Origin: Catenulispora pinistramenti
GTDB taxonomy: Bacteria > Actinomycetota > Actinomycetes > Streptomycetales > Catenulisporaceae
Length of the DNA: 38,171 nt
Reading direction: 5' to 3'
Assembly: GCF_018274385.1 (NCBI RefSeq)
Contig: NZ_JAAFYZ010000089.1
Coordinates: forward strand, 1-38,171
Shown: positions 1 to 38,171 of the stretch, in pieces
Layout: each line of letters begins with the position of its first letter
Numbering within the stretch: the first letter of the stretch is position 1
Notes under the pieces: generated by a model
Databases searched by the model: none
Seen by the model: only the letters and a program-made list of their open reading frames with translations
What the model was told of the DNA's origin: nothing
Made by a program: the position numbers and the translations under genes

Positions 1-228
1 GGTTCGGGGTGTGGTGGGGCTGGGGCGCGGGCTACGAAGAGCTGCGGCGCGGGTTAGGCCCGGGGCTGGGTCGTGGGCTACTGGCGAGTAGGGGCCCGGT
101 GGCCTGGGCGGTTCTTACCGGGTCGAGAGCTTGGGGGCGGCTCGGCTGGTCGGCCGGGCCGCTTTCGGCAGTCGCCGGTCGGCCGGAAAGCAGATGCGGC
201 GGTTGTCGGCTTCGTGTGTGATCTAGGC

Positions 229-1119
229 ATGGCGATTGTGTTGGGCAAGCCGGACGTCCGGGGTCTGAGCGCGGCGGCGGGCGCGCTGCGGGAGTGGCAG
301 CAGGAGGGTGCGCCGATGCAGCTGCATCCGGGCGACCTGGGCTGGTTCTGGCGCTTCGGGGCGGAGACGACGGCCGCAGCGGTGCGCACGTGGAGTCGGG
401 ACGGCCGGATCCTCGCGGTCGGGCTGATCGACGGCCCGGGGCTGCTGCGGATGACGATCGCCCCGGACGCCCGGGGCGACGAGGGGCTGGCGCGGCAGGT
501 GGTCGCGGACGTCGGCGACGCGGAGCGCGACGTGCTGACGCCGGGCAAGGCGTATATCGAGGCGCCGATGGACGCGGTGATTCAGGACGTGTTGGCTGAA
601 GAGGGCTGGGTCGAGGATGAGCCGTGGACTCAACTGCGGCGTGACCTCGCCGAGCCGGGGCGGAGGCGGACAGCAGGAGCGGATGTCGGCGCGGGGCTAC
701 GGTTCGAGGTGGTCGGGCCGGAGCTGGCGGGCGTGCGGGCAGCGGTGCAGCGCGCGGCATTCGACAACTCGACGTTCTCCGAAGAACGCTGGCATGTGAT
801 GGCCGCAGGAGAGCTCTACGCCGACGCCCGCTGCCTGGTCGCCTACGACGAGCAGGACCAGGCGGTCGCGGCGGTGACGGTCTGGTCGGCCGGTCCCGGC
901 AAGCCCGGACTGCTGGAGCCGATGGGCGTGCATCGCGACCATCGCGGACGCGGATACGGGACGGCGATCACGGTCGCGGCGGCGGATGCGCTGCGGGGAC
1001 TGGGAGCGTCGAGCGCGGTCGTGGGGACGCCGACGTCGAACGTCGGCGCCGTCGCGACCTACAAGGCCGCCGGGTTCACGGTGATGGCCGAGGTCCGGGA
1101 CATGCGGCGGGACGCTTAG
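229..1119 (+). CDS. GNAT family N-acetyltransferase
   Basis: Predicted 296-aa protein. The C-terminal third is a GNAT acetyl-CoA-dependent acyltransferase domain: the acetyl-CoA loop reads HRDHRGRGYG (about residues 235-245) and is followed by the usual helix and the NVGAVATYKAAGF motif near the end. The first 150 residues have no motif I can name but sit where tandem-GNAT proteins carry a degenerate first domain (inference). The ATG at 229 was preferred over the upstream in-frame ATG at 73, because the upstream extension is Arg/Gly-rich and unlike a GNAT N-terminus. The gene converges on, and overlaps by 44 bp, the Ada-like gene on the other strand. Substrate unknown. Confidence 0.85.
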   Translation: MAIVLGKPDVRGLSAAAGALREWQQEGAPMQLHPGDLGWFWRFGAETTAAAVRTWSRDGRILAVGLIDGPGLLRMTIAPDARGDEGLARQVVADVGDAERDVLTPGKAYIEAPMDAVIQDVLAEEGWVEDEPWTQLRRDLAEPGRRRTAGADVGAGLRFEVVGPELAGVRAAVQRAAFDNSTFSEERWHVMAAGELYADARCLVAYDEQDQAVAAVTVWSAGPGKPGLLEPMGVHRDHRGRGYGTAITVAAADALRGLGASSAVVGTPTSNVGAVATYKAAGFTVMAEVRDMRRDA

Positions 1120-1414
1120 CCGAGCCGATCGGCAGTGCCGTCGAAGGGCCCAGCCGCGAGTCGGCTCGAAGACTTCGCCACACGCGGTAGGGCTCGGGCA
1201 GACACCGCGCACAGGGGCGGTACCCGGCGGCGATCGCCGTGGCCTCGTCGGCGAAGAAGATCCGGTGCCGCGTGTAGTGCCCCTCGGCGATGTGGCGGAG
1301 CGCCGAGGGACAGTCGAGACGCCCGTAGATGCGGAGCCGTCGGTGCCCGCCGAGTGTGCCGGGGGTCGGGCTCTCGTAGGGGCGGGCGTCGGGGCCGAGT
1401 AGCGTCCAGGTCAT
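1076..1414 (-). CDS. Small Ada-type metal-binding domain protein
   Basis: A 112-aa protein matching the N-terminal zinc/methyl-acceptor domain of Ada: YGRLDCPSALR, then GHYTRHRIFFADEATAIAAG and RPCARCLPE. Only three of Ada's four zinc cysteines are visible (C35 and the CxxC pair). The position of one member of the first Cys pair is not a Cys, so methyl transfer as in Ada is uncertain. No AraC or methyltransferase domain is attached. It is last in a minus-strand cluster after ogt and a 2OG-Fe(II) oxygenase, which suggests alkylation damage sensing or repair (inference). No clear ribosome binding site precedes the ATG, and its 3' end overlaps the convergent GNAT gene. Confidence 0.75.
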   Translation of the reverse strand: MTWTLLGPDARPYESPTPGTLGGHRRLRIYGRLDCPSALRHIAEGHYTRHRIFFADEATAIAAGYRPCARCLPEPYRVWRSLRADSRLGPSTALPIGSAKRPAACPGPRPSP

Positions 1415-1416
1415 GC

Positions 1417-1442
1417 CGTGTCGTCATCCCGTGTCGTCATCC
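1417..1442. repeat. Two tandem copies of a 13-bp unit
   Basis: CGTGTCGTCATCC occurs twice in perfect tandem, followed by degenerate copies, in the short gap between the oxygenase and Ada-like genes. Confidence 0.8.
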
Positions 1443-1449
1443 AGCGTCG

Positions 1450-2172
1450 TCAGGCTGCGTCATGGAACACCAGGCCGAGGGCGTGGCGGCGGCCCGAGCG
1501 CACGGTACTGACACCGTGCCGTACCGGGCCGGTGGACCAGCCGCGCGAGGAGCGGACCGGGCGGTCGCGGGTGGTGAAGATCAGGGCGTGGCCTTGGGGG
1601 AGCGGGGTGGCGGTGCCGCGGGATTGGGCGCGGGGGCGTTGTTCCACCAGGAGGAATTCGCCTCCCGTGTAGTCGGTGCCGTACGCGTCCAGCCCGATGA
1701 CGGCCTGGAGCGGGAAGAGCATGTCGCCGAACACGTCACGGTGCACGGCGTTCCAGTCCCCGGGGCCGTAGCGGAGCAGGATCTGTGCCGAGCGGGCCTG
1801 GCCGGCGGCGTGGCACTGCTCCAGCCACTCGTCCAGGTCGTCGGGCCAGGGCGCCGGCCGGTTCAGGCGCGCGGCCCAGTCGCGGGCGATGGGCAGCAAG
1901 TGCGGCCACAGTGCGCGGCGCAGGGTGTCCACGACCTCGGGCAGGTCATGGGTGAAGTAGCGGTACTGCCCGGAGCCGAAGCGGTGCCGTGCCATGTCCA
2001 CGGTTGTGCGGAACAGCTCGGGACGGTCGTAGAGGGCTGTGATGTCGCGGCACTGTTCGGGCGTGAGGAGCTGCGGCGTCGGGGCACAGCCGATGGAGTC
2101 GAGCTCGGCGGCGATCGCGGGCCAGTCGGCGGCGGTGAGGGGGGAGTGGGCTTCCAGGGTGGTGCTGGGCAT
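1450..2172 (-). CDS. 2OG-Fe(II) dioxygenase family protein
   Basis: A 240-aa protein with the prolyl-hydroxylase/AlkB-type double-stranded beta-helix signature. H144-R-D146 is the HxD iron motif, GGEFLLVEQRPR forms a core strand, H219 in VRHGVS is the distal iron ligand, and R228/R229 are suited to bind 2-oxoglutarate. The family couples 2-oxoglutarate decarboxylation to substrate hydroxylation or demethylation. The ATG at 2172 was chosen because GGAGCC lies just upstream; an in-frame extension to 2298 would run back into the ogt reading region and a tandem repeat. Its position between ogt and an Ada-like domain suggests oxidative DNA or protein dealkylation (inference), but it lacks a clear AlkB fingerprint. 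Confidence 0.8.
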   Translation of the reverse strand: MPSTTLEAHSPLTAADWPAIAAELDSIGCAPTPQLLTPEQCRDITALYDRPELFRTTVDMARHRFGSGQYRYFTHDLPEVVDTLRRALWPHLLPIARDWAARLNRPAPWPDDLDEWLEQCHAAGQARSAQILLRYGPGDWNAVHRDVFGDMLFPLQAVIGLDAYGTDYTGGEFLLVEQRPRAQSRGTATPLPQGHALIFTTRDRPVRSSRGWSTGPVRHGVSTVRSGRRHALGLVFHDAA

Positions 2173-2223
2173 GGTGGCTCCTATCCGATATCCAACGAGC
2201 GGTGAAACAGGCCTGCGGCGGTT

Positions 2224-2262
2224 CAGACCAGCGACCGTCAGACCAGCGACCGTCAGACCAGC
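2224..2262. repeat. 15-bp tandem repeat at the ogt 3' end
   Basis: CAGACCAGCGACCGT is present twice perfectly (2224-2238, 2239-2253), plus a 9-bp partial copy to 2262. The ogt stop codon lies inside it. Confidence 0.85.
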
Positions 2263-2777
2263 AGCGGCGCGATGGCGCCTTCGAGCGCGAGCAGCCACTG
2301 CTTGTTCTCAACGCCCCCGGCGTAGCCACGCATCGACCCGTCAGCGCCGATGACCCGATGGCACGGCCGCACGATCAGCAGCGGATTCGCCCCGACCGCC
2401 GCGCCCAGCGCCTGGACCCGGTCGCGGGGCAGGCCGAGCTGCTTGGCGAGGGCGCCGTAGGTGGTGGTCGTGCCATGTGGGATCGTGTCGATCGCCGCCC
2501 ATACGCTGCGCTGGAAGTCGCTCCCGGTGGCGGTGTCTTCGAGGTGTTCCAGGTATTCGAGGTCGAATTCGCTACGGGTCCCGGCGAAGTACTCCCGGAG
2601 CTGTCGGCTGACGTCGCTGAACGCCTCGGCGTCGGCGGTCCAACCGTCACGGATCTTCGGCGCGGATCGCTGACCGGCCATCGACAGGGACGCCAGGCGC
2701 CTGCCGCCGTCCGCGTCCTTCGCGCCGACCAGCAACAACGGCCCGACTGGGCTTTCGATTTCGGTGTAGATGTTCAC
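2253..2777 (-). CDS. ogt: Methylated-DNA--protein-cysteine methyltransferase
   Basis: A 174-aa suicide DNA repair protein that takes O6-alkyl groups from guanine onto its own cysteine. The active site RPCHRVIG is present with Cys139, preceded by the DNA-binding helix-turn-helix with Arg-finger context (TTYGALAKQLGLPRDRVQALGAAVGANP) and the N-terminal ESPVGPLLLV strand. Length is typical of single-domain Ogt. It starts with GTG at 2777, the base directly next to the cysC stop codon, so the two are probably translationally coupled. The oxygenase and Ada-like genes follow on the same strand, giving a small alkylation-damage cluster. The 3' end runs into a 15-bp tandem repeat. Confidence 0.93.
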   Translation of the reverse strand: MNIYTEIESPVGPLLLVGAKDADGGRRLASLSMAGQRSAPKIRDGWTADAEAFSDVSRQLREYFAGTRSEFDLEYLEHLEDTATGSDFQRSVWAAIDTIPHGTTTTYGALAKQLGLPRDRVQALGAAVGANPLLIVRPCHRVIGADGSMRGYAGGVENKQWLLALEGAIAPLLV

Positions 2778-3374
2778 CTATCCAGTCTGAGCCGCTGCGC
2801 CTTTCGACACTGGCGGGATTCGGACCTGGAGTCGGACCCGGAGCAGGTCTTCGAGCGCCTTCACTGACGTCTCGACCGGCTCGTGCCGGGTATCGATGCG
2901 GAGGTCCGGCGCTTTCGGGACCTCGTAAGGGTCGTCGACTCCGGTGAGGCCGCTGAGCTCGCCGGCGGCGTGGCGTCTGTAGAGACCCTTCACATCGCGT
3001 CGCACGCAGACCTCGATCGGCGTCGCGACATGGATCTCCAGGTACGGGATCCCGGCTGCGACGTGCAGGCGCCGCACATCGGCACGCGAGTCGGCGTAAG
3101 GCGCTATCACCGCGACCAGCACGATCGCCCCCTCGCGCGCCAGCTCCGCCGCGAGTGCCCCGACCCGCCGCACGTTCTCCTCCCGATCAGCGCGGCCGAA
3201 GCCGAGGTCCGCCGACACCGTGCGGCGCAGCTCGTCGCCGTCCAGCACCTCAACGCGGCGGCCCTGCTCGCCCCGCAGGCGCGCGGCGAGCGCCGCGGCG
3301 AGCGTGCTCTTGCCGGCGCTGGGCAGGCCGGTCAGCCACATCGTCGCGCCGGGCGGGATGTCCGTGCTGATCAC
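2778..3374 (-). CDS. cysC: Adenylyl-sulfate (APS) kinase
   Basis: A 198-aa cytosolic kinase that phosphorylates APS to PAPS in sulfate activation. P-loop GLPSAGKST is at residues 16-24, followed by the family blocks LDGDELRRTVSADLGF and RADREENVRRVG, then VCVRRDVKGLYRR and TGVDDPYEVPKAPDL, all typical of CysC. Length is normal. No other sulfate genes (cysN, cysD, cysH) lie nearby; instead ogt begins at the very next base, an unusual pairing. It is divergent from the epimerase gene with a 71-bp shared promoter region. A kinase for another adenylylated sulfate metabolite is possible, but the motifs fit APS well. Confidence 0.92.
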   Translation of the reverse strand: MISTDIPPGATMWLTGLPSAGKSTLAAALAARLRGEQGRRVEVLDGDELRRTVSADLGFGRADREENVRRVGALAAELAREGAIVLVAVIAPYADSRADVRRLHVAAGIPYLEIHVATPIEVCVRRDVKGLYRRHAAGELSGLTGVDDPYEVPKAPDLRIDTRHEPVETSVKALEDLLRVRLQVRIPPVSKGAAAQTG

Positions 3375-3445
3375 CGGGTGAGTCTACGGCGCGGCCGGGC
3401 GGTAATTCCGATGAGCGGTCGGCGGGCGGCTGCTACGTTCGCCGG

Positions 3446-4201
3446 ATGCGCATCCTGATAATCGGAGGCTCGGGGTACGTCGGTACCCTGATGACCCCCT
3501 TGCTCGCCGAGCAGCACGAGGTCCGGGTCCTGGACCCGGTGCCGCCGCGGGGAGACCACGACCACGTCGTCGGCAGCGCGGCGGACCCGGAGGCGCTGGC
3601 CACGGCGCTGGACGGGATGGACGCGGTGGTGCACGGCGCGATGGGCAACCTCTCGCAGACGGACTGGCCGGCGCCGGACACGGCCAGCGCGTTCGAGGTG
3701 AACGTGGCGTCGGTGTACGCGACGCTGCAGGCCGCGCACGCCGCCAGCGTCTCGCGCGCGGTGGTGATCGGGAGCCTGTCGGTGTTCAGCAACGAGCCGG
3801 TGCGGCTGGTCGAGCGCGACATCGACGAGGGCAGCGAGCCGGACGCCACGAACGTCTACGGCGTGACCAAGCGTCTCGGCGAGCAGGTGGCGCGCATCGC
3901 CGCACAGGAACACGGGATGACGGTCACCGTCCTGCGGTTGGCCTTCCCGACCCCGGACGACCTCTGGCCGCTCTGGGCCCTGCCGGTCAAGGACGAGCCG
4001 GTCCAGGTCCGCCGCGACGACGGCACCCCGGTCCCCGCCCTCGCCGCCTCGGACCTGGCCGCCGCCGTGTCCGCCGCCCTCACCCGCGACACCGGCGACT
4101 ACGACGTGTTCCACATCGTCGGCGCCGACGACTCCGGCGACGGCAGGTGGAGCACGGCGAAGGCGCGGGACGTGCTGGGGTGGACCGCTCGGCGGCGGTG
4201 A
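3446..4201 (+). CDS. NAD-dependent epimerase/dehydratase family protein
   Basis: A 251-aa Rossmann-fold protein of the extended SDR class. The dinucleotide motif GGSGYVG is at residues 7-13 and the catalytic YxxxK appears as YGVTK, with the upstream VIGSLSVFS strand supplying the Ser. The C-terminal region is short for a sugar epimerase (usually about 310 aa), so the substrate is open; small atypical SDRs of this size often act on reduced or dehydrated sugars (family knowledge). It is transcribed alone, divergently from cysC, and ends at a strong hairpin shared with convergent katG. Confidence 0.85.
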   Translation: MRILIIGGSGYVGTLMTPLLAEQHEVRVLDPVPPRGDHDHVVGSAADPEALATALDGMDAVVHGAMGNLSQTDWPAPDTASAFEVNVASVYATLQAAHAASVSRAVVIGSLSVFSNEPVRLVERDIDEGSEPDATNVYGVTKRLGEQVARIAAQEHGMTVTVLRLAFPTPDDLWPLWALPVKDEPVQVRRDDGTPVPALAASDLAAAVSAALTRDTGDYDVFHIVGADDSGDGRWSTAKARDVLGWTARRR

Positions 4202-4268
4202 GGGGTCCGCTGGGCCGACCGGCCTTGCTCGCCGCACCGAAACCAACTCGCCGCACCAAAACCGAAGA

Positions 4269-4312
4269 GCCCCGCCCGAACGCCTGGAAACCGCCAAGCG
4301 TCCGAGCGGGGC
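4269..4312. terminator. Bidirectional hairpin terminator between epimerase gene and katG
   Basis: Two 19-nt arms (4269-4287 and 4294-4312) pair along their full length with three wobble/mismatch positions and a 6-nt loop (AAACCG). It sits between two convergent genes and lacks a strong T tract, as is common in actinomycetes. Confidence 0.75.
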
Positions 4313-4378
4313 CGGTGAAACCAGCGGGACCGTACGGCCGGGGCCCTGAATCAGACCCCTACCGCACTCCCAGCCTCT

Positions 4379-6745
<2,367 letters not shown>

Positions 6746-7189
6746 CTACCCCTCGGGACCGGCGGGAGTGGCGCACGCGGGGCACAGGCCCCAGTAGACG
6801 ACCTCGGCCTCGTCGATGGTGAAGCCGTGGTCGTCGACGACGTCCAGGCAGGGGGCCGCGCCGACCGCGCAGTCGACGTCCACCACCGCGCCGCAGTTCC
6901 GGCACACCAGGTGGTGGTGGTTGTCCCCGACCCGGCCCTCGTAGCGCGCCGGGCTGCCGGCCGGCTCGATGCGCCGCACCAGCCGGGCGGCGGTGAGCGC
7001 GTGGAGGGCTTCGTAGACGGCCTGCAACGACACGTGGCCGACCCGCTCGCGGACCCCGGAGGCGATGGCGTCGGCGTCCAAGTGGTCGCCGCCGCGCACC
7101 GTTTCCAACAGGGCCACGCGTGCCGCGGTCACCCGGAGTCCGGCACCGCGGAGCTCGTCCGCGGCGTTCGGCGGGGGTGGTGCGGTCAT
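6746..7189 (-). CDS. furA: Fur-family repressor (FurA/CatR type)
   Basis: A 147-aa metal-dependent repressor. An N-terminal winged helix (AADELRGAGLRVTAARVALLE, then VSLQAVYEALHAL as recognition helix) is followed by the Fur metal-binding HHH motif (VGDNHHHLVCRNCG) and two CxxC pairs (CRNC, CPAC) that can form a structural zinc site. It lies directly upstream of katG on the same strand. In mycobacteria and Streptomyces FurA represses its own operon with katG and is relieved by peroxide; the same role is inferred here. A promoter placed so that the transcript begins at the ATG is visible upstream. Confidence 0.92.
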   Translation of the reverse strand: MTAPPPPNAADELRGAGLRVTAARVALLETVRGGDHLDADAIASGVRERVGHVSLQAVYEALHALTAARLVRRIEPAGSPARYEGRVGDNHHHLVCRNCGAVVDVDCAVGAAPCLDVVDDHGFTIDEAEVVYWGLCPACATPAGPEG

Positions 7190-7195
7190 GGCTTC

Positions 7196-7225
7196 AACCT
7201 ATCCGGCTAGAGGCGAACAATTCAA
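7196..7225 (-). promoter_or_regulatory. furA–katG promoter, apparently leaderless
   Basis: On the minus strand TTGAAT (7220-7225) and TAGGTT (7196-7201) are 18 bp apart, and only 6 nt separate the -10 from the furA ATG at 7189. Transcription would start at or beside the start codon. The AT-rich stretch just upstream (7216-7256), unusual in this genome, is the likely FurA operator. Confidence 0.6.
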
Positions 7226-7311
7226 GATAACGAGTCATGCAAGTTTTGTGCGAGCGATCGTGCGCCGTTCGGGGGACGGGCCGGGCTGTCGGCGGGGCGC
7301 GGGCATAATCG

Positions 7312-8183
7312 GTGGCCGTGACCGAGCCCGGGCCGGCCGACGCCGCCGACACCTGCCATCGCCTGGTCCTGGACCATGTCCTGGGACTGATCGCCGGTGC
7401 GGAGTGCGGCGACCAGCTGGTGCTGCGGGGCAGCATGCTGATGACGGCATACGCCGGATCCGCCGCCCGTAAACCCGCGGATCTGGACTTCGTGGTGGTC
7501 CAGGACGGCTGGCCGGTGGACGACCTGGACCCGTATCCGTACGTCGATGATCTGGCGACGGTGCAGCAGTGCCGTACGGGGATCTGGCGGACCTGGTCCG
7601 GGACCACAAGGACGTCGGGCGCGGCATCGAGCTGGATCCCGACGGGTTCGATGAGCACGGCGATTGGCTGTACTCGGGTATGGACTCGGGCATGTGCTCG
7701 GGCTGCTCCTCGCCCGGCGTGCGGGTCGTGATCCCGTGGCGGAAGCCGCTCGGGAAGCGGAAGTCCGTACGCGGAACCGTGTCGCTGGACTTCTCGCTCA
7801 CCGAGCCGATGCCGCAGCGGCCGGTCTGGACGCGGATACCCCGGCTGGACGGCGACCCGTCGGTGGTGCGGGCGGCCAGTGCGGAGCTGTCGCTGGCGTG
7901 GAAGCTGCTGTGGCTGTCGCAGGACACGAAGGACTCCGGATACGCCAAGGCCAAGGACCTCTACGACGCGGTGGTGCTGGCCGAGCTGCCCGGGATGGTG
8001 CTGGATGGCAAGCTGCTGCGGCGGGTGCTGCAGAAGTCGGAGGGGTTGCGGGTGCGGGATTTCACGGTGCGGGACTTGGCCGACGTCGCGGTCGACTGGG
8101 ACGCGTTCGACGCCGAACACGCGGTCGGCGGAACGGTCGACGAGTGGCTGCGGCGGCTCGAGCACGCGCTGACCATCGCATGA
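7312..8183 (+). pseudogene. AbiEii/AbiGii-like nucleotidyltransferase gene, frameshifted
   Basis: Two overlapping frames together make one nucleotidyltransferase-like protein. The first (GTG at 7312) has the catalytic-type signature LRGSMLMTAYAG followed by KPADLDFVVV and runs sensibly to DDLATVQQ near 7566. The continuation, PYGDLADLVRDHKDVG and onward, is in the frame starting at 7569. It contains the typical AELSLAWKLLWL and AKAKDLYDAVVLAEL blocks and ends at 8183. Joining them needs one extra base near 7551-7570, so a 1-nt deletion or a sequence error is likely; no slippery heptamer is visible. AbiEii-type proteins are toxins of type IV toxin–antitoxin systems, but many relatives are housekeeping nucleotidyltransferases. 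The stop overlaps the start of the next gene (ATGA). Confidence 0.65.
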
Positions 8184-8803
8184 GCGGGGTCGAGGGCGGG
8201 TTCGAGTACCACATCACGGTTACCGGCGACGCCGCCGCGACGGCCGGACTGGCCGCCTGGGCGGGGGAGCGCGGGGTGAAGTTCACGCACATCGTGTTGG
8301 CGCGCGGGCAGACCGTGTCGCAGCCGATGCTCACGGTGCGGGGCGAGGGCACAGCCGAGGCGGTGCTCGCCGCGGCGCAGACGACGGCCGGGGAGCTGCG
8401 GGCGGCGGGGCTGGTGGTGACACGGGTGAAGCTGGAGTCTTCGCCGTTCGCGGCGGGGGTGCCTGCCACGGCCGCGGAAGCCGCGGGGGAGCCCGACGAT
8501 CGGTACTTCGAGCACCATCTCAAGCTGCTGCTGCCGGTGGGAGTGGACGAGGCGGCGCTCGCGGAGCTGGTGGGGCCGCACGGTGCGCACTTGTCGCGGA
8601 ACGCGCGGCGGGTGCGGGAGGACGGCCGCTCGGAGAGGTTTGTGACGCAGCGCCGCTATCGGGTCGGTGGCGATGTGGCGGTCGCGGATCTGGATCGGTT
8701 GACTGAGGCGCTGCGCAATGCCGGCCATGCGATAGTCAGCACTGAGCGCGAGTATGTGGTCTACGACAGCAGCCCGGCGGTGGATGCCGGCTGGATCGGC
8801 TGA
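8180..8803 (+). CDS. Conserved-looking protein with two similar halves, unknown function
   Basis: A 207-aa protein starting at an ATG that overlaps the preceding nucleotidyltransferase stop (ATGA), so the two are translationally coupled. I recognise no named domain. Its two halves look related: FEYHITV / FEHHLKLLL; then a strand and Arg/Gln-rich loop (THIVLARGQTVSQPMLTV / RSERFVTQRRYRVG); then a helix leading to a final strand (ELRAAGLVVTRVKLESSP / ALRNAGHAIVSTEREYVVYDSSP). This suggests an internal duplication of an alpha-beta module of about 95 residues. The conserved His near the start of each half and the basic strands could form a nucleic-acid or nucleotide binding site (inference). It may be the partner of the AbiEii-like gene. 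Confidence 0.75.
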   Translation: MSGVEGGFEYHITVTGDAAATAGLAAWAGERGVKFTHIVLARGQTVSQPMLTVRGEGTAEAVLAAAQTTAGELRAAGLVVTRVKLESSPFAAGVPATAAEAAGEPDDRYFEHHLKLLLPVGVDEAALAELVGPHGAHLSRNARRVREDGRSERFVTQRRYRVGGDVAVADLDRLTEALRNAGHAIVSTEREYVVYDSSPAVDAGWIG

Positions 8804-8881
8804 GTGCTGAGTGCTGAGTGCTGAGTGCTGATGCAGAGCACGCCGAGTCCCGAGTGCTGAAGGCTGAGTGCCGAGCACTGA
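8804..8881. repeat. Heptamer GTGCTGA tandem repeat
   Basis: Four perfect copies of GTGCTGA (8804-8831) directly follow the stop codon of the preceding gene, then decayed copies continue to about 8881. Complementary CTCAGC/CTCAGT segments occur near 8927-8965, so folding in the transcript is possible. Confidence 0.75.
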
Positions 8882-8956
8882 GGCGCCGCCAGACCATTGC
8901 GCGAGCGCGATCTGCCGGCTCGATCAGCTCAGCCGCGATCCCTCAGTCGCGAGCCC

Positions 8957-9598
8957 TCAGTCCCCAGCCTCCAAATAAGCCAGCACCGCCCGCACCCGCC
9001 GGTCTCCGGCCTCGTCCGGCGGCAGCCCCAGCTTCCCGAAGATGTTCCCGACGTGCTTGCTCACCGACCGTTCGGTGATCACCAGCGTCGCGGCGATGGT
9101 TCCGTTGTCCAGTCCCTGCGCCATCAGCCCCAGCACCTCGCGTTCGCGCGGAGTGAGGGAGTCGAGGGGGTCGCGGCGGGTCAGCAGCTGCGAGACCACC
9201 TCGGGGTCCAGGGCGGTGCCGCCGGCGGCGACCCGCTCCAGTGCCTCCTGGAACTCCGAGACCCGTGCCACGCGGTCCTTGAGCAGGTAGCCGATGCCGG
9301 CGGCGCCTTCGGCCAGTAGTTCGGCGGCGTAGGTTTCCTCCACGTACTGCGACAGGACCAGGATGGGCAGGCCGGGCAGGACCTTGCGGGCCTGGATCGC
9401 GGCGCGCAGGCCCTCGTCGCGGAAGCCCGGGGGGAGGCGGACGTCCAGGATCGCGGCGTCGGGGCGGTGCTCCAGCAGGGTCGGGACCACCTCCGGGCCG
9501 CTGCCGGCGACCGCCACCACTTCGTGGCCGACCGTGGTCAGCAGCAGTTGCAGCCCTTCGCGCAACAGCACGTTGTCCTCGGCGATCACAAGCCGCAC
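8957..9598 (-). CDS. LuxR/NarL-family response regulator
   Basis: A 213-aa two-component response regulator. The receiver domain (residues 1-120) has the acidic pocket E7/D8, phospho-acceptor D52 in AAILDVRLPP and the conserved Lys in YLLKDRV. The C-terminal LuxR-type helix-turn-helix (about 145-205) reads SLTPREREVLGLMAQG and ITERSVSKHVGNIFGKLGL. Its start overlaps the histidine kinase gene upstream by 13 bp, so the two form one operon. The divergent ABC transporter is the obvious candidate target (inference). Confidence 0.93.
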   Translation of the reverse strand: MRLVIAEDNVLLREGLQLLLTTVGHEVVAVAGSGPEVVPTLLEHRPDAAILDVRLPPGFRDEGLRAAIQARKVLPGLPILVLSQYVEETYAAELLAEGAAGIGYLLKDRVARVSEFQEALERVAAGGTALDPEVVSQLLTRRDPLDSLTPREREVLGLMAQGLDNGTIAATLVITERSVSKHVGNIFGKLGLPPDEAGDRRVRAVLAYLEAGD

Positions 9599-10818
9599 GG
9601 CAGCTCCACTTCCACGTTCGTCCCGGTGCCGTCGGTGCGGCTGTCGATCCTGGTGACGCCGTCCAGCGCCGCCACCCGGCGCCGGATCCCGGCCAGGCCG
9701 CTGCCCAGGTTGGGGTCCGCGCCGCCGGTGCCGTCGTCCCGGATCCGCACCGTCAGGTAGGGGCCATCATGCCGCAGGGACACCCAGGCGTGCGCGGCGC
9801 CGCTGTGTTTGGCGACGTTGGTCAGCGCCTCGGCCACCACGAAGTACGCCGCCGCCTCCACCGCCGCCGGGCAGCGGCGGTCCGGCTCCGGCATGTCCAC
9901 CGTCACCGGCACCGGGCGGCCGGCGGCCAGCGCGCGCACCGCCCCGGCCAGGCCGCGGTCGCTGAGGATCGGCGGGTGGATGCCGCGGATCACGGTGCGC
10001 AGTTCGGTCAGCGCGTGCTCGATGCCGCTGCGGGCGTCCAGCATCAGTTCCCGGGCGCCGCCGGGATCGGCGTCGAAGCGCTGGTCGGCCAGGCCCAGCC
10101 GGAGCGCGGCGCTGACGAGCTGGGCCTGGGTGCCGTCGTGCAGGTCGCGCTCGATGCGGCGCAGTTCGGCGCCGTGCGCCTCCAGCGCCTGGGCCCGGGT
10201 CTCGGTCAGCGACTCCACCCGGGCGGCCAGCTCGGTCCGGCGGGTCGGGCCCAGCAGCCGCCGGGCGTACCAGCCCTGGAACCGGGCGAGCTGGGGCTGG
10301 CCCCACAGCTGCAGTGCCGTCAGGAACACCGTCATCAGCAGCGGGTAGGCGATCGCCTCGGGCCAGGTGTAGATCTGCGCGCCGGCGCCGAGCGTGCCCG
10401 GCCGCACCGTCCACCACCAGAACGGCAGCGCCAGGTCCCAGGGGATCCCGATCCACACCTCGACCGACAGCACCCCGATGAGCAGCCCGAGGAACCCGTG
10501 CACGATCATCCACGCGATGTCCCGCCACACCGAGGCGGACCGCATCAGGGCGAAGTACTGCCGATACGGATCGGCCGCCACCGGCGTGGACGGCTCCCGG
10601 ATCGGATACCCCAGCACCTTGGCGGCCCGGCGCCGCTCGATGTTGGTCAGGACCCGGATCCGCCCGGCCACCCACGGCAGCCCGGGCACCCCGAAGGCCA
10701 GCAGCAGCGCCAACGGCAGCAGGCAGACGCCGAGCAGCGCCGGCAGCGCGGTCCGCAGGCCCGCGAACAGGTACCACGTCGAGCGCAGGCTTCGGGCGAA
10801 CAGGGCGCGGATCTTCAT
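9586..10818 (-). CDS. Sensor histidine kinase (HisKA_3 type)
   Basis: A 410-aa membrane kinase. The N-terminal 190 residues hold about four hydrophobic segments (near 25-50, 103-125, 128-140 and 155-172) resembling the actinobacterial putative-sensor domain. The dimerisation helix follows with phospho-acceptor H227 in IERDLHDGTQAQL. The catalytic domain has the N box (ALTNVAKHSG, N334), G box DDGTGG (361-366) and GSGLAGIRRR. It pairs with the overlapping response regulator. No large extracellular domain is seen, so it probably senses signals within or at the membrane, possibly through the adjacent ABC transporter, as in cell-envelope stress systems (inference). It is divergent from the transporter operon. 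Confidence 0.92.
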   Translation of the reverse strand: MKIRALFARSLRSTWYLFAGLRTALPALLGVCLLPLALLLAFGVPGLPWVAGRIRVLTNIERRRAAKVLGYPIREPSTPVAADPYRQYFALMRSASVWRDIAWMIVHGFLGLLIGVLSVEVWIGIPWDLALPFWWWTVRPGTLGAGAQIYTWPEAIAYPLLMTVFLTALQLWGQPQLARFQGWYARRLLGPTRRTELAARVESLTETRAQALEAHGAELRRIERDLHDGTQAQLVSAALRLGLADQRFDADPGGARELMLDARSGIEHALTELRTVIRGIHPPILSDRGLAGAVRALAAGRPVPVTVDMPEPDRRCPAAVEAAAYFVVAEALTNVAKHSGAAHAWVSLRHDGPYLTVRIRDDGTGGADPNLGSGLAGIRRRVAALDGVTRIDSRTDGTGTNVEVELPCGL

Positions 10819-10878
10819 GATCCCCCCACTCTAAAGGCCAGGTCGAGGTTAGTCGGCACGGCAGGCCCCACCGTCATG

Positions 10879-10894
10879 GTGTAGCGCGTTACAC
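10879..10894. promoter_or_regulatory. Near-perfect 16-bp palindrome between two-component and ABC operons
   Basis: GTGTAGCGCGTTACAC is palindromic except for one base pair. It lies in the 176-bp divergent intergenic region and is a candidate operator for the adjacent LuxR-type response regulator. Confidence 0.45.
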
Positions 10895-10994
10895 CCCCAA
10901 GAGGGGACTTGGGCCGCTGGGGCGGAAGAAGATCGAAAACTAGCGTCGAAGGCGTACTGATCCACCGATGTGATCCACCGACGCAGGAGCGCTT

Positions 10995-11762
10995 ATGACC
11001 GCCCCGAACACCGTGCCCGGCGCCATCGCCGCGCACGCCGCCGACCCCGGCGGCGCCGCCGTGACGCTCGAGCGGGTGACCAAGTCCTACGACCGCGGCC
11101 GCGTGACCGCTCTGGACAACGTCAGCTGGTCGTTCCGGCGCGGCACCTTCACCGCGATCATGGGTGCCTCCGGCTCCGGCAAGAGCACCTTCCTGCACTG
11201 CGCCTCCGGACTGGACCTGCCCACCTCCGGCACGGTCCGGCTCGGCGACACCGACCTCGGGAAGCTGAAGGAGACCGCGCTCACCCAGCTGCGCCGGGAC
11301 CGCGTCGGGTTCGTGTTCCAGGGCTACAACCTGGTGCCGTCGATGGACGTCCAGCGCAACATCACGCTGCCGCTGCGCCTGGGCGGCCGGCGGGCGGACA
11401 CCGGCTGGCTCACCGAGGTCGTGCACCGGGTCGGGATGGCCGACCGGCTGGACCACAAGCCCTCCCAGCTGTCCGGCGGGCAGCAGCAGCGGGTCGCGGT
11501 GGCCCGGGCGCTGGTCACCCGGCCGGAGATCGTGTTCGCCGACGAGCCCACCGCCGCGCTGGACCCGCGTACCGCCGGGCACGTGCTGCGGCTGCTGCGC
11601 GAGGCCGTGGACGGCATCGGGCAGACCGTGGTGCTGGTGACGCACGACCCGACCGCCGCGGCCTGGGCCGACAGCGTCGTGTTCCTGTCCGAGGGCCGGA
11701 TCGTCGACGAACTCCCGCGCCCGACCGCCGCGACGGTCCTGACCCGCTGGGAGACGCTGTGA
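10995..11762 (+). CDS. ABC transporter ATP-binding protein (MacB/LolD class)
   Basis: A 255-aa ATPase with Walker A GASGSGKST, Q-loop VFQGYNLVPSM, signature LSGGQQQRVAVARAL, Walker B IVFADEPTAALD and H-loop VTHDP, all intact. The class pairs with FtsX-type permeases to move or extract amphipathic compounds such as antimicrobial peptides or lipoproteins by a mechanotransmission mechanism. The ATG at 10995 follows CAGGAGC; an 11-bp direct repeat (TGATCCACCGA, 10958 and 10973) sits in the leader. The stop overlaps the permease start (GTGA), showing translational coupling. Likely controlled by the divergent two-component system. Confidence 0.94.
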   Translation: MTAPNTVPGAIAAHAADPGGAAVTLERVTKSYDRGRVTALDNVSWSFRRGTFTAIMGASGSGKSTFLHCASGLDLPTSGTVRLGDTDLGKLKETALTQLRRDRVGFVFQGYNLVPSMDVQRNITLPLRLGGRRADTGWLTEVVHRVGMADRLDHKPSQLSGGQQQRVAVARALVTRPEIVFADEPTAALDPRTAGHVLRLLREAVDGIGQTVVLVTHDPTAAAWADSVVFLSEGRIVDELPRPTAATVLTRWETL

Positions 11763-14206
11763 GGAAGGGGATCGCCTTCGGGGTCGCCGCCGCGCTGGCG
11801 GTGGCGGCCATGATGCTCGGCGCCTTCGGCGTGCTGATCGAGTCCGGTGTCCGGGCGCACGGTTCGCTGGACCGGTACGCCTCGGCCGCTGCTGTCGTGC
11901 ACGGAGAGCAGAGCATCACCTACAACTCCGGCAGCGGGGACAACAAGAACTCCGAGAGCCGGCCGCTCGTCGAGCCGAACCGGGTGCCGCTGACGCAGAG
12001 TGCGCCGTTGCAGGCGGTGCCCGGCGTCGCCGACGTGGTCGCGGACTTCTCGGTCCCGGTGGTCGCCGCGCCGACCGGCCTCACGCTGGCCGGGCACGGC
12101 TGGGACTCGGCCAAGCTGACGCCGACCACCCTCACCTCCGGCCACGCTCCGGCGTCGGCGCAGGATGTGGTGCTCGACGCGGAATCGGCTGCCCGCCTAG
12201 GGATTCGGGCCGGTTCTGACCTCCAGTTGCAAATCGGCGGTGCTCCGCAGTCCTACCGGGTCTCGGGGATCGACTCCGGCGGTCCGGCCGGGACGCTCTA
12301 CTTCACCCAACAGCGGGCTGAGACGGTCTCCGGCCACCCGGATCGCGCCGACGCGCTGGTGGTGCTGGCCGCCGCGGGTTCGCACGTCTCCGCCTCCGAC
12401 CTGCGCCACGCCGCTCCCGGCCTGGACGTCGCCACCGGCGCGGCACGCGGCGACATCGAACACCCGGGGATCCAGGCGGGCCGGGCGGACAACATCGCCA
12501 CCGGCGGCACCCTGGGCGGCGTGAGCCTGCTGGTCGCGCTGCTGGTGGTGTCCGGACTGCTGGAGCTGTCGGTGCGGGACCGGACGCGCGAGCTGGCGGT
12601 GATGCGCGCGGTCGGCGCCACGCCGCGGCAGGTGCGGCGGGTCATCGTGCGCGAGATGCTCAAGATCGCCATCCCTTCGGCGCTGGTCGGGGCGCTCGCC
12701 TCGCTCGGCCTCGGGGCGGCGCTGCTGGCCGTGATGAGAGCGCAGGGCGTGCTGCCGGCCGGCTACCGCTTGGCGCTGAGCCCGATCCCCGTGGCCGGTT
12801 CCGCGCTGCTCACCGTGCTCACGGCCGTCGGTATCGGCTGGCTGTCCGCGCGGCGGGTGTCGAAGATCAAGCCGGTCCAGGCGCTCGGCGAGACCGCCGT
12901 CGAGCCGAAGCGGCTGCCGCGCTGGCGGGTCATCACCGGGCTGGTGTTCGTGCTGCTCGGCGCCGGGATGCTGGTGCTGACGTTCACCGTCGGCGGCCAG
13001 GCGGCGTCCTCGTCGGTGGCCGGGCTGGTGATCTCGCTGATGTGGGGCGTCGCGCTGCTGGGGCCGTGGATCGCGCGCGGCGGCACCAGGGTTCTGGGCG
13101 CGCTGCTGCGCCGGCTCTCGCCGGTCTCGGGCGACCTGGCCGCCACCTCGGCGCGCGCCGCCGCGGTCCGGATGGCCGCCGTCATCACCCCGATCGCGCT
13201 GGCCCTGGCGTTCGCCGGCACGCAGCTGTTCGCGCAGACCACCTCCGCGAACGCGACCGCCGCCGAGGCGCGCGACGGGATGCGGGCCGAGCGGGTGCTG
13301 ACGTCATCCGGGCCCGGGATCCCGCACGGCGCCTACGACGCGGCCAAGGCGCTGCCGGGGGTGACCGACGTGACCGCGGTGAAGCGGACCACGGTGCTGA
13401 TGCCGGTGTGGAACCTGGACACGTCGTTGCAGTCGCTGTCGGCGCAGGGGGTCGCGGGCGGTTCGGCGGCGACGCTGGATCCGAAGGTCACCACCGGTTC
13501 GCTGGCCGGGCTGAACGAGCCCGGAACCGTCGCGCTGAGTTCGGAGGTCGCGCACGACACGAAGGTCGGCGACACCCGGCAGCTGTGGATGGGCGACGGC
13601 ACGCAGGTGACGCTGAAGGTCGTGGCGCTGTACCAGCGCGGCTTCGGCTTCGGGGACGTGCTGTTGCCCCGGGACCTGGTCGCCGCGCACGCCGCGAACA
13701 CGCTCGACGACTTCGTACTCGTCAACGGCAACGGTGATCTCAGTCCCCTGACGCACGAGTTCGTCGGTCTGCACACCGCCACCGCCGCCGACTATGGCAG
13801 TGCCCTGACCGAGCAGTCCCGGCACGACGGCCTGACCGGGCTGATCGCGGTGGTGGCGATCGTCGGCTTCATCCTGGTCGGGGTGGTGACCACGCTGGGA
13901 GTGGCCACGGCCTCGCGGCGCCGGGAGCTGACGCTGCTGCGGCTGGTCGGCGCCACGCGGGACCAGGTGATGCGGGCCCTGCGCCTGGAGACGGTGATCA
14001 TCGTGGGCACCGGGACGGTGGTCGGCGCGGCGGTCGCCGGCGTGACGCTGTTCGCCTACGCCTCCGGCGTCACCGGCCTGCCGATGCTCTCGGTGCCGCC
14101 GCTGGCCGTCGCGGGCATGGTGGTCGCGGTGGCGCTGCCCGCCGCGGCCGCGGTGCTGGTGCCGGCGCGGCGGATTCTGCGGCGGGGGTCGCCGCGGATC
14201 GAATAG
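11759..14206 (+). CDS. ABC transporter permease, FtsX/MacB-like, duplicated
   Basis: An 815-aa membrane protein starting at a GTG that overlaps the ATPase stop. A first membrane segment (about residues 5-25) is followed by an extracytoplasmic domain of about 200 residues. The first FtsX core (from about residue 250) has RDRTRELAVMRAVGATPRQV as the cytoplasmic coupling segment. A second extracytoplasmic domain and second FtsX core (from about residue 690) carry ASRRRELTLLRLVGATRDQV. Two cores in one chain means one polypeptide can form the full permease. Substrate not evident; the linked histidine kinase suggests envelope stress or an antimicrobial compound (inference). Confidence 0.92.
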   Translation: MRKGIAFGVAAALAVAAMMLGAFGVLIESGVRAHGSLDRYASAAAVVHGEQSITYNSGSGDNKNSESRPLVEPNRVPLTQSAPLQAVPGVADVVADFSVPVVAAPTGLTLAGHGWDSAKLTPTTLTSGHAPASAQDVVLDAESAARLGIRAGSDLQLQIGGAPQSYRVSGIDSGGPAGTLYFTQQRAETVSGHPDRADALVVLAAAGSHVSASDLRHAAPGLDVATGAARGDIEHPGIQAGRADNIATGGTLGGVSLLVALLVVSGLLELSVRDRTRELAVMRAVGATPRQVRRVIVREMLKIAIPSALVGALASLGLGAALLAVMRAQGVLPAGYRLALSPIPVAGSALLTVLTAVGIGWLSARRVSKIKPVQALGETAVEPKRLPRWRVITGLVFVLLGAGMLVLTFTVGGQAASSSVAGLVISLMWGVALLGPWIARGGTRVLGALLRRLSPVSGDLAATSARAAAVRMAAVITPIALALAFAGTQLFAQTTSANATAAEARDGMRAERVLTSSGPGIPHGAYDAAKALPGVTDVTAVKRTTVLMPVWNLDTSLQSLSAQGVAGGSAATLDPKVTTGSLAGLNEPGTVALSSEVAHDTKVGDTRQLWMGDGTQVTLKVVALYQRGFGFGDVLLPRDLVAAHAANTLDDFVLVNGNGDLSPLTHEFVGLHTATAADYGSALTEQSRHDGLTGLIAVVAIVGFILVGVVTTLGVATASRRRELTLLRLVGATRDQVMRALRLETVIIVGTGTVVGAAVAGVTLFAYASGVTGLPMLSVPPLAVAGMVVAVALPAAAAVLVPARRILRRGSPRIE

Positions 14207-14214
14207 CTGAACCT

Positions 14215-14254
14215 CCGTGCCGGGCCGCGCGTTGTACAGGCATACACGGCACGG
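14215..14254 (+). terminator. Hairpin downstream of the ABC permease
   Basis: CCGTGCCG (14215-14222) and its complement (14247-14254) flank a 24-nt loop, 9 nt after the permease stop. A weak terminator candidate without a T tract. Confidence 0.4.
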
Positions 14255-14414
14255 GGGCGTGCTATGCGCGGCGTGTCCGTCGTGGAGGATTCCCGTGGCC
14301 TCCGTTCACTCCCCAGTGGTGACGGGCACGCCGCTCCGGGATGGGGTCGGGCCGGGGTCGGGCGGCTGTGTCCGGCGGCGGTATATCCGGCACCGGCATT
14401 TCCGAAGATGCCCC

Positions 14415-14443
14415 TTGTACCCTCACGCAGTCCCTCCTACAGT
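14415..14443 (+). promoter_or_regulatory. Promoter of the GMC oxidoreductase gene
   Basis: TTGTAC (14415-14420) and TACAGT (14438-14443) are 17 bp apart and lie about 50 nt upstream of the ATG, a good sigma-70-type match for a GC-rich genome. Confidence 0.6.
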
Positions 14444-14495
14444 GCAGCGACCTACCGTGATCACGCGGCGCCGGCCGCGGGAGGGGGCGCACCCG

Positions 14496-16124
14496 ATGGG
14501 ACAGCGTTCGAAGGGTTCGGTGCCCGGGGAAGCCGACTACGTCGTGGTCGGTGCCGGGAGTGCGGGGTGCGTGCTGGCCGCGCGATTGGCCGCGAGCGGG
14601 GCGCGGGTGGTGCTGATCGAGGCCGGCGGGTCCGATCGGACGACGCTGGTGCGCAAGCCGGGGCTGATCGCCGCGGTGCACAGCGTGCCGCAGCTGAAGG
14701 CACGGCTGGACTGGGGCTACTACTCGGTGCCGCAGGCTGACGCGTTGCGACGCGAGGTGCCGCAGACGCGCGGCAAGGTGCTCGGCGGCTCCGGGTCCGT
14801 CAACGGGATGCTGTTCGTGCGCGGGAACGCGGCGAACTACGACTCGTGGGCGGCCGAGGGCTGCCAGGGCTGGTCCCACGCCGATGTGCTGCCCAGCTTC
14901 AAGAAACTGGAGAGCTGGGAGGACGGCGAGAACGACCTGCGCGGCGGCTCCGGGCCGATCAAGGTACGGCGACAGGTCAACGTCACCACCGCGACCCTCG
15001 GGTTCATGGAAGCGTTCGCCGACACCGCCGGGGTGAAGGTCCTCGATGACTACAACGGAGAGTCGCAGGAGGGCATCGGGATCGTCCAGCAGAGCGCACA
15101 CGACGGCCTGCGCTACAGCTCCTCGGTCGGCTACCTCGACGACCACGGCATGGCGCAGCTCGACGTCGTCACCGGCGTCACGGTCACGCGCGTGGTGCTG
15201 GAGAAGGAGCGGGCCGTCGGCGTCGAGGTGATCGCCGAGGGCGGCGCGCGCCAGGTGGTGCGGGCCACGCGGGAAGTGGTCCTGTGCGCCGGGGTCTTCG
15301 GATCGGCGCAGCTCCTGCAACTGTCCGGGATCGGCCCCGCGGACCATCTGCGTTCGGTGGGCGTCGAGGTGGCGGCCGATCTGCCGGTCGGCGACAACCT
15401 GCACGACCACCTCTTCGTCCCGATGTGCTTCCTGATGCCGGAGGCGCGGAACAAGGGGACGGCGCCGTACTTCGCGCGCGGCTTCGTGAAGGAGGTGACG
15501 CGCGGCGGGACGTGGGTCGGGCGCACGGTGTTCGAGGCCGTGGGCTTCGTGCGCAGCCCGCGCGCCGAAGCGGTGCCGGACCTGCAGATCCACGTGCTGC
15601 CCTGGTCGTATCCGGGGCCGAACCAGGACGCGCCGGTGCGCCACAAGGCCGATCCGCGCCGGACGCTGACCATCATGCCGACCCTGATCTACCCCAAGAG
15701 CCGGGGCACGGTGCGCCTGGCCTCGGCCGATCCGCTGGCCGCGCCGCTCATCGACCCGGCGTACCTGCACGATCCCGCGGACGCCGAGCTGCTGCTGGAC
15801 GGCATGGAGATGGTCCGCGAGGCGATGGCCCACCGCTCGCTGGCCGGCCGGGTCCTCGGCGAGACCGCGCCGGGCCCGGCGCACGCCGACCGCGCGGCGC
15901 TGGCCGCCGAGCTGCCGAACCGCGCGACCACGGTGTACCACCCGGTCGGCACGTGCCGGATGGGCGTCGACGAGCGGGCGGTCGTGGACCCCGAGTTGCG
16001 GGTGCGGGGCGTGGCGGGCCTGCGGGTCGCCGACGCCTCGATCATGCCGAGCATCGTCGGCGGGAACACCAACGCGGCGGCGCTGATGATCGGGGAACAT
16101 GCGGCGACGCTGATTCTGGGCTGA
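14496..16124 (+). CDS. GMC family FAD-dependent oxidoreductase
   Basis: A 542-aa flavoenzyme of the glucose-methanol-choline family. The FAD-binding GAGSAGCVLAARL is near residues 19-31 and the second-strand acid is in VVLIEAGG. GMC signature 1 appears as GKVLGGSGSVNGMLFVRG and signature 2 as AGVFGSAQLLQLSGIGP. The C-terminal catalytic region has YHPVGTCRMG (catalytic His) and IVGGNTNAAALMIGE (His/Asn partner). These enzymes oxidise primary alcohols, using O2 or a membrane acceptor. Related to choline and alcohol dehydrogenases, but the substrate cannot be set from sequence. The ATG at 14496 was chosen for the strong upstream GGGAGGGGG; an upstream extension is not GMC-like. Transcribed alone. 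Confidence 0.92.
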   Translation: MGQRSKGSVPGEADYVVVGAGSAGCVLAARLAASGARVVLIEAGGSDRTTLVRKPGLIAAVHSVPQLKARLDWGYYSVPQADALRREVPQTRGKVLGGSGSVNGMLFVRGNAANYDSWAAEGCQGWSHADVLPSFKKLESWEDGENDLRGGSGPIKVRRQVNVTTATLGFMEAFADTAGVKVLDDYNGESQEGIGIVQQSAHDGLRYSSSVGYLDDHGMAQLDVVTGVTVTRVVLEKERAVGVEVIAEGGARQVVRATREVVLCAGVFGSAQLLQLSGIGPADHLRSVGVEVAADLPVGDNLHDHLFVPMCFLMPEARNKGTAPYFARGFVKEVTRGGTWVGRTVFEAVGFVRSPRAEAVPDLQIHVLPWSYPGPNQDAPVRHKADPRRTLTIMPTLIYPKSRGTVRLASADPLAAPLIDPAYLHDPADAELLLDGMEMVREAMAHRSLAGRVLGETAPGPAHADRAALAAELPNRATTVYHPVGTCRMGVDERAVVDPELRVRGVAGLRVADASIMPSIVGGNTNAAALMIGEHAATLILG

Positions 16125-16150
16125 GCGCGGCCGATTCCGCCGACTCACCG

Positions 16151-16197
16151 CGCACGAAGGCCCGGCTCGGGTGTATGCCGAGCCGGGCCTTCGTGCG
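16151..16197. terminator. Bidirectional 20-bp perfect hairpin terminator
   Basis: Arms 16151-16170 and 16178-16197 are perfectly complementary over 20 bp with a 7-nt loop (GTGTATG). The hairpin lies between the convergent GMC and VIT/vWA genes. Confidence 0.88.
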
Positions 16198-16222
16198 GTG
16201 GGACAGTGTTTCCGGCGGTGGG

Positions 16223-18823
16223 TCAGCGCTTCCAGAACGGTCGGCGGGCAGGCGGCGCGAACGATTCCAGGAACGTCACAGTGCTCTGCCACCGCTCGGC
16301 GACCGGCTTGTCGGCGGAGCTCAGGGTACTGAGGAGTTCGCTGGCAGTGGCCTGGTGCTCGGCGGGCAAGCCCGGGATCAGTTCTGTCAGCTTCGCGGTG
16401 AATTCGAGCAGCAGTGCCTCTTGCCCGTCGGTCGCGGCGGCGGTGAAGCGGGGGAGCCATTCCGTTGCGAAAGTACGGAGATCAGCCGCGGGCGGCACGG
16501 TCTTCCTCTCGGCGACCGGTGCCGGTGTCGGCGCCGGTGCGGGCACCGAGGACTTGAGGAAGTCCGGGATTTCGAGGTCTTCCTCCGCCGAGGGCGGCAT
16601 CGGCCCGCGGGACGGCGTAGGCGCACCAGGAGACGGCGGCGGCGGAGCCAGCCGAAAGAGAGCGCTGCCGCCGGGCTGGACTGACAAGGTACTGAACGAG
16701 TACGCCTCCGGTTCCATGGCGTCTCCCACGGCGTCTTCCATGACAGTGCCCATGTATACCGCGGCCTTGCGCATCGGCCTGGGCACCGCCGCGGGCACCG
16801 CGGGCGCGCTCCAGCCAGCGGGGAGGTCGACCGGCTGCGTGACCTGCTTGAGCGGGCTGCCCGCGGCCACCACCCGGGTGTCGATCGCGACGAACGCCGT
16901 GAAGCGGGACAGCACGCTGTGACCCACCGACGTCGCGACGATCGCCCGCTCGATGTCCGGCTGTCCTTGAGACGCCGATACGTACCGGTCCTCCAGATCG
17001 CGGATGCGGCCACGGGCCCAGAACTGCGCGAGTCCGGCGTCCGCGGTCTCGAGGGCCGGCACGCGCCGGGTCCACGGCGAGCCGTCGGCGGCTTCGCCGG
17101 TGATGACGATGCCGGCCCCGATGTCCGCCAATGCCGTCCCCGGCGATGCCGTGGCTCCGTGGAACCGCCCGGCCACCACCAGCGGCGCGCCGACGAACAA
17201 GTCCGCCAGCCGGGTCGGGGTGATCGAGTCCTGATCCAGTTCCAGCCCACTGTTCCCGGCCAGGCGCAGGCCGGTCACCAGCGGTGTGCCGATGCGCCGG
17301 TGGATGGCGTCCATCGCTTCGTCGAGACGGTCCTCGGACTCCACCAGTTCGCAGTGTCCGCCGCCGAAGCCCGCCAACCGTCGCAGGAAGCCGGCGTTGA
17401 CCGCGCTGTCGATCCCGACGGTGTGGACCCGCAGGTGCGTGAGCTGCGGGGCGAGGGCCGACAGCAGCGAGTCCTCGTCGCCGATCTGGCCGTCGGTCAC
17501 CAGAACCAGGACCTTGTCTCGTTCCGGGTCGTCGCCGCCCAGGAGCTTGACCGCCTGGCTCAACGCCGGCCGCATCTCCGTTCCGCCGCGCGCTTCGACG
17601 GACGCCAGGTGCTGCACAGCGCGGAAGCGGTGCCGGTCTGTGGCCGAGGAAAGAACGTCGGACGGGAGGTCGTCGGGATAGGTGATCGAGTGGTCGAACG
17701 TCAGCACCGCGAACCGGTCGGTGGCGGTCAGCGAGTCGACGATGCGGGCCGCTGCTCGGCGCGCCGCCGTCATCTTCCAGCCGCCCATGCTGCCGGACCG
17801 GTCCAGGACCAGCGCCACGTCTCGGGGACGCGTCGCGCCGGTCAGCTCCGGCGGCAGGACGGTCAGCAGGAAGGTGCCGGTGCGCGTCGCGCTGTCCGAC
17901 TTCTCGGTCTCCTTCTCCTTCTCCTTCTCCTTCTCGTTTTCGTTTTCGTTTTCGTTCTCGTCTTCGTCCCACGCCACGGCCAGGGATGTCGCCGCCGCCG
18001 AACCCCCGTACGCCAAGCGCAGGATGAAGTCGCGGTCCGCCCGGGCCCCGGGGTCGAGCCGGACGACGTAACGCTCGCCTGATTCCTCGGCCGATCCCTC
18101 CTCCGTCACGCTCACCCCGTGCAGGCTCGATGTCAGCCCGGCCAGCGGCAGTCCCGCCGGGTCCACCGCGACCTCGATCGACAGCCGGATCGGATTCGGG
18201 AAGCCGGGCAACAGAATGGGCGGGCTGATCCGGGACGCGTCGGGCACTTGGGAGGTGTCGACGGCGGTCCCGCTGCCCACTTGCTCGCCCGGGAGCGCGG
18301 CGCCGGGGATGTAGCGGGGCGCCACTACCAGCGGGAAGCGAAACGTGGCCTGTCCGTCTTCATATGGCAGACGCCCTGAGAGCGTTGTCCGGATGACCAC
18401 GTGCTCGCCGGGCATGATGTTGCCGACGCGCAGAGTGAAGACCCCGGGGCGCTCCTCCTCGGCGATCGACGCGCGCTGGCCGGCTTCGATCGCCGCGCTG
18501 TAGTCGGCGCGCGCCGACTCTCGCTCCTTCACCACGCCCTCGACCACGCGGTCGGCGGCTTCCATCCGCAGCCGGGTCACCGCCGCGCGGTCCGGCAGCG
18601 GGAAGATGTACGTGGCCTCCAGCGGGACGTCATAGGGGTTGCGGAAGCCCTGCGCCAGCTCGGTGCGCACGGCGAGGCCGGCCACCGAGGAGCGGACCTC
18701 GATCAGCTCCAGCGGCAGGTTGCCGCGCTCGGTGCGCAGCGCGCCGAGGCCGCCTTCCGGCGCGCGGCGCGGCGTTTCCTCGAAGATCTCGACGACCTCG
18801 ATGACACCGATGCGAACGGTCAT
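16223..18823 (-). CDS. VIT and von Willebrand factor A domain protein
   Basis: An 866-aa protein. The VIT domain (about residues 25-150: NPYDVPLEATYIFPLP, AIEAGQRASIAEEERPGVFTL in pieces) precedes a vWA domain (about 335-510) with intact MIDAS D341-R-S343-G-S345 and a GGTEMRPAL threonine loop. Between them is a charged linker of alternating Glu-Asn and Glu-Lys (residues 286-308), encoded by a hexanucleotide-like repeat. The tail is Pro/Ala-rich and contains EEDLEIPDFLK (747-757), which looks like the C-terminal peptide of FtsZ, then a helical C-terminal domain. No signal peptide is visible. GAGGGGG precedes the ATG. It lies 43 bp downstream of a MerR-family gene on the same strand, so the two form an operon. 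Function unknown; family members act in metal-dependent protein binding. Confidence 0.88.
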   Translation of the reverse strand: MTVRIGVIEVVEIFEETPRRAPEGGLGALRTERGNLPLELIEVRSSVAGLAVRTELAQGFRNPYDVPLEATYIFPLPDRAAVTRLRMEAADRVVEGVVKERESARADYSAAIEAGQRASIAEEERPGVFTLRVGNIMPGEHVVIRTTLSGRLPYEDGQATFRFPLVVAPRYIPGAALPGEQVGSGTAVDTSQVPDASRISPPILLPGFPNPIRLSIEVAVDPAGLPLAGLTSSLHGVSVTEEGSAEESGERYVVRLDPGARADRDFILRLAYGGSAAATSLAVAWDEDENENENENEKEKEKEKETEKSDSATRTGTFLLTVLPPELTGATRPRDVALVLDRSGSMGGWKMTAARRAAARIVDSLTATDRFAVLTFDHSITYPDDLPSDVLSSATDRHRFRAVQHLASVEARGGTEMRPALSQAVKLLGGDDPERDKVLVLVTDGQIGDEDSLLSALAPQLTHLRVHTVGIDSAVNAGFLRRLAGFGGGHCELVESEDRLDEAMDAIHRRIGTPLVTGLRLAGNSGLELDQDSITPTRLADLFVGAPLVVAGRFHGATASPGTALADIGAGIVITGEAADGSPWTRRVPALETADAGLAQFWARGRIRDLEDRYVSASQGQPDIERAIVATSVGHSVLSRFTAFVAIDTRVVAAGSPLKQVTQPVDLPAGWSAPAVPAAVPRPMRKAAVYMGTVMEDAVGDAMEPEAYSFSTLSVQPGGSALFRLAPPPPSPGAPTPSRGPMPPSAEEDLEIPDFLKSSVPAPAPTPAPVAERKTVPPAADLRTFATEWLPRFTAAATDGQEALLLEFTAKLTELIPGLPAEHQATASELLSTLSSADKPVAERWQSTVTFLESFAPPARRPFWKR
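17901..17962. repeat. In-frame hexanucleotide microsatellite in the VIT/vWA gene
   Basis: On the plus strand about four CTTCTC units are followed by about four TTTTCG units. On the coding strand they encode (EK)n and (EN)n. Repeat-number change would keep the frame and only alter linker length. Confidence 0.85.
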
Positions 18824-18866
18824 GGTGGTTCCCCCTCTAGGAATGTCAGTCCGCTGGTTATGTATG

Positions 18867-19508
18867 TCAGGCCTCGGACAGGCCGAGCCGGTTCAGCAGG
18901 TCCAGCAGTGGTTGTGCCGCTTCGGTGATCGCGGCGCGGGCGGCGGCGTCCGGGGTGCGGCCGGGTGGCAGGAGCAGGGTGATGTCGGTGGTCAGGCGGA
19001 TGCCGGTGATGAGTGGGGCGGTGGTGTCGGGCCCGGCCTCGATTTCGGTGTCGGCCTCGGTGTCGGCGGTGATGGTGGTGAATGGCTCGGCTGCGGGTGG
19101 CGTGATCCAGAAGCGGGAGCGGGCGGGGGAGGTCGCCGGTCCCGCTGCATCCGGGTCCGCCGGGGCGATCAAGGCGTCCAGATCCGCCGGCAACTCCGCG
19201 ATCTGCTCGACCACGGACGCTTCCGCGCCGAGCAGCCGTTCCTGTACCGCCGCCACTGTCAGCCCACTGGCTTGCAGCCGCTTGATCGCGACCAGCTGGG
19301 CCAGGTGGGAGCGGCCGTAGAGCGCGGTGCGTCCGCGCATGGCCGCCGGCCGGTCCAGCAGGCCGATCGAGGTGTACCAGCGGATCGTCCGCACGTCGGG
19401 CACCTCCCGGATACGGCCGTTGGGCTGGGTCGGCGCCCCGGCGGCCAGCGCCGCCGCGGCCAGGCGGGCCAGGCGGTCGATGGTCCAGGGGGCCGGGGCT
19501 TCGGTCAT
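18867..19508 (-). CDS. MerR-family transcriptional regulator
   Basis: About 213 aa from the ATG at 19508. The DNA-binding region reads WTIDRLARLAAAAL, then DVRTIRWYTSIGLLDRP and RTALYGRSHLAQLVAIKRLQASGLTVAAVQERLLG, which is MerR-type. A short insertion (AGAPTQPNGRIREVP) sits between the first helix and the recognition unit. A variable Ala/Thr/Asp-rich linker leads to a C-terminal domain (GIRLTTDITLLLPPGRTPDAA, AAQPLLDLLNRLGL) with no Cys cluster, so it is not a metal sensor of the classical kind. In-frame ATGs at 19517 and 19520 are alternatives, but they abut the palindrome. It leads an operon with the VIT/vWA gene and is divergent from a carboxypeptidase gene. Confidence 0.85.
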   Translation of the reverse strand: MTEAPAPWTIDRLARLAAAALAAGAPTQPNGRIREVPDVRTIRWYTSIGLLDRPAAMRGRTALYGRSHLAQLVAIKRLQASGLTVAAVQERLLGAEASVVEQIAELPADLDALIAPADPDAAGPATSPARSRFWITPPAAEPFTTITADTEADTEIEAGPDTTAPLITGIRLTTDITLLLPPGRTPDAAARAAITEAAQPLLDLLNRLGLSEA

Positions 19509-19519
19509 GCGGCTCATCA

Positions 19520-19543
19520 TGACACTGTCATATGACAGTGTCA
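19520..19543. promoter_or_regulatory. Perfect 24-bp palindrome, probable MerR operator
   Basis: TGACACTGTCAT is followed directly by its exact reverse complement. On the minus strand, TTGACA at the palindrome edge is followed by 19 bp and TGATGA, the long spacer typical of MerR-controlled promoters. It may control both the MerR–vWA operon and the divergent carboxypeptidase gene, whose GTG lies 51 bp away. Confidence 0.8.
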
Positions 19544-19594
19544 ACGAAACAATGTTCCGTTGCCCCGGCGACAGAGCGTTGATACGTTCCGCGT

Positions 19595-20782
19595 GTGGGG
19601 CTGAGCTCTCGGTTGAGTGCGCTTGTGCTGGTCGTGGCCGTGGCGGGGCTGATCCCCGATCCGGTGTCGGCGACGGTGCCGGTGACGGTGACGGTGACGG
19701 TGCCGGTGACAGTGTCGGATCCGGTGCCGGGGCCGCCGGCCGTGGACGTCGCCTCATACCTGGTCGTGGACTACGACACCGGCCAGATCCTGGCCGAGAA
19801 GGATCCGCACCGTGCGCTCTACCCGGCCAGCACTCTCAAGATCCTGACAGCCGACACCCTCATCCCGCGCCTGGACCCGGACCTGGAGGTCACACCGAAG
19901 GCCGCGGACTTCGCCGCCGAGCCGGACGGCAGCGTGGTCGGCATGACGGCGGGGGTCACCTACAGCGTCGCCGAACTGTGGCGCGCGACGTTCGTCGAGT
20001 CGGCCAACGACGCCGTCGCCGAACTGGCCCACCTCTCCGGCGGCCTCGACGCGACCACCGCGGCCATGGAGCGAGAGGCACGCAGTCTCGGTGCCCGGGA
20101 CACCACGGACATCATCGACGCCGACGGCTACGACCAGGACGGCCAGACCACCAGCGCCTACGACCTCGCACTGTTCGCCCGCGCGGGCCTGCGCCTGCCG
20201 GCCTTCCGCGCCTACTGCGACCTGAAGCACACGACGTTCCCCGGCCCCGACGGCAGCACGCTGACCCTCACCGACCACGACCCGCTGATCCTCGGCTACC
20301 CGGGCATGATCGGCATCAAGAGCGGCCTGACGACGAAAGCCGGGCACACCTACGTCGGCGCCGCGACCCGCGACGGCCACACGATCATCGAGACGCTGAT
20401 GCTCGGCGGCCCGGACATCTCCGACCAGGCGGCGGACCTGATGGACTGGGCGTTCGCGGCTGATGGGAAGGTGACGCCGGTCGCGCTGCTCGGCGGGAGT
20501 CAGGCGCCGCCGACATCTGCGCCGACGACGCCCACACCCACGCCGACGCCAGCGCAGACACCGACACCGACACCCACGCCCACACCGACGCCAACGATTG
20601 CGCCGACGCCCGCCCCGAAACCCATGCTGCCGTCGAGGCCGGTCACGCGCATCGAGGCGATAGCCCGACCGCGCTCGACCGCGCCGCCCTGGTCAGGCGC
20701 GGCCTGGCTCGGAGCGGTCGCCGCACTGGCAGCGGTGGCGGTGCCGGTGGGCACGCGGGGGATCCATCGGCGCCGCACCTAG
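19595..20782 (+). CDS. D-alanyl-D-alanine carboxypeptidase, membrane-anchored
   Basis: A 395-aa penicillin-binding serine peptidase of the DacA/S11 class, trimming the terminal D-Ala of peptidoglycan stems. Catalytic motifs are in order: S79-T-L-K82 (SxxK), S136-A-N138 (SxN) and K242-S-G244 (KTG-box variant). An N-terminal signal peptide (LSALVLVVAVAGL) precedes a low-complexity Val-Thr stretch encoded by a GACGGT-like repeat. After the catalytic domain come a Pro-Thr repeat spacer (about residues 308-345) and a C-terminal membrane segment followed by RRR, so the enzyme is held outside the membrane. The GTG start at 19595 lies about 10 nt after TGATAC, a possible -10. Divergent from the MerR operon. 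Confidence 0.9.
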   Translation: MGLSSRLSALVLVVAVAGLIPDPVSATVPVTVTVTVPVTVSDPVPGPPAVDVASYLVVDYDTGQILAEKDPHRALYPASTLKILTADTLIPRLDPDLEVTPKAADFAAEPDGSVVGMTAGVTYSVAELWRATFVESANDAVAELAHLSGGLDATTAAMEREARSLGARDTTDIIDADGYDQDGQTTSAYDLALFARAGLRLPAFRAYCDLKHTTFPGPDGSTLTLTDHDPLILGYPGMIGIKSGLTTKAGHTYVGAATRDGHTIIETLMLGGPDISDQAADLMDWAFAADGKVTPVALLGGSQAPPTSAPTTPTPTPTPAQTPTPTPTPTPTPTIAPTPAPKPMLPSRPVTRIEAIARPRSTAPPWSGAAWLGAVAALAAVAVPVGTRGIHRRRT

Positions 20783-20866
20783 CAGCCAAGCTGCTGCTGC
20801 GGAAGAAATCAGCTGGCAAGCCGGTGCCGCGAGCGCCATTCTCCTGCGCGGGGGTCTTCGTGGCGG

Positions 20867-20907
20867 CCACTGGCCAAGCAGCCCAGACCACTGGCCAAGC
20901 AGCCCAG
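20867..20907. repeat. 21-bp tandem duplication
   Basis: CCACTGGCCAAGCAGCCCAG occurs at 20867-20886 and again at 20888-20907 in the intergenic region before the nucleotidyltransferase gene. Confidence 0.9.
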
Positions 20908-20993
20908 GCCGCCGCTCATAGCGCGAACCAGCCCTCTACCATCAGAACCCTGCCGCCGATCATCCTGATGACCCGAGGAGCCGAGGAGCCCGC

Positions 20994-21791
20994 ATGCCGG
21001 AGACCGCCGAACCGTTCCTGGACCGTCTTGTCGAAGTCCTCCAAGCCGATCCGCGAGTGCTGGCCGCGTGGCTGATGGGCAGTCATTCCCGCGGGACCGC
21101 CGACCGGTACAGCGACGTCGATGTCTGGCTCGTCGTCGAGCCCGAGGCCAGGGCCGAGTTCATCGCCGACTGGCCGAAGCTCTCCGACCGGGTGGCGCCT
21201 TCGGTGCTCAGGCAGCAGGTCTTCGGCAGCACGTTCCTGCACATCACGGCCGACTGGCAGCGCTGGGACGTCTCCATCGGCGTCCCCGACGACGTCGCGA
21301 ACCGCACCCGCAGTACCCTGCGACCGCTGTTCGACCGTGCCGGGCTCGGTGCGCGGCTGCTGCCGCCGGGCGCGCCGCTGGCTCCGGATCCGGTGAAGAT
21401 CAGTTCCCTGACGACCGAGTTCCTGCGGGTCATGGGGTTGCTGCCGGTGGTGCTCGGGCGGCGGGAGCACGTGGTCGGGGTGTCCGGGGCCGGGCTGCTG
21501 CGCGGGCTGGTCGTGCAGCTGTTCCTGGAGGACGTGGCGGTCGAGGACCGGGGCGGGGCGTTGCATCTCAACACTTTGCTTCCGCCGGAGCGGCTGCGGC
21601 AGCTGACCGACCTGCCCGGAGTCGAGGCGAGGCACGACAGTGTGCTCGAAGCGCACCTGGCGTGCGCCCGGGTCTTCCTGCCGGTCGCGCGTCAGCTCGC
21701 CCAGGCCTCCGGCGCGCAGTGGCCGACCGAGCTGGAAGCGGCCCTGGACCGTCGCCTGCGGACCGAACTAGGTGTGAACCTGAACCAGTAG
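20994..21791 (+). CDS. Nucleotidyltransferase-fold protein
   Basis: A 265-aa protein with the polymerase-beta-like nucleotidyltransferase motif GSHSRGTADRYSDVDVWLVV (Gly-Ser plus D-x-D metal ligands) near residues 29-48, and a later Asp in the RWDVSIGV strand as third carboxylate. The C-terminal half is helical, as in aminoglycoside adenylyltransferases and related minimal nucleotidyltransferases. The substrate is not evident; antibiotic modification is one option but no resistance signature is seen. Transcribed alone; it ends at a hairpin shared with the convergent kinase gene. Confidence 0.85.
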   Translation: MPETAEPFLDRLVEVLQADPRVLAAWLMGSHSRGTADRYSDVDVWLVVEPEARAEFIADWPKLSDRVAPSVLRQQVFGSTFLHITADWQRWDVSIGVPDDVANRTRSTLRPLFDRAGLGARLLPPGAPLAPDPVKISSLTTEFLRVMGLLPVVLGRREHVVGVSGAGLLRGLVVQLFLEDVAVEDRGGALHLNTLLPPERLRQLTDLPGVEARHDSVLEAHLACARVFLPVARQLAQASGAQWPTELEAALDRRLRTELGVNLNQ

Positions 21792-21796
21792 CCGAA

Positions 21797-21828
21797 CTCG
21801 CTTGGGCGCCGTCCGACGCCCAAGCGAG
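21797..21828. terminator. Bidirectional hairpin terminator
   Basis: A 12-bp perfect stem (21797-21808 with 21817-21828, CTCGCTTGGGCG) and 8-nt loop lie between the convergent nucleotidyltransferase and kinase genes. Confidence 0.8.
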
Positions 21829-21836
21829 CGGATCCG

Positions 21837-24290
21837 CTACGCGTTCTTCCCGTTCGCGTTGAACCCGAGGACGGCCTGTCCGGCGCTGTAGAACACCTTG
21901 CCGCCGCCGCCGATCAGCGTCGACACGTTCTGCCCGGCCAGCAGCGAGTTGCTGTAGGTCCAGTTGCACTTGCCGGTCTTGGCGTCCACCGCGTACAGCG
22001 CCTTGTTCAGGTCGGTGACGTAGACCTGCCCGTCGCCGGTGGCGTAGGCGCCGCTGATGGAGAACTGGCCCGAGTTCGGGAGCGAGGACTGCCAGAGCAC
22101 CTTGCCGTTGCTGGCGTCCACCGCGGCCAGGTAGCCGTCGGCGGTGATGTAGACCCGGCCGCTGCCGTCGGTGAACGGGATGTTGATCAGCGCGGGGTCG
22201 GTCGGGTCGCCGATGATGGTCTGCCACTTGGTCTTGCCGGTGGCCGGGTCCAGCGCCATGAGCTGCTGGGCGCCGGTGAACAGGGACTGGCCGTCGTCGG
22301 CGAAGAAGTCCTCGCCGGCCCCGCCCATCGTCGCCAGGTGGATGGAGACCTGCCAGACCTTGGTGCCGGTGGCCACGTCCAGGCCGGTGACGGTGGAGTC
22401 GGTGTCGGAGGCGGACGCCTCGTGGCCGGTGAAGATGTACTTCCCGCTCTTGGGCACGTGGACGCAGCCCAGGTCCGCGTTGAGCTGCTTCCAGACCAGC
22501 TTGTGCGTGGTCTTGCTGACCGCGAACAGGGCGTCGCCCTGGACGTTGACGTTGGCTGTGAAGATGATCAGGTCGCCGATCACGCCGGCCGCGCCCTGCA
22601 GCTCGTAGGAGCTGTCGAACGGGACGAGGTTCCACAGGACCTTGCCGGAGTTGACGTCGATCGCGAAGCAGTTGTCGTGGCCGGTGCCGTCGTCCCCGGT
22701 GGTGTACACCGTGGTGCCGTTGGGGTCCATGCAGGCCAGGTCGCTGATCGTGCCGCCGCCGCAGGCGATGTCCGGCCACTTGGTCTTGAGCGAGGTGTCC
22801 AGGCCGTGGGTGTTGTTCGTGCCGACCAGTATGAGCGTGTTCTGGCTCAGCGCGCTGTTGTAGATCGGGTCGCTGGTGGTCGCGTTGTACGCGGCGGTCG
22901 CCTGGGGCGCCCCGCCGAGGGAGTTCGACGCCGCGGTGTTCGGGTCGTTGATCGGCGCGCTGTTGCTCGGGCCGGTGACGCCGCCGGAGGCCTGGCTGCT
23001 GGGGCCGCCGGTGGCGGTGTCGGCCCCCGGGCTGCTCGGCCCCGGGCCGCCGCTGGACCCGTTGGCCTGCGGCGGGTTCTTCTTGCTGGAACCGCCGGAC
23101 AGGGCTATCGCCGTTCCGCCGCCGCCGAGTACCACCACACCGCCGCCGATGATGCCGAACAGCGCGCGGCGGCTCATCTTGCCGCCGCTGTTGGGGTTGC
23201 CGTTGTGGCCGTTGTAAACACCCTGCGGGCCGGTGCCCGGGCCGGGGCCGTAGGGGCCGACGCCGACCATGCCGCTCTGTGCGGTCTGGGCGTAGGCCGG
23301 GGCGTACGTGCCTTGCGGGGGAGTGCCGGGGCCCTGGTAGCCCTGCGCCCCGTACGGCGGGGTCGGCCCCTGCGGGCCCATGTGTCCGGTCGGGCCGGCG
23401 TTGACGCCCATGTGCGTCATCACGCTGCTGGCCTGCACGATCGCGTCGGTGTAGGTCGGCGGCAGCCAGCCGCCGGTGGTCGGCGCCGGGGCGTTGGCGT
23501 CCAGGTATTCCAGGATCTGCTGGGTGGTGGGCCGGCGGGCCGGCTCCTTGTGCAGACAGGCGGCGATCATGTCGCGCAGCGAGTCCGGCACCCCGGTGAT
23601 GTCCGGCTCCTGGCTCACCACCCGGTACAGCAGCGCCGGGGTCGGGCCGTCGCCGAACGGGCTGCGCGCGGTCGCGGCGTAGACCAGGGTGGCGCCCAGG
23701 GAGAACATGTCGGTCTCCGGGCCCACGCGCACGCCGGAGGCCTGCTCCGGGGACATGAAGCCGGGGGAGCCCATCACGGTCCCGGCGGTGGTCAGCGCGG
23801 TGCCCTCGGTCGCCCGGGTGATACCGAAGTCGATGACGTACGGACCGTCCAGCGCCAGCAGCACGTTCGCCGGCTTCAGGTCGCGGTGGATGATCCCGGT
23901 GCGGTGGATCGCCGTGATGGCCTCGGCCAGACCGGCGGTCAGGGTACGCAGCGCGGGCTCGGGCAAAGCCCCGAAACGGGCGACGGCGTCGCCCAAGGAG
24001 ATACCGGCGATGAACGCCGTGGCGAACCAGGGCACTTTCGCTTCGGTGTCGGAGTCCACGACGGCTGCCGTGAACGCCCCCGAGACGGACTTGGCGGCCT
24101 CGATCTCATTCCGGAAGCGCTGCCGGAACTGCGCGTCGTCGGCCAGTTCGGGCCGCACCGCCTTGACCGCCACTGTGCGGCCGCCGGTGGAGCGGCCGAG
24201 GTAGACCTTTCCCATGCCGCCGCTGCCGAGCACGCCGAGAATGGCATATGGACCGATGCGTGTCGGATCCCCCGCGTCCAGCGGTTGCAT
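21837..24290 (-). CDS. Membrane Ser/Thr protein kinase with PQQ-like beta-propeller
   Basis: An 817-aa Hanks-type kinase. The N-terminal kinase domain (about 14-270) has the Gly loop GVLGSGGMGKVY, K43, catalytic HRDLKPANVLL (D137), DFG at 154-156 and GSPGFMSPEQ as activation loop. A Pro/Gly/Gln-rich juxtamembrane stretch follows, then one membrane span (about 377-399, after MSRRA) and a Ser/Gly/Pro-rich linker. The extracytoplasmic domain of about 370 residues contains repeated units such as VTGLDVATGTKVW, LMALDPATGKTKW, YLAAVDASNGKVLW and LYAVDAKTGKCNW, the WD/PQQ-propeller pattern. It probably senses something outside the cell and signals by phosphorylation (inference). Transcribed alone; the start has only a weak GGGGG ribosome site. 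Confidence 0.94.
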   Translation of the reverse strand: MQPLDAGDPTRIGPYAILGVLGSGGMGKVYLGRSTGGRTVAVKAVRPELADDAQFRQRFRNEIEAAKSVSGAFTAAVVDSDTEAKVPWFATAFIAGISLGDAVARFGALPEPALRTLTAGLAEAITAIHRTGIIHRDLKPANVLLALDGPYVIDFGITRATEGTALTTAGTVMGSPGFMSPEQASGVRVGPETDMFSLGATLVYAATARSPFGDGPTPALLYRVVSQEPDITGVPDSLRDMIAACLHKEPARRPTTQQILEYLDANAPAPTTGGWLPPTYTDAIVQASSVMTHMGVNAGPTGHMGPQGPTPPYGAQGYQGPGTPPQGTYAPAYAQTAQSGMVGVGPYGPGPGTGPQGVYNGHNGNPNSGGKMSRRALFGIIGGGVVVLGGGGTAIALSGGSSKKNPPQANGSSGGPGPSSPGADTATGGPSSQASGGVTGPSNSAPINDPNTAASNSLGGAPQATAAYNATTSDPIYNSALSQNTLILVGTNNTHGLDTSLKTKWPDIACGGGTISDLACMDPNGTTVYTTGDDGTGHDNCFAIDVNSGKVLWNLVPFDSSYELQGAAGVIGDLIIFTANVNVQGDALFAVSKTTHKLVWKQLNADLGCVHVPKSGKYIFTGHEASASDTDSTVTGLDVATGTKVWQVSIHLATMGGAGEDFFADDGQSLFTGAQQLMALDPATGKTKWQTIIGDPTDPALINIPFTDGSGRVYITADGYLAAVDASNGKVLWQSSLPNSGQFSISGAYATGDGQVYVTDLNKALYAVDAKTGKCNWTYSNSLLAGQNVSTLIGGGGKVFYSAGQAVLGFNANGKNA

Positions 24291-24786
24291 TCGCTGACCC
24301 CCATCAAGTACTCGTTGTCGTTTGCCCGAACCGGGACAGCAGGATAGGGCGTCCGCCTGGAAGGATTCACCCCAACCCCCGTAACAAACGTAGCTCGTTT
24401 TCCTGTTTGGGCCTCAACGTATTGCAGAACTGCCCTTGACGGTGTGCGCCGGGTCCGCTCTCTACGAAGGGTTAGGGGCGGTTCGGCAAGGGTTTTCAAG
24501 TAAGGCGGGGCGTTTTGCGACCCGGATCCGGCGGCGGCGGGTTGTCAAGGGTCGGATTCCAGGTCCCGGGCGACCTGCGGATCGGCGGATAACGGTTTGG
24601 GATCGGTTCGGGGCAGGGTTGGCCACGAGGCCGCGATCCGCGGCCTTTCAATGGTTTTGCGCCATGGCCGACCGCCGCCGACCGCCGCCGAACGGTCGGG
24701 TCGATCGGGCCGAGCAGGTCGTAGATCGGACGTAGACGCCCGCTGTGGCAGGGTGGGGGCACCCCCGTCCCCACGGAAGGAACACA
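24291..24786. other. Divergent control region, kinase / secreted peptide
   Basis: About 500 bp without a convincing gene. It holds the kinase promoter side (possible TATCCT -10 on the minus strand at 24342-24347) and a hairpin GTGGGG/CCCCAC (24753-24758 with 24769-24774) just before the ribosome binding site of the small secreted peptide gene. That hairpin could affect its translation. A 99-codon open frame here has no coding signs. Confidence 0.5.
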
Positions 24787-24999
24787 ATGGCATTCCGGCG
24801 TCCCGCGGCCCTGCCGACGCTCGCCCTGGCCGCCGCTCTCGGTGCCACCGCACTGGCGACCACGGCCGCGGCCGAGCACACCGCGTCGCACTCCGCCGGC
24901 TCGCACAGCGCCAGCGGCTACCCGCACGCGTACGGCAACGTCAAGGACTGGAACAGCATGGTTCCCGAGGGTGGGCACCCGGCGGAGGCCGCGTCCTGA
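24787..24999 (+). CDS. Small secreted peptide, unknown function
   Basis: A 70-aa protein with a good ribosome site (GGAAGGAAC) and a textbook signal peptide: basic start MAFRR, hydrophobic LPTLALAAALGATALA, probable cleavage after TTAAA near residue 29. The mature part is only about 41 residues with five His (EHTASHSAGSHSASGYPHAY, then a NVKDWNSMVPEGGHP tail), a composition suited to metal binding or surface exposure (inference). No Cys. A strong hairpin follows. It is divergent from the sensor kinase and next to an AfsR-type regulator. I do not recognise a family. Confidence 0.72.
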   Translation: MAFRRPAALPTLALAAALGATALATTAAAEHTASHSAGSHSASGYPHAYGNVKDWNSMVPEGGHPAEAAS

Positions 25000-25004
25000 C
25001 CTGC

Positions 25005-25045
25005 GCGCCCTGACCGGCCGCCGTCCCCCTCGGCCGGTCAGGCGC
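25005..25045 (+). terminator. Hairpin terminator after the secreted peptide gene
   Basis: CTGACCGGCCG (25010-25020) pairs perfectly with 25031-25041, and the flanking GCGC bases extend the stem. Loop is 10 nt. It begins 6 nt after the stop codon. Confidence 0.75.
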
Positions 25046-25188
25046 TGGACGCGGCCGCACCGCTGTCCGGCCAGACGTCGATCGGCTGCCCGGCCTCGGC
25101 CGTGCGGCGTCAGTCGGCCGCGCATCGCCGTCGACAGCGGCGATACGGCTGCCGGCGCGGCGGCGGTTTTGACGCGTCCCGAACCGCG

Positions 25189-28100
25189 TCAGCCCGGTGC
25201 CGCGCCGTCGACCGGCGTGGCCGCCAACTCGGCGAGCAGTGCCCGCACTGCTCGTTGATCGGCCGTGCGCCCCTCGGCCTCGAACTCGGCCAGGGCGGCG
25301 TGTGCGTGGTCGCGCGCCGACGCGTCGGCGCCGAGTGCGTGCAGCGCCTTCGCGAGCTGGAATCTGGCCCGTGCGGCGCGGTCCAGGGCCCCCAGGGTCA
25401 TCCAGCCCTCGGCGGCTGTGCCGAACCGTTCGGCGGCCTCCGAGGGGCGCTCCAGGGCGGCCAGGGCCAGACCGCTGACATACTGGGTCTGCGCCGCCGC
25501 GGCCGCGTCGCCGCGGTCCCGTGCCGAGTCCAGCAGCGCGTCGCAGTCGGCGAGCACATCGGCGGCCCGGCCGGCGCGCAGCCGGGAGACCGCCATGTTC
25601 AGCAGCGAACTCGCCTCGCCGCTGCGGTGCCCCAGTTCCCGCGCCAGCGTCACGGCCTGCCCGAACAGGTCCGCGGCCTCGTCGTACGCGCCCCGGCCGT
25701 GGGCGACCACGCCCAGGTCGTTCAGCACCTGCCGGGCGATCACCGGATCCTCGGCCAGCGTGCACAGCTCCAGCGCCCACCGGCCGTGCTGCGAGGCCTC
25801 GTCCGGCCGTCCCGCCGCCAGCGCCGCGTTCCCGGCGAGGAACCAGGCCCGACCCTGGCCCCGCACGTCCCCGGCCCGCTCCGCGGCCCGCGCCAGCTCC
25901 TGCACCGCCGCCGCGGTCTTGCGTTCCCACGGTCCCGGCCCGAACGGGCTCATCGCTATCAGCAGATTGATGGACGCGGCGACCAGGTCCCGATACTGCG
26001 CGGCCTGCGGCCCGGTCCCCAGCGCCTCGGCCGCGATCCGGGCCGTCAGCTCCGCGGCGGTCGCCGCCTCGCCGCGGGCCCAGGCCCGGGCGGCGGCCGG
26101 GGAGTCGAACGCGAAGTCGCCGACCCCCGGCGGCGCCAGCGTCTCCCGGATCGGGTCGCCGGGCACCGCCGCCTCGAACGCCGCACAGGCCCCGGCCAGC
26201 AGGAACCCGGTCAGCCGGGAACGCGCGGCCAGTCCCTCGGCCGCGGCCCGCTCGGCGTTCCCGGCGGCTCCGTGCGCGAAGTCCCGCAGCAGGCCGTGGT
26301 GCCGATAGCGGTGCTCGGCTGGCGATTCCAGCATCGCCACGTCGACCAGCGACTCCAGCACCGCCTCGGTCTCGGCCACTGGCAGCGCGAGTACGGCGGC
26401 CGCGGCGGACAGCCCGATCTCCGCCGCCTCGACCACGCCGAGCAGCCGGAACGCCGTCGCCTGGGCCGCGGTCAGCTGCTGGTAGCCGACCTCGAAGGCC
26501 GGTGCCACGGCCAGCTCGCCGATCCGCAGCTCCCGCAGCCGCGAGCGCTCGTCGGCCAGCCGCCGGGCCAGCGAGGCCACCGTCCACGCCGGCCGCGCCG
26601 CCAGCCGCGCGGCCACGATCCGCACCGCCAGCGGCAGCCGTCCGCAGGCCTGGACCAGGGCCCGGGCCGCCTCCGGCTCGGCCTGCGGCCGCTCCGGGCC
26701 GGCGACCCGGCCGAGCAGTCCGAGCGCTTCGTCGTCGTCGAACACGTCCAGCCACACCTGCGCCGACTTCGGCAGCGCCACCAGCCGGGCCCGGCTGGTC
26801 ACCAGCACCGCGCAGCCGGTGCTGCCCGGGAGCAGCGGCCGGACCTGCGCGGCGTTGGCCGCGTCGTCGAGCACGATCAGCAGCCGGCGGCCGTCCAACA
26901 CGGTGCGGAACAGCGAGGCGCGCGCGGCCGTGCCCTCCGGGATCTGCTCGGTCGGCACCCCCAACGCCTGGAGGAAGTCCTCCAACACGGCCTGCGGCGG
27001 CACCGGTGAGCCGCCGGTCCCGCGCAGGTCGGCGTAGAGCTGGCCGTCGGGGAAGCCGGGGCGGGCCCGGTGCGCGACGTGCAGCGCGAGCGTGCTCTTG
27101 CCGACGCCGCCCATCCCGGCCACGGCCAGGACCGTCGGCGTGGTGCGCGGCTCGGCGGCCGGCTCGATGCCCAGCTCGGCGCCGAGCCGGTCGGCCAGCG
27201 CGGTGCGGCCGACGAAGTCCGGTTCGGCCGGCGGGAGCTGCGCCGGGCGCGCGAAGGCGTCCTTCTCGGGCCGCCCGGCGGCGGCGTGCCGGGCCGACGG
27301 GCCCGACGCGGACGCCGGCGCCGGGTTCGGCGGTCCGCCGGCCAGCACCTCGGCGTGTACGGCCCGCAGCTCCGCCCCGGGCTCGACCCCGAGTTCGCCG
27401 ATCAGCAGCCGGCGCGCCGAGGTGAACGCGGCCAGCGCGTCGGCCTGCCGTCCGGACTGCGACAACGAGCGCATCAGCAGCGCGTACAGCCGCTCCCGCA
27501 GCGGGTGCTCGTCGCTGAGCGCCCGCAGTTCCGGCACGCACGAGGCCCCGCGTCCCAGCTCCACGTCCAGCGCGATCCGCCGCTCCAGCAGGCTCAGCCG
27601 CAGCTCGGCGAAGCGCCGCCGCTGCCGCTCGGCGAACGGCCCCGGGACCCCGGCCAACGGCACCCCGGTCCACAGGTCGACGGCCTGCCGGAGCAGCTCC
27701 CGAGCCTGCTCCGGCCGGCCCTCGGCGCTGGCCCGGTCGGCCTGGGCGGCCCAGTGCTCGGCCAGTTCGGCGTCCACCGCGGCGCCGTCGGCGCCACCGG
27801 TGCTGTCCGCGGCCCCGGTGCCGGCCGGCCCGAAACCGTTCAGCGCGGCGGGGGAGGGACCTTCGCCGTCGGCGAGCCCGGCCAGCGCGCCCCGTGAGCT
27901 GCCGGCGCTGCCGCCCCCGAGCGGCGGCAGCGCCAGCCGATAACCGCCGGCCAGTGAGACCAGCACCTCGGACGCGGCGCCGTCGGCGGCGTCCGGGTCC
28001 AGCACCCGGCGCCAGCGCCACGCGTAAGTCCGCAGGATCGAGCGCGCCCGGCTCGGCGGATCCTCACCCCACAGGGCGTCGATCAGCTCGGCCGAACTCG

Positions 28101-28227
28101 CCGTCCGGCCGGGCAGCAGCAACAGCGCGGCCAGCATGGCCTGCTGCTGGGGGCTGCCCGTGGCCAGTTCCGCCGCGCCGCGCCGGCCCCGCAGCGGACC
28201 GAGGACCTGAAACCGGATCGCGTTCAC
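25189..28227 (-). CDS. AfsR/SARP-family transcriptional regulator
   Basis: A 1012-aa regulator. Domain order: OmpR-type winged-helix DNA-binding domain (about 1-100: LLLPGRTASSAELIDALWG, SILRTYAWRWRRVL), bacterial transcriptional activator domain (about 150-290: ELRLSLLERRIALDVELG, LRERLYALLMRSL), NB-ARC ATPase with Walker A G371-MGGVGKS-T379 and Walker B-like LLIVLDDAANAAQVRPLLPG, then a TPR-rich C-terminal third (about 780-1010). This matches AfsR, which activates secondary metabolism in Streptomyces, typically via direct heptamer repeats. It starts with GTG at 28227. No biosynthetic cluster is in the window, so the target is unknown. An Ala/Gly-rich low-complexity linker (about 120-150) lies inside the activator region. 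Confidence 0.92.
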   Translation of the reverse strand: MNAIRFQVLGPLRGRRGAAELATGSPQQQAMLAALLLLPGRTASSAELIDALWGEDPPSRARSILRTYAWRWRRVLDPDAADGAASEVLVSLAGGYRLALPPLGGGSAGSSRGALAGLADGEGPSPAALNGFGPAGTGAADSTGGADGAAVDAELAEHWAAQADRASAEGRPEQARELLRQAVDLWTGVPLAGVPGPFAERQRRRFAELRLSLLERRIALDVELGRGASCVPELRALSDEHPLRERLYALLMRSLSQSGRQADALAAFTSARRLLIGELGVEPGAELRAVHAEVLAGGPPNPAPASASGPSARHAAAGRPEKDAFARPAQLPPAEPDFVGRTALADRLGAELGIEPAAEPRTTPTVLAVAGMGGVGKSTLALHVAHRARPGFPDGQLYADLRGTGGSPVPPQAVLEDFLQALGVPTEQIPEGTAARASLFRTVLDGRRLLIVLDDAANAAQVRPLLPGSTGCAVLVTSRARLVALPKSAQVWLDVFDDDEALGLLGRVAGPERPQAEPEAARALVQACGRLPLAVRIVAARLAARPAWTVASLARRLADERSRLRELRIGELAVAPAFEVGYQQLTAAQATAFRLLGVVEAAEIGLSAAAAVLALPVAETEAVLESLVDVAMLESPAEHRYRHHGLLRDFAHGAAGNAERAAAEGLAARSRLTGFLLAGACAAFEAAVPGDPIRETLAPPGVGDFAFDSPAAARAWARGEAATAAELTARIAAEALGTGPQAAQYRDLVAASINLLIAMSPFGPGPWERKTAAAVQELARAAERAGDVRGQGRAWFLAGNAALAAGRPDEASQHGRWALELCTLAEDPVIARQVLNDLGVVAHGRGAYDEAADLFGQAVTLARELGHRSGEASSLLNMAVSRLRAGRAADVLADCDALLDSARDRGDAAAAAQTQYVSGLALAALERPSEAAERFGTAAEGWMTLGALDRAARARFQLAKALHALGADASARDHAHAALAEFEAEGRTADQRAVRALLAELAATPVDGAAPG

Positions 28228-28397
28228 GTTCTGACCAGATCCCTGTGCTTCTCTCGTTATTCGCCGGGGGCGCTTTCGCTCTGTGGATGCCGCTTTTGAT
28301 CAGTCAATACAGAGCAGGCTAAGAGGGGCGGCCCGGCGCGGGCAAGAGAGGATGATCATCAAGGGTGGTCAGGTGCGGCTTAGATATCAACTGATTG

Positions 28398-28757
28398 TCA
28401 GTCCGGTGAGCGCGGCGGGCCTGGCGGGCCCGGTGGCCGATGGGGGTCCGGCGCCGCCGGAGGGCCCGAGGGCCCAGGCGGCACCATCGCCGCCGCCGAC
28501 GTCGGTGCCGGCGCTGGTGCGGGCACAGGCGTGGGGGCCGGTGCGGCGGCCGGTGCGGTCGGGCCGGTCCGGCCCGGCGGTACCGGCTCGGCGGGCGGGC
28601 CGGGCTCGTCGTCCAAGGCCGGGCGCAGCAGTTCGGTGTACCGGTCCAGGGCGGCGAACAGCACCCGGAGCGGTACGTCCGGGCGCACCGCGCGGTCGAT
28701 GAGCTCCTCGACCGCGGCCCGGCCCATGGCGGCGATGTCCGCTTCCCTGATCTCCAC
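28398..28757 (-). CDS. Small Pro/Ala-rich hypothetical protein
   Basis: About 119 aa from a GTG at 28757 (TTG at 28766 is the alternative). The first 50 residues look like a real folded module (ADIAAMGRAAVEELIDRAV, VPLRVLFAALDRYTELLRP), and the rest is a Pro/Ala-rich tail. Third-position GC is high throughout, as in real genes here. No clear ribosome site and no family recognised. It lies 170 bp upstream of the AfsR-like gene on the same strand and could be co-transcribed with it. Confidence 0.45.
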   Translation of the reverse strand: MEIREADIAAMGRAAVEELIDRAVRPDVPLRVLFAALDRYTELLRPALDDEPGPPAEPVPPGRTGPTAPAAAPAPTPVPAPAPAPTSAAAMVPPGPSGPPAAPDPHRPPGPPGPPRSPD

Positions 28758-28808
28758 GCTTGGCAAACGCCGGGTGCCCGCCCGCGTTACGCGCGCTTGC
28801 GTGGTTTG

Positions 28809-28867
28809 TTCGGCGCGACAAATCCGGCCCGCCCCGAGTTGTGGCGGACACCAGTTGTCGCGCCGAA
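28809..28867. repeat. 13-bp perfect inverted repeat, 33-nt spacer
   Basis: TTCGGCGCGACAA (28809-28821) is exactly complementary to 28855-28867. Could be a pair of operator half-sites about four helical turns apart, or a long-loop hairpin. Confidence 0.8.
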
Positions 28868-29107
28868 AGCGGGGTGTGGCCGCCGGGGGTGCGGGGGCTT
28901 TTGTTCTCGGTCACGGATGGTGCGATAGTCACGCTCGGTCCGCGTGCGGTTTCGGGGCGGAGTCGGTGGATTGCCTTTTTGTGCCTGTGAGGATGCCGGA
29001 ATGGTGTCTATGCGCGGTATGGCCGGGAATGACAATGTGCAGATCGCAAAGTCGGCGCGAAATGTCCGCCCGGCCCGGGTCCGGCGCGCTCGTGCGGCCA
29101 TTGAATC

Positions 29108-29256
29108 AGGGTTCTGGGTTATTGTGCGGAGCCGATTCCGCGGTCATCGCAGAACCCTCACACCCACCCGTTCGGGTAGGTGATCACCGGCACCCGCCCG
29201 GGGCGGTGCCTACCCCAACGGGCAGCTTCCGCCCCGGCCCGGGCGCGGCGAAGCTG
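29108..29256. other. Three adjacent stem-loops, candidate structured RNA
   Basis: Stem-loop 1: AGGGTTCTG (29108-29116) with 29150-29158, with inner GCGGA/TCCGC. Stem-loop 2: 29167-29180 with 29209-29222 (13 of 14 paired), with inner CACCG/CGGTG. Stem-loop 3: CAGCTTC (29223-29229) with 29250-29256. They are nearly contiguous and lie outside any convincing gene. Strand is not determined. Confidence 0.45.
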
Positions 29257-29262
29257 AAGCCC

Positions 29263-29540
29263 ATGAGTCCACTCATCATCGGCGGCCACCTGGTCCTGCC
29301 GACGCATCGCGGCGTGGGGTTTCCGGCCTACGTCCGGCGGGAGAACGGATCCGCGGAGGGCGAGCCGCAGGTCCACGTCCCGCTGCCGGGGCGCCAAGGT
29401 GCGGCAGTGGCTCTGTGACGACCGGCTCGTCGCCCCGGAGTTCGTGGCGGGTCTCCGGACATACCGTTCAGCGCAGGTGGCGTTCTTCGCTGAGCGTGGC
29501 GGCGAGCTGGTCAACAACATAGCTGGCCGACGAGGCGACT
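29263..29540 (+). pseudogene. Possible decayed open reading frame
   Basis: An ATG at 29263 opens a 51-codon frame (MSPLIIGGHLVLPTHRGVG...). A second frame from GTG 29399 (RQWLCDDRLVAPEFVAG, YRSAQVAFFAERGGEL) continues with plausible codon use, as if one base was lost near 29390. No family recognised; it could be chance. Confidence 0.2.
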
Positions 29541-29577
29541 GCCGTGTGGGGCGGCGAGTTGCTTGCGAGCGGCCGAA

Positions 29578-29610
29578 CCTGGGCGCCGGCCGTACGGGCC
29601 GGCGCCCAGG
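29578..29610. terminator. 14-bp perfect hairpin
   Basis: CCTGGGCGCCGGCC (29578-29591) pairs with 29597-29610 across a 5-nt loop. It precedes the methyltransferase gene and may end transcription from the upstream region, or act as a leader structure. Confidence 0.6.
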
Positions 29611-29630
29611 CATACCTGCCGGGGCCGAGC

Positions 29631-29657
29631 GCCCGCGGGCGCCCGCGGGCGCCCGCG
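29631..29657. repeat. GC-only 10-bp tandem repeat
   Basis: GCCCGCGGGC is repeated twice plus a 7-bp partial copy, 27 bp before the methyltransferase start. Each unit is nearly self-complementary. Confidence 0.85.
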
Positions 29658-29683
29658 CCCCCCCACGAAACGAGGTCTAGACG

Positions 29684-30448
29684 ATGTGTGATCGGACCAG
29701 GTTCGCCGAAGCGGTGCGCACGGTCCGGACGGTCCCGACGGTGCGGATCACCGAGCCGATCGGCTACAGCCCGCCGATGGCCGCCGGAGCCGCCCTGACC
29801 GACCGGCACGGCGCCGTCGAGGGCCGGCCGGAGCAGTTCGACCTGCTGGGCCGCACCTGGACCCTGCTGCCCGGGGTGTTCGCCCCCATCCACACCACCA
29901 CGACGGAGCTGTTCTCCACCTGGCTGCCGTTCCCGGTCGGCGGCTCGTTCCTGGAGATCGGCTCCGGCGCCGGGGTCACGGCCGTGACGGCCGCCCTCAC
30001 CGGCTGCGCGCGGGTCACCGCCCTGGACATCTCCTCGGCGGCGGTGCGGAACACGGCGGCGAACGCCGAGCGGCACGGCGTGGCCGACCGGGTCCGGGTG
30101 CTGCGCAGCGACCTCTTCGACGCCCTGGACACCGACGAGCAGTACGACGTCATCTACTGGAACTCCAACGTCATCGACGCACCGCCGGAGTTCGAGTACC
30201 TGGACGAACTCCAGTGGGCCTTCTTCGACCGCGACTACGCCATCCACAGCAGGTTCCTGAGTCAGGGCCCGAAGTTGCTCACCCCGCACGGCCGGATGTT
30301 CCTGGGCTTCAACACGCTGGGCAACAAGGAACGGTTGCGCGTCATGGCCGACGGGCTCGGCCTGGAGCTGACCACGTTCCGGCGGCAGGCCGGCGAGGTC
30401 GGCGGGATCGGGGTCGAGTTGTGCCTGCTGGAGGTGCTCGTCAGCTGA
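29684..30448 (+). CDS. Class I SAM-dependent methyltransferase
   Basis: A 254-aa methyltransferase. The SAM-binding motif I FLEIGSGAGVTAV and the acidic motif II ALDIS are clear, followed by the RVRVLRSDLFDAL and YDVIYWNSNVIDAP strands. The post-strand-4 motif, NPPY in HemK/PrmC-type N-methyltransferases, is here NSNV, so the substrate probably differs. The long N-terminal part (residues 1-80, with EPIGYSPPMAAGAALTDRHG) likely forms a substrate-binding region. The ATG at 29684 follows GAGGTCT. A truncated phosphotransferase gene follows 54 bp downstream. Confidence 0.85.
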   Translation: MCDRTRFAEAVRTVRTVPTVRITEPIGYSPPMAAGAALTDRHGAVEGRPEQFDLLGRTWTLLPGVFAPIHTTTTELFSTWLPFPVGGSFLEIGSGAGVTAVTAALTGCARVTALDISSAAVRNTAANAERHGVADRVRVLRSDLFDALDTDEQYDVIYWNSNVIDAPPEFEYLDELQWAFFDRDYAIHSRFLSQGPKLLTPHGRMFLGFNTLGNKERLRVMADGLGLELTTFRRQAGEVGGIGVELCLLEVLVS

Positions 30449-30502
30449 CGGCGGCGAAAACCGCCGGGCGTCGGCGGCGGGCGCGCCGGTACGGTCTGCG
30501 AT

Positions 30503-31055
30503 GTGGACGAACTCATCCCCGACACGGTGCTCGCGCACGTTGTCGGTCGGCCGGGCGCCCGGCTCGTCAGCTGCCACAGTGCGCCGATCACCGGCAGCAG
30601 CGGGGCGGCGACGGGCGACGTCAGCCGGTTGGCCGGGATCGCGGCCCGGCGGCTGGGCGAATGGCAGGCCGCTGCCGTGGCGCCGAAGCTTGGTTGGCTG
30701 GTCGTGGATCAGCTCGGTCAGCGGATCGCCGCCGGCAGCCTTGATTGGCGGCGGGTCGAGGCCGACTCCCGCATGGAGGCCCGGTGGAACCGTCGCGGTG
30801 AGCTCTTGGCGGAGTTGGAGCGTGTCCCGCGCGTCCTGGTCCACGGCGACTTCTCCGCGGGCAACCTGATCGCCCTGGACGATCGGACCACCGTGGTGCT
30901 GGACCGGGCCACGATCGGGACCGGCCCGGTCGGCGCCGATCTGGCCGCGCTCGCCCTCAGTACCGGCCGTTGGATGCTTTCGCAGGGCGTCCAGCCGGGC
31001 GAGGAGTTCGTGGATTTCGTCGCATCGCAGGGGCCCATAAGGGTTCTGGCTCTTG
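30503..31055 (+). pseudogene. Phosphotransferase (APH family) gene, internally deleted and truncated
   Basis: The frame from GTG 30503 begins like APH-type kinases (HVVGRPGARLVSCHSAPI, GSSGAATGDVSRLAG). It then jumps at about 30641 to the C-lobe (RRLGEWQAAAVAP, then VLVHGDFSAGNLIALDD with catalytic HGD, and TGPVGADLAALAL). The stretch normally carrying the N-lobe lysine and hinge is missing, which points to an internal deletion. APH-like sequence stops near 31055; beyond that the frame merely reads the antisense of the regulator gene. It is therefore unlikely to be a working kinase. The family phosphorylates aminoglycosides, macrolides or small metabolites. Confidence 0.6.
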
Positions 31056-31065
31056 TCTCGACCTC

Positions 31066-33246
31066 TTACCTGGGCCAGCTGGACACGAGTACGAACCGGG
31101 CGATCTCCACGCGCGACCCGATGCCCAGCTTGCGGAAGATGTTCCGCAGGTGGAACTTCACCGTCTCCGGTGAGCACCGGATCCGCTTGGCGATCTGCTG
31201 GTTGGTCAGGCCCTGCACCACGAGCCGGGCCACGGTCTGCTCGCGGCGGCTGAGGGCCGACCACTTCTTGGCCGTCGGGGAGTCGCCGGCCGGTGTGCCG
31301 TCGGTTGTCGGCCCGCCGGGTTCCGGCTCCGCCGTGGGTGTGGCGGGTGCGCCGGGTGGCGCCTCGTTCGGTGACTGGTCGCCGGCCGGGAGCATGGCGG
31401 CGGCGTCCAGGCGTTGTTCCAGCGTCTCGTTCAGATCAGCCCACAGCGACAGGTACTTCTCCGACGTCGCGGTGTCGCCGAGGGCCAGCGCGATCCCGGC
31501 CAGGCAGCGATAGGCCGCGGCCTCTATCTCCTGCCAGCCCGAGCTCAGGCCGAGCGCGACAGTGCGCTGATAGTGGTCCTCGGCTTCGGCGAGCCGGTCG
31601 GCGGCGAAGGCGGCCATGCCCAGGCTCAGGTGCATCGCGGCCTGGGCCCGCAGGTTCCGGGCGCCCTGGGCGGCGGCCAGCCCGATCCCGGCCATCCGGA
31701 TCCAGTCGCGCAGGCGGCGGCGTTGCTGGTAGTACCCGCGCAGGGCGTCCGGGACGGTCCAGCACACGGCCGGGTCGCCGAAGCGGCGGTGGTGCCGGAC
31801 CAGGGCGAGCAGGTTGTGGCGCTCGGTGTCCAGCCAGGCCAGGGCGGCTTCGCGGTGGGCCGGGGCCGGGGTCGGGGCCGGTGTGATGTCGCGGGGGCCG
31901 GTGGCTGTCGTCCGGTGGTGGTCGGCGATCGACGGTGTGGTGCCGGGCCCGGTCGCTGTCACCGTCGAAAGCGCGACCTCGCCGGTCCTGTCGGTCCTGT
32001 CGGTCCTGTCGGTCCTGTCGGTCCGGTCGGTCCGGTCGGTCTCGGCGGTCCCGCCGGTCTCGCTGGATCCAGCGCCTTCGCCAGAGGCCGCGAACGCGCC
32101 GTCGGCAGCGGCTTCGGTGGCCGGCAGCCGGACCATGGCCGGATCCACCAGATCCGCGGCGGCCCGCACCCGGTCCAGCAGCCAGCGCAGATGCCCGGCC
32201 TCGGCGGCGCGGACCGTATCAGCGTCCTCATCCGCGGCCAGCCGGTCGGCCGCGAACAGCCGGGCCAGCGAGTGCAGGCTGTAGCGGCCGGGCTCGGATT
32301 CGGCGCGGACCACGCTGCGGTCGGCCATCCGGTCCAGCGCCTCCTGCGCCTCCTCCCGGGTGATCCCGGCGACCCGCGCCGCGGCCTCCGGGCAGAAGTC
32401 GTAGCCGCGCAGCAGCGCCAGGCGCCGGAACACCTCCCGGTCGGCGCCGTCGAGGGCTTCGTAGGAGGAGGTCAGGACGCCCTGCACGGTGATGTCGCCG
32501 GCGGTGAGGCGCTTGAGCCGGCGGCGCTCGTCACGGAGTTGGTCGCAGAGGTCGTCGACGCTCATCTGCGGCCGGGACAACAGGCGCGCGGCCGCGATGC
32601 GGATGGCCAGCGGCAGGTATCCGCACAGCGCCAGCAGGCCGTCCACGTCCTCCTTGCCGGTCCAGCGCGGGCCGAGCGCCCGGGCCAGCATGGCCGCCGC
32701 CTCGGCGTCCGGCATCGGCCCGAGCCGCAGCGGCAGCGCCCCGGCCAGGCCGCCGAGCCAGTTGCGGCTGGTGACGATGGCCAGCGCGTCCGGGCCGGCC
32801 GGCAGCAGCGGTCGGACCTGGGCCTCGTCGGCGGCGTCGTCCAGGACCACCAGGCAGCGTTGCCCGGCCAGCACGGTGCGGAACATCCCGACCAGCTCGT
32901 CCTGGTCCTCCGGCAGCGGGCCGGTGGCGCCCAGGGCGCGCAGGAAGCGGCGCAGCACGTCCGGGACCGGGGTCGGCACGCCGGTGTAGCCGCCGAGGTC
33001 GGCGTACAGATGCGCGTCCGGGAAGGAGTCGCCGGCCAGCCGGGCGGCGCGCACCGCCAGCGCGGTCTTGCCGGTGCCGCCCGCGCCGGTCAGCACGAAC
33101 AGCGCGGCGGCGTGGGAGGCGCCTTTTCTGGAGCACAGCATCGCGGGGTTGGTGAGCGCGGCCAGCTCGCTGAGCCGCCCGGTGAAGTCGGTGGTGTCCG
33201 GCGGCAACAACCGGGCGCGCGTCGGCGCCCAGTCGAGAGCTCGCAT
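31066..33246 (-). CDS. NB-ARC/TPR regulator with LuxR-type DNA-binding domain
   Basis: A 726-aa STAND-class regulator. The NB-ARC ATPase has Walker A GAGGTGKT (54-61) and CLVVLDDAADEAQVRPLLPAG, followed by winged-helix and TPR-like repeats (DTERHNLLALVRHHRRFGD, AAMHLSLGMAAFAADRLAEAEDHY). The C-terminal LuxR helix-turn-helix (last 70 residues) has LSRREQTVARLVVQGLTNQQIA and SPETVKFHLRNIFRKLGI. A Thr-Asp-Arg tandem repeat (about 402-421) sits in the linker. The ATG at 33246 was preferred over 33309 because GGGGGAG lies just upstream. It ends against the truncated phosphotransferase relic. Target genes unknown. Confidence 0.9.
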   Translation of the reverse strand: MRALDWAPTRARLLPPDTTDFTGRLSELAALTNPAMLCSRKGASHAAALFVLTGAGGTGKTALAVRAARLAGDSFPDAHLYADLGGYTGVPTPVPDVLRRFLRALGATGPLPEDQDELVGMFRTVLAGQRCLVVLDDAADEAQVRPLLPAGPDALAIVTSRNWLGGLAGALPLRLGPMPDAEAAAMLARALGPRWTGKEDVDGLLALCGYLPLAIRIAAARLLSRPQMSVDDLCDQLRDERRRLKRLTAGDITVQGVLTSSYEALDGADREVFRRLALLRGYDFCPEAAARVAGITREEAQEALDRMADRSVVRAESEPGRYSLHSLARLFAADRLAADEDADTVRAAEAGHLRWLLDRVRAAADLVDPAMVRLPATEAAADGAFAASGEGAGSSETGGTAETDRTDRTDRTDRTDRTDRTGEVALSTVTATGPGTTPSIADHHRTTATGPRDITPAPTPAPAHREAALAWLDTERHNLLALVRHHRRFGDPAVCWTVPDALRGYYQQRRRLRDWIRMAGIGLAAAQGARNLRAQAAMHLSLGMAAFAADRLAEAEDHYQRTVALGLSSGWQEIEAAAYRCLAGIALALGDTATSEKYLSLWADLNETLEQRLDAAAMLPAGDQSPNEAPPGAPATPTAEPEPGGPTTDGTPAGDSPTAKKWSALSRREQTVARLVVQGLTNQQIAKRIRCSPETVKFHLRNIFRKLGIGSRVEIARFVLVSSWPR
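31983..32041. repeat. 9-bp in-frame minisatellite in the NB-ARC/LuxR gene
   Basis: About six copies of CGGTCCTGT / CGGTCCGGT (plus strand) encode Thr-Asp-Arg repeats on the coding strand. Copy-number change would keep the frame. Confidence 0.85.
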
Positions 33247-33470
33247 GCTCCCCCCTGGCAAGAGGTCTGATTTCACCTCGTTTTGCCGAGGCGGTGCTTT
33301 GGGAACCAATGTTCAGTTCTTGTGAAGAGTATCGCACAGGGGGTTATCGGTGGCTACTGAGAATGATCTGAGAATCGCTCACGGTTGCCGAATCGGCCGC
33401 CGGCTGGCGGGTTTGTCGCAATCGTCCGGGGAAAGGCTCTGATCAGGCCAAGATCAGGGAACTGTCATGC

Positions 33471-34016
33471 TCAGCCGATGGCGATTGTGGCGGGGATCAC
33501 CTTCCGCGCGCTCTCGTGCGGCCCGACGGTGCGGTTGCCCGCCCCGCCGGGCACCGCGGGCGGGGAGAAGGTGGCGCCGAGGGTGGCCAGGAACTTGCGG
33601 CCCGGGACCCAGCCCTCGACGACGTGCGTGCTGATCTGCACGATGTCCTGCTCGACCGCCGCCGCCGACAGTGCCGCGGCCACCGCCCGCCCGATCCCGA
33701 GCCGCCGGTACTCCGGGCGGATCAGGAACGTGCCGATGCCGACCGAGGCGATGTGCGGGTACTGACGCAGGGCGTCGACGAACCCGACCACCTCCCGGGC
33801 CGCCTCGATGACCAGCAGCACCTTGTCTTCGAAGTCGTACCCCTCCGGCAGCGAGTAGTAGGCGCTCTGCACGTCGCCGGGCGCGGACGGCTGGCCGGTC
33901 GCGGCCAGGAACCAGTCGTCGGAGGCGGCGAGGACGGCCAGCACCGCCGGCTCGTCGGCGGGCTCCAGGTCGCGGATGACGACCGGGTGGCCGTCCACGA
34001 AGAGATCGATGCGCAT
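33471..34016 (-). CDS. GNAT family N-acetyltransferase
   Basis: A 181-aa single-domain acetyltransferase with the acetyl-CoA pyrophosphate loop in IRPEYRRLGIGRAVAAAL and the preceding VGIGTFL strand. N-terminal IRDLEPADEPAVLAVLAAS is a typical GNAT first helix. Divergent from the leader–EF-G transcription unit, sharing a 78-bp region. Substrate unknown; the neighbour suggests antibiotic or translation stress as one possibility (inference). Confidence 0.88.
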   Translation of the reverse strand: MRIDLFVDGHPVVIRDLEPADEPAVLAVLAASDDWFLAATGQPSAPGDVQSAYYSLPEGYDFEDKVLLVIEAAREVVGFVDALRQYPHIASVGIGTFLIRPEYRRLGIGRAVAAALSAAAVEQDIVQISTHVVEGWVPGRKFLATLGATFSPPAVPGGAGNRTVGPHESARKVIPATIAIG

Positions 34017-34024
34017 GAAACCAG

Positions 34025-34053
34025 TTTCCCCCGTCCGGGGGATCAGCTAGCCT
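34025..34053 (+). promoter_or_regulatory. Promoter of the leader–EF-G unit
   Basis: TTTCCC (34025-34030) and TAGCCT (34048-34053) are 17 bp apart. A start near 34060 would give about 35 nt before the leader ORF and about 380 nt before the EF-G gene. Confidence 0.45.
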
Positions 34054-34094
34054 CGCGGCAACACGTTCGCACGTTCCGATGATGGGGAGGGATC

Positions 34095-34193
34095 ATGACC
34101 CGCGGCACTTCCGCCATCCCCGCCTCCCGGCACCCCTTCGACGTGATCCTGGTGTCTTCGCCGGCTCGGCGCCGGCTGCGCGGCCTGCGCTGA
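34095..34193 (+). CDS. 32-residue leader peptide upstream of EF-G paralogue
   Basis: A 32-codon ORF with its own strong ribosome site (GGGGAGGG, 34083-34090) right before the ATG. It begins MTRGTSAIPA and ends SSPARRRLRGLR followed by TGA. The Arg-x-Arg tail resembles the RLR-type segments at which drug-bound ribosomes stall in erm leader peptides (established for macrolides). It lies 245 nt upstream of an EF-G-like gene. This is the layout of ribosome-mediated attenuation. The ORF is too short for coding statistics, so the evidence is position, ribosome site and tail. Confidence 0.6.
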   Translation: MTRGTSAIPASRHPFDVILVSSPARRRLRGLR

Positions 34194-34438
34194 GACATCT
34201 CCCGGGCTTTATCCGGACCCTGAGACGGCTGACCAGCTGACATCCCGGGTCTGATTCGGCTGCTTCCCTTGCCTTTCCCGCCTTGCTTGCCTCGCCCGGG
34301 CCGGTGCGGCGGCTGAGCCCGGGCATCGCGCTGTCCTGATCCACCGCGACCGCCGTCTGACCGTCTTCTGACTGTCGTCCGACCGGCGTCCGACCGGCGG
34401 CGCGGATCGCACAGCGAAATCCGAAGGATTGATCCATC
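34194..34438 (+). promoter_or_regulatory. Candidate attenuator between leader ORF and EF-G gene
   Basis: This 245-nt leader has four CCCGGG segments (34201, 34244, 34295, 34318), the last two flanked to GCCCGGGC and able to form an 8-bp hairpin with a 15-nt loop. It also has three to four copies of an 11-bp direct repeat like CCGTCGTCCGA (34353-34400). Self-complementary blocks in series allow alternative pairings. The EF-G ribosome site GAAGGA is at 34423-34428, 10 nt before the ATG. Confidence 0.45.
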
Positions 34439-36451
34439 ATGCGGGCAAACCTGACCCGACGTTCCCTGTCCCTGGTCCGCAACCTGGGCATCCTGGCGCA
34501 CGTGGACGCCGGGAAGACCACCGTCACCGAACGCGTGCTGTTCCTGACCGGCGCCGTGCACAAGCGCGGCGAGGTGCACGAGGGCACCACCGTCACCGAC
34601 TTCGACCCGCAGGAGCGCAAGCGCGGCATCACGATCTTCGCCGCGGCCGTCAGCTGCGACTGGGCCGGGCACCGGCTGAACCTCATCGACACCCCCGGGC
34701 ACGTCGACTTCTCCGCCGAGGTCGAGCGGGCGCTGCGGGTGCTGGACGGCGCCGTCGCGGTGTTCGACGCGGTGGCCGGGGTCGAGCCGCAGAGCGAGGC
34801 GGTGTGGCGGCTGGCCGACCGGTACGGCGTGCCGCGTATCGCCTTCGTGAACAAGATGGACCGGACCGGCGCCGACCTCGACGCGGCGGTGGAGTCCATT
34901 CGCGAGCGGCTGCACGCGGTGCCGCTGGCGGTGCAGTTGCCGATCGGGAGCGAGGGGGAGTTCGAGGGCGTCGTCGACTTGGTCCGGATGCGGGCTCTGA
35001 CATGGGCCGACGGCACCATGGCCGAAGGCGTGGTCCCCGAGGCGCTGGCGGACGAGGCCGGCCGGCGTCGGCGGAAGCTGGAGGAGACGGTCGCCGAGCG
35101 GCATGCTGCGGCGCTGGAGGAGTTCGTCGAGCGGTCGCAGCTTTCCGCGGAGACGCTGGGGGCGGCGCTGCGTGAGCTGACTGCTTCCGGCGAGGTCGTC
35201 GTGGTGCTGTGCGGTGCGGCGTACAAGGACCGGGGGATCGAGCCGCTGCTGGATGCGGTGGTCGCCTACCTGCCTTCGCCTTTGGACCGGTCGGATGCCG
35301 ATCCGGAGCAGCCTTTGGCGGCGCTGGTGTTCAAGGTGCAGGCGACCGGTACGGGACGGCTGACGTTCGTGCGGCTGTACTCCGGGACGCTGCGTAAGGG
35401 CGATTCGGTGCTGGACGTCGGCGCCGGGCGGACCGAGCGGGTCGGGCGGATCCTGCGGGTGCAGGCCGACCGGCACACCGAGGTCGAACAGGCGGTGGCC
35501 GGCGACATCGTCGCGCTGGTCGGCCCCAAGCACGCGGTGACGGGTGCGACGCTGGCCGCGCCCGAAGCACCGGTCCTGCTGGAGGCGGCGGGCTCGGCGC
35601 CGGGCGAGCCGGTGGTGTCGGTCGCGGTCGAGGCGGACCGCAACGCCGACACCGGCCGGCTGGCGGCGGCGCTGGCGCGCGCGGTCGAGGAGGATCCGTC
35701 CCTGTCGGTCCGCACCGACCCCGAGACCGGCCAGACGCTGCTGTCGGGGCTGGGCGAGCTGCACCTGGAGGTGGCGGTGGAGAAGATCCGGCAGGAGAAG
35801 GAGATCGCCGTGACCGTCGGGCGGCCGCAGGTGGCGCTGCGCGAAGCGGTGGTGTCGGGCGTGACCGGCTTCGTCTACCGGCACGTCAAGCAGGACGGCG
35901 GCTCCGGCCAGTGGGCCCACGTGGTCCTGGAAGTCAGCCCCCTGACCGACACCCTCGGCGACACGGGCTTCACCTTCGAATCCCGCGTCACCGGCGGCCG
36001 CGTCCCCCGCGAGTACATCCGCGCGGTCGAAGCCGGCTGCCGCGACGCCCTGACCACCGGCCCCCTGGCCGGTCACCCGGTGACGGGCCTGCGCGTGGTG
36101 CTCCTGGACGGAGCCACCCACGTGAAGGACTCCTCGGAGATGGCCTTCCGCACAGCAGGGCTGATGGGCCTGCGCGCAGCACTGCGCGCCAGCACCCTGG
36201 CCATACTGGAACCGGTGGCGGAGCTGACGGTCACCACCCCGGACGACACCGTCGGCACGGTCCTCGGCGACCTGGCCGCCCGCCGCGGCCGCGTCACGGA
36301 CTCGACGAGCCGGGGCACCACGGCCGTGGTCACCGCGACCATCCCGCTCGCGGAGGTCTTCGGCTACGCCACGCGCCTGCGCAGCCGCACGCAAGGCCGC
36401 GGGGCCTTCACGATGCGGTCGGCGGGGTACGCGCCGGTGGTCGGTGGGTGA
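34439..36451 (+). CDS. Elongation factor G paralogue
   Basis: A 670-aa translational GTPase. GTPase motifs: AHVDAGKT (20-27), ERKRGIT switch I, DTPGHVD (84-90), NKMD (138-141). Domain II, III, IV and V signatures follow: [48 protein letters not shown], the domain IV tip loop with KDSSEMAF (D564-F570), and [19 protein letters not shown]. Domain IV is EF-G-like rather than TetM/OtrA-like. The protein is shorter than housekeeping EF-G (about 700 aa) and sits away from rpsL, rpsG and tuf, so it is an accessory EF-G. The upstream leader peptide suggests induction when ribosomes stall; a role in tolerance to ribosome-targeting drugs or in stress translation is inferred. Confidence 0.9.
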
Positions 36452-36463
36452 GGCCGGGAGCCT

Positions 36464-36505
36464 GGGTCCGGCCGGCCTGTCCTTCGGGACGGGTCGGCCG
36501 GGCCC
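36464..36505. terminator. Hairpin terminator with TTCG loop
   Basis: Two 19-nt arms (36464-36482, 36487-36505), nearly fully paired with a few wobble pairs, close on a TTCG tetraloop. It lies between the EF-G paralogue and the convergent hypothetical gene. Confidence 0.82.
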
Positions 36506-36524
36506 GGCCCGCGCGCTCGGCCGA

Positions 36525-37058
36525 TCAGCGCTTTCGCGCCGCCTTGCGCTGCGCTTTGTCCTGCGCTTTGAGGTCGCGCACCACGACTTGCATGACCCTC
36601 GCCAACGCCCGCCTCGCTGCGTTGACTTCCTTGTCCACCTCACGCTGTTCGACCTGGCCCTGCACGGCTGCGATATGCGCTTCGAACGCGATGCTCGCGA
36701 TCAGGAAGCGAAGACGTTGTATCTCGGCGTCGTCGCCCAGCTCGCAGCCGATCAGCGCGACCACACACAGAGCCTGCATGATCTCGTCGTAACGAACGTC
36801 CACATCGGTTCCGAGAGCCAGCGCCTCCACATCCGCATGCTCGGCGATGATCCGCAGCGCGGCGTCCAGGTCCGCCTCGCGTTCCGACGGCCCGCCCGCC
36901 AGCGCTCGCCTGAGCAGCGGCCCGGCGTCCCCGGCGCCGATCGCGCCGAGCAGCGCCAGCACCTCGGGCGCGTGCGGGCCGAGCAGCGCGTCGAGGCCTG
37001 CGGATGCCGTCGGGACTCCGTCGAGTGCTGATTCGAAGGTATACCAGGCCATGGACAT
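36525..37058 (-). CDS. Hypothetical helical protein
   Basis: A 177-aa protein, mostly predicted helix, with no family I recognise. The N-terminal part (MSMAWYTFESALDGVPTAS, LDALLGPHAPEVLALLGAI) is acidic and leucine-rich, and the C-terminus is strongly basic (DKAQRKAARKR), which could bind nucleic acid (inference). In-frame ATGs at 37058 and 37052 both fit. Codon use is normal for this genome. It converges on the EF-G gene; the 230 bp upstream of it contain no gene I can support. Confidence 0.7.
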   Translation of the reverse strand: MSMAWYTFESALDGVPTASAGLDALLGPHAPEVLALLGAIGAGDAGPLLRRALAGGPSEREADLDAALRIIAEHADVEALALGTDVDVRYDEIMQALCVVALIGCELGDDAEIQRLRFLIASIAFEAHIAAVQGQVEQREVDKEVNAARRALARVMQVVVRDLKAQDKAQRKAARKR

Positions 37059-37288
37059 GTGGCGGTCCTATCAGTCCCCGTTGAAGCCGGGCAAGCGGCG
37101 GTCGGCGTCAGGACTCGGCGGCCCGGACCTTCCGCAGCGCGCGCACCTGCGTCCGCGACGGTACTCGTCCTCGGCGACGGCCAAGCTGGTCGGCTTCATC
37201 GGGGTCCGGCTGGTGGTGGCGAGCGGTAGAAGGTCGGGCGCGTTTCACGGATCGTCGTACATGAGCGGCACAGTATCCGCTCACAGGT

Positions 37289-37525
37289 TCAGCTCCCGAT
37301 CCCCTCCCACCCGCGCCGCACCGGGCCTTCGGCCAGCGCGTGCGGGTCGTGGCTCCAGCGGTCCCGGTAGAAGACGTCGCCCGCGCGGCCGCCCTGGTAC
37401 CGGACGCTGTGCAGGTCGGTCGCGGTGGTGCCGCGGCGGAAGAACTTTCCGGCCTGGAGCAGGAGCGCGTCCGGCTCCTTCGATCCGTCGCGCGGCACCG
37501 GGCCTCCTTGGCAGTGAGTTGACAT
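37289..37525 (-). pseudogene. narG relic (nitrate reductase alpha N-terminus)
   Basis: The 78-codon frame matches the first part of respiratory nitrate reductase alpha subunits. LLLQAGKFFRRGT, then ATDLHSVRYQGGRAGDVFYRDRWSHD, aligns with the NarG N-terminal segment just before its HGVNCTGSCSW iron-sulfur motif. Similarity ends right after RDRWSHD and the frame runs into unrelated sequence and a stop. NarG is normally over 1,200 residues, so more than 90 percent is gone. No narH, narJ or narI lies nearby in the window. A recombination or deletion remnant is the simplest reading. Confidence 0.7.
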
Positions 37526-37615
37526 CTTCCGGGCTCTTCACCCTTGGTGGTGACCCGTCGGCGGCCCCCGAACCTGGCGCTCACCTGTCCGGCGCAACCT
37601 CGCGGCCCGGTTGAT

Positions 37616-37668
37616 GTGCAACCTGCGGGTTGCGCGTTCGGGATCGATGTGCAACTCTGGGGTTGCAC
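37616..37668. promoter_or_regulatory. Two palindromic operators 33 bp apart
   Basis: Site 1 (37616-37635): GTGCAAC, 6 bp, GTTGCGC. Site 2 (37649-37668): GTGCAAC, 6 bp, GTTGCAC, a perfect dyad. Both are preceded by GAT and their centres are 33 bp (three helical turns) apart. They lie 35 bp upstream of the SRPBCC start, so they probably bind a repressor of that gene. Confidence 0.75.
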
Positions 37669-37702
37669 GTTAGAGCCGCTAGTGAGAACGAGGGAGTACG
37701 TC

Positions 37703-38143
37703 ATGACCACTGACCTTCAGGACAGCATCGAGCGCGAGACCCTGATCGCCGCCTCCCAGGACCGGGTCTGGTCGCTGGTGACCGAACCCGGCTTCTGGGT
37801 CGCCCCGACCGGTGCCGAGGCCGTGACCGGGGAGACCACCGTCGCGCACAGCGACGAGTACGGCGACTACCCGGTGCGGGTGGAGAAGATCGACCCGAAG
37901 AGCTATGTGTCCTACCGTTGGGCCAGCGCCTACTCGGGCCAGGCGCTGCGCGAGGGGATCACGACCCTGATCGAGTTCACGCTCACGCCCGAGGGCGACG
38001 GCACCCGGCTGCGGGTGGTCGAGAGCGGGTTCACGGCGCTGGAGGGGGACGAGGAGCTGCGGCGCGGCGCGTTCAAGGACAACGACGGCGGGTGGCGCGA
38101 GGTGATGGACGCGTTCAAGAAGCGGGCCGAAGAGGCCGCGTGA
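37703..38143 (+). CDS. SRPBCC (AHSA1-like) domain protein
   Basis: A 146-aa START/Bet v 1-like fold protein. ETLIAASQDRVWSLVTEP is the typical first strand and helix, YPVRVEKIDPKSYVSYRW and TTLIEFTLTPEGDGTRLRVVESGF the sheet, and GWREVMDAFKKRAEE the closing helix. The family binds hydrophobic ligands or regulates ATPases and often sits beside an ArsR-type regulator; the regulator here may lie beyond the window's right edge. The ATG at 37703 follows GAGGGAG. Two palindromic operators lie just upstream. Confidence 0.88.
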   Translation: MTTDLQDSIERETLIAASQDRVWSLVTEPGFWVAPTGAEAVTGETTVAHSDEYGDYPVRVEKIDPKSYVSYRWASAYSGQALREGITTLIEFTLTPEGDGTRLRVVESGFTALEGDEELRRGAFKDNDGGWREVMDAFKKRAEEAA

Positions 38144-38171
38144 GGCTGGAGGGGGTTTCGGTGGCGGGGGC

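Follow-up and report, generated by a model that had tools for sequence, protein, structure and literature searches.

The C-terminal tail of a VIT/vWA protein encoded by Catenulispora pinistramenti contains two short peptides that resemble, respectively, the C-terminal end of FtsZ and the N-terminus of SepF, and this tail, which is predicted to be disordered, may dock the protein to the division machinery. Judging from sequence comparisons and structure predictions, we regard such a lineage-specific docking, to SepF via the FtsZ-like peptide and to the membrane via the SepF-like peptide, as tentative, falling just short of an even call. The gene lies in a 38,171-nucleotide stretch of contig NZ_JAAFYZ010000089.1 (hereafter the window), to which all positions given below refer. 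The first-pass annotation of this DNA had noticed the FtsZ-like peptide and proposed that the protein mimics FtsZ to reach its partners or to compete with it. That interpretation, as a whole, is partly supported: the mimic idea is plausible, has gained a further clue from the sequence of this tail, and would apply to one lineage. The occurrence of a SepF-like stretch beside the FtsZ-like peptide in one tail is new in the present analysis.

A VIT/vWA protein with a disordered tail

The gene occupies positions 16223–18823 of the minus strand, stop included, and its translation yields a protein of 866 aa in which Pfam identifies, on the same strand, (i) a VIT domain (residues 41–147, positions 18383–18703; PF08487, 5.3e-31) and (ii) a vWA domain (residues 335–502, positions 17318–17821; PF00092, 7.3e-16). 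Residues D341, S343, S345, T415 and D444 of the vWA domain, which we take to be its metal site, are invariant across the 13 aligned sequences. The best fold match of the protein is inter-alpha-inhibitor heavy chain 1 (6fpy). Inter-alpha-trypsin-inhibitor heavy chains, like other VIT/vWA proteins, combine the same VIT and vWA domains; in comparison with these, the Catenulispora protein adds a disordered tail, a four-helix domain and an FWKR end. It also differs in that no signal peptide is apparent by eye at its N-terminus, so that a cytosolic location of the tail is expected. NCBIfam TIGR03788 (marine sortase target protein) aligns with residues 42–676 (E 3.5e-118), but the score of 395.7 bits is under the curated cut-off of 551.65. 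Neither the Tubulin/FtsZ GTPase domain (PF00091) nor the SepF core domain (PF04472) matches the protein at E ≤ 0.001; it is a member of the VIT/vWA family and neither an FtsZ nor a SepF.

In an AlphaFold2 model computed from the 13-row alignment, the Pro-rich tail (residues 651–778, positions 16490–16873, minus strand) displays pLDDT values below 50 and is predicted to be disordered. It is followed by a C-terminal domain of four helices (residues 782–853, positions 16265–16480, minus strand), which reaches a mean pLDDT of 82.7 when folded alone and for which neither Pfam (E ≤ 0.01) nor the PDB (E ≤ 0.001) yields a match. The chain ends with PFWKR (positions 16226–16240, minus strand). Note that FWKR is shared without exception by the 12 orthologues of one alignment, is also present in Nonomuraea and is absent from L041, L043 and L040; FWK also ends a Planctomycetales relative (L042), whose tail differs and displays, ahead of this end, a stretch that looks protein-kinase-like by eye. 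Altogether, the retention of FWKR extends far beyond that of the FtsZ-like peptide.

A peptide resembling the C-terminal end of FtsZ

Translation of the minus strand places EEDLEIPDFLK at residues 747–757 (positions 16553–16585), exactly as first annotated, and the location of this peptide in a disordered, Pro-rich tail is borne out by the AlphaFold2 model, so that its burial in a folded segment is rejected by the predicted disorder. The claimed likeness to an FtsZ tail also stands, the peptide being nearly identical to the end of the FtsZ found, as a single match, in the same genome (G000): the FtsZ end reads PSAADELDIPDFLK and the VIT/vWA tail PSAEEDLEIPDFLK. An acidic residue followed by L-[DE]-[IV]-P-x-F-L, within a disordered tail, characterises both the FtsZ C-terminal peptide (FtsZCTD) bound by SepF and Glp in C. 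glutamicum and the VIT/vWA peptide; the latter, in contrast, is internal, 109 residues before the end of a protein in which no FtsZ domain is matched.

The specificity of this resemblance was assessed with an FtsZ profile, i.e. the mean BLOSUM62 score against three FtsZ tails (two of the family and one of C. glutamicum). EEDLEIPDFLK scores 40.3, 100,000 shuffled versions of the 195 C-terminal residues reach at most 33.0, and the maximum is 24.0 in 216 background ORFs (84,637 residues) drawn from 20 stretches of one congener with a crude coding filter. Shuffles of other tails (5,000 per tail) reach up to 35.0 (G011), and the folded vWA part itself scores 32.0 in G011 and 28.0 in G007 and G013. 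At the DNA level, the pattern [DE][IVM]P[DE]F[LF] followed by a mostly polar residue has 21 matches in 14 family genomes, its reversed control having none. These matches comprise 12 FtsZ (assigned by position), three VIT/vWA proteins (G000, G006 and G004) and six other stretches; in our judgement from codon-position GC, five of these six look non-coding, and one, HTH-like by eye, resembles a coding frame. In G000, the pattern matches ftsZ and the VIT/vWA gene only. In this genome, the bare core [IVM]PDFL has nine matches and its reverse eight, so that the core by itself is not special; the full peptide EEDLEIPDFLK resembles FtsZ beyond chance.

A further protein of the same genome contains FtsZ-tail-like stretches. 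Encoded on a 4.2-kb contig (C333; L022:861-2636), it comprises 591 aa, is largely disordered-looking, has no Pfam match and a weak phrog_32665 match, and includes EELVVPDFLR and DGLTVPDFIV, with FtsZ profile scores of 31.3 and 27.3.

Distribution and retention of the FtsZ-like peptide

The alignment comprises 13 orthologue sequences, and a p value was obtained for each tail from 5,000 shuffles. Among the eight loci of a contig scan, L039 and L041 were aligned, L037 and L038 are duplicates of G010 and G008, respectively, and the full frame of L044 was not found; L040, L042 and L043 lie outside the alignment and were scored separately with Nonomuraea L127. The FtsZ-like peptide is detected at p < 0.001 in four of the 13 tails: it is identical in G000 and G006, and reads DMAALPDFLK in G005 (FtsZ profile 26.7) and FDFEVPEFLR in G004, which belongs to another genus (27.0). 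The nine remaining aligned tails have p values of 0.10 or more, and the four tails scored separately display neither the FtsZ-like peptide (profile scores ≤ 17.3) nor the SepF-like one described below (≤ 13.0). The G005 and G004 tails weakly support the case because folded parts of relatives score as high; since these two cases fall within the chance range of folded segments, the strong case reduces to one lineage, the sister pair G000/G006.

Conservation of the motif in close orthologues, with which the first-pass annotation proposed to check its reading, thus holds for the closest one (91% identical) and fails for six of the nine genus orthologues, three of these six being 74–75% identical; the peptide is present in three of the nine. 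A family-wide FtsZ-like motif is rejected, most orthologues lacking it. On the tree, the distribution of the peptide amounts to three changes, two of which are forced by well-supported branches, and displays no clustering beyond that of shuffled labels, 225 of 500 label shuffles giving a number as low. As for the VIT/vWA gene itself, no match was found in the tenth genus genome (G012) or in G001 and G002, other members of the family, and an order-wide sample of 41 genomes (E ≤ 1e-40) contains relatives in 11, all of the same family, and in none of the 27 genomes outside it.

Comparison of G000 with G006, the two closest genomes among those compared, delineates a conserved island around the peptide, PSAEEDLEIPDFLKSS (residues 744–759, positions 16547–16594, minus strand), in which no codon is replaced and five changes are silent. 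The flanks (residues 691–741 and 760–785) display 23 replaced codons and six silent ones, plus gaps and insertions. The difference between island and flanks gives a Fisher p of 0.0017, which is indicative only, the island having been picked after viewing.

A second peptide resembling the SepF N-terminus

The same tail contains, at residues 681–693 (positions 16745–16783, minus strand), a second island, PRPMRKAAVYMGT, which resembles the N-terminus, MAGMMRRAAVYLGL, of the single SepF match found in the genome (MAGMMRRAAVYLGLTDE). PMRKAAVYMG in the tail corresponds to MMRRAAVYLG in SepF, and seven of nine residues are identical between MRKAAVYMG, the SepF-N-like peptide proper (residues 684–692), and MRRAAVYLG. 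PMC7118173 reports that SepF of C. glutamicum binds membranes through its first 14 residues. The membrane-binding peptide of SepF is N-terminal, whereas its VIT/vWA counterpart is internal, at residues 681–693 of 866.

With a profile built from two SepF N-termini, the island scores 32.5; the highest score in 100,000 shuffles of the same tail is 30.0, the maximum in the 216 background ORFs is 20.5, and shuffles of the G008 tail (5,000) reach up to 34.5. The SepF-like peptide is present, and identical, in G000 and G006 and in none of the other 11 aligned tails, the lowest p value of which is 0.048; it is missing in seven of the nine genus orthologues. Both peptides occur together in two of the 17 scored tails, G000 and G006, which represent a single lineage. 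Between these two genomes, the SepF-like island is intact and its flanks are heavily replaced; taken alone, it gives a codon-test p of 0.23, with a single silent change, i.e. too few changes. Like the first island, it was picked after viewing.

The SepF-N core pattern has 28 matches in 10 genus genomes, and its reversed control none. These are nine SepF, the two VIT/vWA proteins (G000 and G006), 10 matches in a carboxylase-like protein (QAAVYLGG) and seven in a glycosyltransferase-like protein, the last two being named by eye. In the glycosyltransferase-like protein, which is present in seven of the 10 genus genomes, KAAVYLGR lies near the C-terminus beside a hydrophobic stretch. Thus the bare core is not unique to SepF and the VIT/vWA gene; MR[RK] directly before AAVY is found only in the nine SepF and the two VIT/vWA proteins. 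Regarding conformation, a helical moment as high as that of the peptide arises in 39% of shuffles (59% for the peptide of SepF itself), and AlphaFold2 shows no helix in the SepF-like island.

Candidate receptors

According to an excerpt of PMC7118173, the landing pad generally used by division proteins is the C-terminal peptide of FtsZ, and actinobacteria lack FtsA and ZipA as well as most known FtsZ regulators, SepF excepted. FtsA and ZipA, cited initially as possible partners along with SepF, are not expected here, both being missing in actinobacteria according to that excerpt. PMC7118173 also reports that C. glutamicum SepF binds the FtsZ C-terminal peptide at about 15 µM and that changing K125 and F131 abolishes this binding (these residue numbers are those of PMC7118173, the numbering being taken from construct 63–152). 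Our reading of an alignment with 6sat indicates that SepF of the genome under study has R at the K125 position and F at the FtsZ-pocket position F131. Besides SepF, Glp of C. glutamicum was crystallised with the FtsZ peptide DDLDVPSFLQ (excerpt of PMC10522489), which aligns with EDLEIPDFLK. Given the SepF pocket residues and the Glp binding in C. glutamicum, this genome very probably encodes a receptor that can accommodate EDLEIPDFLK.

A docking proposal and its alternatives

From these resemblances we infer a possible binding partner, membrane contact, location and effect of the tail. The FtsZ-like peptide (residues 747–757) would occupy the receptor to which the C-terminal end of FtsZ normally binds, SepF being the most probable candidate, and the SepF-N-like peptide (residues 684–692) would touch the membrane, like the N-terminus of SepF itself. 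Together, they would put the VIT/vWA module at the SepF-coated membrane, where it would be a client or a competitor of FtsZ. If true, this would mean that the receptor itself, besides FtsZ, can be targeted by a landing-pad-bearing protein of the cell, and it would offer an initial clue to this type of bacterial VIT/vWA protein. Among the literature matches listed, there is no functional study of such proteins, no FtsZ-tail mimic of this kind and no link between VIT/vWA proteins and division.

Acidic-hydrophobic stretches turn over fast in Pro/Ala-rich linkers, and the likenesses to FtsZ and SepF could be two coincidences. The patchy distribution on the tree, with its three changes and a clustering no better than that of shuffled labels, is consistent with such an explanation, as are the similar counts of the bare [IVM]PDFL core and its reverse and the FtsZ profile scores of 31–32 recorded in unrelated places (the L022 protein and the vWA part of G011). 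However, chance would have to account for the presence, within a single tail, of two distinct division-type peptides whose scores were not attained in 100,000 shuffles of it, for the retention of residues 744–759 with silent changes only, and for a DNA pattern that, in this genome, picks out ftsZ and the VIT/vWA gene only; we consider it rather unlikely.

Alternatively, the islands could be functional and serve another partner, e.g. as two segments, one basic and membrane-touching, the other acidic and hydrophobic, that contact the VIT/vWA module, a chaperone or some other protein, the likeness to FtsZ and SepF being secondary. The conservation of both islands between G000 and G006 would fit this, and the presence of KAAVYLG beside a hydrophobic stretch in the glycosyltransferase-like protein suggests that the string may be generally membrane-friendly; the close match to the FtsZ and SepF of the same genome, beyond a generic pattern, argues against it. 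In our view it is distinctly unlikely. A recent recombination, by which pieces of ftsZ and sepF would have been copied into the VIT/vWA gene, has only the peptide similarity in its favour and is highly improbable: by eye, four of nine codons are the same over MRKAAVYMG/MRRAAVYLG, and two of the six codons for the common stretch IPDFLK show silent differences from ftsZ. These codon differences led us to disfavour it.

Neighbouring genes and a shared palindrome

Directly upstream of the VIT/vWA gene and in the same direction lies a gene for a MerR-type regulator (positions 18867–19535, minus strand, start codon uncertain; PF13411, 7.8e-10). Of 14 loci compared, 12 retain this MerR–VIT/vWA adjacency, among them records from Actinomadura, Mycobacterium and Nonomuraea; in the two loci without this neighbour (L037 and L135), the contig ends at this point. 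Beyond it, a D-Ala-D-Ala carboxypeptidase gene (Peptidase_S11 by Pfam; positions 19595–20782, plus strand) is transcribed divergently. The promoter region that the VIT/vWA gene was initially said to share with this D,D-carboxypeptidase therefore has to be qualified: the carboxypeptidase is indeed the divergent neighbour in the six genus loci spanning that stretch, but the MerR gene lies between. Because of this interposition, and because the carboxypeptidase neighbour is genus-limited (found in none of the six loci outside the genus), the connection of the VIT/vWA gene with the cell wall is indirect, and the link of its product to the wall is weak.

Between the MerR–VIT/vWA genes and the divergent carboxypeptidase gene lies a perfect 24-bp palindrome, TGACACTGTCATATGACAGTGTCA (positions 19520–19543, no strand), possibly the operator of the MerR-type regulator. 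The docking proposal could be extended accordingly into a bolder scenario, in which a VIT/vWA adaptor of one actinomycete lineage has acquired, within a single disordered linker, counterparts of both the FtsZ tail and the SepF membrane peptide and, as an endogenous double mimic, attaches to membrane-located SepF in competition with FtsZ, and in which its level is set by a MerR regulator, the operator of which also faces the D,D-carboxypeptidase gene, so that septation is tied to wall remodelling; such a scenario seems unlikely to us. Among the 12 loci scanned for the palindrome, it is not fully recovered in L039, L043 and L127, has two changes in L041 (a Mycobacterium-labelled MAG) and one in L132, and is identical in the seven others, which belong to two genera.
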